Origin: Olivibacter domesticus
GTDB lineage: Bacteria; Bacteroidota; Bacteroidia; Sphingobacteriales; Sphingobacteriaceae
Direction: 5' to 3'
Assembly: GCF_900109575.1 (NCBI RefSeq)
Contig: NZ_FOAF01000001.1
Location: forward strand, 1,273,662 to 1,337,661
Length of the DNA stretch: 64,000 nt
A program made the position numbers and the translations under genes. Below are positions 1-64,000 of the stretch, piece by piece; positions within the stretch are counted from its first letter, which is position 1, and every line of letters begins with the position of its first letter. Below the pieces are notes generated by a model. The model was not told where the DNA came from, did no database searches, and worked only from the letters and a program-made list of their open reading frames with translations.

Positions 1-1020
1 CAGGCCAATATTGGATATGATCGAGAGAATCTGCTATACATTCCGATTGAAGGCAATTTGGCAGAACAATACAATGTTTTCAAGACGCGCGCAGCCGCTT
101 TATCCGGTGTGCAATCAATATCAAAAATGCGCAATACACCTACATATATCGAACACCATACGCGCGGTATCTCATGGCCGAACAAAACAGAGAACACAAC
201 CTTATCCGTTACTGATGAAGTGGTTGGGTATGATTTCGTAAAAACAATGCGTCTAAGCCTAAAAGAAGGACGGGATTTTTCTCCTACATTCGGAACAGAC
301 ACGAGTGCTTTTCTTATCAATGAAACCGCTGCGAAGGCCATGGGCCTCCAGCACCCACTTGGACAGCAATTGAACTGGGATGGCAGGCACGGCTCCATCA
401 TCGGCGTAATAGAGGATTTCCACTTCAATTCAATGCACCACGCCATTGAACCATTGATTATACGGTTAGACGAAAGCTGGAGCTGGGGGACTATCCTTGT
501 TCGCACGCGACCGGAACAGCTGGCTTCGACATTGGAAAACTTGAAGCAACTTTGTGAAACGATGAATCCAAACATCCCATTTATCTATCAATTTTCAGAT
601 CGAGAATTTTCAAAACTGTACCAAAGTGAACAAATGGTAAGTTCGCTCGCCACGTATTTTGCTTTGTTGGCCTTATTTATATCATGCTTGGGCTTATTTG
701 GTCTTGCTGCATTTATGGCCGGCCAGCGGATAAAGGAAATAGGTGTACGTAAAGTATTAGGTGCGTCAGTAGGTAATGTAGTGTACTTGCTTTCGGCAGA
801 TTTTGTCAAACTGGTACTCATCGCGATTATCATTGCCAGCCCTATCGCTTGGTGGACTATGAATCAATGGCTGGAAGATTTTTCTTATCGTATTGACATC
901 CAATGGTGGATATTTGCGGTGGCAGGATCGGTCGTCGTTATGATTGCGTTATTAACGGTTAGTTGGCAGGCAACTCGGGCTGCTCTTGCAAATCCGGTTG
1001 ATAGCCTGCGAGATGAATAA
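1..1020 (+). CDS. MacB/FtsX-type ABC transporter permease, C-terminal part (cut by window edge)
   Basis: The reading frame is open from base 1, so the gene begins upstream and about 339 residues are visible. The first half resembles the periplasmic MacB-PCD domain. The second half is an FtsX domain with three hydrophobic segments: near nt 645-720, containing the ISCLGLFGLAAF motif, near 780-850, and near 905-965. It ends in the SLRDE tail common in Bacteroidota MacB-like permeases. The family forms inner-membrane permeases that work with a separate ATPase in mechanotransmission or efflux; no ATPase gene is visible here. The tail is very similar in layout to the full-length copy at 14684-17083. 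Substrate is unknown. Confidence 0.9.
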   Translation, partial: QANIGYDRENLLYIPIEGNLAEQYNVFKTRAAALSGVQSISKMRNTPTYIEHHTRGISWPNKTENTTLSVTDEVVGYDFVKTMRLSLKEGRDFSPTFGTDTSAFLINETAAKAMGLQHPLGQQLNWDGRHGSIIGVIEDFHFNSMHHAIEPLIIRLDESWSWGTILVRTRPEQLASTLENLKQLCETMNPNIPFIYQFSDREFSKLYQSEQMVSSLATYFALLALFISCLGLFGLAAFMAGQRIKEIGVRKVLGASVGNVVYLLSADFVKLVLIAIIIASPIAWWTMNQWLEDFSYRIDIQWWIFAVAGSVVVMIALLTVSWQATRAALANPVDSLRDE

Positions 1021-1070
1021 CTGGATAACTACCAACCAACATTACACTTATATAGCATTGGGTACCGTAA

Positions 1071-2249
1071 TTATTTTCTTACTGTTATTATAATCTTATC
1101 ATCTGTCATATTCGAAGATTTATCAATTGCCGTAAAAGTCAGTTCAAAATCTCCCTCCACAGGTGGCAACCCTGATAATTTCATTTGCTCACTATCAAAA
1201 TTCAGCCAGTCAAATTGATTTTTGTTAACGCGGTAAGTCAGTTGTTTATCATCTATGTCTTTAAAATAATCTTTAGGAACGGCTATTTCAAATTTCTCTC
1301 CAACCTGAACTGTTGTGTTAGAAAGTGAATGATAAACAAATGGTTTAAACAGTTTTGAAGTATTAACCCAAAATATATCTGATTCGGTTAATCCTTGTTC
1401 TCCTATTTGTAGTCGGGTAAAAAATAAAAATTTATTATCAATACTTACAAATGGTCTTCTGTCCCAATCTTTTGAATTTATTGTTGAATCAATTATTTGA
1501 GGTACAATCCAGTTATTATTAATATCACGATAACTAATATATAAATCCGCGCATGTTTCGTCGTCTGTATATCTACAAAAAATGATGTATTCTTCCTTTG
1601 AGGAAATGAATACACTTTCCTCATCATTCAATGAAATAAATTCAGAAATAACATCTGCGCTTTGATGCGCATTATCCATTAGTTTTGAATAGAACAAATC
1701 AGCATTGTGGCAATTTTCTTTTCCGTCACAATTTCTATTAGAAGAAAAATAGATAGTACCATCATATGTCATACAAGCATTAGCTTCCCGGCTTGTCGAA
1801 CTTAATGGCGCTTTTAGCATTTTTGGAGAAATCCAATCATCATTAATCTTTTCAATCATCCAAATATCGGTGTATACGTTGTATGTATCAGCTTTACTTT
1901 GGGTATAAAGTAAGGATTTACCATTAGGTGAAAAATAGGGCAAATATGCACATTCATTTTTTAACGATTCGAAAACTGCCGGTTCAGTCCATTGCTCATT
2001 AACCTTTCTAGAATAAAATATTTCTCCACTAAAGTCGTCCTTGTTCAGTATTCCAAATGCTACCTCCCGTGTGTCGGGTGTAAATGAAATACCATGCTCT
2101 AATCTGCCTTTCATCGAAACTATATTCGGTGCAAAAACCAGGGGAATAGAATCAGGATAAGGTTGCCCGAAATAATCAGTCGATTCGGTTGACGGTTTAC
2201 AACTGATCAGTAAGAGAAGAAGAAGAATTGGTAGGATTACTTTAGTCAT
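1071..2249 (-). CDS. PD40 (WD40-like beta-propeller) lipoprotein with C-terminal Ig-like domain
   Basis: This 392-residue protein begins with a lipoprotein signal; the lipobox LISC puts the modified Cys at residue 17. The middle carries repeated propeller blades of the PD40 type, with strings such as SPNGKSLLYT and TYDGTIYFSSN. The last ~75 residues look like a cadherin/He-PIG-type Ig fold. Such proteins are surface or periplasmic sensors or binding modules; no catalytic motif is visible. It is convergent with the permease at 1-1020 and has its own promoter region. Function unknown beyond fold. Confidence 0.8.
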   Translation of the reverse strand: MTKVILPILLLLLLISCKPSTESTDYFGQPYPDSIPLVFAPNIVSMKGRLEHGISFTPDTREVAFGILNKDDFSGEIFYSRKVNEQWTEPAVFESLKNECAYLPYFSPNGKSLLYTQSKADTYNVYTDIWMIEKINDDWISPKMLKAPLSSTSREANACMTYDGTIYFSSNRNCDGKENCHNADLFYSKLMDNAHQSADVISEFISLNDEESVFISSKEEYIIFCRYTDDETCADLYISYRDINNNWIVPQIIDSTINSKDWDRRPFVSIDNKFLFFTRLQIGEQGLTESDIFWVNTSKLFKPFVYHSLSNTTVQVGEKFEIAVPKDYFKDIDDKQLTYRVNKNQFDWLNFDSEQMKLSGLPPVEGDFELTFTAIDKSSNMTDDKIIITVRK

Positions 2250-2370
2250 TATGTTTCAATCTTGCAGTAGATATCCAACGGATTAGTGAGCTTTCTTTTG
2301 ACCTTGAGAAGAAAAAGTATAGGCTTACCAAATTTAGGACAGCGTAAAATTCAGAAAAAAATTATTAATT

Positions 2371-2415
2371 AACCCGATTCAGCGAAGAATTAAAATTCTT
2401 CGCTGAATCGGGGTT
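2371..2415. repeat. Long near-perfect hairpin at the end of an IS remnant
   Basis: The arms 2371-2391 and 2394-2415 are complementary over about 21 bases with one unpaired base and a 2-nt loop. The inner arm reads gattcagcgaagaatt. It abuts the stop codon of the IS3 OrfA stub, so it could be an IS end joined to its inverted copy, or a terminator. Confidence 0.7.
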
Positions 2416-2537
2416 TACATTCCCTCGGTGATTTTGTCTATGCCCAGTTCCCGGGATATATCCCCGACACTGCAGCCTCCTTCGTTTTCCTTTAGTGCCT
2501 TGACGATCTGGCTCTCGCTGAATGTGTGTTTTTTCAT
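2415..2537 (-). pseudogene. IS3-family transposase OrfA remnant
   Basis: The frame encodes 40 residues beginning MKKHTFSESQIV, with the helix-turn-helix start typical of IS3/IS407-type OrfA proteins (FSESQIV...LKENEGG...DISRELGI). After ELGI the usual recognition helix (S-x-ATFY-x-W) is missing; the frame jumps to KITEGM and stops. A normal OrfA is about 85-100 residues and is followed by OrfB, which is absent. This is therefore an internally deleted relic. Confidence 0.75.
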
Positions 2538-2685
2538 GATAACAGTTAAATTCTAAAATAACATTTTTTGGATAAATAACTGTACTATTTCAGGGGAAGG
2601 TTACAAGCGATTCAACAATGGCTTCAGATCTTAACTCTTGTCCGTTTCGGTTGATATCAAATCTTTTACTCCCTTTTGAAAATAA

Positions 2686-2717
2686 AATAGCCATGCATTT
2701 AAAAACACATGGCTATT
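2686..2717 (-). terminator. Probable terminator after the PD-(D/E)XK copy
   Basis: Arms aatagccatg (2686-2695) and catggctatt (2708-2717) form a 10-bp stem. Read on the minus strand, it is followed by an A/T-rich run containing Ts. It lies 20 nt beyond the stop of the minus-strand gene at 2738. Confidence 0.5.
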
Positions 2718-2737
2718 AATTCGTATGTCGATTAACT

Positions 2738-3232
2738 TTATAGTTTCTCTATCACTTCCAAGGGAAGATTTAAGCTTTCTGCTATTATTTGACTGGAAAC
2801 ACCAGCTTTTTTTAATGAATTTGCTGACTTAAGCTTCTCAGCTTCTGCCTTGGCATGTTCTTCTTCCTGTGCTTTTTTTATTGCATAATCAAAAGCATTC
2901 TGGGTATCCCATTTGGCTTTTAAACTTGATTCGTACGCCATACGTTCCTCCTTTTTTAATTTAGACACCTCTCCTATCTTAAAGATAAGCTTAAAAACTC
3001 GCTTATCCAAAAACTTCGGTATCTTGTCCATATTGCTCATGTGCTTGAGGAGGTAGAACTGTTCTGTTGGCCCATATTCCAGATCTTCAATGTATTTTTC
3101 GCCTTCAAACAGGTCATTTAGGAATCCAATCAGTATTTCCTTATTGGGTTCACTTCCGAAGTAATGACGGAAACCCCAGTCACTTAACGGGTCAATAAAT
3201 TTTCCAGCCTGTGGGTAGGTTGTTTTGGTCAT
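2738..3232 (-). pseudogene. Internally deleted PD-(D/E)XK transposase/nuclease (Rpn/PDDEXK_2 family)
   Basis: The first ~57 residues are almost identical to the full copy at 17387-18268 (PQAGKFIDPLSDWGFR...EYGPTE). The sequence then jumps straight to FYLLKHMSNMDKIPK, which lies about 130 residues later in the full protein. The deletion removes the catalytic D...E-x-Q core, so the 164-residue product cannot be an active nuclease of this family. The frame is preserved. The C-terminal ~30 residues differ from the full copy, as often seen for tails in this family. About 60 bp of promoter-side sequence is also shared with the 18.3-kb copy. Confidence 0.8.
2895..2955. repeat. ~61-bp repeat, copy 1 of 3 (PDDEXK gene segment)
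   Basis: The segment from gcattctgggtatcc to cctcctttt is the same as at 17328-17389 and 17550-17610. It encodes the linker AYESSLKAKWDTQNAF of the nuclease family. Confidence 0.8.
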
Positions 3233-3333
3233 AAAAAAATAGATTTTGGTTATCAGTAAAGATAATAAAAAAACATTTATTGACTAATATTTTTAGCAAA
3301 AAAACATTATTTGATTGATATCAATTGTTCATA

Positions 3334-3364
3334 TTTGTAAAAGGAATATGGAATAGTATTTTTG
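3334..3364 (+). promoter_or_regulatory. Bacteroidota-type promoter of the hydrolase gene
   Basis: TTTG at 3334-3337 and TATTTTTG at 3357-3364 match the -33 TTTG / -7 TAnnTTTG consensus with 19 nt between them. Transcription would begin about 3371, at the first possible ATG (3372). This favours the second ATG at 3423 as the true start. Confidence 0.6.
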
Positions 3365-3422
3365 TGGTAAGATGAAGCTATACCTTGTTGTTCCGCTAAA
3401 CTTAGCCAAGTTATACGTTGAT

Positions 3423-4232
3423 ATGGTGCTTATTCGAGCATTGTTATTACTATCAATCCTAAGTGTGGATATCAAAGGATACTGTCAAACCAATGATACT
3501 CTCATTAACGCAGGAAAATATAAGCTTCATTTTCATGTTATCAAGGGGGTTGGAACACCGATTATATTTGAGTCGGGTGCTGGAAATGACGGAACCATAT
3601 GGAAAGATTTGCTACCACTCCTAAAAAAGCGAACTGAAGCTCCTTTGATAACTTATGACAGGGCTGGATTTGGTAAAAGTGAGATAGATTCAACCAATTT
3701 AAATATCACTTCAGAAGTAAGAACGTTAAACGAGGTTCTTAAAAAACTAGGCTATTCGGACTCCTATTTTTTGGTTGCGCATTCTTTAGGTGGAAACTAT
3801 GCTATGAAATTCATTTCGGATAATAAAAAGAAGGTGTTGGGAGCCGTATTTATCGATATAGTTTCTCCTTATTTTATGACCAAAGAAAGGGCTAAATATA
3901 CTAAAAACCTGTTCGCGGACAGCTTAGAAGCCATTAAAAAGGAAAGCATTGGATTCTATCACCTGGTTCTAAATTATGAAAACACGAGCGAAGTAATGAG
4001 ACGGGTTTCGAAAAATATTAGCATCCCATTAACTATTATCGGATCTGACAGAACCCCTTTCGAGGGAACAGATCGGACAGATTTCAGACAATCCCTTAAA
4101 AAATTCGCTGAAGATAAAGGCAATAGAAAGTATGTATTTGCTAAAAACTCTGGGCATTACATTTTTTTGGACAGTCCGGATATTGTGATCAATGAAATTG
4201 TTAGTCAATATAAGGCTGTATTCAAAGAATAG
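3423..4232 (+). CDS. Secreted alpha/beta hydrolase
   Basis: This is an alpha/beta-hydrolase-fold protein of about 269 residues. It has the oxyanion-loop motif YDRAGFGKSE, the nucleophile elbow AHSLGGN (Ser about residue 121 from this start) and a C-terminal catalytic-His motif SGHYIFLDSP. The start at 3423 gives a clear signal peptide (MVLIRALLLLSIL...) and is supported by the promoter position; an upstream ATG at 3372 is the alternative. Substrate cannot be read from sequence; esterase or haloperoxidase-like activity is possible. The last ~110 bp are duplicated as a fragment at 8970-9080. Confidence 0.85.
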   Translation: MVLIRALLLLSILSVDIKGYCQTNDTLINAGKYKLHFHVIKGVGTPIIFESGAGNDGTIWKDLLPLLKKRTEAPLITYDRAGFGKSEIDSTNLNITSEVRTLNEVLKKLGYSDSYFLVAHSLGGNYAMKFISDNKKKVLGAVFIDIVSPYFMTKERAKYTKNLFADSLEAIKKESIGFYHLVLNYENTSEVMRRVSKNISIPLTIIGSDRTPFEGTDRTDFRQSLKKFAEDKGNRKYVFAKNSGHYIFLDSPDIVINEIVSQYKAVFKE

Positions 4233-4452
4233 ATAGTTGCGAGATAACTAAATATAGTCTTAAGGGCCGTGCTATGGAGCCTGCAAAGGCAGCTAACGAT
4301 GCCATGAGAGTAATATTAACCAAGTATAAATTTACTTCGATAAAAAGATTTATGCAGTGGATACGCTGCAAGCCGAACGGTAAGTACAAAGATTGCATTT
4401 CAGGAAAGGATTTCGTATCATTACTGCATATTAACCATAGAATTACCAAATC

Positions 4453-4743
4453 ATGAACAAAGCAGATTTAATCGAAATCGTCGCTAAAGAGGCGGGCATT
4501 TCAAAAGCGGCAGCAGAAAAAGCAGTTAATGGTTTTACCGGTGCCGTGACCAGCTCATTGAAAAAGGGAGAGCCAGTAACTCTTATTGGTTTCGGCACAT
4601 TCTCCGTAGCACAACGCGCGGCACGTAACGGCAGGAATCCGGCTACAGGCGCACCGCTGAAGATCAAGGCAAAGAAACTGGCCAAATTCAAAGCGGGAAA
4701 AACGCTGAGCGAAGTTGTTGCCAAAGCTAAAACAGCAAAATAA
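4453..4743 (+). CDS. HU family DNA-binding protein
   Basis: This is a 96-residue HU/IHF-type histone-like protein. The N-terminus MNKADLIEIVAKEAGISKAAAE, the GFGTF turn and the DNA-contacting arm RNGRNPATG are all present and complete. It acts as a homodimer that bends DNA and compacts the nucleoid. The C-terminus is Lys/Ala rich. It stands alone. A short frame ending inside its start (4274-4456) is not convincing as a gene. Confidence 0.95.
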   Translation: MNKADLIEIVAKEAGISKAAAEKAVNGFTGAVTSSLKKGEPVTLIGFGTFSVAQRAARNGRNPATGAPLKIKAKKLAKFKAGKTLSEVVAKAKTAK

Positions 4744-5176
4744 GTATAAGTCCGGAGTGGCCCGTCCATCTGCCATTTCGGCACCTATCATACCAGAGTT
4801 AGCCCAACCTGATTTTTTGACCTTTCAAATTTTCTGATCTCTCAGGTCTATCCTTTAAATTAGTGCGTTCAAGCCATCATAATTACCCCATAGCAGTATT
4901 CGAAAAGTATTATTTATTTTTGTTGATACCTTATTATTGTAAACATGGTAGGCCAGTACTATATATAAAATCATATAAACAATTACAAAAAACTACCCAC
5001 AGACACTGCGATAAAAAATGAACAAAAAGACCAACAGGAGACAGAAAAGAGTTTTTTCATAAAAACAAGGTAAAACCGCATTTATTTAAGTAAAAAAACA
5101 GTTCTTACACCAGCTAAAAAAAAAAGTTACCATACGCTGACGCTGTAGGCTGGAAACCTTTAATTTATTAATTATA
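4744..5176. other. Gene-free stretch upstream of the peptide leader
   Basis: No convincing gene is seen. The stretch is A-rich, with poly-A runs near 5080-5130, and lies between the HU gene and the promoter-like box of the double-glycine peptide. Confidence 0.5.
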
Positions 5177-5184
5177 TATATTTG
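5177..5184 (+). promoter_or_regulatory. -7 type promoter box for the double-glycine peptide
   Basis: TATATTTG matches the Bacteroidota -7 consensus TAnnTTTG. No good TTTG is seen 19-21 nt upstream, so the -33 element is weak. Confidence 0.4.
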
Positions 5185-5189
5185 TTACA

Positions 5190-5400
5190 TGCTGGCCAGC
5201 ATAGGCATACCCCGAAAAGCCATAAAAGAGTCGGGACACAGGCAAAAAACTCTTGTTATGAAAACATCAGGGTTTATTCAAACCACACAGGGGGACGAAT
5301 AAACCGATCATGCGACCTCATTTATGCCAATGAGAGAATCACTCATACCACCGAAGGCAGCATGAATGCCTCTAAAAAATTGCCAATGATGAACAAATAA
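5190..5400 (+). other. Structured untranslated leader upstream of the peptide gene
   Basis: About 220 nt separate the -7 box from the peptide start. The segment holds several inverted repeats: gctggccagc near 5190-5201, ggtttattc (5271-5279) paired with gaataaacc (5297-5305), and a short aagag/ctctt stem near 5226-5253. A 72-codon frame here has no recognisable coding character. A leader RNA or attenuator is an inference. Confidence 0.35.
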
Positions 5401-5410
5401 TTATATACAG

Positions 5411-5602
5411 ATGAAAAAATTAGATTTAAAAGACCTGGGTGTAGAAGAAATGAACAATGTCGAATTACGAACTATAGAAGGTGGCGGTCTTAGCGACGCT
5501 TCCGGTTTAATAGGTAGTATTGAAAGTATCCTAAACGACATTGTAGGTTTCGCTCAGAAAACATTACAGTCCGTTCTCGGCATAATTGGTGGATTATTAT
5601 AA
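5411..5602 (+). CDS. Bacteriocin-like peptide with double-glycine leader
   Basis: The 63-residue product has an acidic leader, MKKLDLKDLGVEEMNNVELR, ending in IEGGG. That is the pattern of double-glycine leaders cleaved by peptidase-containing ABC exporters, after Gly25 or Gly26. The remaining ~38 residues are a hydrophobic, probably amphipathic helix rich in Ile, Leu, Gly and Ser, ending IIGGLL. No C39-peptidase exporter, immunity gene or second peptide is within the window, so it is an orphan. It could be a bacteriocin or a signal peptide. Identification rests on the leader pattern. Confidence 0.7.
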   Translation: MKKLDLKDLGVEEMNNVELRTIEGGGLSDASGLIGSIESILNDIVGFAQKTLQSVLGIIGGLL

Positions 5603-6151
5603 TCATCTGTTAAAAGGTTTTGTAACAGTTATCCTTTATACGGATATATTTGGGGATGGTTAGATATGAGATGAATATTAATTCGACGGTTGAAAACATG
5701 AGACGGGGAGTAATACCGGATTATCTCATCAAGTTAAATGGTAGGGGTATCGTGGCCAATCGGGAGGCATCAATAAGGTCAATAGTCTACGTTCAGCGTC
5801 TTGCAAGGTAATTCTCAGTTTAAAACTGCTAAACTAAGAATTTTAATTATCTCCCCCCCAAATTTTCCGTATGATCCCGAAAACGTCCTTTCCATGTGTT
5901 AGATTAGTCATCTGGCAGGCATAATGAATATAATCCTTAAGTTGGGTATAGCACGAATTTTCCACGAAAAGAACGAAGGATTATCAGTAAGTATCTATAC
6001 CCGAACTAATGATGGTGACCTATATGCCATTGATGAGAACCTAAAATCGAAAAGAAACGACAATTATCCCCCTTTTATAAGAAAGTATAGTTAACTCTTG
6101 ATATTAGCTATAATTATGATCAGATACTCTAAACATTCAAAATATATCAAA
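5603..6151. other. Gene-free stretch with possible coding relic
   Basis: No intact gene is seen over about 550 bp. One open stretch on the plus strand, about 5933-6094, ends in a stop and reads ...IYTRTNDGDLYAIDENL... without a normal start. It may be the tail of a lost gene. A weak stem near 5603-5627 could terminate the peptide transcript. Confidence 0.4.
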
Positions 6152-6628
6152 TTAATATTGTATTTCACTGAGCGGTTTTGCAGAAAACTTATTTGTATCA
6201 GTTGGTCTTAATGAAAGATCAAACCTTTTGCCAACAGTTTTAAACTTCAAACCAACCAGAATGCTGTCGCCTTCTATTTTGAACGCAACAACTTCCATAA
6301 ACGGTTTTGGATTCTTCCAGTTGTTCAATATGGAATCTGTCAATGCCTCAGGATTTACAAAGCTAATCTCCTCCCCGTTTACAGTGAATGGCTTGTTGAG
6401 TTTAATTTTTTCTGATCGCATGACCATCATCGGGGTATCATTAAATTCTTTGGGGAATTTATTGTTGTCAAATAAATACTGGGTAGCATACGCAATAGTC
6501 TGACTAGTATCAATCGTGGTATTTAGTTCTGATTGCTTCGTATCCGTTGCACTATTATTGCAAGCTAAGCAACCTAAACCAAGGATTACAAAAAACAATC
6601 TGAATAATAATATAGGAACTAATTTCAT
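6152..6628 (-). CDS. Small lipoprotein, possible partner or immunity protein of the metallopeptidase
   Basis: The 158-residue product has a hydrophobic N-terminus with lipobox-like LGCLAC (Cys20 or Cys23), so it is probably a lipoprotein. The mature part is a compact alpha/beta sequence with no motif I recognise. It follows the metallopeptidase gene by 27 nt on the same strand, so the two are probably co-transcribed. The pairing of a toxin-like secreted enzyme with a small downstream lipoprotein suggests an immunity or inhibitor role; this is inference only. Confidence 0.7.
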   Translation of the reverse strand: MKLVPILLFRLFFVILGLGCLACNNSATDTKQSELNTTIDTSQTIAYATQYLFDNNKFPKEFNDTPMMVMRSEKIKLNKPFTVNGEEISFVNPEALTDSILNNWKNPKPFMEVVAFKIEGDSILVGLKFKTVGKRFDLSLRPTDTNKFSAKPLSEIQY

Positions 6629-6655
6629 TTGTTGCTAAGTTAAAATAATAATCAT

Positions 6656-7915
6656 CTATTTTTGGTACATTCTATAGGAATATTGGCTCGCATTGTCTTT
6701 ATTTATAATAATGCCAAAAGATGAATTTTCAAAGCCTAAACCATATTCGTAATTGCGATCAAGATTATTTGCAAACCGGGCCTGATGAACGAATTCGTGG
6801 AGTAGCGTAACACCCAGTAGAAAAGCTGTTGCTTGTTGTGTACTTGTAAGATTAGCTGCTTCAAGCCCCCTTACCCAACTTGCGTTAATGTTTACCACGT
6901 TTGGGTTTTCAGACCCTTTAAAATAACCATATTCAGAACTGCTGCCCAAATCTTTAATGACAATCTCAGGGCCTTTTCCGAACTCGATCTTGCTTAAGAT
7001 TTCTGCTTCTGTGAATCCAGACCACTTAACAAGTGCCTCCATTACTTTTTTGTCATTTTGCACAAAAGATTTTAGTTCTTTTACCATAGTTGTAAATCTA
7101 GGATATTTTGATTGATCAATGTCCTTCATTACAAATCTGTTCGCTCCCAGTTCTGTCTTTGTCGGTGGAGCACTTCCACCTGGAGTACCGGGTTGAACCG
7201 GTATTGGCGTTCCTGGGTTCGTTACAGGGCTAGGAATTCCAGGTCCATGGGGATCAGGCCCTCCAGGAAAGGGATCTGTAATTGTAACCTCTTCCAACCA
7301 CCCTCCTGGTTGAGGATCTGAACCATCATCGTTACAGGGACCTGGGTTACCGCCGCTACCGGGAGATCCTGTCGTGCCCTGATCAGGGTTGGTGCTACAG
7401 CTTGTATTGGCGCTCATTGTGGAAAGCTTTTGTAATTGGCTAACACTATTATTGTATTCTCCAGAGATGATGAAATCTCCATTGCCCGTGTAAAGATTCA
7501 TTTTTGCGTCACTTTCATAAGGATTTGTCAAGAACTCCTTTATTAAGGCCTCGCGCTGACCTGATTGACCTACTGCTATACTTAGCTCCATAAAACGGGA
7601 ATCAGCATAATACTCGTCCCGGTTTACTAGCTTCACGTTTACAATTGGAACACCTTTTGAGTTTTTACTGATTGCTGCTGTCTCCCAATCTGGTTGGTAA
7701 TCACTTAAAGCAAAATCTTTAGCCTTTCCATCTTTTGCATTCTTACTGTGTTGGCTGTACCATTCGATGGCACTTTCAACCAAAGGATTTAAAGATGTTT
7801 CATCTGTGGCCTCTGGGCTAATGGTTTCTTCTTTTTGACAGGAAGTGATACTGAACGCGAGCAAGACAAATATGGTCAATAGTTGCCGTAATCTCAAAGT
7901 AATTTCGTTTTTCAT
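6656..7915 (-). CDS. Lipoprotein with HExxH metallopeptidase domain, toxin-like
   Basis: With the ATG at 7915, the 419-residue product begins MKNEITLRLRQLL and has lipobox SITSC (Cys26). A TTG at 7936 is a less likely start. The N-terminal ~150 residues are a polar domain. A Gly/Pro-rich linker of roughly 90 residues follows (GTTGSPGSGG, GGPDPHGPGI). The C-terminal domain carries LLHEFVHQ, the zinc-binding HExxH at residues 373-377, with a Glu/Tyr-rich tail. This resembles the Tox-MPTase-like peptidase domains found at the C-termini of Bacteroidota polymorphic toxins and their lipoprotein relatives. A third zinc ligand is not obvious. Next gene downstream is the small lipoprotein at 6152. Confidence 0.75.
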   Translation of the reverse strand: MKNEITLRLRQLLTIFVLLAFSITSCQKEETISPEATDETSLNPLVESAIEWYSQHSKNAKDGKAKDFALSDYQPDWETAAISKNSKGVPIVNVKLVNRDEYYADSRFMELSIAVGQSGQREALIKEFLTNPYESDAKMNLYTGNGDFIISGEYNNSVSQLQKLSTMSANTSCSTNPDQGTTGSPGSGGNPGPCNDDGSDPQPGGWLEEVTITDPFPGGPDPHGPGIPSPVTNPGTPIPVQPGTPGGSAPPTKTELGANRFVMKDIDQSKYPRFTTMVKELKSFVQNDKKVMEALVKWSGFTEAEILSKIEFGKGPEIVIKDLGSSSEYGYFKGSENPNVVNINASWVRGLEAANLTSTQQATAFLLGVTLLHEFVHQARFANNLDRNYEYGLGFENSSFGIIINKDNASQYSYRMYQK

Positions 7916-7936
7916 AAAATTATAATCTGTACTCAA

Positions 7937-8287
7937 TCTATTTTTAAGAACGGCGCTAAAATATAATTTAACCCCACTCAGAAAAATTAATTACACAGAT
8001 ACCCTTTTTCACTACACGAACTACAGTCTATCCTTGACGAAATATATTTAAAGTTTGCAATAATACGACAGGATGGCGGAATGGTAGACGCACGAGAAAG
8101 TGTAGATCCCATTAACGGCATCAATAATATGACCGTATCTAAAACATCTCCATGTCCTGATATCTTAAAAGCTGACATCGTTTGTTTTGATATTCTAATT
8201 TTTTTAGTATTTTTGATTTAACAAATCAATAACCATAAACTTAGCAGTGGCTGCTACTGCAGTTATAGTAACGACTAAACCGAAATA
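7937..8287. other. Intergenic region with tRNA-like sequence
   Basis: About 350 bp without an intact protein gene lie between the metallopeptidase and the ORF6N gene. The only structure noted is the tRNA-Leu-like segment at 8067-8160. A 63-codon minus-strand frame across it has no coding character. Confidence 0.4.
8067..8160 (+). other. Degenerate tRNA-Leu-like sequence
   Basis: The segment tggcggaatggtagacgc matches the D-arm (box A) of leucine tRNAs. It is followed by cattaacggcatc, similar to the long variable arm, and cagga at the 5' end can pair with tcctg at the 3' end. The anticodon stem does not pair, and the T-arm lacks GTTCGA, so it is not a functional tRNA. It could be a relic left by an integration event. 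Confidence 0.3.
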
Positions 8288-8884
8288 ATGGCAAAATCCG
8301 AGACCGAAAATAACCCATCTATGATACCCGACGAGGTAGTTATCAGTAAAATATATCTCATTCGAGAACAGAAAGTAATGCTGGATAGCGATTTAGCAGA
8401 ACTTTATGGGGTGGAAACGAGAAGGTTGAAGGAGCAGGTACGCAGAAACTTGGTTCGTTTTCCGCCTCATTTCATGTTTGAACTCTCCCGAGAAGAATAT
8501 CAAGAAATTCTAAGATCGCAAAATGCGATCTTAGAACAAGGTGCTTATTCCAAATATTTACCTTTCGCTTTCACCGAACACGGCTTGCTGATGCTATCTA
8601 ACGTTTTAAAAAGCGAAAGAGCAATCTCAATGAGCATTCGCATCATCGATGTTTTTATAAAGATGAGAGAAAAGCTTTCCAGTCACACTGAGCTTTATCT
8701 CGAAATAGAACATATTAAAAATGAGATAACAAAGCAAACAAAAAGGCAAGACAATCAGGATAAAAATATAGAGCTGGTATTTCAATATCTAGATGAATTG
8801 GCCGATAAAAAGAACACCATGGCAGCAACCCAATCAGAAAGAAAAAGGATTGGATATGTACTAGGAAAAGAAAATCAGAATTAA
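8288..8884 (+). CDS. ORF6N-domain DNA-binding protein
   Basis: The 198-residue protein has a full ORF6N domain (about residues 14-110): VVISKIYLIREQKVMLDSDLAELYGVETRRLKEQVRRN..., FPPHFMFEL and LPFAFTEHGLLMLS. The C-terminal ~70 residues are a charged, probably coiled-coil helix rich in Lys, Glu and Gln. The domain comes from phage and large-virus DNA-binding proteins and is frequent in mobile regions of Bacteroidota; the target is unknown. A frameshifted relative lies at 25367-25629. Inside the gene, at codons for LRSQNAI, is a strong inverted repeat (separate entry). Confidence 0.9.
   Translation: MAKSETENNPSMIPDEVVISKIYLIREQKVMLDSDLAELYGVETRRLKEQVRRNLVRFPPHFMFELSREEYQEILRSQNAILEQGAYSKYLPFAFTEHGLLMLSNVLKSERAISMSIRIIDVFIKMREKLSSHTELYLEIEHIKNEITKQTKRQDNQDKNIELVFQYLDELADKKNTMAATQSERKRIGYVLGKENQN
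8508..8536. repeat. Intragenic inverted repeat in the ORF6N gene
   Basis: Arms ttctaagatcgca (8508-8520) and tgcgatcttagaa (8524-8536) pair perfectly over 13 bp around the loop aaa. The related ORF6N copy has a 17-bp version at the same codons with different arm bases. Confidence 0.9.
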
Positions 8885-8897
8885 ACACTTGAATGCC

Positions 8898-8972
8898 GTA
8901 TAGGTTTTTTTGTACTTCTTCGGCATCGAAACATGATAGGGAGGGTTTCTACGAATACACGATATAGACAAT
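8898..8972 (-). pseudogene. Decayed copy of the start of the small gene at 13314-13517
   Basis: Read on the minus strand, the segment resembles codons for LRNLIVFGTEEVQKAY of the 13.3-kb gene. Both share taggcttttt-like sequence, gtac(c/t)tcttcgg and a gatata block. Frameshifts and substitutions prevent translation. Confidence 0.5.
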
Positions 8973-9080
8973 AGAATGTATGTGTTTGCTAAAAATTCTG
9001 GGCATTACATTTTTTTGGACAGCCCGGATATTGTGATCAATGAAATTGTTAGTCAATATAAAGCATCATCCAAAGAATAA
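8970..9080 (+). pseudogene. 3' fragment of a second alpha/beta hydrolase copy
   Basis: The last ~111 bp of the hydrolase gene (4122-4232) recur here with about ten differences, including SGHYIFLDSPDIVIN and the stop codon. Everything before the NRMYVFAK codons is missing. The remaining 34-codon frame from 8976 is not expected to make a protein. It shows that a second hydrolase gene or a rearranged duplicate once stood here. Confidence 0.8.
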
Positions 9081-9166
9081 CAGATCCACTTGAAAAACGA
9101 ACTGCTAGTATGATCGCTTGAGATCATCAAGATACTCACTAGTTGGTGATGGCTTATGGAATTAAC

Positions 9167-10225
9167 CTATCGATACAGATCTTCTCGCATAGATACCAAA
9201 AGCCTCTCTGCTTTTACAGCGTCGACATCTACTGGCAAAGAGCTGACTTTATATGCTTGTTCTATTTGATGTATTAAGTCGTCTGCTTTCTTCATCAACT
9301 CATCGTAATCGTAATAACCTGCTTTAATCTTTAATAATTCTTCACGGTTAGGTCTTTCTACGTTTAATCTTCCCAACGTTAGTATTTCTGCTGCTTGCTC
9401 TAAAAGACGGATAGTATGCATCATATTTTTCGCATCATATGGCTTTCCGTGTTCACGATTGCTTTGGTACCGTACTTCGTTTCTTTTATCAACCCAGTCC
9501 CAATATTCTTTATAGGACTTACAGTAGGAAGAATAGCTTTCTTTGTTAAGGAATAGATAGGTCACCGGGAGTTCGCCTTTGGGAATGGACGACAAGCTTA
9601 CCTCGTTTGCATCGTCATATGAAACAATACCTTTGTACGCTAAGATACCTTCCTGGTCATAATAAAGTGCATAAAGGCCCTTGGCGTGTGCAATATTAAC
9701 CAGACCACATCGATTCTGTATCAGTTTCTGCTCGATGAGCCATGTTGTTAACGGCTTACTTAGTGCCCCTTCTACAATGTAACAGAAGTCGATAACGCTC
9801 TTACGACCCCTCTCCATCGGGTTCATAATTTTTTTATTCAATCCGCTGGCTTTTTTAATTTGTGTTATGGCATAACCACCAAAGGTATCCTTACATTGTT
9901 TTGATAGGAATTGATCCAACCGCAGTCGTTCAATTATAGGGTGTTTATGTAAGATGCACGATGCTGGAGTAGCCAGCAATTCGAGGATATTTGGATTATT
10001 CTTAATAAGTAGGTCAACAAACCTGCCTAACTCATAATACACCTCATCGTTCGTTTCATTACTTACTTGAGGAATGTATTCTAAACCAAAAAACTGTTCC
10101 TTTGGAAGATAAAACACCCCTTTAATATCGGTATCTGATGCGGCCGTATCCAATCCATAAGCTTTGCTCCCACTTATGCATTCAAAAAGAATTAGATTTC
10201 TATTCTTAAGCTCTTTAATATTCAT
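9167..10225 (-). CDS. RlaP-type nucleotidyltransferase (pol-beta superfamily), downstream copy
   Basis: From the ATG at 10225 the product has 352 residues; a longer frame to 10309 is unlikely because the ATG at 10225 overlaps the end of the upstream gene by 11 nt, as in a coupled operon. The nucleotidyltransferase signature is GSKAYG (Gly19-Ser20) followed by SDTDIKG with metal-binding Asp31 and Asp33. The remainder is helical. This is the PF10127 / RlaP family of minimal nucleotidyltransferases, which often sit beside RNA ligases or phage genes. It is the last gene of the set rtcB' - RlaP - RlaP. Confidence 0.85.
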   Translation of the reverse strand: MNIKELKNRNLILFECISGSKAYGLDTAASDTDIKGVFYLPKEQFFGLEYIPQVSNETNDEVYYELGRFVDLLIKNNPNILELLATPASCILHKHPIIERLRLDQFLSKQCKDTFGGYAITQIKKASGLNKKIMNPMERGRKSVIDFCYIVEGALSKPLTTWLIEQKLIQNRCGLVNIAHAKGLYALYYDQEGILAYKGIVSYDDANEVSLSSIPKGELPVTYLFLNKESYSSYCKSYKEYWDWVDKRNEVRYQSNREHGKPYDAKNMMHTIRLLEQAAEILTLGRLNVERPNREELLKIKAGYYDYDELMKKADDLIHQIEQAYKVSSLPVDVDAVKAERLLVSMREDLYR

Positions 10226-10997
10226 ACTGATCCAATTGGTTGACAAAAAATTCGTCAAGCGGGCCATAATCAAACCTCTTTTTTTCAAATCCCTTGGAAG
10301 CGTCTTCACAATAGCGATAAGTATCTATTATATAGCTCTGTAACGATGTTGGAATTTCTATTACGTACGACTCCTCTTTGGTTAGCTTTAAAGCGATTAA
10401 TTCCTCTGTAAGGTCTTTCAGTTCTGTAGGCATTAATGTTAAAAGCGGATTGATCATCATGGGCGGAACGCTGTTTTTTTCCACACACCACAGGGCAGCC
10501 AAAAGTGGTCTTAAAACATAAAAAAGCTTTTTAATACGGATCTCTCTTCCATTTACCGCAGTATCTAAAGCCCCTTTTGAAATGCCCAGATAGTGATGGG
10601 TTTGGGTACGCCGGGAAAAATAGCTAGTCCCAAGATTGACTAAACGCTGTGGGAAACGCTCTTCCTCCCTATATATTATTGGCGACTGAAGCCACTCAAA
10701 CGGTGTGCTGTTAGACTTATATAAAAGTTGCAGAACCTTTCGCAGATCCCATCCGTTAATATCCAGTTCCTCGTTTATAGGAAAATCGAGTTGATCAGTC
10801 TGCTCGGCAATAGACAGGTAATATTTCATGGGTTTTAGATAAATAAAACGCACATCATAATCACTATCGGGTGATGGAAACTGCCAGCCACGACTCCCTG
10901 ATTCACAGGCAAACAGGATCTTAATATTGTTATTTGCTTCTATCTCTTCAAGCTTTTCAAAAATATTTTGTCTTACAGTTTGATCTATTTCTATCAT
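10215..10997 (-). CDS. RlaP-type nucleotidyltransferase (pol-beta superfamily), upstream copy
   Basis: The 260-residue product has the same catalytic layout as its neighbour: CESGSRGW (Gly34-Ser35) and SPDSDYDVRF (Asp46, Asp48). It is a diverged paralogue rather than a tandem duplicate. It overlaps the downstream gene by 11 nt, which suggests translational coupling. Comparative work (Burroughs and Aravind) links RlaP to RtcB-type RNA repair; the rtcB fragment just upstream on the same strand agrees with that. A role in adding a nucleotide to damaged RNA ends is inferred from the family only. Confidence 0.85.
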   Translation of the reverse strand: MIEIDQTVRQNIFEKLEEIEANNNIKILFACESGSRGWQFPSPDSDYDVRFIYLKPMKYYLSIAEQTDQLDFPINEELDINGWDLRKVLQLLYKSNSTPFEWLQSPIIYREEERFPQRLVNLGTSYFSRRTQTHHYLGISKGALDTAVNGREIRIKKLFYVLRPLLAALWCVEKNSVPPMMINPLLTLMPTELKDLTEELIALKLTKEESYVIEIPTSLQSYIIDTYRYCEDASKGFEKKRFDYGPLDEFFVNQLDQYEY

Positions 10998-11098
10998 TAC
11001 ATGTTATCAGTGCCTGCAAGTTAAAAAATATAGATTAATTTATATTTAGTAAAAAGTTGGCGTGTTCGATTTTTCTGGATTTTTTCTGTTTTACGAAT

Positions 11099-11287
11099 TT
11101 AATCCTCTGGTTTTTCCTTCGCATCGGCCATCCTGACTATCCTCGGCTCAAATTTCGCTAACACTTCAACAAGATCATTTTGCGCGGCCATCACCGTGTG
11201 GATATTTTTGTATGCCATTGGTGAATCGTCTATATCGCTCCCCATTAATGTAATACGTTTATCAATAAAACATTGACGGCAGCACAA
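11099..11287 (-). pseudogene. rtcB: 3' fragment of rtcB (RNA-splicing ligase)
   Basis: About 60 codons remain, with SDIDDSPMAYKNI, VMAAQNDLVEVLAKF and a KPED end. These match the conserved C-terminus of RtcB (DE-x-P-x-AYK-DID-x-VM-x-x-Q-x-DLVE). RtcB is normally over 400 residues; here an in-frame TAA at 11288-11290 precedes the fragment and the catalytic Cys/His residues are gone. A short unrelated open stretch (about 11291-11408, ending KGMLER) lies directly upstream. The fragment precedes the two RlaP genes on the same strand. Confidence 0.75.
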
Positions 11288-11391
11288 TTACCTTTCTAGC
11301 ATTCCTTTCAGTATGCATTCCACATTCATTCTGTCAGACAAATCCCCATACCACCATTTTACCGGTATAATTGCTGTATCATGGGCCGAAA

Positions 11392-11862
11392 TCAATTGTA
11401 TCTGATGGGATATAACTTATCTTCAAAAACGATGAATGATGGTTTAGCCTTCTTAGGGTAGCTAAACAATAGCATGCGTTTGGCGATTTCATTTTCCGAA
11501 AGTTTTAATCTCGATTTTGCTGCAAAGACAACTTTACTAGTAAGATATGCTGATACTAGCGGATATTTTTCTTTCTTTACAGTATCTATAAGGTAAAAAT
11601 CCTCCAAATTGATGATTTTCTCTGTCTGTCCTGAGTTGTTTGCACTAATATAGGTAGCAATAAACTTGTGCCCTCTTGCCGGAACTAAAGAACGTATCCA
11701 TCCACTTTGTCCTCCCTGCTCGACCATTTTGTATATCCCAATAGTTACATCATCGTCATACTTAATGTCGTTTTTTCCTAATTTATATTTAACAGCACAA
11801 GAGGACACAAAAAATAAAAACACAAAAAGGATAAGTTTAGAAGTTAGTTTTGAGATTAACAT
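11392..11862 (-). CDS. Hypothetical lipoprotein
   Basis: Using the ATG at 11862 the product has 156 residues; a TTG at 11892 would add ten. The N-terminus is a long hydrophobic signal ending in lipobox VSSC. The mature part is beta-rich, with HKFIATYISANNSGQ and a late PSFIVFEDKLYPI, similar in layout to Ig-like DUF4352-type domains. No enzymatic motif is seen. It stands alone, upstream of the rtcB fragment on the same strand. Function unknown. Confidence 0.7.
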   Translation of the reverse strand: MLISKLTSKLILFVFLFFVSSCAVKYKLGKNDIKYDDDVTIGIYKMVEQGGQSGWIRSLVPARGHKFIATYISANNSGQTEKIINLEDFYLIDTVKKEKYPLVSAYLTSKVVFAAKSRLKLSENEIAKRMLLFSYPKKAKPSFIVFEDKLYPIRYN

Positions 11863-11892
11863 AAGTTTTGAGGTTAAGGTTGTAGTGTACAA

Positions 11893-12267
11893 ATATTTTA
11901 TAGTTTAGCTTTTACGAAAAAAGAGGAAATGAACCAAACAAAAGCAAGCTGACATCAGCTAATTTGTCTGTGTTTTAACCCTGCCTCCGATAGTGATGGC
12001 GGTAATGATTCTATTCATACAGGTATCGATTATCCTAAAATGGATTAGACTGGTTTAGGGTCTGGTAATAATTTAACTGTTGATTTTTTTGTTAGTTTAA
12101 ATGTTTTAGTTTGACAGTACTAATGTAATAAAGTAATCAGTATTTCGCAAGTATTTGAGAAAATATGAGAAACACCTTCACTTCCCTATCTTAATTTTCA
12201 TCGTTTAATAGTTTCTTTACTAAAATAATCTACCTGAGGTAGTAGTGAGTAGTATGTTCAATTATTC
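11893..12267. other. Gene-free stretch
   Basis: About 375 bp of AT-rich sequence with no coding frame, repeat or RNA gene that I can support. Confidence 0.5.
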
Positions 12268-13272
12268 TCATTCTTTCCCCTCAAAGCTCACTAGCTCTTT
12301 ATTTACCTCATCCAATAACTGTTGTTCGGTTGGCAAATAAAGTTTGTATTGACTTGCAACAATTTGCTTTTGCCCTTCAGGCAATGTAAATTTCACAACA
12401 GCATCGTTCTTATTTGCACAAAGCAATACCCCAATCGTCGAATTTTCGTGCGGTAGTTTTTCAATACGATCATAATAATTGACATACATCTGCAACTGTC
12501 CTATATCTTGGTGTGTCAACTTAGTGGTTTTTATTTCTATGATGACAAAGCACTGTAGTAAGCGATTATAAAATATTAGATCAGCGAAAAATTCATCTCC
12601 CTCAATATGTATTCTCTTTTGCCTCGCCACAAATGAAAATCCATTACCCAGCTCAAGTAAAAACTCCTGAAGGTGCGTAATAATTGCACTTTCTAAGTCC
12701 TTTTCATAAAAAGAGATTTCCCTTTTCAAACCAAGAAACTCTAAAAACATAGGATCTTTAATAATTTCCTTCGAGTCGGAAGGTAGTTTTTCATTTTTGG
12801 CTACCGCTATAACGCTTTCCTTGTCATTACTCATCAAAAGACGTTCGTATAGGCTGCTGTAAATCTGTCTTTCCAGCTGGCGCACGGTCCAGTTATTTTT
12901 AATCCTCTCAGCAATATAGAATTGCCTTTGATCATCCGTGTCTAAGCGCAGCAACAATTTATACTGACTCCAACTCAATTGCGAATACAGTATGTTCGCA
13001 ATTGGAAACGTACGAAAAAATTGTCTGAAGAGCTCTATCTGCCTTTTCGAAAAACCACTACCATATTCGGGCTCTAACTCTTTCGCAATATATTCAGTAA
13101 GATATTTACCATATTCCGCTCTCTCTTTTTCTAACTGCTCTTCTTGAAAAATACGTTTCCCGATATGCCAGTACATGAGTGTACGCTCGTGATCAACAGC
13201 ACGAACAGCCTTCTCTTTTGATTGGGAGATTATAGCTTTTAGATCAGCTATAATGGATTGATTTACAAGCAT
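12268..13272 (-). CDS. YhcG-family PD-(D/E)XK nuclease (DUF1016)
   Basis: The 334-residue protein begins with the DUF1016 N-terminal winged-helix domain (YWHIGKRIF..., GSGFSKRQIELFRQF, LSWSQYKLLLRL; residues ~5-160). It ends with the nuclease domain, which has a complete catalytic set ADLIFYN (Asp231) and IEIK (Glu246, Lys248). The length is normal for the family. YhcG-type proteins occur in mobile and defence-associated regions and are thought to process DNA; the substrate is not known. It is an isolated gene with its own start close to the small gene at 13314. Confidence 0.9.
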   Translation of the reverse strand: MLVNQSIIADLKAIISQSKEKAVRAVDHERTLMYWHIGKRIFQEEQLEKERAEYGKYLTEYIAKELEPEYGSGFSKRQIELFRQFFRTFPIANILYSQLSWSQYKLLLRLDTDDQRQFYIAERIKNNWTVRQLERQIYSSLYERLLMSNDKESVIAVAKNEKLPSDSKEIIKDPMFLEFLGLKREISFYEKDLESAIITHLQEFLLELGNGFSFVARQKRIHIEGDEFFADLIFYNRLLQCFVIIEIKTTKLTHQDIGQLQMYVNYYDRIEKLPHENSTIGVLLCANKNDAVVKFTLPEGQKQIVASQYKLYLPTEQQLLDEVNKELVSFEGKE

Positions 13273-13313
13273 ATTTTTAGATCTAGGATGTCAATTTTGT
13301 TGAAACACTAGTT

Positions 13314-13517
13314 TTATAAGGTTTTGTTTAGATTGTTGACTAGTCTAAGACAGTAATTTTTGTGTAGTTTCTGATTATAAATGGGGAAATTTATATAATT
13401 AGGTAAAACGCTTTCTTCTATAAAGCTATTGGTAACAGTACATATACACTCTTTTAAAATTTTATGATAGGCTTTTTGTACCTCTTCGGTACCGAACACA
13501 ATAAGGTTTCTAAGCAT
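13314..13517 (-). CDS. Small hypothetical protein
   Basis: The 67-residue frame begins with ATG at 13517 and shows no domain I recognise. Its first ~20 codons have a decayed relative at 8898-8972, so the sequence belongs to a repeated family rather than being random. It lies 41 nt upstream of the YhcG-type gene on the same strand. It may itself be a remnant of a longer gene. Confidence 0.4.
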   Translation of the reverse strand: MLRNLIVFGTEEVQKAYHKILKECICTVTNSFIEESVLPNYINFPIYNQKLHKNYCLRLVNNLNKTL

Positions 13518-13637
13518 GCGCGATATAAAAATACGGGTGTTGCTTCTGGGATGAATCCGGCAAGCGTTTTAACCAACCTAAGATATTCTGGTTTACGCAT
13601 TGATCCCATCATATATAAATATGAGCGTTAAGTGATC

Positions 13638-14207
13638 TCACTTATAAATTTGTTCGATATAATACTTGATAGCTATCGGGATGGCACCAATTAACTCAAG
13701 AATAAACCCCGATGGGATCAGTAGTAGATACGCCCATATTGGAAATTTGAATTTAGGTGTTCCCTTGGGAAGCACTTCCAAGGCAATTAGTACTTTATTT
13801 TTATAATGCCATATAATAAGTAACGTCAATAGCAAATAAAATGGGATTCTTATCGTAAACGAAGTATATAATCCCATGAAGGTCATGTCCCACATTAAGA
13901 TGTTCAACCAGATAGGAATAGATACAAATGCGCCAATAATAGCCGTACGATTATAAATGAGTAACCCCGCAGTTAATATTTGAGAGACGCCAATAAATGA
14001 TTTAAATGGTTCGTGGGCGGCCAAGTACCATGAAACTCTCATCAAATCAATTTCTTTCAATGGTTGATTCATAGTGGCTTCTGTTACTCCAAACTGGCCA
14101 TTTGTTAGCTTAGACCAACCATATTTAAGCAAGTTAAATGCTAACCATACCCTGAAAACTAAGATTAGATAATCCCAAATTAGTGCTTTATCGATTTTGC
14201 CAGTCAT
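13638..14207 (-). CDS. DoxX-like integral membrane protein
   Basis: The 189-residue protein has four to five hydrophobic segments: about 12-28, 66-84, 88-104, 114-132 and 155-178. It has the early WLAFNLLKYGWSKL motif of the DoxX/DoxD-like family. Such proteins are small quinone-linked or redox-related inner-membrane proteins; exact function is unknown. It is divergent from the permease at 14684. Confidence 0.65.
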   Translation of the reverse strand: MTGKIDKALIWDYLILVFRVWLAFNLLKYGWSKLTNGQFGVTEATMNQPLKEIDLMRVSWYLAAHEPFKSFIGVSQILTAGLLIYNRTAIIGAFVSIPIWLNILMWDMTFMGLYTSFTIRIPFYLLLTLLIIWHYKNKVLIALEVLPKGTPKFKFPIWAYLLLIPSGFILELIGAIPIAIKYYIEQIYK

Positions 14208-14568
14208 TGTGATGGGGGTTATCTTAGTGTTTATAAAAGTAATGCCTGTTAAAACAAATGTAATACATTTTAAACAGAAATGGCATTCGTTCCATGTGTT
14301 GATTACATCAAGACAATGTGGCTTTTCAATCAGCTTCTTCTTTCAGCTATCAAACGGAATAAAAGCTAGGAATAGTGCAGGCAACTTAATAACTTGCCTT
14401 TACCTTTCATGAAAGCATAAAGCGTCAAATACTTGCAACTCTTAAAATATGTAAAGGACCATTATTTGGTGCTAATAATTTTATTCATATGTAGAGGTTT
14501 TCTGATTTGGTGTTGTTGATGTCTGGATTGACGTACTATCACGGTTATGAACGAAAACGGACGTTTAG
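14208..14568. other. Gene-free stretch upstream of the permease
   Basis: No convincing gene is seen. The stretch contains the divergent promoter area of the membrane protein at 13638 and leads into the operator and promoter candidates of the permease gene. Confidence 0.4.
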
Positions 14569-14584
14569 TGTTCGGATTCGAACA
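14569..14584. promoter_or_regulatory. Palindromic operator / upstream activating site candidate
   Basis: tgttcg-gatt-cgaaca is a perfect 6-bp inverted repeat with a 4-nt centre. A related, weaker repeat (aacgaaaacggacgtt) lies ~20 nt upstream. It sits 54 nt before the sigma-54-like promoter. Confidence 0.45.
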
Positions 14585-14637
14585 GTTTTATTGGATCGAT
14601 AGTTACCCTGTGATCCGGATACGCAACATATCGCTTA

Positions 14638-14653
14638 TGGCAAGTTTTTTGAC
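14638..14653 (+). promoter_or_regulatory. Sigma-54-like promoter
   Basis: TGGCAAGTTTTTTGAC matches TGGCAyGnnnnTTGCw except for A instead of C in the -12 element; the GG to G spacing is right. It lies 31 nt before the permease ATG. Together with the upstream palindrome it resembles an enhancer-dependent promoter. Confidence 0.4.
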
Positions 14654-14683
14654 TTTCCTTTATCAATATCAACGCGCAAGATT

Positions 14684-17083
14684 ATGATAAAGACACTTTT
14701 TAAAATTTCATGGAGAAATCTTTGGAAGAATAAATCCTTTACGCTGATTAATATAATAGGTTTGGCAATTGGTATGGCAGCATGCCTACTTATTTATACT
14801 TACATCAGGTTTGAATTGAGCTATGACAAATTCAATAGCAATGTTGATAGAATTTATCGTTTGTCGGCAGATATAAAACTTCCGAAAGAAACACTTCGGG
14901 AAAGCTATTCTGCTTCAGCAATGGCTTATCAGCTGGCTCAGGATATGCCTGAAATAGAAGATTTCATGCGTTTATCTCCAACCAGTCTGTTAGTACTCAA
15001 AGACAATAATAAATACCAGGAATCTCGAACATTCTATGCAGATTCTTCTCTTTTTTCTGTATTTGATCTGCCGTTGATAAAAGGGGATGCAAACACCGCC
15101 TTAAAAGATCCTTTCAGTGTTGTCTTATCAGCCTCTACAGCAAAGAAATACTTTGGAGAGGAAGATCCTATTGGAAAAACATTACATATTATGCAAGATG
15201 CCAAGCCTATAAAAGTAACGGGTGTTATGGCAGATATGCCACTTGCCTCCAGCTTTCAGGCAGACCTGTTCGTTTCTATAGGTACGTACGGTAAAATATT
15301 CAAGTTTCCGGTAAATGATATGTGGGCGAATTTCACGAACGTGTCGTTCCTTCTGCTAAAAAGAGGAACTGATGTCGATCAGCTTGCTAATAAACTACCT
15401 GGTTTCTTGAAACAAAGAGTTCCACAAGAACTTAAAGAAAGCAACATGTCCTTTACACTACATTTGGAACCCCTAAAAGATATCTATTTAAGGTCAGATC
15501 GGATAAGCCATGATAATTTTCAAACGGGAAACCAAAATAATGTTTATATATTCTCCATCATCGCATTTTTTATTTTACTGATAGCGGCCATTAACTTTAT
15601 TAACCTCACTACGGCAAAGGCAGTTGAGCGATCAAAAGAAGTTGGTATCAGGAAAGTCGCCGGAGCGCATAGAGCACAATTGATCATGCAATTCCTCGCA
15701 GAGGGCCTGATTGTTAGCGTTTCTGCCTATCTTGTTAGCTTGCTCTTAGGACAGCTGTTTCTGCCGGCATTTAACGCACTAGCGGGAAAAGAAATCGCTC
15801 ATACCGTTTTCGAACATTCTAACCACCTTGTGTTGCTATTAGCTGTTGCGTTTTCAGTTGGCTTACTGGCAGGTTTATATCCCGCTATTGTATTATCCAG
15901 TTTCAAGCCTGCCGGCGCGCTAAAAGGTCGGTATATATCATCCTCCAATGGAATTCGGCTTCGTAAAACGCTTGTTGTTGCTCAATTCACCATCTCCATT
16001 GCGCTCATCACAATTACGATGATTGTTTACAATCAGCTGCATTTTATGCGGAATAAATCGTTGGGTTTTGATAAGAAGCAAACGTTAGTTGTAGAAACGC
16101 GCTTTGATACACAACAGGAAGCGTTTAAAACAGCACTTTCAGATATTCCTGCGGTTAAAGGGGCATCACAGTCAAACAGCATACCTGGTGCTATTAGTAA
16201 TATGTTCTATACAGAGTTGGAAAATAGTAATGGCGATATGCAGGCTGGCACCATTGATCAATATGTTATTGACTATGAATTCATCTCGCAATATGGAATG
16301 AGCATAATGGCCGGTAGGAATTTCTCGAAAGACTTCGGCGATGATACAACTACCCGGATCCTGATAAATGAAGCTGCTGTACATAATTTGGGATACACGA
16401 ATAACGATGATGTTATCGGTAAAAAGTTTAAATTTAACACGAAAGGAAAAGTTGGTCAGATTATAGGAGTAGTGAAAAACTTTAATTTTCAGTCGCTGCG
16501 TCAAGATATCAAACCTTTGAGTATGGCGCTCGGAAAAGGAAATTTTTCCAATTACATTTCCATAAAGCTTCAAGGGAATGATTTATCGGCTACGATGAAA
16601 ACAATTGAAGATAGATGGAAGCAAACCATTCCCAATCGACCTTTTAATTATTTCTTTGCGGATGAATATGTAGATCAACAATATAAGGCCGAGGTACAAT
16701 TCGGTAAGTTGTTCCTGAGCTTTACCATGTTTGCCATTTTTATTTCCTGTTTAGGCTTACTTGCACTTACGGCATATAGTGCGCTTCAGCGGCAAAAGGA
16801 GATTGGTATCCGGAAAGTTTTAGGTGCAAGTATTACGACGATTGTAAAACTTTTATCTGCTGACTTTCTCAAACCGGTGTTTATTGCACTTTTTATATCC
16901 ACACCGATCGTCTGGTTTGCGATGAATACCTGGCTGTCGAATTTTGCTTACCATATTGACGTTGAATGGTGGATATTTGCGTTGGGCGGAGCCTTAGCTA
17001 TCGTTATCGCTTTTATAACCATATCTTTCCACTCAATAAGAGCTGCTATTATAAAACCTGTAACAAGTTTGAGGGATGAATGA
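14684..17083 (+). CDS. MacB/FtsX-type ABC transporter permease, full length
   Basis: The 799-residue protein has the standard double layout. An N-terminal TM helix (residues ~20-42, NIIGLAIGMAACLLIY) is followed by a MacB-PCD periplasmic domain, a first FtsX domain with three TMs (~290-410), a TM near 428-447, a second PCD domain and a second FtsX domain (~675-795) ending TSLRDE. This 8-TM type is common in Bacteroidota, often in sets under sigma-54 response regulators. No ATPase is nearby. A bidirectional terminator follows. Confidence 0.92.
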   Translation: MIKTLFKISWRNLWKNKSFTLINIIGLAIGMAACLLIYTYIRFELSYDKFNSNVDRIYRLSADIKLPKETLRESYSASAMAYQLAQDMPEIEDFMRLSPTSLLVLKDNNKYQESRTFYADSSLFSVFDLPLIKGDANTALKDPFSVVLSASTAKKYFGEEDPIGKTLHIMQDAKPIKVTGVMADMPLASSFQADLFVSIGTYGKIFKFPVNDMWANFTNVSFLLLKRGTDVDQLANKLPGFLKQRVPQELKESNMSFTLHLEPLKDIYLRSDRISHDNFQTGNQNNVYIFSIIAFFILLIAAINFINLTTAKAVERSKEVGIRKVAGAHRAQLIMQFLAEGLIVSVSAYLVSLLLGQLFLPAFNALAGKEIAHTVFEHSNHLVLLLAVAFSVGLLAGLYPAIVLSSFKPAGALKGRYISSSNGIRLRKTLVVAQFTISIALITITMIVYNQLHFMRNKSLGFDKKQTLVVETRFDTQQEAFKTALSDIPAVKGASQSNSIPGAISNMFYTELENSNGDMQAGTIDQYVIDYEFISQYGMSIMAGRNFSKDFGDDTTTRILINEAAVHNLGYTNNDDVIGKKFKFNTKGKVGQIIGVVKNFNFQSLRQDIKPLSMALGKGNFSNYISIKLQGNDLSATMKTIEDRWKQTIPNRPFNYFFADEYVDQQYKAEVQFGKLFLSFTMFAIFISCLGLLALTAYSALQRQKEIGIRKVLGASITTIVKLLSADFLKPVFIALFISTPIVWFAMNTWLSNFAYHIDVEWWIFALGGALAIVIAFITISFHSIRAAIIKPVTSLRDE

Positions 17084-17086
17084 GAG

Positions 17087-17121
17087 ATGAGCCACCTGTA
17101 TAAAAAATAAAAGCCATCTCT
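17087..17121. repeat. 35-bp exact repeat, copy 1
   Basis: The sequence from atgagccacctg to agccatctct recurs exactly at 18816-18850. It begins just after the permease stop and includes the left arm of its terminator. Confidence 0.9.
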
Positions 17122-17138
17122 TTTGAAAGAGACGGCTT
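17111..17138 (+). terminator. Terminator of the permease gene
   Basis: Arms aagccatctctt (17111-17122) and aagagacggctt (17127-17138) pair with one mismatch over 12 bp. A partial copy occurs at 18840-18868, and a half-copy (gagacggcttgtttatc) near 62000. Confidence 0.65.
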
Positions 17139-17161
17139 GTTTATCTATTATTGGATATCTT

Positions 17162-17374
17162 TTAATTCTTTTTCTTAGCCAAATCTGTACGGACTTTTTG
17201 AACGAAATCTATAGAAACGATAGCGAGCTGAGCGATCTTAGCATCGCTGAACTTTGTCTCCAAAATCAGATTACTAACAACTTCATAGCTTTTCTTTTCC
17301 GTTGCTTCCCTTCTTACCGAATCAAAGGCATTCTGGGTATCCCATTTGGCTTTTAAACTTGATTCGTACGCCAT
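17162..17374 (-). pseudogene. C-terminal fragment of a PD-(D/E)XK transposase/nuclease
   Basis: About 70 codons read AYESSLKAKWDTQNAF, then ...ILETKFSDAKIAQLAIVS...KVRTDLAKKK. The second part matches the tail of the fragment at 18896-19270 and the first part matches residues near 235-255 of the full copy at 17387. The nuclease core is absent. It lies directly behind that gene on the same strand and looks like a piece of a second family member joined through the 61-bp repeat. Confidence 0.75.
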
Positions 17375-17389
17375 ACGTTCCTCCTTTTA
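17328..17389. repeat. ~61-bp repeat, copy 2 of 3
   Basis: Same segment as at 2895-2955 and 17550-17610. It forms the junction between the C-terminal fragment and the stop of the full-length nuclease gene. Confidence 0.8.
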
Positions 17390-18268
17390 TACTTTAAACG
17401 ATTCTATTTCTTCTTTAGAAAAACCTGTGGCTTTGGAAATATCTTCAATAGAAACACCTAGCTTTTTAAGTTCTAAGGCAATTTTACGCTTCTCGGCTTC
17501 TGCTTTAGAGCGCTCCTCTTCTTGCGCTTTCTTTATTGCATAATCAAAAGCATTCTGGGTATCCCATTTGGCTTTTAAACTTGATTCGTACGCCATACGT
17601 TCCTCCTTTTTTAATTTAGATACCTCTCCTATCTTAAAGATAAGCTTAAAAACTCGCTTATCCAAAAACTTCGGTATCTTGTCCATATTGCTCATGTGCT
17701 TGAGGAGGTAGAACCATTTATCTCGCTCACTCTCCAGCTGAGTCCCATTTTTAGCAAAGTTAGGTAACTCCATGAATTTAAAACCCAATTTTTTGTAAAA
17801 AATTTCACCGGTAGATTTATCAGCTAATGCTATATCATGAAAATATTGTTCTTTTTCACGTTCATCCATCTGAAACTCCAGTACAGCAATGAGGTATACT
17901 TCCGGTAGTTGATAATTATTGAACACCTTTCCTTTTGGCAGCTGCCTTTGGATAAGACGTGATGTATAATATAATGCCCTGTCTTTAAAATATTCCTGCC
18001 TGATACGTTGCATCTCTATAATAAAGAATTCTCCGTTCTTTCCCTTACAGTGCAGATCAAATATTACACGCTTATCGTCTCCATCATCACCGTCATGTTC
18101 TGTTGGCCCATATTCCAGACCTTCAATGTATTTTTCACCCTCGAACAGGTCATTTAGGAATTCAATGAGAATTTCCTTATTGGGTTCACTTCCGAAGTAA
18201 TGACGGAAACCCCAGTCACTTAACGGGTCAATAAATTTTCCAGCCTGTGGGTAGGTTGTGTTGGTCAT
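17387..18268 (-). CDS. PD-(D/E)XK transposase/recombination-promoting nuclease (PDDEXK_2 family)
   Basis: The 293-residue protein keeps the whole family layout: FIDPLSDWGFR start, catalytic VIFDLHC (Asp71) and GEFFIIEMQ (Glu85, Gln87), the YTSRLIQRQL helix and a late coiled-coil AQEEERSKAEAEK. The C-terminus ISKATGFSKEEIESF resembles the short helix-turn tails of Rpn-type proteins. These act as nucleases promoting recombination and spread as non-autonomous mobile genes. It is the only intact copy of three loci in the window. Confidence 0.85.
   Translation of the reverse strand: MTNTTYPQAGKFIDPLSDWGFRHYFGSEPNKEILIEFLNDLFEGEKYIEGLEYGPTEHDGDDGDDKRVIFDLHCKGKNGEFFIIEMQRIRQEYFKDRALYYTSRLIQRQLPKGKVFNNYQLPEVYLIAVLEFQMDEREKEQYFHDIALADKSTGEIFYKKLGFKFMELPNFAKNGTQLESERDKWFYLLKHMSNMDKIPKFLDKRVFKLIFKIGEVSKLKKEERMAYESSLKAKWDTQNAFDYAIKKAQEEERSKAEAEKRKIALELKKLGVSIEDISKATGFSKEEIESFKV
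17550..17610. repeat. ~61-bp repeat, copy 3 of 3
   Basis: In-gene copy of the segment also at 2895-2955 and 17328-17389. Confidence 0.8.
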
Positions 18269-18354
18269 AAAAAATAGATTTTGGTTTAAGTAAAGATAAT
18301 AAAAAATTATTTATTGACTAATATTTTTAGCAAAAAACACTTTTTTTCTATGTA

Positions 18355-18666
18355 TTGACCTGGATATTGGCTGCTTTGTACTTTGTTTGCATGTTTAGTA
18401 CGGGATGGTATTTTGGCAAAAAAGCAAATCAATCATTACCGATTGCTTCCCTCACCTTCCGATTTCATCTCTATACATTCATCATTTTTAGTTTTATTTC
18501 ACTTCTGTGGTTTAAATTGAATCTTGCCGGAGTCCATGAAAATTTTGAAAGCTTTAAAACTGGAACCTTTATCTGGTTAGTCATACTCTTGCTCCATTTT
18601 GGCATATATTTACTAAAAGGTAGAAATACGATAAAAGGGATAGCCAAAACAGATATGACAGGATAA
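18355..18666 (+). CDS. Small membrane protein
   Basis: The 103-residue frame uses a TTG start at 18355. It has three strong hydrophobic segments (~2-20, 38-55, 70-88) and a basic C-terminus, so it is a plausible inner-membrane protein. No family is recognised. It lies between two nuclease fragments, divergent from the full-length nuclease gene. The lack of an ATG or clear ribosome site lowers confidence. Confidence 0.45.
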   Translation: MTWILAALYFVCMFSTGWYFGKKANQSLPIASLTFRFHLYTFIIFSFISLLWFKLNLAGVHENFESFKTGTFIWLVILLLHFGIYLLKGRNTIKGIAKTDMTG

Positions 18667-18815
18667 AACGATATATCCCCTGATTTTATTATATTAGCGC
18701 TGACTGACAATGGCGATTGGATACAGATAGTGAAGTTGATCAATGATTATAAACCAATTATCGTGTTAATAATGAAATCTGACGCATAAGCGCCATCTTC
18801 CATGCCTTTGATAAA

Positions 18816-18850
18816 ATGAGCCACCTGTATAAAAAATAAAAGCCATCTCT
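18816..18850. repeat. 35-bp exact repeat, copy 2
   Basis: Exact copy of 17087-17121. Here the following stem (agccatctc ... aaacggct) is degraded. Confidence 0.9.
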
Positions 18851-18895
18851 CCTATCGGAAAAACGGCTTTACTATATCTATTAATATATAATCGT

Positions 18896-19270
18896 TTATT
18901 TCTTCTTTTTAGCTAGATCGGCACGTACTTTTTGAACGAAGTCTTCAGAAACAATAGCGAGCTGAGCGATCTTAGCATCGCTGAACTTTGTCTCCAAAAT
19001 CAGATTACTGACAAATTCATAGTTTTTCTTTGCCTCTCCTTCAGCTTTCCCTCTTGCTTCACCCTTAGCTTCACCTCTACGGAACAGTGGATCCCGTTCT
19101 TCTTTAAAAAATTTTGTTATCGTTTCCATAGCTATATCCAATTGATTCTCTAAATTACGCAATTGTACTAACACTCGCAACTGATTAAAATACTTTGCCG
19201 GTTTGAAGCATTTTTGTTGAAAATTCTCCTGCAATGATAGCCTTTTTTCCGTCAATAAAAATATTGTCAA
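18896..19270 (-). pseudogene. PD-(D/E)XK transposase C-terminal remnant
   Basis: The 124-codon frame carries FFKEERDPLFRRGEAKGEARGKAEGEAKK, broken here as the Gly/Ala/Glu/Lys-rich repeat typical of this family's tail, then ILETKFSDAKIAQLAIVS. The N-terminal nuclease domain is missing and the first residues are not family-like. The downstream 200 bp share repeats with 17087-17290. It is most likely the tail of a second, decapitated family member. Confidence 0.7.
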
Positions 19271-19285
19271 TGATGGCAGAAAGCG

Positions 19286-20080
19286 CTAGATCTGTGAATA
19301 CTCCGCAGGCTGAAGAAATGTGGATGTTATCTTAGATACAAGCTTTGAGTCTGCATATTCCGGAATCGCACTGATTTTCTTCCATTCAGGATCAGCACTA
19401 AAAGATTTCCAGTGCTGGTGGTGCGCGGCCATATCATCGAAGGTGACCATATAAATAAGGTTCGGTCGGGCCTCTCCTATGATCGTTTCTCCAAAGAAAA
19501 CCGGCTTAAAACCTAGCCGTTTGAAAATGTCAATCTCCCCTACGTCATTGAACATCTCACGTTTCTTTGTTCCTGCCGCCTCACTCGCATGCTCATATCT
19601 ACGCAGTTCGAAAATACGTTTATCTTTCGGCGGGAGCTCTATGCCAGGCATATTTTTAAAGGCTTTAAGTAAGGAACTTTTTATACGCTCATATGCCGGT
19701 TTTGTTGCTGGAGCATTCAGATAGGCAGCACCTTCTGTAATATAAAGTTTATCTTGTTCAAGCCTATTATTTATCGTTTCAAACTCGTGTAGTGATTGAT
19801 AAGGAATTAGCACAATCAATATTGATTGTCCCGAAGGCTTAAGTTCGGTAAATACACCGATGTTTGCAATGCCCTGTCTGTTCAATGCAGGAATTGCTGC
19901 TTTTTCAAGATAGCCTTCCACCAGGCGCTGCTGGTTAGCATCCTTTAATATATAGGTTCTAAGTTCATAATACATGTGTGTCTTATTGTTAGGTTTAAGT
20001 TGAGCAAATCCAATCTGCGGTAGTATTGCGGCAGCAGCACTGCTTATGATTGATGTCTTTACAAAAACACGTCTTTTCAT
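19286..20080 (-). CDS. NIPSNAP family protein with Tat-type signal
   Basis: The 264-residue protein starts MKRRVFVKTS, a twin-arginine motif, followed by an Ala-rich hydrophobic stretch ending IGFAQ, so it is likely exported folded. Two NIPSNAP (dimeric alpha/beta barrel) units follow, starting at YYELRTYILKD and FELRRYEHASE. In Bacteroidota such proteins occur singly near carbohydrate or cofactor genes; no defined activity is known. It is a stand-alone gene. Confidence 0.85.
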   Translation of the reverse strand: MKRRVFVKTSIISSAAAAILPQIGFAQLKPNNKTHMYYELRTYILKDANQQRLVEGYLEKAAIPALNRQGIANIGVFTELKPSGQSILIVLIPYQSLHEFETINNRLEQDKLYITEGAAYLNAPATKPAYERIKSSLLKAFKNMPGIELPPKDKRIFELRRYEHASEAAGTKKREMFNDVGEIDIFKRLGFKPVFFGETIIGEARPNLIYMVTFDDMAAHHQHWKSFSADPEWKKISAIPEYADSKLVSKITSTFLQPAEYSQI

Positions 20081-20228
20081 GTTAGATGTCAGTTTAACAG
20101 AGATAATATTTTACAAGGATAACAATTGCATCTATTTGCAAGTTTCAATCCACCAAGTTATTAAAAATTGGGTGTTTCTTATTTAGTAACCAAATCTTGT
20201 CATAAGATACTGAAATTCCCGTCTTTAT

Positions 20229-21218
20229 CTATTGTAGATGAATTCTTTTTCCAATATCCATCCACTTGATTTGTTCTAATGCTTCGGGGTGCTGTTCTCT
20301 TAGTATTTTTTCAGGATAGTAGATTGGTTCGTCGCTTAAATCAAATGTTCCATAGTGCATCGGCATCCAATGTTTTGCTTTTAGGTCTTGAAATGCTTTT
20401 AACGCATCTGATGGTCCGGTGTGTGCAGAACTCATAAACCACCGTGGTTCATAAGCACCGATACCTATCATAGCGATATCAATTGAATAGTCATTTCCGA
20501 TGTCGCTAAAATGTTGTCCATAACCACTGTCGCCAGCAAAATAGATTGTCGTGTTGGTTAATTTGTCTTGTATCATAAATGAACCCCAAAGTTGTATATT
20601 TGTATCATTAAGCCATCGTCTTGACCAATGTTGGCTGGGCAAATAGTCAATCGCCAGATTATCTGCTGTCTTGAATTGTTGGTACCATCCTGCTTCTTGG
20701 ATTTGGTTTTTTATACCCCAACCCTTTAAGATTCTACCAATTTCTAAACCGGTTAAAATGATGGCATTAGGATTATGTTTACATATTTGGATCACACTAC
20801 TTTTATCGATATGGTCACGGTGATTATGAGATAATAGAAGGTAATCTACATTTGTCAATTCAGGAATGTGAAAAGGCACTTTTGTGTATCGTTTCATAAA
20901 CCTGTTTGGCGCAACCACCGGATCAATCAATAACCTTAAGCTATTTGTATCGATAATAAAGGAAGCGTGACCGATAGGAATAATTGCATGTTGACTTTTA
21001 TCATTGATTGCTTCGATAGTCTCCCAATGCAATGGAGATTGCTGATTTTTTTTCAGATTTGCAAGTGGCTTGGCTCCTCTCATCCATCGCCATACATCGC
21101 CAAAATTTTTTATATCATCGCCATATAAGTTTGTATATAACCCTTTACTGTTTAATTTGTTGCCTGTCCAATTGGATTTTACAAATTTCAGATCTTTATT
21201 AAATGTATTCAATCCCAT
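20229..21218 (-). CDS. MBL-fold metallo-hydrolase, NAPE-PLD-like
   Basis: The 329-residue protein has the metallo-beta-lactamase motif LSHNHRDHID (HxHxDH). Further metal ligands are in YFAGDSGYG (Asp) and PMHYGTFD (His). The N-terminal WRWMRG segment and the whole layout fit the NAPE-phospholipase D / UlaG-like group. It has no signal peptide and is probably cytoplasmic. In bacteria this group cleaves phosphodiester or lactone bonds; the substrate cannot be predicted. Confidence 0.88.
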   Translation of the reverse strand: MGLNTFNKDLKFVKSNWTGNKLNSKGLYTNLYGDDIKNFGDVWRWMRGAKPLANLKKNQQSPLHWETIEAINDKSQHAIIPIGHASFIIDTNSLRLLIDPVVAPNRFMKRYTKVPFHIPELTNVDYLLLSHNHRDHIDKSSVIQICKHNPNAIILTGLEIGRILKGWGIKNQIQEAGWYQQFKTADNLAIDYLPSQHWSRRWLNDTNIQLWGSFMIQDKLTNTTIYFAGDSGYGQHFSDIGNDYSIDIAMIGIGAYEPRWFMSSAHTGPSDALKAFQDLKAKHWMPMHYGTFDLSDEPIYYPEKILREQHPEALEQIKWMDIGKRIHLQ

Positions 21219-21444
21219 GGGGCTAATTTAAAAAGTTATTCTAGTTATCAATTGAAAACCTCATTAGCGCTTAACTATTTTTTTGAAATTCTTCATTAGA
21301 TTACAAATGGATGAAATAATTCTGCAGTTTATATAATGCATGACTACATGCTTTTGATTTACTAACAGCTTACATAACGAAAATTCCTGTTGTAAATGTC
21401 ATTGGAAAAAGGCTTTATGAAGAAGGAATGTGGAGGGTAAACAT

Positions 21445-23625
21445 TTATAGCTTGATTTTTATACCTCCGTTTATGACAAAACCGTCAACTGGGGCATAAA
21501 TATCCCTGAATACAGGGTTGGTAATGCTTCCCGTATAAATGCTGTCAAATTTGGTCTGCCGGGTATCGCTGAAATTCTCAAAGTTTATGAAGATTGAAAA
21601 GTGCTCCCATAGCTTTTCTGCCATGAACCCGGTAGTCCAGTAACTTTTGCCCGTAGCGCCATCATTGAGCTTTTGTTTGCTGAAATAATAGGCTTCCAGG
21701 CCAATTTTCCACTCATCTTCTATTTCATACATCAGCACATTGTTCAAACGGTGCTTGGAAACAAGTGGATAAGGGATGCTGGTATTTCCTGTGTGCTGAT
21801 TCACATCGGCCAGGGTATAGCCGATGAACAGCTTAAAGTCACCATAGGTGATCTTGGCGTTGGTCTCCATTCCCTTGGTATCCAGATTGCCGTCTGGTTG
21901 TAGATACGTGAGGTTACCTCCGGTTGCAGCGGCTAACAGGATTGGATGGTTGATACGGGTATAAAAAAACATATGGTTGATACTGAACCCTAGGTTACCC
22001 TCAAAAAGCGAAGTGCGGTAATTGACATCGTAATTAGCTCCGTAAGAACGCTCCGCTTTTGTATTAGCTACGTCAATGGGTAATACATTCCTGAACTGAA
22101 TACGCTCTGCATCTTCTGTAAATACAGTAGGTGCCTTATAACCCAGTCCGCCACCTAAGCGGGTTGAAACATGTTCGTTGATCTTCCACAAACCAGAGAT
22201 TTTCGGTAAAAAAAAGAACCCATACTCATTGTGATAATCTCCGCGTATGCCTGATTCAATACTAAATTTTTCAGATAAATTCCAGGTGTTCTGAACAAAG
22301 GCACCAATGGTATTGTAATGATAGTTTCTTAAGACGGTGGCGCTATTCTGGTCTTCCTTAAAATTGTCCGTCAGAAAATTGAGACCCAATACCCAGTCCG
22401 CTTTTTCCCCATTCCGCCTATAATTGGCTTCACTATAAGTAGACACCTGTACTCCGGAAAAAAGATAGTTTGGCAGACCGATACTGCGGTCGTAATAGCT
22501 TACGGAATTGCGCAGCGTCAGCGTCTGGTTTTCATCTATTTTATGATCCAGTTCGATCTGCGAGCTGTAGCGTCCGGTTTTGTTTTCTTCGAAATAAGTG
22601 TGACTTGCACTGCTATTTCCTTTAACGTATTCCAAGTCACCCCCGATCCGCTTTTCTGTGGTGGCATTGATTCCAGCAGACAAGGTGGTCGCCTCATTGA
22701 AATAAAAATATAACTTAGGGTTTAAGGTAAAGCGGTTAAACTTAGGTATAGCCGTTAAGCCAATATCAGAAGGATCATAAGCCGTTCCTTTGTTGTAGGC
22801 CCCATAAATCGTGATGCCTATTTTATCAAATTTTTGCGCATAAAAGCCGCTTGCATCTAACCCTAGTGCCGAGGTCCCGTTCAGCAGAAAATTGAGCTGA
22901 CGTTCTTCTGTAGGTTTTTTGGAAACCAGGTTCACAAGTCCGGCAATGGCACCTCCACCATAAAGCGTTGATGACGATCCTTTGATCACTTCAACCTGTT
23001 GTAGATCCAGCGGAGCGATCTGCAATAAGCCCAAACCACCCGAGAAGCCGGAATACAACGGAAAACCATCACGGATAAGCTGCGTATATTTTCCATCCAG
23101 TCCTTGAATACGTATGGCGGAGTTACCACTGGTAGCGGAAGTTTGCTGCGTTTGTATACCGGTGCTTTCGGCCAGCAGCATTCGGATGTCGCCTGGCTTC
23201 ATATTTCCTTTTTCATCCAGCTCCTCGCCAGAGATCACCTCCACACGGGTAGGGATATTGTCGATAGTACGGCTGCTCCGGGTAGCGGAAATTATTACTT
23301 CTTCCAGTTCTTCGTCCTCTTCGGCTGTTTGCAGTAAAACGGTAACCGGCTCGGTTTCGGCCATTGGAAAGGTTAAAGTGTCAGTTTTAGTTTGAAAGCC
23401 TATATAGCTGTATTGTATCATCTGCTGGCCTGAAGTTATTCCGGTAAGTGTTACCGAACCGGTATTGTCAGATATAGATCCGAGGGCCGTACCCAGGACT
23501 TTTACGGTCACTCCAGACAGGGCCTGATTTGTTTTTGCATCTTTGATGATCGATTTGTATATATGCTGGGCATAGGCAGCGGCCGTAAACAATAGCGTAG
23601 CCAAAAGCACAATTGGTCTTTTCAT
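21445..23625 (-). CDS. TonB-dependent outer-membrane receptor
   Basis: From the ATG at 23625 the product has 726 residues with signal peptide MKRPIVLLATLLFTAAAYAQ; a longer frame to 23697 has no signal sequence. A carboxypeptidase-D-like regulatory domain comes first (ALSGVTVKVLG). Then come a plug domain (ISATRSSRTIDNIPTRVEVI, GGGAIAGLVNL) and a large beta-barrel. There is no SusD partner, so it is a FecA/FepA/CirA-like transporter for iron or another metal complex. It follows the Cys-rich small protein at 23694. Confidence 0.9.
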   Translation of the reverse strand: MKRPIVLLATLLFTAAAYAQHIYKSIIKDAKTNQALSGVTVKVLGTALGSISDNTGSVTLTGITSGQQMIQYSYIGFQTKTDTLTFPMAETEPVTVLLQTAEEDEELEEVIISATRSSRTIDNIPTRVEVISGEELDEKGNMKPGDIRMLLAESTGIQTQQTSATSGNSAIRIQGLDGKYTQLIRDGFPLYSGFSGGLGLLQIAPLDLQQVEVIKGSSSTLYGGGAIAGLVNLVSKKPTEERQLNFLLNGTSALGLDASGFYAQKFDKIGITIYGAYNKGTAYDPSDIGLTAIPKFNRFTLNPKLYFYFNEATTLSAGINATTEKRIGGDLEYVKGNSSASHTYFEENKTGRYSSQIELDHKIDENQTLTLRNSVSYYDRSIGLPNYLFSGVQVSTYSEANYRRNGEKADWVLGLNFLTDNFKEDQNSATVLRNYHYNTIGAFVQNTWNLSEKFSIESGIRGDYHNEYGFFFLPKISGLWKINEHVSTRLGGGLGYKAPTVFTEDAERIQFRNVLPIDVANTKAERSYGANYDVNYRTSLFEGNLGFSINHMFFYTRINHPILLAAATGGNLTYLQPDGNLDTKGMETNAKITYGDFKLFIGYTLADVNQHTGNTSIPYPLVSKHRLNNVLMYEIEDEWKIGLEAYYFSKQKLNDGATGKSYWTTGFMAEKLWEHFSIFINFENFSDTRQTKFDSIYTGSITNPVFRDIYAPVDGFVINGGIKIKL

Positions 23626-23693
23626 GATTTGATTTTGTAATACTGATTTCGATAAATAAGCCCATTGAGGACAGTGTGGAATGTGCGAACTTA

Positions 23694-24011
23694 TCAAAAC
23701 TTAGGCGGCTGCCAGATGGAAAGGGCTATAAGAGGTAGTTCGACTGGTATGTAGGCGGTATTATGCTTTACAGGTTTGATCGGCTTGGCAAAGGTAACTA
23801 CCGACTGGGTGGTAAATGTGAATCCAATGCAAGTTCCGCATACGTAAAATGGAGAACAATCTCGGGAGCAATCATCCTGTTGCTCGTCGCATTCGTGTTT
23901 TTCCTTTTGGATTGTTTTCTCAAGAGCTGAATCAGAACCTTCCAACGCACAGCAAGGTGTGATGGAAAGAGCAACTACAATGAGGGCCAGGAATAATGCT
24001 ACGAATTTCAC
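23694..24011 (-). CDS. Small exported Cys-rich protein (DUF6660-like)
   Basis: The 105-residue protein has a signal peptide MKFVALFLALIVVALSI, then a Cys-rich stretch: CC at ~19-20 and a CDEQ-x-x-DCSRDCS ... CGTC set. The end is hydrophobic. It lies immediately upstream of the TonB receptor and overlaps the longest possible frame of that gene by 4 nt, so the pair is co-transcribed. This arrangement is common beside metal-related TonB receptors and suggests metal binding; that is inference. Confidence 0.75.
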   Translation of the reverse strand: MKFVALFLALIVVALSITPCCALEGSDSALEKTIQKEKHECDEQQDDCSRDCSPFYVCGTCIGFTFTTQSVVTFAKPIKPVKHNTAYIPVELPLIALSIWQPPKF

Positions 24012-24415
24012 CCTGTAAAAATAGGGATTCCAGGTTGAAGATCAAATCTTAAATGATTTTGATATGAATGTGGATTTATTTTATATATGTAGGCCAATCC
24101 AACTACCGCTCTGGTGCGAAGCGAAACAAAAATAGGCTTGGAATGTTTATAGAATCAAATATAGCAATAGAAAGATGGTAGCATTTATAATTGGCCTCGT
24201 TGTCACAATACTTAGCATTCTCCCACTCCCGAGATACATTATTAAATTTTTCAGTAAGAAAAGGTTTTCGAAACTGTAAAGTTAGCCCTGTATCTGAATA
24301 AGATTAAATGGAACCAACGCCATTAATGAAGAGAACCCTGATCGATTCGATGGATAGCCTAAAGAATTTGGATTTCAGGGTACATCTATATAAAAGAAAA
24401 TAACAGCCAACATTT
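24012..24415. other. Intergenic region with two very short frames
   Basis: Two short frames are present: 24175-24279 (separate entry) and 24308-24403 (31 residues, MEPTPLMKRTL...). Neither has a recognised match, and the second may be the tail of a lost gene. Confidence 0.4.
24175..24279 (+). CDS. Possible 34-residue single-TM peptide
   Basis: The frame encodes a hydrophobic helix MVAFIIGLVVTILSILPL followed by a strongly basic tail (KKRFSK). This layout resembles small membrane peptides or type I toxins, but there is no clear ribosome site, antisense RNA or relative in the window. Confidence 0.25.
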   Translation: MVAFIIGLVVTILSILPLPRYIIKFFSKKRFSKL

Positions 24416-24919
24416 ATGAAACTTATAAAAGGTGATATCACAAAGCTTGAAGTGGATGCTGTTGTAAATGCAGCCAATACTTCCCTACTTGGTGGTGGAG
24501 GCGTGGATGGAGCGATACATCGGGCAGGTGGCCCGGCAATACTCGAAGAATGTAAGCGCATACGTGCAAAACAAGGCGGTTGTAAGGTCGGTGATGCTGT
24601 CATCACTACAGCTGGTAATCTTCCGGCGAAATTCGTGATCCATACCGTAGGCCCTGTGTGGAACGGAGGCAAGAACAATGAAGAAACATTGCTTGCCTCT
24701 GCTTACCGTAGCAGCCTAGCATTGGCACTTGAGCATAAACTCTCATCCATCGCATTTCCTAACATCAGCACGGGTATCTACCGATTTCCCAAAGATCGAG
24801 CTGCCGAAATCGCCGTTAATACCGTCAAAGAATTTCTCAGCGCCAATAATGCCGAGATAGAAGTAACTTTTGTATGCTTTGATGATGAAAATTATAGGAT
24901 TTATAAAGAGCTGATGTAG
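24416..24919 (+). CDS. Macro-domain protein, O-acetyl-ADP-ribose deacetylase type
   Basis: The 167-residue protein is a stand-alone macro domain with all conserved blocks: [39 protein letters not shown] and [12 protein letters not shown]. This matches the YmdB/MacroD class that hydrolyses O-acetyl-ADP-ribose or removes mono-ADP-ribose. It is cytoplasmic. No ADP-ribosyltransferase or sirtuin lies nearby. Confidence 0.93.
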
Positions 24920-25009
24920 CTTTTAATGCGGGTTATGGTTATTTGGAAAAAACATTGATGAGGTGAGGCGGTAATTAAACGGAAAACAAGCAACTATTTG
25001 AAGAAATAA

Positions 25010-25273
25010 ATGGAAGAGAGTTATGACATCAATTTTTTAAAAATTTCACACAAAGGCAGCTCATCTCACAAATCTGAAATATTGGGCAGCAAATTATGTG
25101 GATGCTTTTATTGTCAACAGAGGTATCTACCATCTGAGATTAATGAGTGGATTAATGACATTAACGGCGAAACAGCGATCTGTCCGAAATGTGGCATAGA
25201 TGCTGTTTTGAGTTCTGAATATCCTATTGAAGATAATAAATTCTTAGACGAAATGAATAGGTATTGGTTTTAG
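25010..25273 (+). CDS. Small zinc-ribbon protein
   Basis: The 87-residue protein has two Cys pairs, CGCFYC (about 31-36) and CPKC (about 65-68), the spacing of a zinc ribbon. It ends YPIEDNKFLDEMNRYWF, a conserved tail of a family of small cytoplasmic proteins of unknown function found in many bacteria. It follows the macro-domain gene by 90 nt. Confidence 0.75.
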   Translation: MEESYDINFLKISHKGSSSHKSEILGSKLCGCFYCQQRYLPSEINEWINDINGETAICPKCGIDAVLSSEYPIEDNKFLDEMNRYWF

Positions 25274-25366
25274 TGGTACGCCTATTCAATAAGCTTAGCA
25301 GTCAAAGATACATTAATGGCTCTATACTAATTAATAAGACAAGTTGACAAAACCGAAAATAGTACA

Positions 25367-25629
25367 TCTGTGATATCCGATGAAGTGGTCATCAGTAAAA
25401 CATATCTCATTCGAGAACAGAATTAATGCTAGATAGCGATTTAACAGAACTTCATGGAGTAACAACAAAACGCTTAAACGAACAAGTCAAAGGCAATATA
25501 AACCGCTTTCCGGAAGATTTCATGTTTCAATTGAACGAAAGTGAATGGCAATGTTTGAGGTCGCAAATTGCGACCTCAAACATTGGGCGAGGTGGTAGAG
25601 CCTATCTACCCAATAATACGAGGTTATAG
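25367..25629 (+). pseudogene. Frameshifted, truncated ORF6N gene
   Basis: The sequence follows the ORF6N gene at 8288 from SVISDEVVISKTYLIREQ, but one base is missing after CGAGAACAGAA, giving an in-frame TAA. The remaining frame from 25426 continues MLDSDLTELHGVTTKRLNEQVK...FMFQL to GRGGRAYLP, and then leaves the family before FTEHG and stops. The copy therefore has a frameshift and a lost C-terminal half. It carries the longer version of the intragenic palindrome just before the break. Confidence 0.85.
25549..25585. repeat. 17-bp-arm inverted repeat in the ORF6N pseudogene
   Basis: Arms caatgtttgaggtcgca (25549-25565) and tgcgacctcaaacattg (25569-25585) pair perfectly around the loop aat. 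It is located at the same codons (LRSQIAT) as the repeat at 8508-8536. Confidence 0.95.
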
Positions 25630-26817
25630 CTAAACGATCATTCCATGTGGATCGATTACGAATTTCTTTGCAGCACCTTTGTCGAAATCACTATATCCTC
25701 TCACCGAATCCTGTAAGGAAATCACTTCAACATTGACTGCTTGTGCAATCTTTATTTTATCGTAGAGGATAGCGTTCATCAGCTGTCGGTGGTATTTCAT
25801 GACCGGGCATTGGCCGGTATGAATAGAATGCGACTTGGCCCAGCCCAATCCGATCCGGATACTGAGACTCCCTTTTTTAGCGGCCTCGTCAACAGCACCA
25901 GGATCACCGGTCACATACAGACCAGGAATACCCAGTTGTCCACCGGCACGGGTGACTTCCATGATGGAGTTGAGTACGGTAGCCGGTTGTTCGTGTCCAC
26001 TATCATGGCCATGGCCTTTGGCCTCAAAGCCTACACAGTCAACGGCGCAATCTACTTCGGGCACGCCAACAATCGCTTCGATCTGCTCGGCCAGTGTTGC
26101 GTCTTTTTTCAGGTCTATCACCTCACAGCCAAAACTTTTAGCCTGCATGAGCCTTTCGTCGATCATATCCCCGACGATTACCAGAGCCGCTCCGAGCAAA
26201 TGGCAGGAAGCGGCACAGGCAAGTCCCACCGGACCAGCACCAGCAATATAAACAATGCTTCCCGGTCCCACGCCGGCTGTTACCGCGCCATGGAAACCGG
26301 TAGGGAATATATCAGACAGCAAAGTCAGATCTTTGATTTTTGCCATAGCCTGGTCGCTGTCCGGAAATTTCAATAGGTTGAAATCTGCATATGGAACCAT
26401 GACATACTCTGCCTGCCCGCCAACCCATCCGCCCATATCTACATAACCATAGGCTGCGCCGGGACGGGACGGATTCACATTCAGGCAAATGCCTGTCTGG
26501 CCTGCCTTACAATTGCGGCAACGGCCACATGCAATATTAAAAGGGACCGAAACCAGATCGCCGACCTTAATGAACTCGACATCCCGTCCGGCTTCGATTA
26601 CAAGCCCGGTAATTTCATGGCCAAGTATAAGCCCTTCCGGGGCGGTTGTCCGTCCGCGGACCATATGCTGGTCGCTGCCGCATATATTGGTGGATACTAT
26701 TTTCAGTATTACGCCGTGCTCACACTTACGGTTACCCAGTGCAAGTTTCGGATATTCTATTTCTCTTACTTCCACCACTCCCGGTTTAATGTAAGCTACC
26801 CCATGGTTCTGACACAT
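25630..26817 (-). CDS. fdhA: Zinc-dependent formaldehyde dehydrogenase, glutathione-independent type
   Basis: This is a 395-residue medium-chain alcohol dehydrogenase family enzyme. The catalytic zinc ligands Cys46 (NICGSD) and His67 (GHE) are present, and the structural zinc Cys set is 97, 100, 103, 111. The NAD-binding motif is GAGPVGLACAAS. The insert and the C-terminal IRIGLGWAKSH are characteristic of Pseudomonas-type FdhA, which oxidises formaldehyde or other aldehydes with NAD without glutathione. It follows an HbpS/GlcG-like gene by 18 nt, and an AraC-type regulator is divergent. Confidence 0.9.
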   Translation of the reverse strand: MCQNHGVAYIKPGVVEVREIEYPKLALGNRKCEHGVILKIVSTNICGSDQHMVRGRTTAPEGLILGHEITGLVIEAGRDVEFIKVGDLVSVPFNIACGRCRNCKAGQTGICLNVNPSRPGAAYGYVDMGGWVGGQAEYVMVPYADFNLLKFPDSDQAMAKIKDLTLLSDIFPTGFHGAVTAGVGPGSIVYIAGAGPVGLACAASCHLLGAALVIVGDMIDERLMQAKSFGCEVIDLKKDATLAEQIEAIVGVPEVDCAVDCVGFEAKGHGHDSGHEQPATVLNSIMEVTRAGGQLGIPGLYVTGDPGAVDEAAKKGSLSIRIGLGWAKSHSIHTGQCPVMKYHRQLMNAILYDKIKIAQAVNVEVISLQDSVRGYSDFDKGAAKKFVIDPHGMIV

Positions 26818-26835
26818 AAAATTAGATTTTTATTT

Positions 26836-27237
26836 TTATTTAATTGCATCTGCGCCGGCCTGGGCAACGATATGGTCGTTTTCCACCGAATCGCCGGAAA
26901 CACCGATAGCACCTAAGATAACACCATCCGAATTTTTGATAAGCACGCCACCGGGAAAAGAAATAAGCCCACCATTTGAATGTTCGATGTTGTAAAGCGG
27001 GCCGCCGGGCTGAGACAGTTTACCTATTTCACCGCTGTTCATATTGAAATACCTGGCCGTGCGGGCTTTTCTCTGGGATATGTCAATGGATCCGAGCCAT
27101 GCATCGTCCATGTGTGCAAATGCGACCAGATTGGTACCGCTATCCACCACTGCAATGTTCATTAAAGTATTGATCTCGATTGCTTTGGCTTTTGCTGCTA
27201 AAATAGCAGCTTCTGCCTGTTTTAAGGTAATGTTCAT
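26836..27237 (-). CDS. HbpS/GlcG-family protein
   Basis: The 133-residue protein matches the GlcG/HbpS (DUF336) fold, with start [28 protein letters not shown] and the glycine-rich FPGGVLI and GAIGVSGDS blocks. Relatives bind haem or small ligands and accompany oxidative-metabolism genes. It is the first gene of the operon with fdhA. A second family member at 35068-35496 also sits with an oxidoreductase and an AraC gene. Confidence 0.88.
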
Positions 27238-27252
27238 AATTTAGATATTTTA

Positions 27253-27272
27253 GTATTGGGATATCCCAATAC
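27253..27272. promoter_or_regulatory. 20-bp perfect palindrome upstream of the HbpS-fdhA operon
   Basis: gtattgggat is followed directly by its reverse complement, only 15 nt before the HbpS start codon. A dimeric repressor or an RNA hairpin covering the ribosome site could act here. Confidence 0.55.
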
Positions 27273-27299
27273 AATATTAGCGGTATGATTCCTGAAGAT

Positions 27300-27333
27300 A
27301 TGGAACGATCCTATTTTTTAATGGAACGATCCT
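27300..27333. promoter_or_regulatory. Direct repeat, probable AraC-type operator
   Basis: atggaacgatcct occurs at 27300-27312 and 27321-27333, exactly 21 bp apart, so both face the same side of the helix. This is the usual form of AraC-family half-sites, between the AraC gene and the operon it would control. Confidence 0.6.
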
Positions 27334-27463
27334 CTTGAAAATATAGCGGGTTAGCCCACCTTATTATTATTTTTTCTTAATTTTAGAAATAGATATTGGC
27401 ACGTGCTTAACAGATAAACAAGTTGATCGCCTAAGTTAAGATGAGTACCCTTAAATCAAAAAT

Positions 27464-28378
27464 ATGGACCATATTTGCAGACTTGCGCCTATAAACCTGA
27501 GTGACAGCACCGCACTGGATACCCTGGTGGAACATAGAAGGGTATTCAATCTGAAACATTGTGAGCTGAATATCTATGAAACTTACCACCAGTGTAGCGA
27601 TGTAATATTGTCTTATGATGGATTGGTTATTTCCAGCATGATGCGTGGACGAAAAGTTATGTCGCTTGACGGCGATGATGGGTTTGTTTTCCTGCCGGGA
27701 GAAAGCGTTATTCTCCCTCAGGGCATTTCGATGAAGGTTGACTTCCCAGATGCGGACCTGAAACATCCGGTACAGTGTGCAACGCTTGCTCTTGATTGGG
27801 ACATGGTTAACAAAAACCTGGCTTTCCTTAACGAGCATTATCCCAATACCGCCCCCCCTTTCGAATGGAAACTTAATTTCGCACGGTATCATTTTTTTAA
27901 TAACCGGGAACTGGCAAGCAGTCTCAACAAGCTGATCAGCATTAGCATGGAAGAAAATACAGCCAAGGACGCGTTGGCAGATCTTTCCTTGAAGTTTTTA
28001 TTACTCAGAATCATCCAGACCCAAAACATGGAAACCATCCATGAGGGACGGGCGAAACAAGATCATCGCTTTATGCCCGCTATACAATATATTCATGACC
28101 ACCTCACAGAAAAGATTAGCGTGGATACACTTGCAAGGGAGGCATGTATGAGTAAGCCTTCCTTCTTTCAAGCCTTTAAGGAAACCTTTCTTATGTCGCC
28201 TTTAGACTACGTTATCCGGCAAAGGATTGAGCTGGCCAAAAAGATCATGGCAGATCCAACCATCACTACCACGGAAGCTTGCTATCAGTCCGGCTTCAAT
28301 AATCCTAACTATTTTATAAAACTGTTCAAAAGGCTGGAAGGCATTACCCCAAAAATATACCGTGAAGCAAGGTTATAA
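27464..28378 (+). CDS. AraC-family transcriptional regulator
   Basis: The 304-residue protein has a cupin-like sensor domain (about 1-180) and a C-terminal AraC double helix-turn-helix (about 205-300). The latter shows VDTLAREACMSKPSFFQAFKE and TEACYQSGFNNPNYFIKLFKR. It is divergent from the HbpS-fdhA operon, so it is its likely regulator, with the direct repeats at 27300-27333 as binding site. The N-terminal type is seen in regulators of aldehyde or alcohol genes. Confidence 0.88.
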   Translation: MDHICRLAPINLSDSTALDTLVEHRRVFNLKHCELNIYETYHQCSDVILSYDGLVISSMMRGRKVMSLDGDDGFVFLPGESVILPQGISMKVDFPDADLKHPVQCATLALDWDMVNKNLAFLNEHYPNTAPPFEWKLNFARYHFFNNRELASSLNKLISISMEENTAKDALADLSLKFLLLRIIQTQNMETIHEGRAKQDHRFMPAIQYIHDHLTEKISVDTLAREACMSKPSFFQAFKETFLMSPLDYVIRQRIELAKKIMADPTITTTEACYQSGFNNPNYFIKLFKRLEGITPKIYREARL

Positions 28379-28414
28379 CTCGTGTGTAATTACACATAAC
28401 CAAAATAAAAAATC

Positions 28415-28507
28415 ATGGATACTAAATTTTTAATATTTCCGGCATTAGAGACCGAACGCTTAAGCCTAAGAAGATTGTCTCTTGCCAATGTCCAGGCACA
28501 AATTTAA
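28415..28507 (+). pseudogene. N-terminal stub of a GNAT acetyltransferase
   Basis: Thirty codons read ...FPALETERLSLRRLSLANV, the standard start of RimJ/RimL-type N-acetyltransferases (LETERL-x-LR). The frame then stops at TAA and no acetyl-CoA-binding domain follows. It is a truncated relic behind the AraC gene. Confidence 0.6.
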
Positions 28508-28553
28508 TCGGGTTTAGTCTCCATCTAAGAGGTTTTTTTAAAGTTATGGAAAA

Positions 28554-29585
28554 TTATTTTTTAACGATATTATTCAATTCTGCGTCAAACAATCTCGCGA
28601 ATTCTTCGGTTGATAAAATGTGATCCTGCTTATGGGAATTTTTGGCCAGACTATATCCCCATTCGGTAGCAGCCTTTCTTTGATGGGGTGTACCATGGTG
28701 CGAATCGACCGCAAAATCGCAATCACCTGTATTAAAAAAGACTTCAGCAACTTGTTGCACATCATTTGACTGCATAGCTGCTCCACTAGCGTGCGCCAAA
28801 AAGTATGCGGCATAGGCATCTGCCATTAATTCGATACGGCGGGAGGTTTTTGGGATTAGTTTCATACCCGTTTTTAAGATCCCCAAATCATATTGAATGT
28901 GGTGCCCGAACTCATGAGCCAGAATTGCTTGCGGAGCATTATCTCCATAACCAAGTGCAGCGAAACCCTGTAATAATCCGTCGCCAATAATAATTTTAGC
29001 CGGAATTTGACCAACATTAGCAATGGTTGTATCGGGTATAGCAAATTGATTAAAAGTAAAAGCGGGATGGTCTCCATTGAGGAACTGCGGATACTTTTTA
29101 AGTAAAGTGGCTATCGAGTCGGCGTAGTGGTTTGCTTTGTCATCACTATAGCCGTAAACGCTTTTGTACATTTCAAAAACTTTACTCCGATCTTGCAGCA
29201 TAGAACCATGCGATGCAACCTTGATGACGTTAATGGACCCGATATTCCAAAAGCGTTTCAGATCTTTGAAGGTTTTATTAACCTGATCGGTATATTCACC
29301 ATTAACTCCAAAATATTGGTTTTCAGCACTGTTTTCAAAATGCAATGCGTAAAAATTAGCCAGGTTTGACATTTGTAGCTCCTCACTGGCTGCAATGATA
29401 GTTGGCTCTTTACCCCAATTAACAAACTGTTGAAAAAGCCAGAGACGTAGAGGGGGCGTATCGCAGAGACTGGGCTCCTCTTCGGCTAAATCCGGGGCAG
29501 CGGGAAGATCATCTGTTTTTCTACAGCCGGAAAATAAAATAAAACAGGTTGCAATAGTTGTGGTGAGGATATTAATCTTTTTCAT
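28554..29585 (-). CDS. Zinc metallopeptidase-like lipoprotein
   Basis: From the ATG at 29585 (alternative 29603) the 343-residue product has the signal MKKINILTTTIATCFILFSGC, with lipobox LFSGC. The middle carries AHEFGHHIQY, a zinc-binding HExxH, followed ~25 residues later by RRIELMADAYAAYF, where Glu or Asp supplies the third ligand. HGTPHQRKAATEWG near the C-terminus also fits the neutral zinc metallopeptidase group (YpfJ-like). It is probably an outer-membrane-anchored periplasmic protease. It stands alone. Confidence 0.8.
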   Translation of the reverse strand: MKKINILTTTIATCFILFSGCRKTDDLPAAPDLAEEEPSLCDTPPLRLWLFQQFVNWGKEPTIIAASEELQMSNLANFYALHFENSAENQYFGVNGEYTDQVNKTFKDLKRFWNIGSINVIKVASHGSMLQDRSKVFEMYKSVYGYSDDKANHYADSIATLLKKYPQFLNGDHPAFTFNQFAIPDTTIANVGQIPAKIIIGDGLLQGFAALGYGDNAPQAILAHEFGHHIQYDLGILKTGMKLIPKTSRRIELMADAYAAYFLAHASGAAMQSNDVQQVAEVFFNTGDCDFAVDSHHGTPHQRKAATEWGYSLAKNSHKQDHILSTEEFARLFDAELNNIVKK

Positions 29586-29603
29586 AGGATATTTGCCGTT
29601 CAT

Positions 29604-29941
29604 AACGATTGTGAGAGTAAATAGAATGTATATAAAATCATGGGACTTTTAGTTATGGATATTTGGAGTAGTATTTCGTGTGTTGAATTCATGTTTAGAC
29701 TACAAATGTAAACTACCACTGACATCTTACTGTCAGCAATCGGGCGAAGTGATCAAATTCAGATTTGAAGTGGCAAAACCATACCTTGAATAGCAAAGTG
29801 GTGGTCACGAAGGATAATATACCACCCGTCTCTAAACCGCCGAAATTGACGACAAATGCGAAGATTGAAGGTAACGACCTTCGTAATCCGGTTCAACAGA
29901 AAGGAATAGAAAATCCATTAGATCGTTCTTATAGCACAAAT
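29604..29941. other. Intergenic region with operator-like repeats
   Basis: No gene is supported between the metallopeptidase start and the end of the barrel gene. A plus-strand frame from 29765 overlaps the barrel gene and is not convincing. The notable elements are the repeats at 29701-29736. Confidence 0.4.
29701..29736. promoter_or_regulatory. BlaI-like TACA/TGTA site plus adjacent inverted repeat
   Basis: tacaaatgta (29701-29710) fits the TACA-nn-TGTA pattern bound by BlaI/MecI/CopY repressors. Next to it, ctgaca-tcttac-tgtcag (29719-29736) is a perfect 6-bp inverted repeat. Both lie about 115-150 nt upstream of the metallopeptidase gene. No BlaI gene is in the window. Confidence 0.35.
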
Positions 29942-30754
29942 CTAGTGATCATGCCCAGGTTCCCAAATCAGACGAAGGAAACTGCTCAATTTTTCTCCTT
30001 CAGAAACGATTGGGATGCCGGTCACTATTCCTATCAGCATGTTATCTGCAATACTTACTCTTAATTGCGGGCGTGCGACCATGCTGAAATCTTTGGCGGC
30101 AAATTCTTTATTAACCTCTAATCCAACGAAGTTTCTTGTTTGGGGAACCATAAAATGGAAGCTGGTATTCACCTCGTAATTACTTTTCCATTCTTTCTCA
30201 TTAAACATCTTTTCTACGCGGGGTCCTGTATAAACCAGGCTATGAAAGTTGCTTCCCAATCTCTTGGCGACAACTAAAAAGGGATTGAAAAGGTTTCCTC
30301 CGATAAAGGGTTCTTTACCGTAACTTTCAATATCCGCCAGTATAATTTCATTGATATACCCCAAAGCAAAACTAGACCTATACTTTTCGGAAACGAGAAA
30401 TGTCCATTGGATTGCGCTTTTAACGCTCTCTATTCTGGACGATGGAGCGTCATTTGTTCCATTCTGACTGGCGTAATAAGTGAAAGGAACTTCAAATTCC
30501 ACTCCTAATCTATTTGCGGGAGCAAATTCATATTCTACCAGTGCGTGATAACTATCATATTTCTTATTATCTGTTAGTCCAAAACCAAAGTTCCATTCTT
30601 TTTCGCCTTTTCTCGCGCCTAAATCCCGAATCAGATCAATGTATAAGGGCTCAGCATGTTCAATCTTCACGGGTTGACTACCCTCCTCTTGAGCAAAAGT
30701 ATTTATGCAGGAAAAAAAAGCGGTAATATAAACAAAAAAGGAGTGGCGTGGCAT
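29942..30754 (-). CDS. Outer-membrane beta-barrel protein, putative
   Basis: The 270-residue protein has a signal peptide ending INTFAQ. The mature protein begins with HAEPLYIDLIRDLGARKGEKEW, shown here as a conserved start of a Bacteroidota family, then about ten amphipathic beta-strands such as NRLGVEFEVPFTYY and FVGLEVNKEF. This suggests a small outer-membrane barrel. No function is known to me for the family. Confidence 0.65.
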   Translation of the reverse strand: MPRHSFFVYITAFFSCINTFAQEEGSQPVKIEHAEPLYIDLIRDLGARKGEKEWNFGFGLTDNKKYDSYHALVEYEFAPANRLGVEFEVPFTYYASQNGTNDAPSSRIESVKSAIQWTFLVSEKYRSSFALGYINEIILADIESYGKEPFIGGNLFNPFLVVAKRLGSNFHSLVYTGPRVEKMFNEKEWKSNYEVNTSFHFMVPQTRNFVGLEVNKEFAAKDFSMVARPQLRVSIADNMLIGIVTGIPIVSEGEKLSSFLRLIWEPGHDH

Positions 30755-31072
30755 AAACGTTATCTACAGGTCGTGATCAAATCTATATTCTGCTGCCAAA
30801 TATAGAAATCTGAATCTAAACCATGCTTTTATAAGCCAAACATTAGAAAACTCTAATATATAAAGGTTTTTTCAATGAAATATTTGCAAAAAAATGGCCG
30901 TCGACCCCATGCTCAACAACCCCTGCATTTAAAGGCCAAGCATTTGTTAGACAACGGCCGTGTAATGGATGCCTGCAAAGTGCTGTTGATGTAGCTTTTA
31001 CATCCTGTTACTTCCAGCGGGAGAGATCCCATAGCATATTTATCTGCGCCACATCTAAAATACAGGCAACGG
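30755..31072. other. Gene-free stretch
   Basis: About 318 bp with no gene I can support. It has a short palindrome acggccgt near 30954 and a cysteine-rich minus-strand frame (30913-31095) that overlaps the VOC gene and looks like chance. Confidence 0.45.
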
Positions 31073-31540
31073 TTATTTTTCTTCCAGATCAGCAATGATT
31101 ATTTTTTTCATTTTCATCACTGCCTTAAAGGCATATTTCTGCTTTGCCTTGTCCTTATCTGACTCCAGTTCAAAATATCGCTCCGGTACTATTTGCCAGG
31201 AAAGTCCGTACTTGTCTTTCAGCCAGCCGCAGGGACCTTCGCTACCTCCATCGGCAGTGAGCGCTTCCCAGTAATAATCTACTTCAGCCTGGTCTTTACA
31301 GTGCACCACAAATGAAACCGCCTCCGTGAATTTGAACATTGGTCCGGCTGCTAATAGCTGGAAATCCATTCCCAGGATATGAATAGTAGCGGTATCAAAA
31401 TCACCTCCAGCGTCGGGTTCGTTTTTAAAAGCTTTGTGTGATATCAGTCTGCCGTCTTTGAAAACGGACAAATAATATTCTGCCGCTTTTTTAGCATCAT
31501 TTTCTAACCATAAACATGGAGTTATTGTTTGCTTTGCCAT
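31073..31540 (-). CDS. VOC-family protein (PhnB-like)
   Basis: The 155-residue protein matches the PhnB/3-demethylubiquinone-methyltransferase-like group of the vicinal-oxygen-chelate fold. Motifs are TPCLWLENDAKKAAEYY at the start, FQLLAAGPMFKFTEAVSFVV in the centre and GPCGWLKDKYGLSWQIVP. Enzymatic role is not known. It lies 56 nt after the DUF1801 gene on the same strand. Confidence 0.88.
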   Translation of the reverse strand: MAKQTITPCLWLENDAKKAAEYYLSVFKDGRLISHKAFKNEPDAGGDFDTATIHILGMDFQLLAAGPMFKFTEAVSFVVHCKDQAEVDYYWEALTADGGSEGPCGWLKDKYGLSWQIVPERYFELESDKDKAKQKYAFKAVMKMKKIIIADLEEK

Positions 31541-31596
31541 TTCTTTTTGATTTTAATTGTTTTTGTATAATTTATCGATTACTAATTGATTTCATT

Positions 31597-31974
31597 TCAA
31601 TATTTCCATTTAGCATCATTTTCTTTCAAATCGTTTACCCGATACTCAGCTATTTTTTTAATGAGTTCGATTGGTAAGGGCTCATCATACTGGAATTGAA
31701 TGCTGTCCTTATTAGTTGTATAGTTTGCCAACTCCTTCAGGAAAGGTTGCATTGCAGGTGCTGTAGGAAAAAAATTCAGATGATTTTTGAATGCTGCATA
31801 CGAAAACAGAATTCGGTTTTCGACAAACGCGGGATATCCCCATTTCAATTCTTCTGAAGCATTTGGCGCTACTTCTTTTAATATGGTCCGAATTTCCTTC
31901 AACTTCTGCTGTGCGTTTTCGGACGCAGCGCTGATGTATTCGTCTATGTTGCTTGGCTTCGCATTCGGTTTCAT
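31597..31974 (-). CDS. DUF1801 / YdhG-like protein
   Basis: The 125-residue protein has IDEYISAASENAQQKLKEIR and SEELKWGYPAFVENRILFSYAAFK, broken here as the core of the DUF1801 (YdhG, iron-chaperone-like) family. It shows a conserved Trp-Gly-Tyr-Pro turn. It is cytoplasmic and probably in one transcript with the VOC gene. Function is uncertain. Confidence 0.85.
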   Translation of the reverse strand: MKPNAKPSNIDEYISAASENAQQKLKEIRTILKEVAPNASEELKWGYPAFVENRILFSYAAFKNHLNFFPTAPAMQPFLKELANYTTNKDSIQFQYDEPLPIELIKKIAEYRVNDLKENDAKWKY

Positions 31975-32161
31975 AATGTTGTTTTTTAAACCATTAATCT
32001 CTATAACAAAGATGCAAAGACTATTTAGTAATTGTGATGTGCATTAATGACAACAAAGAGGGTGATTTACGACAAAATTTATTTTACGGTTGTATTTATT
32101 ATGCCAATACATCAGTGGGTGCTTATGATCAACGGTGTGAATTGCCTTCTCTTTTGGTGGC

Positions 32162-32812
32162 TTATTCACTCCAAGGTGAGTGCAAGATGCAATCGCAGAA
32201 ATTTTTTCTTTTGAAGTTGGGTATCATAAAGGCACAGACATCGGCTTTTATATTACCAAATGTTGTTTCGGTTTTATGCTCAAATCCACCAAAAAAAGTA
32301 GGAATGATTTTTTGTTTGAAATCATTTCTTGGAAAGGCTTTAACAATTTCTTCCCGATGTTCAGTGGTCAAATGTTCGTAACCTTCTCCCATAACGTCTA
32401 ATCCTACTCCTGAATACATCAAGGCTACTTCATTTTCTTTATGCTCTGCAATGCCAATAGTGGTATGCAAAGCAATGGTATCCCAAACCAATTGGAGCTT
32501 TTCTTTTGCCACTCCATGGCTTCTCAAGAAATCCCTTGCGGCGTTGGCTCCGTCCACTTCAAAGCGGAAGTTTTCACTACTATAATGTGATACAAGACCC
32601 AAATCGTGAAACACAGAGGCCACATACAGCAATTCTGTATCATGAGCCAAATTATTACGTTGTGCGTTTAACGAAGAGAATAAGAAAACACGCAGGGAAT
32701 GGTTGTAGATAAATTCTGTGCCATGTTCCAACAAAAGCTCTGTAGCTTGTGTAGCAATTTTGCTGTCCGGGATAATAATGCCGGCTACTTTTTTTAAACG
32801 ATTTACTGCCAT
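32162..32812 (-). CDS. HD-domain protein (cyanamide-hydratase-like)
   Basis: The 216-residue protein has the HD-domain signature: His38 (YNHSLRV), His69-Asp70 (VFHDLGL) and a later His in IALHTTIG. The layout around it resembles the cyanamide-hydratase/HDIG-like group of metal-dependent hydrolases. The substrate cannot be predicted. It lies downstream of the AraC locus at 32897 on the same strand and may be its target. Confidence 0.85.
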   Translation of the reverse strand: MAVNRLKKVAGIIIPDSKIATQATELLLEHGTEFIYNHSLRVFLFSSLNAQRNNLAHDTELLYVASVFHDLGLVSHYSSENFRFEVDGANAARDFLRSHGVAKEKLQLVWDTIALHTTIGIAEHKENEVALMYSGVGLDVMGEGYEHLTTEHREEIVKAFPRNDFKQKIIPTFFGGFEHKTETTFGNIKADVCAFMIPNFKRKNFCDCILHSPWSE

Positions 32813-32896
32813 AATGAAAATATTTTTCTACAAAATTATTCTCATTATGGGTCTTCGAGAATATCAATAGATACGTTTAGGATGTCAAAATTTACA

Positions 32897-33754
32897 TTAC
32901 ATTCCGATGCTGATAAATTGATCGCGGTAATCAGCCGGAGATATTTTTGTATTCTTCTTAAAGAAATGGCTGAACTGCTCTGGGGTATTAAAGTTAAGTT
33001 CGTAAGCTATTTCTTTCACGGGATTGGAACTGAACTGTAGACACCGCTTTGCTTCGGCTACGATCTGTCCGCTGATAACTTCTTTTGCAGTTATACCACA
33101 GCATCTTTTGCAAAGTTCACTAAGCCTACGAGCCGTGATGCTCAACATTTCGGCATAGTCATTTACTGAATGACAGATACGATACTGGGTACTAAGCAAC
33201 TCCATAAATTTTCTGTATAGTATATAATCCTGACTATCGAAAGTGGCTTCTTCCGTAATTTTCACATTTGCCAGTTTAATCATTATGATTTTAAGATAGG
33301 CCGCCACTGCATCCATTTAATTAATGTACTGTGGTGATTTATATTCACGTAATAACGTGTTGAACAAAAAAGAAAATTCATTCATTTCCAGATCATTAAG
33401 CTGCAACTGTTGATTAGTTGTGGTATTATTAAATAATACTGCTTTACAATTGCTGGCACTCATAGGTGTTTTATCCCAAAAACAATCTCCGAAAGAAACG
33501 ACATACCCGGTAATCATGGAGGAATTTTCAAACTTATAAATCTGCCCTTTGGACATTAAGAAAATTTTGTGGCTTCTTACATCAAATGAAGTATTATCGA
33601 TATTTAACGTACCTACACCATTTTCCAGCAATATTATACGATGATAGCTAAGTCTGTTGGAAAACGTTGTGTCAACAACACATTTTTCGACCCGCTCAAT
33701 TGAAAAAGAATTAGGGATAATCGGTTCTGTAAAAATCTCTCTCACTGATTTCAT
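32897..33754 (-). pseudogene. AraC-family regulator interrupted by an in-frame stop
   Basis: Two frames, 33317-33754 (145 residues) and 32897-33316 (139 residues), are in the same phase and separated only by TAA at 33317-33319, directly followed by ATG. The first is the cupin-like N-terminal domain (IILLENGVGTLNID), the second continues with MDAVAAYLKIIMIKL and a complete AraC helix-turn-helix (ISPADYRDQF). In relatives this is one protein of about 285 residues. It may be a nonsense mutation, a sequencing error, or reinitiation producing two chains. Confidence 0.8.
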
Positions 33755-34206
33755 TGAATTGGACTTTTTGCAAAGATAAAAAACATAAGTTTTTATTTGC
33801 TAGATTGAAGGCCACAATTAACGTGTTTTGCAATTGCCCACTTGCTACCAATATCAAAACTTTTGTTGCCATATTGTAAATTATTGGATTGTATCAATGT
33901 TAGTAGGCTACCTGCAGGGGATCAATTTATCTAATGCTATTTTTACCGGTTCCGGTTTGTCATAAAGATCATAGTGAGCATACAATTTACAGTCTGTCGA
34001 TTAATAGCAGAGTTATTTAGGGATTAGCATCCTCGATCTTGATTGTTGAACGTTGCCGTTTTCTCTTTAATTTCCTCTCCTGCTTTCTAGCCTTAGTAAA
34101 AACAGATCTGAGCCACCCAGCAATATATAATAGAGCTTTTCAGCAATAACGTTTATAACAATAGTGTCCATCTTTGTAAGATAAGTTAATCATTAAAAAA
34201 ATTAAA
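33755..34206. other. Intergenic region with a coding relic
   Basis: About 450 bp between the broken AraC gene and the SDR gene. On the minus strand, about 34017-34137, an open stretch reads ...YIAGWLRSVFTKARKQERK... with a stop but no start, which looks like the basic tail of a lost membrane protein. A catctttg box near 34171 may be the -7 element of the SDR gene. Confidence 0.4.
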
Positions 34207-34995
34207 ATGAGCAAGACTATCTTAATTACAGGAGCAGCAAGCGGTTTCGGCAAAATCGTTGCATTGGAATTAGCTAAAAGAGGCCATAAAGTTATTGCCA
34301 CCACGCAGGTGTACCCTCAAATGAGCGACCTGATCAGGGAAGCCAAGGAAAAAGGTGTTGAGCTTATTGTTGATAAACTGGATGTAACCAATGTCAGCGA
34401 TATCGCCAATGCACACAGAAAATATGATATTGATATCCTGATCAGCAACGCAGGAATTATGGAAGGTGGCCCAATTGCCGAACAACCGGTAGATCTGATC
34501 CGCTCCATGTTTGAAGTCAATGTGTTCGGTGCTTTAGAGCTGGCTCAGGGCTTTATTAAAAAGTTTGTTGCAAAAAAGAAAGGTAAAATTGTCTTCACTT
34601 CCTCCATGGGCGGACTTTGGACCGTACCTTACGTTGCTGCCTACTGTGCTTCCAAGCATGCTCTTGAAGCGATTGCAGAAGGTTTAAAAACTGAACTGGC
34701 ACCTTTCAATGTCAAGATCGCTACCTGCAATCCGGGCGTGTTCGGTACAGGTTTCAATGATCGCGGCGTTGATACCATATCGCGTTGGTACGATCCTACT
34801 GTCAACTTTACCCCTACTTCCGCTTTTGATGGCACTGCTGAGGCACTGGCCAACCAGTTAGACCCACAATCTATGGCGGATGTGATCTTAAATGTCTCCC
34901 TGGACGATAACAGCAACTTTAGGAACGTACATCCAAAAGACACAGAGGAGTTCATCAAGCAGCTGCAGGCTGATGCCTGGACCGCAAAAAGCTAA
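34207..34995 (+). CDS. Short-chain dehydrogenase/reductase
   Basis: The 262-residue protein shows the classical SDR pattern: TGAASGFGK nucleotide-binding loop at residues 8-16, NAG (~81-83), the catalytic Ser in SSMGG and YCASK as Tyr-x-x-x-Lys. The position of basic residues is compatible with NADP or NAD use. It is the first gene of a set with an HbpS-like gene and an AraC regulator. Substrate is unknown. Confidence 0.92.
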   Translation: MSKTILITGAASGFGKIVALELAKRGHKVIATTQVYPQMSDLIREAKEKGVELIVDKLDVTNVSDIANAHRKYDIDILISNAGIMEGGPIAEQPVDLIRSMFEVNVFGALELAQGFIKKFVAKKKGKIVFTSSMGGLWTVPYVAAYCASKHALEAIAEGLKTELAPFNVKIATCNPGVFGTGFNDRGVDTISRWYDPTVNFTPTSAFDGTAEALANQLDPQSMADVILNVSLDDNSNFRNVHPKDTEEFIKQLQADAWTAKS

Positions 34996-35067
34996 ACGGA
35001 TCAACTGGATGCATGAATGAAATTTGTGCACCCATATATTCTGCAATCAAATCACGACTGAACTTCC

Positions 35068-35496
35068 ATGATCATTAAACAAATAATAAACGATATGAGC
35101 ATCACCTATAACGAGGCAGCAAAGGTTTTAGACGCTGCAAAGGAAAAAGCCACTCAGTTAAATATTTCCGTAAGCATTGCAATAGTTGATACCGGAGGGC
35201 ACTTAGTTTCCTTTGCAAGACTAGATAGCGTTTATGGCGTAATAGACTTTGCCATCAAAAAAGCCAGGACGGCAGTCATGTTCGGTATAGATAACGATGA
35301 TATGGGTACTATCATTGCAGGTGCCAGCATGCACGGCTATGGAATGCTCAATTCCAACCAGGGACTGCTTACCATTGCCGGCGGAGTTGTTTTAAAAAAT
35401 GAAGCAGGACGGGTGATTGGAGCCATCGCCTCCTCGGGCGGAACACCTCAGCAGGATAAAGAGATTGCTTCAGCAGGTGCCCAAGCTGTCCTATAA
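35068..35496 (+). CDS. HbpS/GlcG-family protein
   Basis: The 142-residue protein (133 if the ATG at 35095 is used) has the GlcG/HbpS blocks: NEAAKVLDAAKEKA, IAIVDTGGHLVSFARLD, IAGGVVL and GAIASSGGTP. It is the second family member in the window and lies between an SDR gene and an AraC regulator on the same strand, 18 nt before the latter. A ligand-binding accessory to the oxidoreductase is a reasonable inference. Confidence 0.88.
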   Translation: MIIKQIINDMSITYNEAAKVLDAAKEKATQLNISVSIAIVDTGGHLVSFARLDSVYGVIDFAIKKARTAVMFGIDNDDMGTIIAGASMHGYGMLNSNQGLLTIAGGVVLKNEAGRVIGAIASSGGTPQQDKEIASAGAQAVL

Positions 35497-35514
35497 ATTT
35501 TAGATATTTGTTAT

Positions 35515-36318
35515 ATGGAAGATATCATTGAGATATTATTTGACAAGTTGGTGTACTCCTGTTATTTCGAAAAGCAAAGGGTGCACGAACAATTTATAGG
35601 TGAGCACTTTTTGGGTTTCCAGATATCGGGAGAGACGCATGCCTTTTACGCCGAAGGCAGTGAGGAGATGATAGATAATACGGTAGTGCTGGCCAAGAGA
35701 AATCAATTGATCAGGACAACCAAATATCCTTCCAAGGAAGGTAAATATCAATTCGTCTCCATCATTCTTGACCAGGAAGTATTAAAGCAGTACGCCCTTG
35801 AAAACAAAATTGTTATTGATAAACGCTATTCGGGCAATAAAGTATTTTTCTTTGAGTCGGATGTGTTTTTCAGAAGCTATTTTCTTTCTCTGGTACCTTA
35901 CATCAATAAAACAAAGAAAGCAACTCCCAAGCTAGCCGATCTCAAAATCCGGGAAGCCATTGAACTGTTATTGCAAAGCAACCCGGATTTTAAATATTTG
36001 CTATTTGATTTTACCGAGCCTTACAAGATAGACCTGGAAGAGTTTATGCAACAGAACTATATGTTCAATGTGCCTGTCGAATCCTTAGCAAAACTGACCG
36101 GTCGTAGCCTATCCTCCTTTAAGCGCGACTTTACTAAAACGTTCAAAACTTCACCGAAGCAGTGGTTGCGTGACAAACGCCTGGCTGAAGCTTACTATTT
36201 AATCAAACATAAAAAGAGAAAGCCTACTGACATTTATCTGGATTTAGGTTTCGAGAATCTGTCACATTTCTATTTTTCATTTAAACAAAAGTTCGGTGTG
36301 ACCACTTCTGAAATTTAA
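35515..36318 (+). CDS. AraC-family transcriptional regulator
   Basis: The 267-residue protein has an N-terminal effector domain and a C-terminal AraC helix-turn-helix, with VESLAKLTGRSLSSFKRDF and the second helix FENLSHFYFSFKQKFG. It is the last gene of the SDR-HbpS-AraC set and probably regulates it. The N-terminal type is the one often found next to SDR genes in Bacteroidota. Confidence 0.88.
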   Translation: MEDIIEILFDKLVYSCYFEKQRVHEQFIGEHFLGFQISGETHAFYAEGSEEMIDNTVVLAKRNQLIRTTKYPSKEGKYQFVSIILDQEVLKQYALENKIVIDKRYSGNKVFFFESDVFFRSYFLSLVPYINKTKKATPKLADLKIREAIELLLQSNPDFKYLLFDFTEPYKIDLEEFMQQNYMFNVPVESLAKLTGRSLSSFKRDFTKTFKTSPKQWLRDKRLAEAYYLIKHKKRKPTDIYLDLGFENLSHFYFSFKQKFGVTTSEI

Positions 36319-36560
36319 ACAGTAATTAAAAAAATAGCAGGCTTGTTTTGTTGCCTATGGCAAAAAATGACAGCGGTTTAGCCCCTCTATACAATGTATC
36401 GACAAAAGCACTAAATCTCACTTCAAACAGGAAAAAGAAAGTGAAACAAAAACCTACTGGTCTTAATCTAATGCCAATCATTGTATGTGGAATTAAAAAA
36501 GTTATTACCTGTTTAAAATCTAAAGAAACTCATAAGAAGTGTGTAAATGCGAAATTTGAT

Positions 36561-37103
36561 TTAAAACAGCATCATGTAATCTTTTAATTTACCTTTCAGT
36601 ATTTTCAAGGATTTGGTTATTCGATACTCCACCGTTTTAACCGACACTTCAAGTTTGGATGATATTTTTGCATTGGTTAGTCCTTCAAAACGACTCATCT
36701 CAAATGTTTTGCGATAACTTTCCGGGAGATCTCGAATGGCATCGTTTATCTTAACCGCTAATTCATCTACCATATAAAAGTCAGGATCATCTAGCTGCTC
36801 TTCCTCTAAACTGCTGTAAAGTTTAGCATGTATGCGCTCGCGATATTTTTGCTTGCGGATGGCGTTGAACGATCGATTCTTTACGGCAATAAAAAGATAG
36901 GATTTTAGGGAAGTGGAGATGATTAAATGGTCTCTTGCCTCCCAAATATACAGCATCAGATCCTGCACCAACTCCTCTGCATCTGTATCGGATAAAAACT
37001 GCGCAGCATAGGTACATAATGGCGCATAATATTTCAGAAACATCTCTTTATACGCAAATAAATTCCCTTCTCGTATGGCTTCGAAGAGATCTAGATCATT
37101 CAT
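36561..37103 (-). CDS. ECF RNA polymerase sigma factor (Bacteroidota family)
   Basis: From the ATG at 37103 the product has 180 residues; the frame extends upstream to 37241 without coding character. Sigma region 2 (LFAYKEMFLKYYAPL, DTDAEELVQDLMLYIWE) and region 4 (LPESYRKTFEMSRFEG, KISSKLEVSVKTVEYRI) are complete. It is divergent from the fecR gene with ~140 bp between. With the STN-type SusC it forms a FecI-FecR-FecA style surface-signalling system that turns on PUL1. Confidence 0.93.
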   Translation of the reverse strand: MNDLDLFEAIREGNLFAYKEMFLKYYAPLCTYAAQFLSDTDAEELVQDLMLYIWEARDHLIISTSLKSYLFIAVKNRSFNAIRKQKYRERIHAKLYSSLEEEQLDDPDFYMVDELAVKINDAIRDLPESYRKTFEMSRFEGLTNAKISSKLEVSVKTVEYRITKSLKILKGKLKDYMMLF

Positions 37104-37245
37104 AATATCATCAGGTTGCGAGCAAAGATAGGGATTATCACTATAGCAACAAAAGCAATTATTTACCATAAAACACAAGAAAAAAATATTTTGGTTTAGG
37201 GTATGCGGGCAGTTATGTGTCGTCCCTGTATAAAACAGCATAAAC

Positions 37246-38268
37246 TTGAGTAAAGACCAATATAACGAAATACCGGATGCGTCTACTTTGATGGGCTATC
37301 TCACCGGAACACTTACTGCTGAGGAAAACCAACTGGTAGAAAAGTGGGCTAATAGCTCGGTTATCAACCAAAAACTGTTGCAACGTATAGCTTTTATTTA
37401 TGATGCTCGACAAGTACAACAGAAACTAAAACATACAGATTCACACACTGCATTCAACCATCTTGAACAGCGCATGCGGGGAAGAAGGCGGTTGCGAATT
37501 ATCAAAAGAGTAAGCATCGCTGCGGCCATTCTTATCGGGTTATTCGGCTTGGGTACGCTATTTAGTACCACAAGTCCAAAAACAACTACCCCTACCCTCG
37601 TTACGGTTTCGGCTCAAAATCATGCACAAACCAAACTGAAACTGCCAGACGGATCTCAGGTTTTTCTAAGCGCAGGAAGCAGTATTAGTTACCCGGCTTT
37701 AATGGATCAAGAAAGGCAAGTTACCTTGCATGGTAAAGGGTACTTTTCTATCGTACCGAATGCAAAAGCACCGTTTCAGGTAAAGGTTGGTGATGGCGCT
37801 ATGTATATCAATGTTTTGGGAACGGCTTTCAATGTAGAAGAAAATCAGGAAAACCATACTGTTCAAGCCACACTGATATCCGGAAGTATTGAGTTAGCTA
37901 TTCCTGAAAAGAAAATAAAAAAACTTTTAAAACCGGCTGAAAAAGCAATTTACGCAACAAAAGACAACAGCCTATCCGTAACAACAGTTAACACCGATCG
38001 AGAGCTGGATTGGCTGCACAATCGCTTGGTATTCAGAAAAACACCAATGAAAGAGGTACTGAATAGCATCAGCGCATTTTACGATGTTGATATTGAAGTC
38101 GCTGATAAGTCTGTTGAACAAGGCACCTTTACGGGTACCTTTGAAAATAAACCTTTACAGCAAATACTAGATTATATTACGCTTGCATCGAAGATGACCT
38201 ATTCATTTGAACATGCAACACCAAACACCAGAACAAAACCTTTAATAAAAATAACCAAACAACGCTAA
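37246..38268 (+). CDS. FecR-type anti-sigma factor
   Basis: The 340-residue protein uses a TTG start at 37246. The cytoplasmic N-terminal part (about 85 residues) is followed by one TM helix (SIAAAILIGLFGLGTLF), then the FecR domain (LPDGSQVFLSAGSSISY, VLGTAFNV) and a C-terminal DUF4974-type domain (DIEVADKSVEQGTFTGTF). It spans the inner membrane, holds the ECF sigma factor and receives the signal from the STN domain of the following SusC. Confidence 0.92.
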   Translation: MSKDQYNEIPDASTLMGYLTGTLTAEENQLVEKWANSSVINQKLLQRIAFIYDARQVQQKLKHTDSHTAFNHLEQRMRGRRRLRIIKRVSIAAAILIGLFGLGTLFSTTSPKTTTPTLVTVSAQNHAQTKLKLPDGSQVFLSAGSSISYPALMDQERQVTLHGKGYFSIVPNAKAPFQVKVGDGAMYINVLGTAFNVEENQENHTVQATLISGSIELAIPEKKIKKLLKPAEKAIYATKDNSLSVTTVNTDRELDWLHNRLVFRKTPMKEVLNSISAFYDVDIEVADKSVEQGTFTGTFENKPLQQILDYITLASKMTYSFEHATPNTRTKPLIKITKQR

Positions 38269-38344
38269 CAAAAAGATTGGGGACGATCTTGGTATAAACC
38301 TAATGTAATTGCCTATGATAGAATAAGAGCACTTAAAAACAAAA

Positions 38345-38377
38345 ACACGGGAACATGTTACCAGCATGTTCCCGTGT
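38345..38377. terminator. Strong hairpin between fecR and susC
   Basis: Arms acacgggaacatg (38345-38357) and catgttcccgtgt (38365-38377) form a 13-bp perfect stem with a 7-nt loop. No U-run follows on the plus strand, so a simple terminator is doubtful; it may be a processing or attenuation structure. Confidence 0.6.
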
Positions 38378-38429
38378 AAAATAAATCAAAAAATAAATTT
38401 ATTTTTTTTACTTAAATCATAACAAAAAT

Positions 38430-41400
38430 ATGAAAATTGTCTATCAACTCCAACGCGCTTGGAGCTGGCGTTATTGTTATTGCAAATTCTCAAATATATT
38501 ACGTACCATGAAATTAATACTGGCATTTTTTTTCTTGTCAGTCAATGTTGTATTCGCAATAGATTCTTATGCGCAGCAAACTAAATTATCATTTGAGCTT
38601 AAAAACAAACGGATTATTGATGTATTGGATGCGATTGAAGAACAATCTGATTTTCGTTTCTTTTATGATGGAAACCTCGTTGACGTAGAACAGCCTGTAT
38701 CTATAAAGGCCGATAAAAAGGCGGTTCTTGCAATTTTGGCAGATATTTTCCCCACAAGAGAAGTTGATTATAAGGTTATCGGCAAGGATGTGATTTTAAC
38801 CGCCGTAAGCCCTAAAAGCGTCAAGCAAACGGCGACCGGTCAACAGCAAATGATTAGCGGACAAGTACTTGACGAAACGGGAGAACCCTTACCGGGTGTA
38901 AGCGTGCTATTAAAAAACACCAAAACCGGAGCTTTAACTGATGCAAATGGTAAATATACGCTCCGGCTAAGTGAAACAGACGGCGTGTTGGTTTTTTCCT
39001 ATCTAGGTTATAATACGCTCGAGGAGGCCATTGGTGCCCGGACAACTATCAACGTCACACTGAGGGGAGAAATGCGACAAATGGATGAGGTAGTAGCGGT
39101 AGGTTATGGTAGCGTCAAAAGGGCGAACTTAGGAGGTGCTGTATCCACCGTAGACTCCCGTGCTTTCGAATCACGCCCGGTGCGGAATGCCGCCAATGCA
39201 TTGCAAGGGCAGGTTCCCGGCCTTACCGTTGTTCGTAATGGCGGAGCACCTGGCAGCAGCCCTGCATTGCGTATACGCGATGTATCTTCTATAAACGGCG
39301 GTTCACCACTCGTACTCATTGATGGAGCAGAAGGTGATATAGGTTTGATCAATCCTGCCGACATCGAAAATATATCGGTTTTGAAAGACGGAACGGCTGC
39401 CATTTATGGGGCCAGAGCCGCAGATGGTGTGATTTTGGTGACCACCAAGAACGGCCGGAAAAACCAAGATCTTAGAATTTCTTTAGACAGCTATTATTCG
39501 CTCAAAACGCCCGCCTTGGTGAAGAAAGCGGCCAGCCTCTACGAACATGCCGCGATGGCGCTGGAAATCAGTGATGGTTCTTTTCCTATCGAATATACTC
39601 AAGAGGAGCTGCAGCTTATCCTGGAAGGTAGCGACCGCGTAGATCCTACCTCTAATTGGGGGCGATGGACAGGCTATCCCAAATTCTATAAAAACCAAGA
39701 TTGGAACAAACTAATCATTGGTAATGGCAGTCTGCAGAACTACAACCTTGGTATTTCGGGTGGCGGTGATAAATATACCTACCTGGTATCTTTGGGGCAT
39801 GCCCGCGAGGAAGGTCTGCCCAAATTTGGTATCGATAATGATAAACGCTATTACGCGCGGGCAAAATCAACCATTGACCTCACCAAAAACCTACAGTACG
39901 ATTTTAATTTATCATATGAAGCCAATAACCGAAACTATTCTTCGGGCATCAGTGAGGGGCAGAACATCTGGGAACTCACGTATAAAACCCGTAGCTGGGC
40001 GCCACTTCGTAACCCGGCAGGTAGGTTTTACACTTTTGAAGGTTTTGACAATCCGGCACAGGTATTGGAAGAGGGTGGAGAATCTTCGCTTACTGGAGGA
40101 AATCTTACCTTTAATAACCAGTTGACGTATAAAGTAACTAAAGACCTGAACCTGGTGGGAAGGGCGGTAGTGCGAAAGAATGATGTTGATAGTTCCGTTG
40201 TGCAGAAAATGTTATATAGCTACAATTGGGATAATGTCAATCATCGTACGGCTAGGCTCCCTAATAGTGCCGAACGAAAATATGCTAAAACGCTTTATAA
40301 GAATTTCACCTTATATGGTGACTATAAAAAAACCATCGGGCAGCATGATATCGGTGTGATGGTTGGTGCGGCAAGTGAATCGGCCAATTATGATATGTTT
40401 CGCGCCAGAAGGATCAATTTCGATCAGCAGGAATCCATGCCCTTGAATTTAGGCAGTGCACAGGACCAACTAGCCTCGGGCCAAGGTAATGCCTGGACCA
40501 TCAATTCTTTCTTCTCGCGGGTCAATTATGCATTCAACAATAAATACCTCCTCGAGGCAACCCTTAGGGCGGATGGCAGTTCGCGTTTTGACCCTAACTA
40601 CCGTTGGGGCTATTTCCCTGGTGCCAATGCAACCTGGCGCGTGGCGGAAGAATCCTTTATAAAAAAACTTAACTTTTTTAATGACCTGAAGTTGCGCGCT
40701 TCTTACGGCGAAATGGGTAACCAGTCGGGCATTGGCCCTTACGACTATATTGAACTGATTAGCCTATATCCAGGCTATTATCCCTTCGGCAATGGGCAGC
40801 GCGGCCAACTGGCCACACAGTCCAACCTCGTGTCGAAATCGAGAACTTGGGAAACCATTATTTCCAAAAATATCGGAATGGATTTCAGTATGCTGCGCGA
40901 TAGGTTGTATGGTTCGATAGACTATTTCTGGAAAAACAATAACAACATGCTAATCCCCATTGCCTATCCGTCGGCACTCGGTATTGAGGCACCTACCACC
41001 AATAGCGGTAAGCTGGCTATTCAGGGCTGGGAACTCAATATCGGCTGGCGCGACCAGGTAGGTGATTTCAGTTATTCCGTACGTGCCAACATCAGCGATG
41101 CAAAAAATAAAGTAACGCAACGGATCGGCAACAACCTGATCGCCCTTGGGAACAACGCAACGCCGGCAGGTTACCCCTTGAATTCTTACTTTGGCTATGT
41201 GTTTGACGGCATTATCCAGAATGAGCAGGAACTGGCCGACTATCGGGCGCGTTTCCCCAATGAAGGAATGATTCAAACCCAGGTAGGCGTTGGCGATGCA
41301 AAATATAAAGACTTGGATGGCGATGGCCGATTATCTGCACTGGGTAATGGTACAACCGGTTCGGGCGACATGATTTACTTGGGCGACACCAACCCACGCT

Positions 41401-41891
41401 ATAATTTTGGTGTTAACCTCTTTGCTTCTTATAAAGGTTTTGATTTCACGGCCTTTATTCAAGGCATAGGCAGACGCACCATGATTTTAGAAGGCGAAGC
41501 CTCCAAACCTTTCCATTTCCCCTGGTTCCAGTCGGCCCAATATTGGTACGGCAAGACCTGGACACCGGAACGTACCGATGCTCAATATCCAGCCATTACA
41601 TTGACGGATAAGCGCATTTATAACTATCAATATTCAACCAACACCACCCATCGGGTAGGCTACGCACGGCTCAAGAACCTCCAGATCGGTTATACTTTCC
41701 CTAAAAAATTGACCCAGCGGATCAAACTTGAAAAACTTCGGATCTACTTCAGTGGCGAGGACTTATTCGAGATTCACAATACACCGGGCGGCTGGGATCC
41801 GGAAGATAGAGGCAATATCGAAGGTGGGGGCAGCTATACGAGCTATCCTTTTGCACGTAATTATTCATTGGGCCTTAACCTTATTTTCTAA
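38430..41891 (+). CDS. SusC/RagA-type TonB-linked outer-membrane transporter with STN domain
   Basis: The product has 1153 residues; an inner ATG at 38508 gives a better signal peptide. After the signal come a secretin/TonB short N-terminal (STN) domain (LSFELKNKRIIDVLDAIEEQ), a carboxypeptidase-D-like domain (GQVLDETGEPLPGVSVLL), the plug (GYGSVKRANLGGAVS, NISVLKDGTAAIYGARAADG) and the beta-barrel ending in F. The STN domain links it to the FecR/ECF pair. It imports oligosaccharides with the SusD partner. Confidence 0.95.
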   Translation: MKIVYQLQRAWSWRYCYCKFSNILRTMKLILAFFFLSVNVVFAIDSYAQQTKLSFELKNKRIIDVLDAIEEQSDFRFFYDGNLVDVEQPVSIKADKKAVLAILADIFPTREVDYKVIGKDVILTAVSPKSVKQTATGQQQMISGQVLDETGEPLPGVSVLLKNTKTGALTDANGKYTLRLSETDGVLVFSYLGYNTLEEAIGARTTINVTLRGEMRQMDEVVAVGYGSVKRANLGGAVSTVDSRAFESRPVRNAANALQGQVPGLTVVRNGGAPGSSPALRIRDVSSINGGSPLVLIDGAEGDIGLINPADIENISVLKDGTAAIYGARAADGVILVTTKNGRKNQDLRISLDSYYSLKTPALVKKAASLYEHAAMALEISDGSFPIEYTQEELQLILEGSDRVDPTSNWGRWTGYPKFYKNQDWNKLIIGNGSLQNYNLGISGGGDKYTYLVSLGHAREEGLPKFGIDNDKRYYARAKSTIDLTKNLQYDFNLSYEANNRNYSSGISEGQNIWELTYKTRSWAPLRNPAGRFYTFEGFDNPAQVLEEGGESSLTGGNLTFNNQLTYKVTKDLNLVGRAVVRKNDVDSSVVQKMLYSYNWDNVNHRTARLPNSAERKYAKTLYKNFTLYGDYKKTIGQHDIGVMVGAASESANYDMFRARRINFDQQESMPLNLGSAQDQLASGQGNAWTINSFFSRVNYAFNNKYLLEATLRADGSSRFDPNYRWGYFPGANATWRVAEESFIKKLNFFNDLKLRASYGEMGNQSGIGPYDYIELISLYPGYYPFGNGQRGQLATQSNLVSKSRTWETIISKNIGMDFSMLRDRLYGSIDYFWKNNNNMLIPIAYPSALGIEAPTTNSGKLAIQGWELNIGWRDQVGDFSYSVRANISDAKNKVTQRIGNNLIALGNNATPAGYPLNSYFGYVFDGIIQNEQELADYRARFPNEGMIQTQVGVGDAKYKDLDGDGRLSALGNGTTGSGDMIYLGDTNPRYNFGVNLFASYKGFDFTAFIQGIGRRTMILEGEASKPFHFPWFQSAQYWYGKTWTPERTDAQYPAITLTDKRIYNYQYSTNTTHRVGYARLKNLQIGYTFPKKLTQRIKLEKLRIYFSGEDLFEIHNTPGGWDPEDRGNIEGGGSYTSYPFARNYSLGLNLIF

Positions 41892-41898
41892 ACGTAAC

Positions 41899-43572
41899 AT
41901 GTATACCATCATGAAAAAATATCCATCAAGAATCCTTACAGCCATCGCGATGCTCCTGCTTATGGTCAATTGTCAGAAGATCGACCTAAACCCCAAAGAC
42001 GACCTCAGCGACAGCCAGTTTTGGAAAGGGCCAAGCGATTTTATGAAGGCGGTAAATCAATTATATGCCACTGCTGAATCATTTGACGTCAAAGATGTGG
42101 ATAGCGATATCGGCTATAATCAAGCTCCTGACGTTTTCAGCAATGGTACCTGGAGTGCTCCTACTAGCGACACCTTATGGAGCAATCGCTTTCCAGACCT
42201 GCGCAATTGCAATAAAATCATTGAAAAAAGCGAAAGCTATACCGGTGATCCAACAGAAATAGAGCGCTATGTAGCGGAAGCACGTTTTTTCAGAGCCTAT
42301 AACCATTGGCGCTTAATGAAACGCTTCAATGACATTCCGATTCTAACAAGTGTTTTAAGCACTGATTCTGAAGAGCTGTATGGCAAGCGCCAGCCACAGG
42401 CAGCGGTAGAGGACTTTATTTTGTCGGAGCTGGAAGAAGCGGCTTCTAAACTCCCTAAACAAAGTGAAATTCAATCGAGCGAGCTCGGTCGTGTTAGCCA
42501 AGGCGCGGCGCTAGCCTTAAAAGCACGTGTGGCCCTTTTTGCCGGAACATGGGCCAAATATCACCAGCACCGGGGCGACTATGGTCAATTGCTGGATCAG
42601 GCGATAGATGCTGCTAAACGAGTTATCGAAAGTAACGAATATCAGCTATTTGAGGGTGCAGGAGACGATAGCTACCGTCAACTGTTTATTGATCAAGGCG
42701 ATGACTCGCACGAAGGGATCTTCGACAGTCGTTATGCGAAAGATATCCGCATGCATTCTGCCGCGCATTCCGTATACTGGGGATGGCGGGGCACCCCAAC
42801 CAAAAAGTTGGCTGATATGTACCTCTGCAAAAGCACCGGCCTTCCCATCGAAAAAAGCAATTCGGGCTTTCAGGGCTATGAAAGAATCAGCGATGAATTC
42901 AATAACCGTGATCCTCGCATGTCGCAAACTTTTATCATGCCCGGTACCAATTACCGCAATGCGAATGGTCCCGACTCTTGTGTCGCGAAATTTACCGTCC
43001 GCCCGGAAACCCGCACTGGCTATAAGCTATGGAAGTTTATGGGCGAAACCGTTGCCGGTGTTAATGAAGCAATCTATGATTACCATATTATCCGTTATCC
43101 GGAAGTCTTACTTATCTTAGCTGAAGCCACTTTTGAGAAAGATGGTGTAATCAGTGATAATGTGCTGAATCAAACGATCAATGTGATCCGCTCGCGGAAA
43201 GGGGTAGAAATGCCGGCACTAAGTAATGCGTTTGTGAACAGCAACGCTTTGGATATGTTAACCGAAATCCGCCGCGAGCGTACCATCGAGTTAGCTTTTG
43301 AGGGTTTCCGACGAGATGATCTGCGCCGCTGGAAAACTGCCGAAACAGAGCTTGTTAAGCCCTTACTTGGCATTAAATATAAAGGAACGCAATATGAACA
43401 ACTCAAGGTGTTGAACGATGGCAACCCGGGTAATGTAGATGCGAATGGCTTTCTGATTATTGACCCTTCAAATGCCCGTTTCTTCAGAACGCCTAGACAT
43501 TATTATTATCCCGTTCCTTTGGATGAGTTAACGTTAAATCCTAATTTATTACCCAATAATCCGGGTTGGTAA
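41899..43572 (+). CDS. SusD/RagB-type glycan-binding lipoprotein
   Basis: From the ATG at 41899 (alternative 41911) the product has 557 residues. Lipobox LLMVNC is near residue 23, followed by the RagB/SusD domain (DLSDSQFW, YVAEARFFRAYNHWRLMKRF) and the C-terminal block RRERTIELAFEGFRRDDLRRW. It is a surface lipoprotein that closes over the SusC barrel. It is adjacent to SusC with a 7-nt gap. Confidence 0.95.
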   Translation: MYTIMKKYPSRILTAIAMLLLMVNCQKIDLNPKDDLSDSQFWKGPSDFMKAVNQLYATAESFDVKDVDSDIGYNQAPDVFSNGTWSAPTSDTLWSNRFPDLRNCNKIIEKSESYTGDPTEIERYVAEARFFRAYNHWRLMKRFNDIPILTSVLSTDSEELYGKRQPQAAVEDFILSELEEAASKLPKQSEIQSSELGRVSQGAALALKARVALFAGTWAKYHQHRGDYGQLLDQAIDAAKRVIESNEYQLFEGAGDDSYRQLFIDQGDDSHEGIFDSRYAKDIRMHSAAHSVYWGWRGTPTKKLADMYLCKSTGLPIEKSNSGFQGYERISDEFNNRDPRMSQTFIMPGTNYRNANGPDSCVAKFTVRPETRTGYKLWKFMGETVAGVNEAIYDYHIIRYPEVLLILAEATFEKDGVISDNVLNQTINVIRSRKGVEMPALSNAFVNSNALDMLTEIRRERTIELAFEGFRRDDLRRWKTAETELVKPLLGIKYKGTQYEQLKVLNDGNPGNVDANGFLIIDPSNARFFRTPRHYYYPVPLDELTLNPNLLPNNPGW

Positions 43573-43577
43573 TTTAC

Positions 43578-43605
43578 TGCCGGGGCCAATTAATCGACTC
43601 CGGCA
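43578..43605 (+). terminator. Hairpin after susD, possible attenuator
   Basis: tgccgggg (43578-43585) pairs with ctccggca (43598-43605), 8 bp with one G-U, followed by T-rich sequence. It may lower expression of the downstream enzymes relative to SusC/D. Confidence 0.45.
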
Positions 43606-43642
43606 ATATTTGGTTTAATTTATATTTTTACCATTCCCTACT

Positions 43643-45088
43643 ATGTATACTATGAAGCACCTTAAAGAACAAATGCATTACAAACACCACTTACACTTAT
43701 TTTTTTATTTTCTTCTCTTAACGTTTTCTCATAACCTAAAGGCTCAACCAACAGGTATTAATCCGAGCACGGAGGCGCTCACTATTAATGGTAATCGCTT
43801 CGTAACGCTTTGCATTATGATCCGAACTACGCCCTGGGAGGTTTCGCGCGATGTGAAAATACATCCAAGAGACGAGTCGAGCTGGCATACCTTAGACGGT
43901 GTACGCGCCCTGCGCGAAGCCTTCGCCAAAGACAATCCCGGCGGACGGCTAACATGGGGTTTTACCTTAAACGCGCTGGAAGACCAACGGGAAAATTATC
44001 AGCAAATCCGCGATTATATTGTATCCTGCCAGCAAAAATACGGCGATGAAGTCTCCTATTTTCCCGGCTATTTCCCAGCAATGTATTTACCGCGCGAACG
44101 TATTAACCGCGAGCTATCTGAGGCTATCCAGCTCATTTCAAAAATGGTGGGTAATGGTTACAAACCTCAATGTATTATGGGTGGCTTTCTTTCTGCCGAC
44201 AACTTAAAATACCTTGCTGAAAAAGAAGACATTCATGTTGCCCACGCGGTAATTTGGAGTCAGCATAATATTGATGGTGGCGGTGCGGATGGATCACCCT
44301 CCTATCCCTTTTACCCTTCAACCGAGCACTTCTGCAAACCCGCACAGGGAAAAGCCGATTTCATTGATTGTGTAAATTTAGACGGCTGGACAATGGATTT
44401 TATCTGTGCTCGACAAAGTGGTGCCATAGGCCACGGCATTGAAGGCTATAATAGTCGCCGGGGTGTTGGCCCTATAGAAACGTATAAAGGTTGGGGCATT
44501 GATTTAGGAAACCGGGAAGTGATGCACACTACAGCCATTCATTTCGACAAAGGTTTTGAACAGAACGGCTTCGGTTGGGTAACCAATATTTGGGAAGCGC
44601 AAATGGTTCATGAGTTTGGTCAGGAGTTTATCTGCGAAGCGATGGAAACCTGGGTAAGCAGCACAAAAAAACGTTGGCCAGATACTCATTTCGTTACCTT
44701 TGGTGAGTTTGGTACCCTTTGGCGCCAGCAACACCCCAACAATGACGATTGGAATTATCATTTTACCGAACGTGGATCGGGTTTGGGTGATTCGTACAAT
44801 AACCTGGAAATTAAATGGTTTATGAATAAGGAATTCCGTTTAGGTTTATTACGCAATTGGCACGAAAAATCGTCGCCCACGTATGTCATTGATTTTACCC
44901 GTTATGACCTTCCAGCAAAGGAACCCGCAGACCCGTCGCCAGATAGGCCTGCAAAAGATTGGAGCCTGATCAATGTGATGAATCAAAAAGGTTTGCGCCC
45001 GCAGGATAAGCCCAAGCCGTTGAGCGCTTTAACCGCGCACGACCAGCAACTGATCAAGAAATACTACCCAGCACTTTTTACCAATTAG
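43643..45088 (+). CDS. Secreted DUF3863/DUF3864-type protein, putative glycan-active enzyme (first copy)
   Basis: The 481-residue protein has a signal peptide (LFFYFLLLTFSHNLKAQ). The rest matches its neighbour at 45105 throughout, with blocks FCKPAQGKADFIDCVNLDGW, HTTAIHFDKGF-x-x-NGFGWVTN and TFGEFGTLWR. I recognise the pair as the DUF3863/DUF3864 family of Bacteroidota PULs. The repeated Asp/Glu/His-rich blocks suggest a TIM- or (beta/alpha)-barrel hydrolase or deacetylase, but no activity is established to my knowledge. Confidence 0.75.
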   Translation: MYTMKHLKEQMHYKHHLHLFFYFLLLTFSHNLKAQPTGINPSTEALTINGNRFVTLCIMIRTTPWEVSRDVKIHPRDESSWHTLDGVRALREAFAKDNPGGRLTWGFTLNALEDQRENYQQIRDYIVSCQQKYGDEVSYFPGYFPAMYLPRERINRELSEAIQLISKMVGNGYKPQCIMGGFLSADNLKYLAEKEDIHVAHAVIWSQHNIDGGGADGSPSYPFYPSTEHFCKPAQGKADFIDCVNLDGWTMDFICARQSGAIGHGIEGYNSRRGVGPIETYKGWGIDLGNREVMHTTAIHFDKGFEQNGFGWVTNIWEAQMVHEFGQEFICEAMETWVSSTKKRWPDTHFVTFGEFGTLWRQQHPNNDDWNYHFTERGSGLGDSYNNLEIKWFMNKEFRLGLLRNWHEKSSPTYVIDFTRYDLPAKEPADPSPDRPAKDWSLINVMNQKGLRPQDKPKPLSALTAHDQQLIKKYYPALFTN

Positions 45089-45104
45089 AAAAATTATTGA
45101 AGAC

Positions 45105-46436
45105 ATGAAGATTCGTATATTATTACACCTAATAGCTTGTATTCTTATTATAAACACGGGTTATGGCCAGCAAAATCACTCGGCAAACGCCTTAATGGGC
45201 CATCGGTTTCTGACCTTTAATACCATCATCCGCGTCAACCAAATTGAAGTAAGCCGCGACAAAAATGTTGGTGAAGACGAACGCGCACTCCATACCCCCG
45301 AAAAGGTACGCCAATTTAGGGAAGCCCTGGAAGCGGGAATTCCGGGCGCGAAAATGACCTGGGCGTTCAGCTGGTTAGCCCTCCATGATACTACTGCCAA
45401 TTACCAGCAGATTAGAAAACTAGTGGTTGCCTATCATAAGCAATATGGCGATGAAATTACCTTTATTCCAGGAGCTTATTTTTCTAACGCCTATAACACT
45501 ATCGAACAGGTGAATCAAGATTTACACGACGGCTTAGCACGGGTTACTGAAATGGTGGGTAACGGTTATCGGCCCTTAAGTATTGTTGCCGGCTTCCTTT
45601 CCTCCAAAAACCAGGAGTACCTGGCCAATAAGGAAGGAATACATGTTTGCCAGGGAAATATTTGGAGCCAATACGCCATTGATAACCAAGATGGCGACGG
45701 TGCGGTATCTTACCCATTTTATCCTTCCAAAGAGCATTTTTGTAAGCCTGCCCAAGGAAAAGCCGATTTCATCGATTGTGTTAATCTGGATGGTTGGACG
45801 GCTGACTTCCTCGCCGCCCGAAGAGAAGGACGTGCGGATGGATTCAATAGCCGGATGGGCGTAGGCCCGATAGAAACGCTTGGAAAATACGGTTTAGCGA
45901 CGGGGTTGAAAGAAATGCTGCACACCACTGCTATCCACTTTGATAAAGGATTTGAGCTAAATGGTTTTGGTTGGGTAACCAATTGTTGGGAATTAAGCCT
46001 TCCCTATCCGGCTTCCGACTTAACGAAATGGTTACAAGCCGTAAAAACGCGCTGGCCGGATGTCAAGGTGATTACCCAGGGTGAGTTTGGCATGCGCTGG
46101 CGAAAACACTATGAAAATAACCGTTTCAATTACCGCTTTGAAGAAACGGGATCGGGTATTGGCGGTTCTGATGCCGACAAGAAAATCCGTTGGTTTATGA
46201 ACGATAAGTTTAGACTGGCGCTGCTGAATGATGGTAATAAAGAAATGGTGATCGATTACACCTCTTACACGCAGGATGCGCAAGAGCCAGCGTCCGGATC
46301 CACCCGCAACTGGAGTCTGATGGGTGAAATCAATCAGAAGCAGACTAGGCCACAGGATAAACCCATTCCGCTGCATGATCTTTCGGACCAAGCAAAGAAA
46401 GAAATTCGGCAGTATTATCCTGAGCTTAATCTTTGA
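45105..46436 (+). CDS. Secreted DUF3863/DUF3864-type protein (second copy)
   Basis: The 443-residue protein has a signal peptide (LLHLIACILIINTGYGQ) and is a paralogue of the gene 16 nt upstream. It shares the order of all conserved blocks: FYPSKEHFCKPAQGKADF, LDGWTADFLAAR, GVGPIET, HTTAIHFDKGFELNGFGW, GEFGMRWR and the tail QDKPIPL. Divergence is large enough that the copies likely have different specificity. It precedes the GH2 gene by 40 nt. Confidence 0.75.
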   Translation: MKIRILLHLIACILIINTGYGQQNHSANALMGHRFLTFNTIIRVNQIEVSRDKNVGEDERALHTPEKVRQFREALEAGIPGAKMTWAFSWLALHDTTANYQQIRKLVVAYHKQYGDEITFIPGAYFSNAYNTIEQVNQDLHDGLARVTEMVGNGYRPLSIVAGFLSSKNQEYLANKEGIHVCQGNIWSQYAIDNQDGDGAVSYPFYPSKEHFCKPAQGKADFIDCVNLDGWTADFLAARREGRADGFNSRMGVGPIETLGKYGLATGLKEMLHTTAIHFDKGFELNGFGWVTNCWELSLPYPASDLTKWLQAVKTRWPDVKVITQGEFGMRWRKHYENNRFNYRFEETGSGIGGSDADKKIRWFMNDKFRLALLNDGNKEMVIDYTSYTQDAQEPASGSTRNWSLMGEINQKQTRPQDKPIPLHDLSDQAKKEIRQYYPELNL

Positions 46437-46476
46437 TACCTCCGGCTGCCAATTGAAAAAAATTGTATAATCTTGT

Positions 46477-48312
46477 ATGACTATGACGACTTACCAAAAT
46501 TTCATTCTGTTTCTACTTTTCTTTGCCAATGCGTACCCTCTTGCTGCCCAGGTGGCTCAATTGCCTACACCATGGACGGAAGTGGCAAAACAGGCAGAAG
46601 TCCCTTTACCTGAATATCCTCGGCCGCAATTGCAAAGAGAAAACTGGATGTGCCTTAATGGCAAGTGGGATTATCTTGGGGGAAAGGATGCTCCCAATGC
46701 CCTGCAACCGCAAAAACCGGCGGTTTTTGATAAAGTAGCGGAAAAAATCCGCGTTCCTTATTGCCCTGAATCATATTTGTCGGGCATACAGCGGAAACAG
46801 GAAATAAACATGTGGTATAGAAAGATTTTTGAAATACCTGCTGCCTGGAAAAACAAACAGATTATTCTCCATTTCGGCGCTGTAGATCATGATGCGACTA
46901 TTTTTGTGAATGGACAAAGAGCCGGTAGCCATGCCGGAGGTTATGATGCGTTCTCCCTAAACATCACTTCCTTTCTAAAAACCGGTAAGAACACGCTTGT
47001 AGTAGCGGCCAAAGATCTAAACGATGGTAAAACACCATCCGGAAAAAATGGTCCGCGGGGTGATTACACCTTCTCTTCCGGCATCTGGCAGACCGTATGG
47101 ATTGAACCGGTAAATAAACACTTTATACAGCGTATCCGTTTACTTCCTGAGCTGGATAATGGACGCTTAAAAGTATTGGTAGAAAGTGATGGAGCCGAAA
47201 AGGTATCGGCTGCAGCTTATGATGGTAAGCAACTGATTGCCAAGACCGATGCAACTAGCGGTTCGTATTTTTATCTGCCCATAAAAAACCCGAAGCTTTG
47301 GTCGCCCGACAGCCCCTTTCTCTACGATTTAAAGTTGAGCCTCTATGATGCAACCGGAGGTATTTCCGACGAAGTGACGAGCTACTTTGGCATGCGGGAT
47401 ATTAAACTGGGTAAAATAAATGGTGTAGTAAGACCGCTGCTAAATGGAAAGTTTGTTATGCAATTGGGGCTTCTGGATCAGGGTTATTGGCCAGATGGGG
47501 TGTTGACGGCGCCGACTGAAGAGGCCTTAAAATCCGACATCGAGTACACAAAAAAGGCGGGATACAACCTGATTCGGAAACATATGAAAACGGAACCTCA
47601 GCGTTTTTATTATTGGGCGGATAAATTGGGATTGCTGGTTTGGCAGGATATGCCAGCTATTTGGTATCCTAATGAAGACACGACGGTATACCGGGAAATG
47701 TTTCGAAAGGAACTGAAATCGATCATGGATGATCATTATAATTCGCCATCTATCATCGCTTGGGTTCCTTTCAATGAAAATTGGGGAGCCTTTGATGTAA
47801 AAAACATTACAGATTGGGTAAAACAGTATGATCCTTCGCGATTGGTTAATGGTAACTCCGGTTTTAATAATAACCCCAGCTATCAGAAAGCATACGGGGA
47901 TCCGGGTAATGGGGACTTTGTGGATACACACATTTATGTAGGGCCTTATGGGGCTTCGGTACCTGACAGTGCCCGGGCGGCATCGTTAGGAGAATTTGGG
48001 GGTGTAGGTTTATTTACCAGAGGCCATATGTGGCCCGTGGAAAATAACGCATATGCCTATGAGCCTACGCAGACAGCACTTACAGATCGCTATATTTTGC
48101 TCATGAATCAAGTAGACCAGCTCATGAAATATAAGGGACTCAGTGTGGCCATATATACGCAGACAACGGATGTTGAACATGAAGTGAACGGTGTTTTGAC
48201 CTATGATAGACAAGTGGAAAAAATGCAGCTAGAACGTATCAAGGAAATCAACGAAGCAGTAATCAAAGATGGTTACGAATTGAATGAAAATGCTGGAACA
48301 CGGGGTTTGTAA
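46477..48312 (+). CDS. Glycoside hydrolase family 2 enzyme
   Basis: The 611-residue exported protein has a jelly-roll sugar-binding domain (~45-210, with VDHDATIFVNGQRAGSHAGG and PSGKNGPRGDYTFSSGIWQ), an Ig-like domain and a TIM barrel. Catalytic residues are visible: WVPFNENWG with acid/base Glu434, and LGEFGG with nucleophile Glu506. The GH2 group contains beta-galactosidases, glucuronidases and mannosidases, and the length points to a compact type. It is the last gene of PUL1. Confidence 0.9.
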   Translation: MTMTTYQNFILFLLFFANAYPLAAQVAQLPTPWTEVAKQAEVPLPEYPRPQLQRENWMCLNGKWDYLGGKDAPNALQPQKPAVFDKVAEKIRVPYCPESYLSGIQRKQEINMWYRKIFEIPAAWKNKQIILHFGAVDHDATIFVNGQRAGSHAGGYDAFSLNITSFLKTGKNTLVVAAKDLNDGKTPSGKNGPRGDYTFSSGIWQTVWIEPVNKHFIQRIRLLPELDNGRLKVLVESDGAEKVSAAAYDGKQLIAKTDATSGSYFYLPIKNPKLWSPDSPFLYDLKLSLYDATGGISDEVTSYFGMRDIKLGKINGVVRPLLNGKFVMQLGLLDQGYWPDGVLTAPTEEALKSDIEYTKKAGYNLIRKHMKTEPQRFYYWADKLGLLVWQDMPAIWYPNEDTTVYREMFRKELKSIMDDHYNSPSIIAWVPFNENWGAFDVKNITDWVKQYDPSRLVNGNSGFNNNPSYQKAYGDPGNGDFVDTHIYVGPYGASVPDSARAASLGEFGGVGLFTRGHMWPVENNAYAYEPTQTALTDRYILLMNQVDQLMKYKGLSVAIYTQTTDVEHEVNGVLTYDRQVEKMQLERIKEINEAVIKDGYELNENAGTRGL

Positions 48313-48313
48313 G

Positions 48314-48360
48314 GAAGTTAAATGGGCTTATCTTAAACGAAGACAAGCCCATTTAACTTC
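48314..48360. terminator. Bidirectional terminator between the two PULs
   Basis: gaagttaaatgggctt (48314-48329) and aagcccatttaacttc (48345-48360) pair perfectly over 16 bp. It lies between the convergent GH2 (+) and GH78-like (-) genes and serves both. Confidence 0.8.
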
Positions 48361-48375
48361 TGAAAAACTTGAATT

Positions 48376-50700
48376 TTAAAATAGCTCAAAAGTCCATTGG
48401 CCTTCTCTGACATTAAAATAGAAATAATTGCTATCTTCTTTTACAAAACTCAGCCCATTTTTGCCGGTCGTAAATTTTCCATTTTTGAACAAGTCCAGTC
48501 CGTTTATTGCTATATTCGAGAAATTTGGATCCACCCTTGGTATACCGACCAAAGCGTTCGTACCAACAGGAATGTTGACATCTAAATTTAGTTTTCGTTC
48601 TCCCCTCGTTAAATTCATGGTGATATTCCCCCATGCTGTGGGTGCAACACATCTGATATTTCTTAAGTTACCGAGCTGTGGAATAACACTAAAAACCCTA
48701 TAACCTGGCTTTTGCGGTGCAATTCCAGCTATATATTGCGCCATCAATGTTAACGGCCCTCCGGACCATCCATGGTTATATGAGCCACCACCATAACCTT
48801 CTGCACCAATACCCCAACCCTCCCAAAGCGTAGTCAACGGGCTTTCAACCATTTTGGCATATCGCTTCTTCATCCGCTCTAATGCACCCGTTGCGTCCTG
48901 CATCATAAAGAGGGATTCCAGCACATATTTTTCCATATAAGGGCTTGCGTGGTATTCCGTTTGAAGTAGTCTTCTGATGGCTCCATGCTTCTCGCGATCG
49001 GCTATGCCTGCTACAACCGCTAAACCATTGCCCCGATCATCGGTGACCCCCTTATTCAACAAGCTTTTGTATGCTTTACCGTTCCAAAATTTTTTATTGT
49101 AATTCTCTTTTATGGAGGATAACCGCTTCTGATATTCTGGGATATCTAACTCATGCCCCGTTGCCCGAGCCATTTTAACAGCAGCATCGAGCGCCATATA
49201 GTACCAGGCATTTTCAATCAACGGTGTATCAATATCACTGCCCCAATCCATCCAATCCCAATCACCTGCACGATGAATTACCAAACCATCTCCGCCAAGT
49301 TGCCATAGTAATAAATATTTCCTGACAGCAGGATACACATAGTGGATGATGGCGCTGTCACCTGTATATTGATAATAATTCCAGAAACCGTATTTCCCCA
49401 CAGCGGCAAGCATTTGAGCAGGCAATTCCCCCGTCCAACTTCCTGCCGGCACAGGAGAATATAACACGCCACTAGGCTTTTGCCAATCCACAAGATTATG
49501 GATAGCTTTTTGCATAATTTTCTCACTATTTCTATCACAAGCATATAGCATTTCGCCCATCAGTATAACCGCATCACCCCACCACTGAGCCCTTTCTCGA
49601 TCTGGGTCTTGGATCGCATCCCGTAAATTGACATTGAGCGTGGTATAGGCTTTCTCCCAAAGCTTGTTATAAAATTCATCATCAGCTTTAAAAAAACCTA
49701 CCTTTTCGGTATCATACCGCGTTTCCCGATATTTGAGGTCAATGATTTTTACCCCTTTGGGAATTAGGTAATGAACCTCATGCCCATTCATATATCCATA
49801 AGTTTCGAATTCCTGCACACCATCTTTGGTGATATATTCGGTACGTACGTTGTACTCGCTACCACCTTTATAGTTATCTGTTCTTATGTCAATTTTCTGC
49901 CCTGCAGAAGCTTCTATTTTCAGGTAGGGCGTAATGCTGATATTCTTAGGTAACTTGGCAATTATCAGCTCACCTGTACACTGCTTGGGTATATCTGCTG
50001 AATTAACATAATTGAGTAGGCCTTCATCTTTCCAAAATGGAATAGGTCTTTTCAGTAGATGGTGCCAGGGCCCTATCGGAGGCTTGCCATATGCAATAGC
50101 ATCCGCCCAGGAACTATCATCAAAATCTGTTGATTGCCATTGGAAAACATCCTTCCTGGCATCAAAATAAATATTGAATTCAGGTAGACGATAGTTAGGG
50201 AAAGGCCTATTGGTATTGCCATAGGCAGGATGCCTGAGCACCTTCCATGTACTATCTGATAGGATACGCTCATTATCTGTAGTGACCTCGAATAGCAATG
50301 CCGATTTCCCGCTGCTTTTGTGGTCATAACCATCCCTGCCCCAATACCATGTTAAGATGGCGATTGTGTTTTTCCCTTCTGAAAGGTAGGGTGCTAAATC
50401 TAATTCGTCGTAATAAGTGTCTTGCGGATTAGGGCCTCTCTTGAGTTGTCCTTCAAACACGACCATTCTTCCATTTATCCAAAGCCAATATTTAGAATCT
50501 GTGGCAATTTTAGTACGGACTGTCTTTGATAAACTTGTAATATCAAATTCTTTTCGAAAGGCAGTCCATATATTGGTATCTTTTTGGGTATGCGGAATTC
50601 CTATCCATTTTGCATCCCATTGCTCCACCTGAGAAAAGCAGGTAGCGCTAACCAGAAATATGAGCAGAAAACAGAACAGCATTCTTAAACAATTCTTCAT
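48376..50700 (-). CDS. Alpha-L-rhamnosidase-like glycoside hydrolase (GH78 type)
   Basis: The 774-residue exported protein starts with beta-sandwich domains (KWIGIPHTQKDTNIWTAF..., rhamnosidase N-terminal type). It then has the (alpha/alpha)6 barrel with RDAIQDPDRERAQWWGDA, AGDWDWMDWGSD and LTTLWEGWG, and a C-terminal beta domain. The acidic residues in DPDRERAQ and DWMDWG match the catalytic region of GH78. It follows the susD gene by 3 nt, so it is part of the PUL2 operon. Rhamnose release is inferred from family. Confidence 0.85.
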   Translation of the reverse strand: MKNCLRMLFCFLLIFLVSATCFSQVEQWDAKWIGIPHTQKDTNIWTAFRKEFDITSLSKTVRTKIATDSKYWLWINGRMVVFEGQLKRGPNPQDTYYDELDLAPYLSEGKNTIAILTWYWGRDGYDHKSSGKSALLFEVTTDNERILSDSTWKVLRHPAYGNTNRPFPNYRLPEFNIYFDARKDVFQWQSTDFDDSSWADAIAYGKPPIGPWHHLLKRPIPFWKDEGLLNYVNSADIPKQCTGELIIAKLPKNISITPYLKIEASAGQKIDIRTDNYKGGSEYNVRTEYITKDGVQEFETYGYMNGHEVHYLIPKGVKIIDLKYRETRYDTEKVGFFKADDEFYNKLWEKAYTTLNVNLRDAIQDPDRERAQWWGDAVILMGEMLYACDRNSEKIMQKAIHNLVDWQKPSGVLYSPVPAGSWTGELPAQMLAAVGKYGFWNYYQYTGDSAIIHYVYPAVRKYLLLWQLGGDGLVIHRAGDWDWMDWGSDIDTPLIENAWYYMALDAAVKMARATGHELDIPEYQKRLSSIKENYNKKFWNGKAYKSLLNKGVTDDRGNGLAVVAGIADREKHGAIRRLLQTEYHASPYMEKYVLESLFMMQDATGALERMKKRYAKMVESPLTTLWEGWGIGAEGYGGGSYNHGWSGGPLTLMAQYIAGIAPQKPGYRVFSVIPQLGNLRNIRCVAPTAWGNITMNLTRGERKLNLDVNIPVGTNALVGIPRVDPNFSNIAINGLDLFKNGKFTTGKNGLSFVKEDSNYFYFNVREGQWTFELF

Positions 50701-50703
50701 AAC

Positions 50704-52266
50704 TCAATAGCCTGGATTTTGCACCAAATTACTATTTATAAGCACTTCACGTGAGGGAATGGCATAAATTAGCCTATTCTCTGACACATTAAATGAGCCC
50801 GGCAAAAGCCAGCCGTAAATGGCTTTTAATCTTTCCCCTTTTTGCATAAGTGTCTCTATCGCTTTGCCATTACGAATTAAATCGGTCCAGCGATGATTTT
50901 CAAAAGCAAGCTCATGGCGCATCTCGTTTGCCACGGTCGTTTCTGTTGCCTCCGACAATTCGGGTAACCCCGCCCTTCTGCGGACTTGGTTGAGGTAGGG
51001 CAAGGCTTCCATTGACTTATTCTGTTCAACTAAACACTCTGCCAATAACAATAATGCACCCGCATAGCGATAAACCGGCCAATTATCGCCTGTATTCCAT
51101 TCTACTTGATAAGGGGGATGCAGGTATTTCCGCACAAAATAATGAAATGACTTACCTTGGGGTGGACTAAAATTCTCTGGACTTTCTACAGAACTGATGG
51201 CAATCGATTCTCCCGTTTGCGTACCTACGGCCACGCCTATGGATGCTGGTAGTCTTTTATCATTTGCCTCATAAGAATCGATCATCTCCTGTGTCGGTAC
51301 ATTCCATCCGCCACTGGAGAGTCCACCGCGGGCATTGGTGCCCCGTAAACCCAAAAGGGCTTCACTATTAGTCGTTTTGGGAATAAACCTCCAGATAAAA
51401 TCGCTCTGTTGACCATCATTGCCTGCCTTGAACTGGACTTCGAAAATAGATTCTCTGTTATTTTTATTGTTGATATCAAAAACATCCACATAATTTGGCA
51501 AGAGTTCGTAGTTCATTTGTGTTATATCGAGCAATTCCGCTTCTGCTTTTGCATACTCTCTGCTCGGTTTAGTCATATAGGCATAAGCCAGTAACATTTT
51601 AGCCGCACCTCTGGTAGCTCTACCACTCTGCGGAAAGGTACTGACAACAGGCAGTTTAGGAATTGCATTATTCAAGTCATCAATAATTTGATTGTACACC
51701 TCTTCTAAGGTATTTCTCGGCAGAAAAGCATCCTCTTCTTTGGTGATTTCTGTCAAATGCAAGGGCACACCTCCATAATGCGTCACCAGATCAAAATAAT
51801 AAAAAGCACGGAGAAACAATGCCTGGCCAGCTAAATCGTCTTTGGCTTCCGGTGACAGTTCTATCGTGGTGGTCTCTAAACGCGTAAGCACGGTATTTGC
51901 TTTGGCTATACCCGAATAATCATTGCCATATCTATTTCCCGGATTGTTTGGTTCAGCACTTGATAAACTGTTGTCAAGGAAAGTCGCCATAGCCTCCACA
52001 CTTGTTTCCGTACCCCTATCAGACGAATAATAGGTGAAAAAGGTGTTATCGGAACGCATTTCGTCCATATATATCCCAGTGAAGGCTATTGTACGGAGAT
52101 TGCTGTATGCCGATACAATCGCCTGTTGGAACTCTGCTTCATTTTTGAAAAATGTTGTTGAACTCACACTCGTTTGCGGTGTTAAATCCAACTCGCTTTC
52201 CTTACAGGAAATTATTATAAGGCAAGCAATCCAAGCATATATCAATTTAGTTTTCATCAATTTCAT
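50704..52266 (-). CDS. SusD/RagB-type glycan-binding lipoprotein
   Basis: The 520-residue protein has lipobox IIISC near residue 21. The RagB/SusD domain follows, with FFKNEAEFQQAIVSAYSNLR, GQALFLRAFYYFDLVTHYGG and the C-terminal RRRAGLPELSEATETTVANEMRHELAFENHRW, given in parts. It pairs with the SusC gene 9 nt upstream and binds glycan at the cell surface. Confidence 0.95.
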   Translation of the reverse strand: MKLMKTKLIYAWIACLIIISCKESELDLTPQTSVSSTTFFKNEAEFQQAIVSAYSNLRTIAFTGIYMDEMRSDNTFFTYYSSDRGTETSVEAMATFLDNSLSSAEPNNPGNRYGNDYSGIAKANTVLTRLETTTIELSPEAKDDLAGQALFLRAFYYFDLVTHYGGVPLHLTEITKEEDAFLPRNTLEEVYNQIIDDLNNAIPKLPVVSTFPQSGRATRGAAKMLLAYAYMTKPSREYAKAEAELLDITQMNYELLPNYVDVFDINNKNNRESIFEVQFKAGNDGQQSDFIWRFIPKTTNSEALLGLRGTNARGGLSSGGWNVPTQEMIDSYEANDKRLPASIGVAVGTQTGESIAISSVESPENFSPPQGKSFHYFVRKYLHPPYQVEWNTGDNWPVYRYAGALLLLAECLVEQNKSMEALPYLNQVRRRAGLPELSEATETTVANEMRHELAFENHRWTDLIRNGKAIETLMQKGERLKAIYGWLLPGSFNVSENRLIYAIPSREVLINSNLVQNPGY

Positions 52267-52275
52267 TCTTTTAAG

Positions 52276-55200
52276 TTAAAAACTTACGTTTAATCCAAAT
52301 GTATAGGTCTTTGCTATGGGATAAGCAGTAAAATCGCGTCCTTGATTTAATCCATTCAAGCCAGAGATACCTGCCTCGGGGTTCATCCCCGGGTATTTGC
52401 TGAAAATAAACGGGTTTTGTGTACTGAAGTAAATACGAGCGCGCTTTATGCTACCTGTTGCTTTTAATGGTAATCTGTAACCCAACGTAATATTTTTGAC
52501 GGCGAGATAGGTACCGCTGAAGACCTGCCGGGAGGTAAAATTCCGGAAGCTTGCGGTTGTACCAGTTCTCGTTCTTGGATAAACACCGTCCCCAGGATCT
52601 TCAGGAGACCGCCACCTGTTGACAACGCCTTGACGCACATTAAATACACCATCCAGGTTCTCGGTCGACTGAAACGAATCATCCGCAATATCATTCCCTA
52701 CTGATCCTGCCATCACGATGCTTAGGTCAAAAGCACTATAACTGAGGGTGTTTGTCAGCCCATATGTAAAATCAGGATTCGGATTACCAATAAAAGTTCG
52801 GTCATCTTCATCTATGATACCGTCTGGTACCCCATTTGGACCGCTTATGTCTGCAAACCTAGCCGTACCCACCATGTCTGTTGCACCATGGGGCTGGCTG
52901 TCGAACTCTTCCTGTGTCATGTATACTCCTGTGTTTATATAGCCATAAAACAAACCGATGGGATTACCTACTGCCGTACGATTGTCATCCCAATACAAAC
53001 TATAGCCCCCAATTGGTGCATCGTTCGTGCCCAATTTGACAACCTTATTCCGATCGAATGAAAGATTAAGATTGGTTGTCCATTTTAAAGCACCGTTGAG
53101 GTTGATGGACGCAATGGCTAACTCATGTCCCCAAAAATCGAAACGTCCAATATTGGAAGTAATGCTATTGAAACCGGATTGTACCGGTATGTCTATCGCA
53201 TATAACAATCCATCGGTTTTCTTCCAGTAATAGTCGTACGTAAAGTTCAGCCTACCACTGAAAAGTCCTAGTTCCATACCCAGATCATAACTGGCAGTAG
53301 TTTCCCAGGTAAGGAAGGAGTTACCGATACCATTCAAAGTCTTCCCAGGTGTCACCTGATCGGCGAATACGTAATTATTCGAAATCACGGAGGCTAGATA
53401 GGTATAATCTCCAATGTTGTTATTGCCCACTTTACCATAGCTTGCCCTTAACTTGAGTAAGCTGATCTGGTCAATATTTTTCATAAACCCTTCTTCAGAA
53501 GCGAGCCAGCCAATGGATATAGAAGGAAAGTTTCCATATTTTTTATCTGAGCCAAAGCGTGAGGAGCCGTCTCTCCTAAAGGCGACCGACAATAAGTACT
53601 TATTATCGAAGTCATAATTCAACCTTCCGATATATGACAACAGGGATGATTCTGTATGCTCCACATTCCCGATCCTGGTTGTCGCAGCGTTGATCCATTG
53701 TACATTATCGTCAGGAAATTCTGTTGCTTGGATATTGCTGTTTTCCAATCCGAATTTTTGGAAGGTGTACCCTATAAAGGCATCAATGTTGTGCTTCTTC
53801 ACAAAAGTCTTCCGATAGGTCAACGTGTGCTCTACCAGCCAAGTATAAAATTTAGTGGTATTGTAATTGCCAGACGGTGGTTGTGGGGGTGCTCCCCCTA
53901 GTCCGCCTTGCGCGGTAGAGGGCGTAAAAGACCTGTTAACGCCATTTTCGGTATTGCCATTTACACTAAGTTTATATTCTAAGGTTGGCAATATCTTATA
54001 CGAGGCAAAAGCATTTGCCAATACAGCCGTTTGTTCGGTTGGATTTATCCTTTCTGTTAAAACCCGGTAAAAATTGGGGTTTGGGAACATGCCCGGCTGT
54101 GAGAAAGCGATAGGGTAAGTTCCGTCGGGATTTTTATATTCCAATGTTGGATCCATTAAGAACGCCTGCTGAATAATATTTCTACCGTTATCCAACCCTG
54201 GAGTCACCTGACTGCGACGAAAAGTACCAGCGAGGTTGAAGCCGATGGTTAGCTTGTCGGTTGCATTGTATATGTTGTTCGTGCGCGCATTGAGCCTATT
54301 GGCAAAAGTATTTAATACCACCCCTTCCTGCTTATTATAGCTTATGCTGGTTGATGATCTCAAATGTTCTCCTCCTGCAGATAACGACAAATTATAATCT
54401 TGTACATGCGCATTCCGGAGCAAAACGTCGTACCAATTGGTTCCCGCTTCAGTCCCGTATTGTTCTGGATGCTGGTAAACTTCGGGTACACCTCCGGTGT
54501 AACCTTCATAACGTGCTGCATCCTCATAATACTCTTTCTTAAATTGCGCAAACTCGCGTGCATTCATCAAATCCGGTCGGCCCTTCTCAGGTACCACCAT
54601 CACACCGTTAAAGGCTGAAAAATCAATACTTTTGGCAAGCTTACCCTGTTTGGTTGTAACAAGGATTACTCCATTGGAAGCCCGGGACCCATAAAGCGAA
54701 GCAGCTGAGGCATCTTTTAATACGGAAATGGTTTCAATTTCATTCGGACTTATGGTCTCTAATCCACTCATCGAAGGGAAGCCATCTATCACTACCAAGG
54801 GGTTGTTCCCTGCGTTGATCGATGCTGCTCCACGGATACGGAAAGACATGTTCGCTCCGGGCGCCCCAGAGTTCTGGTTGATCTGAACACCGGTAAATTT
54901 CCCTTGCAACTTTTGTCCAATATTGGCTACCGGGATATCCTTCACTTCACTCACATTGAGTTGACTCACCGCTCCGGTAATTGCTTTTCTGTTTTGCGTA
55001 CCATAACTTACTACTACAACCTCATTGAGGTTTTCACTTGTGGATATCATTTTTACGTTTAATAACGACCGACTATTGATGGGTATCTCGGTTGCTTTAT
55101 ATCCGATAGACGAAAATACCAGCACCGCATCGGGCCGGGCTGTTATAACGAAATGTCCGTTTGTATCGGTCGTAGTTCGCTGGGTACTCCCCTTCAAGGC

Positions 55201-55362
55201 GATGGTGACGCCAGCAATAGCCATCCCCGATACGCTATCGACGACATTACCGCTAACGTTATTTTGCCTAGATGCCCAGGTTGGCAAAATAACGGCTGTC
55301 AACACAACGAAGCACAAGACATAGTACCTCGCCATCAAAAGCAATTCACATCTTTTCATCAT
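52276..55362 (-). CDS. SusC/RagA-type TonB-linked outer-membrane transporter
   Basis: The 1028-residue protein has a signal peptide, a carboxypeptidase-D-like domain (NVSGNVVDSVSGMAIAGVTI), a plug (GTQNRKAITGAVSQLNVSEV, TISVLKDASAASLYGSRASN) and a barrel ending FGLNVSF. Unlike the PUL1 copy it has no STN domain, so it is not wired to an ECF/FecR pair; regulation by the nearby AraC protein is more likely. It is followed by susD after 9 nt. Confidence 0.95.
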   Translation of the reverse strand: MMKRCELLLMARYYVLCFVVLTAVILPTWASRQNNVSGNVVDSVSGMAIAGVTIALKGSTQRTTTDTNGHFVITARPDAVLVFSSIGYKATEIPINSRSLLNVKMISTSENLNEVVVVSYGTQNRKAITGAVSQLNVSEVKDIPVANIGQKLQGKFTGVQINQNSGAPGANMSFRIRGAASINAGNNPLVVIDGFPSMSGLETISPNEIETISVLKDASAASLYGSRASNGVILVTTKQGKLAKSIDFSAFNGVMVVPEKGRPDLMNAREFAQFKKEYYEDAARYEGYTGGVPEVYQHPEQYGTEAGTNWYDVLLRNAHVQDYNLSLSAGGEHLRSSTSISYNKQEGVVLNTFANRLNARTNNIYNATDKLTIGFNLAGTFRRSQVTPGLDNGRNIIQQAFLMDPTLEYKNPDGTYPIAFSQPGMFPNPNFYRVLTERINPTEQTAVLANAFASYKILPTLEYKLSVNGNTENGVNRSFTPSTAQGGLGGAPPQPPSGNYNTTKFYTWLVEHTLTYRKTFVKKHNIDAFIGYTFQKFGLENSNIQATEFPDDNVQWINAATTRIGNVEHTESSLLSYIGRLNYDFDNKYLLSVAFRRDGSSRFGSDKKYGNFPSISIGWLASEEGFMKNIDQISLLKLRASYGKVGNNNIGDYTYLASVISNNYVFADQVTPGKTLNGIGNSFLTWETTASYDLGMELGLFSGRLNFTYDYYWKKTDGLLYAIDIPVQSGFNSITSNIGRFDFWGHELAIASINLNGALKWTTNLNLSFDRNKVVKLGTNDAPIGGYSLYWDDNRTAVGNPIGLFYGYINTGVYMTQEEFDSQPHGATDMVGTARFADISGPNGVPDGIIDEDDRTFIGNPNPDFTYGLTNTLSYSAFDLSIVMAGSVGNDIADDSFQSTENLDGVFNVRQGVVNRWRSPEDPGDGVYPRTRTGTTASFRNFTSRQVFSGTYLAVKNITLGYRLPLKATGSIKRARIYFSTQNPFIFSKYPGMNPEAGISGLNGLNQGRDFTAYPIAKTYTFGLNVSF

Positions 55363-55519
55363 ATTTAGTTTTTGGTTAGTTTACTTTTTTAACCCATATC
55401 ACCACAGGATGGAGATATGTGCTAAATTCTTTTGCAGTTTTGGTATAGGTATTTTTAAAAATTTGCCTCCCTCAAGCCCTATGAACTTACTTGAAAAGCT
55501 TGCGACATCTCCAATTTGG

Positions 55520-56344
55520 CTATCGATCGTTGGTTGTAAATATGAGCGGATTCTGGTTTTCGTTATCTAACGGATCTCCAACCTTAAGTTGACTGAGGTA
55601 CGCCTCTGGCAGAATATTCGGGATTCCATTGTAAACATTACCCCCGGGCATGTAAGCGCAAGTCATTGCCCCACGCCTTCCCGACGTCATATTCGCATGT
55701 GCACCATGGATGGTTAACCCATTGTGGAAGGAGCAACTGCCTGCTTTCATGGGTGCAGCCACCGACTTTGCACCGATAAAAGATGGGTAGAAGGAAAATA
55801 TCGAATCCATATTTCTCCCGATTCCCGGATTTTCAAAGCCTGTTTCTTTATGTGAACCCGGAATAAAGAAAAGACAACCATTTTCTAAGGTAGCATCATC
55901 TAATGCCACCCAGATAGAAAGTGCCCTTCGATCTGAAAATGACCAAAAAGGGGTATCTAAGTGCCAGGAAGTAGCGTTCGCCCAAGGTTTCTTTATCAAC
56001 GCCTGATCATGCCAAATCCGAATGCTATCTACTCCTGCCAAACGAGCTGCCATTTCGCCTATCTTTGGGTTACACATTAGCTCTTTTACTTTTCCATTAG
56101 TTTGCCAAAGGTTGATCATTTGATCGAATACTTTGCCAAAATATTCCGCATCTTCATTAATGCCGTCGTCTTCACCAACTCGCCCTTCTTTTCCCGGGAT
56201 TTTCTGACCTTTCCGCTCTTTTATCGCTTCAGCAACCGCCATTCTCCATTTTTCCAGCTCCTCGTTATTGAGAAAATCTTCTATAATGACATATCCATTT
56301 TTCTGATAAAACTTAACTTGCGTTGGGGTGATTGTTGTATTCAT
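55520..56344 (-). CDS. Phytanoyl-CoA dioxygenase family (Fe(II)/2-oxoglutarate-dependent) protein
   Basis: The ATG at 56344 has an aaaggag ribosome site and gives 274 residues. The metal-binding facial triad is visible: His128-x-Asp130 in WHLDTPF and a distal His in TIHGAHANM (His213 or 216). The Arg pair GRRGAMT matches the 2-oxoglutarate ligand. It is a cytoplasmic oxygenase located upstream of the SusC/D pair. Family members hydroxylate lipids, sugars or ectoine-like compounds; the substrate here is unknown. Confidence 0.88.
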   Translation of the reverse strand: MNTTITPTQVKFYQKNGYVIIEDFLNNEELEKWRMAVAEAIKERKGQKIPGKEGRVGEDDGINEDAEYFGKVFDQMINLWQTNGKVKELMCNPKIGEMAARLAGVDSIRIWHDQALIKKPWANATSWHLDTPFWSFSDRRALSIWVALDDATLENGCLFFIPGSHKETGFENPGIGRNMDSIFSFYPSFIGAKSVAAPMKAGSCSFHNGLTIHGAHANMTSGRRGAMTCAYMPGGNVYNGIPNILPEAYLSQLKVGDPLDNENQNPLIFTTNDR

Positions 56345-56373
56345 ATACTCCTTTATTTGATGGTAAATAATTG

Positions 56374-56385
56374 TTAACCGGTTAA
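56374..56385. promoter_or_regulatory. LacI-type operator candidate
   Basis: ttaaccggttaa is a perfect 12-bp palindrome with the central CpCGpG-type core seen in LacI/GalR operators. It lies 30 nt upstream of the dioxygenase ATG. No LacI-family gene is in the window. Confidence 0.45.
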
Positions 56386-56389
56386 ACAA

Positions 56390-56708
56390 AAATAAATAAA
56401 GGTTTACCTTTTACGCTTTACCAAAAAACACTTTTATTTATACTTTCTGATATATATAAGAGTTAGAAATTCAAAAAGAAAAATTCAATTTGATTGGTTC
56501 ATTCATCTAAATAAACAATTGCCTTTCTCCATACTTTTTGTGACAGCCACTAATAAAACGCAAATCAATACGTTACTCAAATCATTCAGCCCCTATTACA
56601 GTCTAATCTGACAAGGTAATTTCTTTTTCATTTCATCACTAATAACATCTTTTTATAATTTGCACTTTCTGAAACAATCTTTTATTTTTATGCTTAGAGA
56701 GAAACTGA
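56390..56708. promoter_or_regulatory. Divergent regulatory region with two ACTTTCTGA motifs
   Basis: This 319-bp gap lies between the dioxygenase gene (-) and the AraC gene (+). It contains actttctgatata at 56442-56454 and actttctgaaa at 56664-56674, motifs that recur at 61043-61055 upstream of the six-hairpin glycosidase. They are candidate AraC-binding half-sites. Confidence 0.5.
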
Positions 56709-57587
56709 ATGGAGAATTACCGCAAATATCTTAGTATCAGCAGCTTCGAAAAAGACTGGGGTTTTCACGTAAACACGGTTGGTTCAGCCAAGGTTGGCCC
56801 TAATAAAAACTACCCTAATAATCGCGAGCACCCCATCGATCATTCGTTCACATGGGATAAAGGAAGAATTCTTGATGGCTACTATATTGTCTTTATCACC
56901 AAAGGTGAGGGCGTGCTGGAATCTGCTAGAACAAAAGCATCAAAAATCAAAGAGGGCACCTGTTTTTTTCTCTTTCCGGGGATCTGGCATCGCTACAAGC
57001 CCCATCCCCACTCTGGCTGGGAAGAGTACTGGGTAGGTTTCAAGGGCAGCTACCCTGATCAGTTGATGCAAAAAGGCATCTTCACACCGGAAAACCCTTT
57101 CATTGAAGTAGGTATGAATGAAGAACTTTTGTATCTATTTCATGATCTCATCAGAAGAGTGATTGCAGCCGAAGTAGGTTATAGACAAATTATCACGGGC
57201 ATCACCCTACAGATATTAGGTTTGCTGAATGCCATATCTAAATATCGGATGCAAGATACTGACCATCAATCTAAGTTAATATCCAAAGCGAAATTTCTTT
57301 TACAGGAATCCATTGAAAACCCCATCAATTTAGAAGAGATGGTAAAGGAACTACCGATGGGCTATTCTAAGTTTAGGAAAAGTTTCAAAGAGATGACCGG
57401 AATATCTCCTAATCAATATCATCTTGATTTGCGTTTGGATAAAGCTAAAGAACTACTGGCGTCTACCAATTTAACCATCAATGAAATTGCCTATAAAACG
57501 GGCTTTGGTTCCATCTTTTACTTTTCGCGCTTATTTAAGAAAAAAAATGGTGTGTCTCCTAAGTGGTTCCGGATAAATGGTCTTTAA
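56709..57587 (+). CDS. AraC-family transcriptional regulator with cupin domain
   Basis: The 292-residue protein has an AraC-type cupin ligand domain (residues ~30-130: GRILDGYYIVFITKGEG, LFPGIWHRYKPHP, EEYWVGFKG) and a C-terminal double helix-turn-helix (~190-290: NLEEMVKELPMGYSKFRKSF, INEIAYKTGFGSIFYFSRLFKKK). Such regulators respond to sugars. It sits between the two PUL2 transcription units, is divergent from the dioxygenase-SusCD operon and overlaps the end of the isomerase gene by 4 nt. Confidence 0.92.
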   Translation: MENYRKYLSISSFEKDWGFHVNTVGSAKVGPNKNYPNNREHPIDHSFTWDKGRILDGYYIVFITKGEGVLESARTKASKIKEGTCFFLFPGIWHRYKPHPHSGWEEYWVGFKGSYPDQLMQKGIFTPENPFIEVGMNEELLYLFHDLIRRVIAAEVGYRQIITGITLQILGLLNAISKYRMQDTDHQSKLISKAKFLLQESIENPINLEEMVKELPMGYSKFRKSFKEMTGISPNQYHLDLRLDKAKELLASTNLTINEIAYKTGFGSIFYFSRLFKKKNGVSPKWFRINGL

Positions 57588-58402
57588 TTTTTCCGATAAT
57601 GATCATGCAACAAGTCTTTCATAAAACAGTTTATCTCAAACTGATCGGCCAATGGTTTACCGGTGAAGGGAGAAATGGGCATGTAAGGCGCCGGTCCAAA
57701 TTCAGTGGTAAAGGTTAATAGTTTTGTGCCGATGTTGGTATTAACCGCTACTATCCGATCCCACCAGCTTAAAAAGCATTGTAATGTATCATGCCATTCC
57801 GGTGCCCGTGGATCGGGAACTTGAGGTCCCTGCGAGTACCCCACACGGGCATGAACATGCCGTGTACGCAAAATAGCTTCATTCAATATATCTTCAAAAT
57901 TTTCTAACATGCTTTCCGTCACACAGGTCCAATGCGAGAAATCAGCTGTTATCTTAAGCCGGTTGCGTAAATTAAAGATGGTATTCATCATTTGAGGCGA
58001 ATAACCAAGTCGTCCTCTATGCGTTTCATGGACAATGGCAATGCCTGTTTTCGTTGAAATTTCCTCTGCGATGTCTATTAGCGCAATATTTTGTTCCAAT
58101 GAAAAGTAGTCTCTACCCGTATGAGAGTTGATCAGCAAAGGTTGTGGCTCAACACATTCCAATAACTTCTGGGCATAAGATGCTTTAAATTTATCGAAAG
58201 TGCTGCCATTTGCGGCATGCTGATGGGCAACCATACTCATTCCATGTTGCTGAAGAAAATCAAACAACAGATGCTTCTCCGCTTTACGCGCTGGTATCCA
58301 CAAATCATACCCGTCATAACCTGCTTCCCTTACCTTTTCAAGAAACGTTCTGTATTCCAAATGTTCGTGCCCCCATAACGGACTGAAGATTTTTATATCC
58401 AT
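57584..58402 (-). CDS. Sugar phosphate isomerase/epimerase (TIM-barrel, AP-endonuclease-2 family)
   Basis: From the ATG at 58402 (alternative 58420) the product has 272 residues. The TIM-barrel pattern of the xylose-isomerase-like family is visible: IFSPLWGHEHL, GYDGYDLWIPA, LLINSHTGRDYF, IVHETHRGRLGYSP with metal-binding Glu and His, and the late TTEFGP. It is cytoplasmic and probably converts a released sugar. It is the second gene of the minus-strand unit behind the six-hairpin glycosidase. Confidence 0.87.
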   Translation of the reverse strand: MDIKIFSPLWGHEHLEYRTFLEKVREAGYDGYDLWIPARKAEKHLLFDFLQQHGMSMVAHQHAANGSTFDKFKASYAQKLLECVEPQPLLINSHTGRDYFSLEQNIALIDIAEEISTKTGIAIVHETHRGRLGYSPQMMNTIFNLRNRLKITADFSHWTCVTESMLENFEDILNEAILRTRHVHARVGYSQGPQVPDPRAPEWHDTLQCFLSWWDRIVAVNTNIGTKLLTFTTEFGPAPYMPISPFTGKPLADQFEINCFMKDLLHDHYRKN

Positions 58403-58442
58403 TTTGAAAAATATTAGCATATGGAATGAAACCTATCTGTCG

Positions 58443-60947
58443 CTAAACTCCTTTCTTCAGGACTAAGCGTGTGGTTGATTTACAAATCCGATTAAGCGAA
58501 AGAAGACCCTCTTCGGATGATTGTACGTACTGAACTTGATCATCCATCCATAACTCGTACGCCGCTCCCCGCGGTAGTCCCTTAAGCGTTATTTTATATT
58601 CGCCTGGCGATGTTATACGCCAGGAAATTACGTCCTCTTTCCAGAGATCGACCACCAGATCAATGCGCTGCCCTGCCAACTCTTCTATATCCATCATTAC
58701 CTCTTCCCTATTATGTGGATAAAAACGAAGGGTATTTTTGGTTTTCATCGCACCGAACGACTCATTTCCCCTGACAGAAAAGCCTTCGGATGAAAGCTGA
58801 TAGTCGTCTACACGCAATTCAACCTGATAGGTCGTTCCACGAAGGATATAAGGAAATTTTGCACCATTTAATGAAGCAACCATATTCGGTTCCAAGCCCA
58901 TCCTATTCCATTCGGGACGCAGGCCATAGATATCCCTATAAAGGGCGGTAATACTGGTACAGATACCGGCCAGAATATCATCACCCAAACCAAGTTGGGT
59001 AGCTCTGCTATACCGCTGTGATGAAAGCCCGTCCTTTTTGTATTGTTTAAGGATATTTCGTATATATTTTAAGGCGAGGTCCTTATCATATTTTGCATAA
59101 GCTCTCACCCCTAAGTATCCCCATGTTGGGAATATATCACCATTCTCATATTTGGGAAAAGGCCAGTTGCCATCACTTACTTCCTCCCTTTTAAACGAAT
59201 CAAAACACAGGGGCCAGTGAAAAAGCTTTTCTGCTTCCGACCGTTCTTCGATCTGATCCAAGATGAAGGCTATCCGTTCCGGATCATCGCATATTCCAAA
59301 CGCGATGGCCGCAAAATTTACCGGGGTCACTAGGTTGTCTCCATGCACGGAACCATCCCGATCCCTCCAATACACGTATTGTTTTTTAGCTGGCAGCCAG
59401 AACCCACCTTCTTCCACAGGTTTATTGAAGGCTTCCTTCAGCTTCTTCCCTACACCGGCATAATAATCTGCCTTTTGCGGGTTGCCCAGTGTGCGCTCGC
59501 ATGCAGACCAACGTATCAGGGCTTCATATAGCTGTGCATTCACAAAGGCATTTTCAAAACTCGCCCACACGATATCCAACCAGTCGCTCGCTGTTTGCTC
59601 ACCCAGCCCATTATTCATCATTTCAAAGATTCCGTTCTGATTGGAGTCGCGCTTAATCAACCAATCAAGTGCCTTTTCACAGCTGGTTTGATGGCCACGC
59701 AGCCAACCTATATCTCCATTCAATGCAAATTGTTCTCCCGTATTGATAACATAGCCTGTTTGTGAATCAACGGTGTACCCCCACTTGGCCTCGTAATAGC
59801 CCGTTTCAGTATTATAGGTGCCTGGTATTTCGTCACCGGAAACATTATGCCAGCGCGACAGCACACGTCCGTTTGGCAACATAGCTTGATCCCGCTCCTG
59901 ATCTAAGGTTGCCGACATGTTTTTAACATAATTTGAATCGTTTAAGGCCATTCCGATCTGGGCAAAAAATGGTTCGTGCAGGCACTTCCAATTGGTGAGC
60001 CAGCCGTTTGCTCCAACAATGTTATTGTCGACTACACCATATCGACCTGTGGTATTCATCAGTTCGCGCACGGCCTCTGCATCAATACCCGGCAATTCAC
60101 CCCTTGAATATTCTTTCAGATAATCCACATATTTTAGCGCAAGCGTTATACTGACCGTACCCTTTTTCACTTCTACCGGAGCAAAAACATCTGCTTTCTG
60201 CGCCACAAAACGACTCAAATGGTAGCGTTGTTGCAAAGGCTTTTCGCTGACTGATTGTGTGACTGCAAAAGTGCCGTTTTCACCGTGCGAATATTTCGCT
60301 GCTAGCTTTTGCCCTGCCACAACATTGCATCCTATACGCAGTGCGTCGGGCGAATGCTCATTCCAGAAGGTAACGCCACCGGTATGCACGCCATACGTGT
60401 CATTCTCTTGTTTCAGGTATTTACACCATACCATTCCTCCGTTATCAAAAATACCTCCTTTCCAGGTGGAAAGGTTCGAAAAGTTCCATTTTGGCAATGA
60501 TAGTTCCTCTATTTGCGTATCCTGATCATAGGTTCTAGTAATTTCCCACACGATGCTATTGTCCTCCAATCTAAAATCCCATTTTTCATCTACACCTAAA
60601 TCGGTATTGCCAAAGTGAATATTGCTTACAGTTATACCATCTGCATTTTCTGTAACACGGACTTTATGTTGTGGATTTGCTGAAGAAAAGGTCTCTTGTT
60701 GTGTACGAAATCCGGTATATGCTCCTGAATGAGCTAGCTTATTTTTACCATTTAAATCAAGCTTTTTTATGACACAGCCCCGTGCATAATCAATCATAAT
60801 GGCAAGCTTGCTGTCCGGTGTGCTCAAGGTAATTGTTTTCATAGCTGGATTATGGTCAATTCCTTTAGGCTTAAAATCAATAGCATCACATACAAGCTGA
60901 AAATAAAATAAACAGGCAGAAAGGCATAAGCTGAATTTCATGAACAT
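58443..60947 (-). CDS. Six-hairpin ((alpha/alpha)6-barrel) glycosidase-like protein
   Basis: The product has about 834 residues with a signal peptide (SLCLSACLFYFQLVCDA); 60941 is an alternative ATG. The N-terminal ~280 residues are beta-sandwich. The rest is a helical barrel with ASDWLDIVWASFENAF, NGIFEMMNNGLGEQ, HWPLCFDSF and SQRYSRATQLGLGDDILAG. The layout resembles GH78/GH94/GH65-like clans, but no specific family can be named. It is probably co-transcribed with the isomerase and likely works on the PUL2 substrate. Confidence 0.75.
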   Translation of the reverse strand: MFMKFSLCLSACLFYFQLVCDAIDFKPKGIDHNPAMKTITLSTPDSKLAIMIDYARGCVIKKLDLNGKNKLAHSGAYTGFRTQQETFSSANPQHKVRVTENADGITVSNIHFGNTDLGVDEKWDFRLEDNSIVWEITRTYDQDTQIEELSLPKWNFSNLSTWKGGIFDNGGMVWCKYLKQENDTYGVHTGGVTFWNEHSPDALRIGCNVVAGQKLAAKYSHGENGTFAVTQSVSEKPLQQRYHLSRFVAQKADVFAPVEVKKGTVSITLALKYVDYLKEYSRGELPGIDAEAVRELMNTTGRYGVVDNNIVGANGWLTNWKCLHEPFFAQIGMALNDSNYVKNMSATLDQERDQAMLPNGRVLSRWHNVSGDEIPGTYNTETGYYEAKWGYTVDSQTGYVINTGEQFALNGDIGWLRGHQTSCEKALDWLIKRDSNQNGIFEMMNNGLGEQTASDWLDIVWASFENAFVNAQLYEALIRWSACERTLGNPQKADYYAGVGKKLKEAFNKPVEEGGFWLPAKKQYVYWRDRDGSVHGDNLVTPVNFAAIAFGICDDPERIAFILDQIEERSEAEKLFHWPLCFDSFKREEVSDGNWPFPKYENGDIFPTWGYLGVRAYAKYDKDLALKYIRNILKQYKKDGLSSQRYSRATQLGLGDDILAGICTSITALYRDIYGLRPEWNRMGLEPNMVASLNGAKFPYILRGTTYQVELRVDDYQLSSEGFSVRGNESFGAMKTKNTLRFYPHNREEVMMDIEELAGQRIDLVVDLWKEDVISWRITSPGEYKITLKGLPRGAAYELWMDDQVQYVQSSEEGLLSLNRICKSTTRLVLKKGV

Positions 60948-61042
60948 CAAGGTTTCTTTCGGTTATCATTAAATATAAAAGATTCTTCAAATCTATGATA
61001 TATACGAAATAGATCATTTATCTGAAAAGTCTTTTTCTTTGT

Positions 61043-61055
61043 ACTTTCTGATATT
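61043..61055. promoter_or_regulatory. Third ACTTTCTGA motif upstream of the six-hairpin glycosidase
   Basis: actttctgatatt matches the motifs at 56442 and 56664. It lies ~96 nt upstream of the glycosidase start, suggesting one shared regulator. Confidence 0.5.
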
Positions 61056-61243
61056 ACCTTTCTGCACGCAATGCTTTATTTGTTTTCTGTGATGTTCATT
61101 TATTAGGTTAATTGATAAAGGTTACAAATGCTGAATTTATAGATCATTTTAACAAGACAAAGATATTTGTTTTGAAAAACACTAAAAATTTATTGTTTAT
61201 CAATAATTATTTATTATATTTGCGACATAATTTCAGCGTAATT

Positions 61244-61723
61244 ATGAAACGGATTTCAATAATTTTTCTTCAGGCTGTCATCGTGCTCATTGGCATGGTA
61301 GCACTTGCCATTTTGATTTGGTTTCCCCTGACTGAGGGAAGAGCCACAAACTTGGACTTGTTCAGCATTTACTTTGACTCGTTCATCTTATATGGCTTCG
61401 CAGCATCAATCGCTTTCTTTATTGCATTATACAAAGCGTTTAGATTACTTGGATACATTGGACAAAACAAAGTTTTCTCTTCAAACGCTGTAAAGACTTT
61501 AAAGAGTATAAAATATTGTGCAATTGTACTAAGTGTTTTAATTGTGTTAGGAGGGCTATACATCATGCTATTTCACAATAAAGAAGACGACCCTGCGGGT
61601 TTTCTTGCCATGTGTATCGTGACTACTTTTGTTTCTATCGTAGTTGCAACTGCTGCGGCAATATTTGAAAAACTCTTACAAAATGCGATAGATATGAAAT
61701 CTGAAAATGACTTAACAATTTAA
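61244..61723 (+). CDS. DUF2975 membrane protein
   Basis: From the ATG at 61244 the product has 159 residues; a longer frame to 61112 lacks coding character. It has four hydrophobic helices (about 5-27, 45-65, 85-105, 123-145) and a short charged tail. The layout fits DUF2975, a family nearly always followed by a small Cro-type regulator, as here (3-nt gap). Function unknown, possibly related to membrane stress or quorum response. Confidence 0.88.
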   Translation: MKRISIIFLQAVIVLIGMVALAILIWFPLTEGRATNLDLFSIYFDSFILYGFAASIAFFIALYKAFRLLGYIGQNKVFSSNAVKTLKSIKYCAIVLSVLIVLGGLYIMLFHNKEDDPAGFLAMCIVTTFVSIVVATAAAIFEKLLQNAIDMKSENDLTI

Positions 61724-61726
61724 GCT

Positions 61727-61933
61727 ATGCCAATTATTGTAAACTTAGACGTGATGATGGCAAAGCGAAAAATTTCATTGAATGAGCTTTCAGAAAGAGT
61801 TGATTTGACATTATCTAACCTTTCTATTTTAAAGACAGGGAAGGCAAAAGCAATACGCTTTAGCACCTTAGAGGCAATTTGTAAAGCATTGGACTGCCAA
61901 CCTGGTGACATTTTGGAATATGTAAGTGATTAA
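61727..61933 (+). CDS. XRE/Cro-type small transcriptional regulator (YozG-like)
   Basis: The 68-residue protein is a single helix-turn-helix domain: MMAKRKISLNELSERVDLTLSNLSILK and STLEAICKALDCQPGDILEY, shown here in part. It is the normal partner of DUF2975 and probably regulates the pair. The start follows the DUF2975 stop by 3 nt. Confidence 0.9.
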   Translation: MPIIVNLDVMMAKRKISLNELSERVDLTLSNLSILKTGKAKAIRFSTLEAICKALDCQPGDILEYVSD

Positions 61934-62056
61934 AATACTACATTTGGTTTTAAGCATTTCAAAAGAAAGTTAGCGCTACCAAACTTGAAATAGTGGTTTA
62001 AAGAGACGGCTTGTTTATCGGAAAAACGATATGCGCATAACAATTTTACAATAAGC

Positions 62057-64000
62057 TCATTCAGTCCGCAATGATTTCACCGGGTTCATCAAGGCTGCTT
62101 TCAATGATCGATAGCCGACTGTCAGCGTTGCTACTACCGACGTGATCGCAACAGCCATTATGAAGATGCCAGCGCTAATATTGATCCGGTAAACAAAGTT
62201 TTCCAGCCAACTATTCATTATCCACCAAGCCACAGGTGCTGCAATCAGGAAGGCAATAAGTAACAGCCGGGCAAACTCTTTTCCGTACAACCATAGGATG
62301 TTTCTTATACTTGCTCCCAACACTTTACGTACACCAACTTCCTTGGTTTTCTGGGTGGTCATAAAAGAGACAAGACCGTACAAACCTAAGCAGCCGATTA
62401 TAATCGCAATACCAGCGAAGGTCTGGATTAAAAGCAATATCCTGTAGTCCTGCTCGTAAAACCGGGCAATCTGTTCATCCAAGAAATCATATTCATAGAC
62501 ATGATCGGGAAAGGCCTCTTTCCAAACCGGGGCTAACGCTTCCAACGTATGTCGCAAATCGGAAGGGTTGATCTTTACAGCAATCCGATTGTACCAGTTA
62601 CTTTGTGTTGTGATGCAAAGTGGATCAATACCTGTATGGAAAGATTGATTATGAAAATCCTTGACTACGCCAACGATTGTGCCTTTCGTATCATTAATTA
62701 GGGCATTCTTTCCGATCACTCCCTCGTTGGAGACTCCTAGTTTTTTTGCCAGGGTCTCGTTTATAAGATACTCACGGACAGTATCCGAAGGGTATAGGTT
62801 ACGTCCCGTCAATAGTTCCAGTCCGAAAGTGGATAAATACTGCTCATCTCCCCCTCTGAAGACAACATCGTAGTTTTCCTTTTCAGTGCGGGTATCGTAC
62901 ACAATCTCAAAACTGCTGCTGCCCTCACTGGCCGGAGCTTGCGTGCAAAAACTCACCTTTTCTACTCCCGCTAGTCTGGAAAACTCAGAATGGAGCGTAC
63001 TTAATGTCGATTTTTCATTGGTCGGTAGAGACAACGTTACGATGGCGTCTTTGGAAAACCCCATGTCTGTCTGCCGGGTAAACTGCATCTGGTACGCAAC
63101 GACCAGGGTACCAATTATGAGGAGCTGGGAAATCGTAAATTGGGTTACTACCAGTCCCCTTCGCAGTGAAAATCCCCCTGCATGCCGTTGGGATATTTTT
63201 CCTTTAAGTGCAAGTACCGGCTGGAAGCCGGCTAGAATAAAACCGGGATATGCACCCGAAAGAAAAGTGATCAGAAGAAAAAATAACGGCAAAAAGAGGA
63301 GTAAATGATTATCTTGAAAAAAGTTGCTGGTGATAGGTACTTCAAACAATGATTTAACGAAAGGAAGAGTCCAATACAACAGGGTGAGAGCGAGGATCAT
63401 GGCTATAAGAACAATAAGCGCGGTTTCGATTAAAAACTGCCAGAATAGCTGATTTCTGAAGCTACCCAACGTTTTCCTTATGCCGATTTCCTTGGCGCGG
63501 TTCAAGGCCTGTGCGGTAGCTAGGTTGACAAAATTTACGGATGCAGTTATTATGAGAAAAATCGCAATAAGCGACAATGCCCAAAGGTTTGTCTTGGATA
63601 TCTTGCCATCGAAGTCTGGATTGAAATGGATATCCGAAAGAGGTTGGAGCCGGAACTGATATTCCTTTACATAATCACCCTCGTAATATTTATTCGAAAA
63701 AGTACGAAATGCCTCATTGACCTTGGCAGGCGAGATACCCGGCTTTAACAGAACGAAACTTTGCATTTCATCAGCATAGCTAAGCCAGTTGTCATCATTT
63801 CCGGCCCAGGGATTGTAATCTTTGAGACTGCTGAAGGATAGATAAATTTCCTGCCGTCGATCGGTATTCTCTGGGAGATCTTGCAGGATGCCGTCGATCC
63901 GGAAATCAAGCTTGTTATCAAGGCGAATGATTTTTCCGATGGGATCTGTTTCGCCGAAAAATCTTTTTGCTATCCTCTCGGTCACCAGAGCTGTTTTGGG
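62057..64000 (-). CDS. MacB/FtsX-type ABC transporter permease, N-terminus cut by window edge
   Basis: The frame stays open to base 64000; about 647 residues are visible. It starts inside the first periplasmic domain (TERIAKRFFGETDPIGK). It then has an FtsX domain with three TMs, a TM near the RRGLVVTQFTISQ block, the second periplasmic domain and a second FtsX domain ending VKSLRTE. It is the third permease of this type in the window. A half-copy of the 17.1-kb terminator (gagacggcttg) lies ~40 nt beyond its stop. No ATPase is visible. Confidence 0.92.
   Translation of the reverse strand, partial: PKTALVTERIAKRFFGETDPIGKIIRLDNKLDFRIDGILQDLPENTDRRQEIYLSFSSLKDYNPWAGNDDNWLSYADEMQSFVLLKPGISPAKVNEAFRTFSNKYYEGDYVKEYQFRLQPLSDIHFNPDFDGKISKTNLWALSLIAIFLIITASVNFVNLATAQALNRAKEIGIRKTLGSFRNQLFWQFLIETALIVLIAMILALTLLYWTLPFVKSLFEVPITSNFFQDNHLLLFLPLFFLLITFLSGAYPGFILAGFQPVLALKGKISQRHAGGFSLRRGLVVTQFTISQLLIIGTLVVAYQMQFTRQTDMGFSKDAIVTLSLPTNEKSTLSTLHSEFSRLAGVEKVSFCTQAPASEGSSSFEIVYDTRTEKENYDVVFRGGDEQYLSTFGLELLTGRNLYPSDTVREYLINETLAKKLGVSNEGVIGKNALINDTKGTIVGVVKDFHNQSFHTGIDPLCITTQSNWYNRIAVKINPSDLRHTLEALAPVWKEAFPDHVYEYDFLDEQIARFYEQDYRILLLIQTFAGIAIIIGCLGLYGLVSFMTTQKTKEVGVRKVLGASIRNILWLYGKEFARLLLIAFLIAAPVAWWIMNSWLENFVYRINISAGIFIMAVAITSVVATLTVGYRSLKAALMNPVKSLRTE

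Follow-up and report, generated by a model that had tools for sequence, protein, structure and literature searches.

The replication origin of phage lambda lies within the gene for its initiator, O, the protein that starts replication. To our knowledge, the function of the ORF6N, RhuM and DinD protein families is largely unclear. For ORF6N or anti-repressor families, we are not aware that a cognate site within the gene has been reported, and a listing-level search of the open-licence PMC literature recognised none. For LacI, an excerpt of PMC3711431 describes roadblock autoregulation at the operator O3. Here we describe a palindrome inside an ORF6N gene of Olivibacter domesticus which, with a probability that we put at roughly 0.9, is a symmetric site bound by the gene's own ORF6N product and probably serves its autoregulation.

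The intragenic palindrome and its conservation in ORF6N genes

The gene is located at 8288..8884 (+) of the window, i.e., of the whole 64,000-nucleotide stretch that was analysed. Its 198-aa product matches the ORF6N family PF10543 (E 3.3e-32; 111.1 bits against a curated cut-off of 27.8), the PHROG 4792 anti-repressor family (E 1.1e-25) and the PADLOC family PDC-S05 (E 4.1e-60); the family is thus listed as an anti-repressor in PHROGs and as a defence candidate in PADLOC. We propose that the product is a winged helix-turn-helix protein that binds a palindrome in its own coding sequence. This putative self-binding palindrome, to which no strand is assigned, occupies 8508..8536 and reads TTCTAAGATCGCA-aaa-TGCGATCTTAGAA, its 13-bp arms being complementary at 13/13 positions around a 3-nt centre. 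It encodes LRSQNAIL, and its centre (8522) lies 234 bases from the start of the gene; in 168 genes of the family the centre lies at a median distance of 215 bases from the most upstream in-frame ATG. A piece resembling part of a leucine tRNA was noticed by eye upstream of the gene, at 8076-8130; ARAGORN called no tRNA in the window.

The window holds a second copy, a truncated ORF6N fragment (L005) with a 76-aa open frame at 25411..25611 (+). Its palindrome at 25549..25585 (no strand; centre 25567) has 18-bp arms and a 1-nt centre and occupies the homologous codons. When the two are superimposed on their centres, they differ at offsets 7, 10, 12 and 14, all within the arms of the first copy, and each difference is compensated in the opposite arm. 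The preliminary description had reported both palindromes, the shared codons and the four compensated differences, and all of this was borne out. Six ORF6N matches were found in the whole genome, and ORF6N-type palindromes with arms of at least 9 bp are present in four of these loci (L001, L002, L005 and L006).

Related genes were collected from the same genus (5 genomes, an ORF6N match in 4), from the phylum (198 genomes, a match in 58), from a scan of bacterial and archaeal genomes (the best 80 loci among the matches listed) and from 39 viral contigs, which also supplied ORF6N genes; a viral scan with the single window protein as a query confirmed no relative. Among the best 80 loci, many of which are from MAGs, the titles point to Bacteroidota, Omnitrophota, Acidobacteria, Chloroflexota and Treponema, among others. 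The sample is weighted toward Bacteroidota, with several phyla represented. Nine overlapping loci (L007-L015) were dropped ahead of the profile search, and a profile built from 20 ORF6N genes gave 289 domain matches. Removal of exact repeats and of domains that did not cover profile positions 50-62 left 229 distinct domains, removal of near-copies left 210, and 206 of these could be anchored on a conserved Gln column (4 were without the anchor).

The palindrome was found at the same codons in most of these genes: at least 9 of the 12 pairs at offsets 2-13 from the centre are formed in 181/206 non-redundant domains, and fewer than 9 in 25/206. In the set of anchored domains, the paired fraction at offsets 2-13 is 0.77-0.93. 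At twelve slid centres it is 0.13-0.27 (mean over offsets 1-14), and all twelve combined gave a single arm of at least 8 bp. Arms of at least 10 bp are present in 91/206 domains, compared with a mean of 0.11 and a maximum of 1 in 200 synonymous shuffles and with a mean of 5.7 and a maximum of 12 in 200 arm swaps. Thus, the palindrome is explained by neither chance nor codon constraint. The recurrence of the palindrome and the pairing of its arms beyond codon constraint were the checks proposed in the preliminary description, and its claim that the palindrome is kept at the DNA level while the encoded amino acids change stands. Some arms are perfect to 18-21 bp, which exceeds what the contacts proposed below would need, and some genes bear two or three sites in tandem.

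Protein residues that go with palindrome letters

To relate the protein to its palindrome, we calculated the mutual information of each protein column with each palindrome offset in 191 domains with at least 5/9 pairs (15 of the 206 fell below this threshold), the ranking of columns excluding those coded by the palindrome itself. For offset 4 (entropy 1.55 bits), the shuffle-corrected values were 1.18 bits for column 36 and 1.01 for column 33; for offset 7 (0.94 bits), the best column was 32, with 0.62. Offsets 8, 10 and 13 had their best columns at 128, 127 and 115 (0.58, 0.58 and 0.68, respectively). Columns 32, 33 and 36 fall in what looks like a recognition helix (VETKRLNEQV), while columns 115, 127 and 128, which follow the site, fall in what looks like a wing segment. 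A PDB search gave one chance-like match (E 0.99).

The relation between column 36 and offset 4 is close to a code: Glu goes with G in 72/75 cases, Gln with A in 66/74, Arg with C in 19/22 and Lys with C in 7/8. Common contacts of helix-turn-helix proteins are those of Gln with A, Glu with C and Arg or Lys with G. Out of the 191 genes used, 171 had both a prediction and a pair at offset 4, and 164 of them agreed; in two of the seven exceptions (L072 and L198), the gene holds a further palindrome that does fit. For the wing columns, Lys goes with A at offset 10 in 52/59 genes and Tyr with G at offset 8 in 84/91. Offset 7 is noisier, as helix Arg is accompanied by A in 26 genes, G in 8, T in 1 and an unpaired position in 21 (n=56).

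In the window gene, the proposed recognition helix, recognised from the sequence, corresponds to T44-R53 (codons at 8417..8446, +). It includes R45 (8420-8422, +), which goes with offset 7, and E49 (8432-8434, +), which goes with offset 4. The third base of the Ser77 codon TCG (8516..8518, +) is offset 4, and TCG is the codon that accompanies helix Glu, here E49. K89-Y90 (8552..8557, +), in the likely wing segment SKYLP, fit as well, with A at offset 10 and G at offset 8, respectively. The palindrome of the truncated fragment obeys the same code: its apparent helix TTKRLNEQV has Lys at 25468-25470 (+) and Glu at 25480-25482 (+), and offsets 7 and 4 are both G. The letters of the site therefore go with the presumed reader residues of the same gene.

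In the left arm, offset 4 falls on the third position of a serine codon. Among non-redundant Ser-Gln genes, whether paired there or not, this codon is TCA in 67/67 genes with helix Gln, TCG in 57/57 with helix Glu and AGC in 5/6 with helix Arg, while other serines in ORF6N domains use all six codons. Since this choice is synonymous, a residue-residue contact in the protein cannot explain the link. Protein-protein coupling as its source is thereby excluded, and the sites in other frames also make it unlikely. When sites are grouped by the codon phase of their centre, the main frame has 160 that fit the code and 7 that do not. The second frame gave 16 fits and 14 misfits; by eye, the code holds for the 15 sites with an ORF6N-type core (VTNCD type, with other amino acids), whereas the misfits are weak palindromes of an unrelated kind. 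The third frame has 8 misfits, two of which are operator-type and lie inside truncated ORF6N copies in the O. domesticus genome (L003 and L006). The perfect extra site of L006 misfits the helix of its frame and has, by eye, the core of the L002 site. As for tandem operator-type sites, both fit in L055, L056, L067, L068, L083 and L138; L072 and L198 each have a perfect site that fits and a weaker one that misfits.

The code was also followed on a tree built without the reading columns and the palindrome-coded columns (65 columns; rough). There are 65 changes at offset 4 and 63 in column 36, and 46 changes share a branch, compared with a chance expectation of 17.7 on average and 27 at most in 2000 simulations; 40 of the 46 are in the direction of the code. 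The palindrome-coded column 93 shares 58 branches and column 33 shares 40, all others sharing at most 23. The counts are inflated because the tree is rough, and the other columns are equally affected.

For the held-out test, the table was fixed beforehand and applied to 75 new loci, mostly strong matches, from genomes that had not been used for it. They contained 86 domain matches, of which 66 were full-length and 56 were not close to earlier domains or to each other. At offset 4, the predictions were right in 52 of the 56 and wrong in none, the remaining cases being unpaired (2) or without a prediction (2). Right and wrong predictions numbered 35 and 7 at offset 7, 21 and 2 at offset 8, 42 and 3 at offset 10, and 26 and 2 at offset 13. 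With the best centre in the region chosen for each, all 56 domains reach 9/12 pairs; at least 10 pairs are formed in 54/56, compared with 2/560 synonymous shuffles. The shuffles reach at least 9 pairs in 52/560 because the best centre was picked. As the presumed helix residue predicts palindrome letters in more than 200 related genes, the palindrome is very probably the site of its own protein.

Two further families behave similarly. In RhuM (PF13310), at least 8/12 pairs were found in 76/86 domains, the centre falling on the third base of a codon; the palindrome has a different sequence and lies in a third reading frame, yet it follows the same offset-4 rule. According to the alignment, each residue preceding the conserved His is associated with a single offset-4 base in 61/61 non-redundant genes: Glu with G (18), Leu with A (15), Lys with C (9), Gln with A (4), Met with A (4), Tyr with G (4), Arg with C (2) and Ile with A (2), plus three single cases. 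On the RhuM tree, 13/18 changes at offset 4 share a branch with this residue, and 16/18 do so with each of two columns that are palindrome-coded by position. In DinD (NF008573), a third palindrome with at least 10/13 pairs was seen by eye at the DHF site in 23/27 of the loci listed, and its link to the helix was likewise seen by eye. E. coli K-12 dinD (L391, 4761-5585) has a near-palindrome, TGACCATTTCGAGGA-GATCCTCGATATGGTCA, at the site of the DinD family with 11/13 pairs, the next best place in the gene having 8/13. In Bro-N, palindromes were noticed in few loci.

Sites elsewhere in genomes and rival explanations

With up to 3 mismatches allowed, the 9+9-bp core of the window site is present at a single place in the O. 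domesticus genome, in the gene itself (control 0), so that the gene appears to be the sole obvious target of its protein there. The more general core pattern gave 15 rows in this genome, compared with 5 rows for a control read backwards, and single stray matches are therefore to be expected. The 15 rows correspond to 9 distinct places, 8 of them at ORF6N loci, which led us to reject a dispersed repeat. In nine other genomes, a 15-base core was found at 15 places in 7 of them (control 0): 9 inside ORF6N genes, 3 beside them and 3 elsewhere. Solo sites do exist outside genes. Half-sites within one difference of each other were found in 0/47 within-genome pairs vs. 5.8% of 2956 between-genome pairs; this is only suggestive of crosstalk avoidance among paralogues.

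Several arrangements were noticed in passing. Solo palindromes with 12- and 14-bp arms lie outside ORF6N genes, beside unrelated open frames, at L378 1508 and L386 1508. Arrays of palindromes of other specificity classes follow right after the ORF6N stop codon in L133 (3009, 3061, 3103), L144 (2997, 3039, 3081, 3141) and L052 (1259, 1189); L128 and L160, whose flanks look similar by eye, have no palindrome arrays. L003 contains a whole extra ORF6N gene of about 640 bp (about 1805-2446) which is missing from L006 (about 1802), and by eye the junction is close both to the start codon of the extra gene and to the midpoint of a 42-bp palindrome of DinD type. Near ORF6N genes there are also DinD-type palindromes (L003 2427-2468, L127 3893) and one of RhuM type (L132 753), and in L126 the palindrome GGGGACAGTTGAATTCAACTGTCCCC flanks an ORF6N gene on both sides (2218 and 3167).

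The preliminary description had ascribed the covariation to a hairpin, an invertase target, an ssDNA site, a translational element or template switching. None of these readings is supported as the main cause, and none explains why the arm letters follow protein residues outside the palindrome. Selection on an mRNA hairpin (for processing, translation or attenuation) would agree with the perfect inverted repeats with a 1- or 3-nt centre seen in many genes. Such a hairpin is expected to tolerate G.U over A.C, whereas the raw counts of arm mismatches in the 206-domain set are 19 for G.T, 54 for A.C and 79 for others, and since G.T is not enriched, the hairpin is not favoured. The helix link is left unexplained by it, Rfam gave one match far below the gathering score at 7900-9000 of the window, and we attach almost no credence to this reading. 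Template-switch correction of a quasi-palindrome, which keeps the arms alike without any reader, would yield long matching arms with the encoded amino acids changing along, but it accounts neither for the link between the letters and a residue outside the palindrome nor for the concentration of the core-pattern places at ORF6N loci (8/9); we regard it as very improbable.

An equally poor case can be made for a cassette junction, at which a recombinase would swap C-terminal halves. Four of the six ORF6N matches of the O. domesticus genome do end at profile positions 60-72 of 86, and the preliminary description had the C-terminal half diverging right after the site. On comparison, however, the alignment of L001 with L002 continues through the site as far as the gene end (66%), the DNA similarity between L001 and L005 stops about 110 nt before the centre, and no junction at the site was found in the copies compared. 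Moreover, a recombinase site would share one core in all copies, whereas here the inner half-site varies with the helix of each gene, so that this explanation is scarcely tenable. It is a less remote, though unlikely, alternative that the protein does bind the palindrome, which a mobile module would use as an origin-like or recombination site and not for repression. The tandem sites (two or three) of some genes, the solo sites and the gain or loss of a whole ORF6N gene with its junction near a palindrome centre would suit this role; it accords less well with ORF6N being the only domain that Pfam shows in the 198-aa protein and with neighbours that looked ordinary by eye in the 60 rows viewed of a total of 157.

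Proposed mechanism and comparison with known systems

We take the covariation to be that of a two-fold symmetric binding site which changes together with its reader. While the symmetry, the covariation with the helix and the success of held-out prediction are properties of the sequences themselves, the dimer, the helix and wing structure, the binding and the repression are what we infer from them. Most probably, a dimer would read the two half-sites. The recognition helix, which precedes the site by about 28 residues (columns 32, 33 and 36; here R45, R46 and E49), would contact pairs 4-7, and a probable wing that follows the site (columns 115-128; here around SKYLP) would contact pairs 8-13. 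A change in the helix would force a change in both arms, which would account for their covariation, and the encoded amino acids would have to follow. Bound some 215-235 bp downstream of the start codon, the protein may block transcription of its gene. Such autorepression is the most likely effect of binding, since for a protein whose single target is its own gene, limiting its own production would be the simplest function. As the site is within the coding sequence, this control would move with the gene, whatever promoter precedes it, and an incoming gene of the same class might also be silenced.

More tentatively, and with appreciable doubt, ORF6N, RhuM and DinD may form one system of self-recognising mobile genes, in which each protein silences its own gene and incoming genes with the same site. 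Such gene-level immunity or incompatibility could drive repeated switches of specificity, and the solo-site arrays might then be decoys or traces of contests.

For the ORF6N, RhuM and DinD families, the last represented in E. coli K-12 by dinD, the results provide a candidate site for binding together with a specificity code that can be tested. They also present a case in which synonymous codon choice tracks the presumed DNA-reading helix of the encoded protein, the regulator and its site evolving in one frame. Because site and reader would reside in one gene, each newly sequenced gene of these families should supply a matched pair for studies of helix-turn-helix specificity.

Phage anti-repressor families (PHROG 4792 and others) and PF10543 represent the same protein family as the window protein. 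RhuM and DinD resemble ORF6N in that the palindrome follows the codons of the presumed helix-turn-helix, and RhuM shares the offset-4 rule; they differ in palindrome sequence and in the codon position of the centre. In contrast to LacI and O3, as presented in the excerpt of PMC3711431, the window site is internal to the coding sequence, and no other place in the genome has its core within 3 mismatches. Lambda O is similar in layout, being also a DNA-binding protein with palindromic sites, arranged in tandem, in its own coding sequence, and the covariation points to cognate sites inside the gene in ORF6N as well. Unlike lambda O, the window protein has 198 aa with ORF6N as its only Pfam domain, and the ORF6N sites are longer and usually single.
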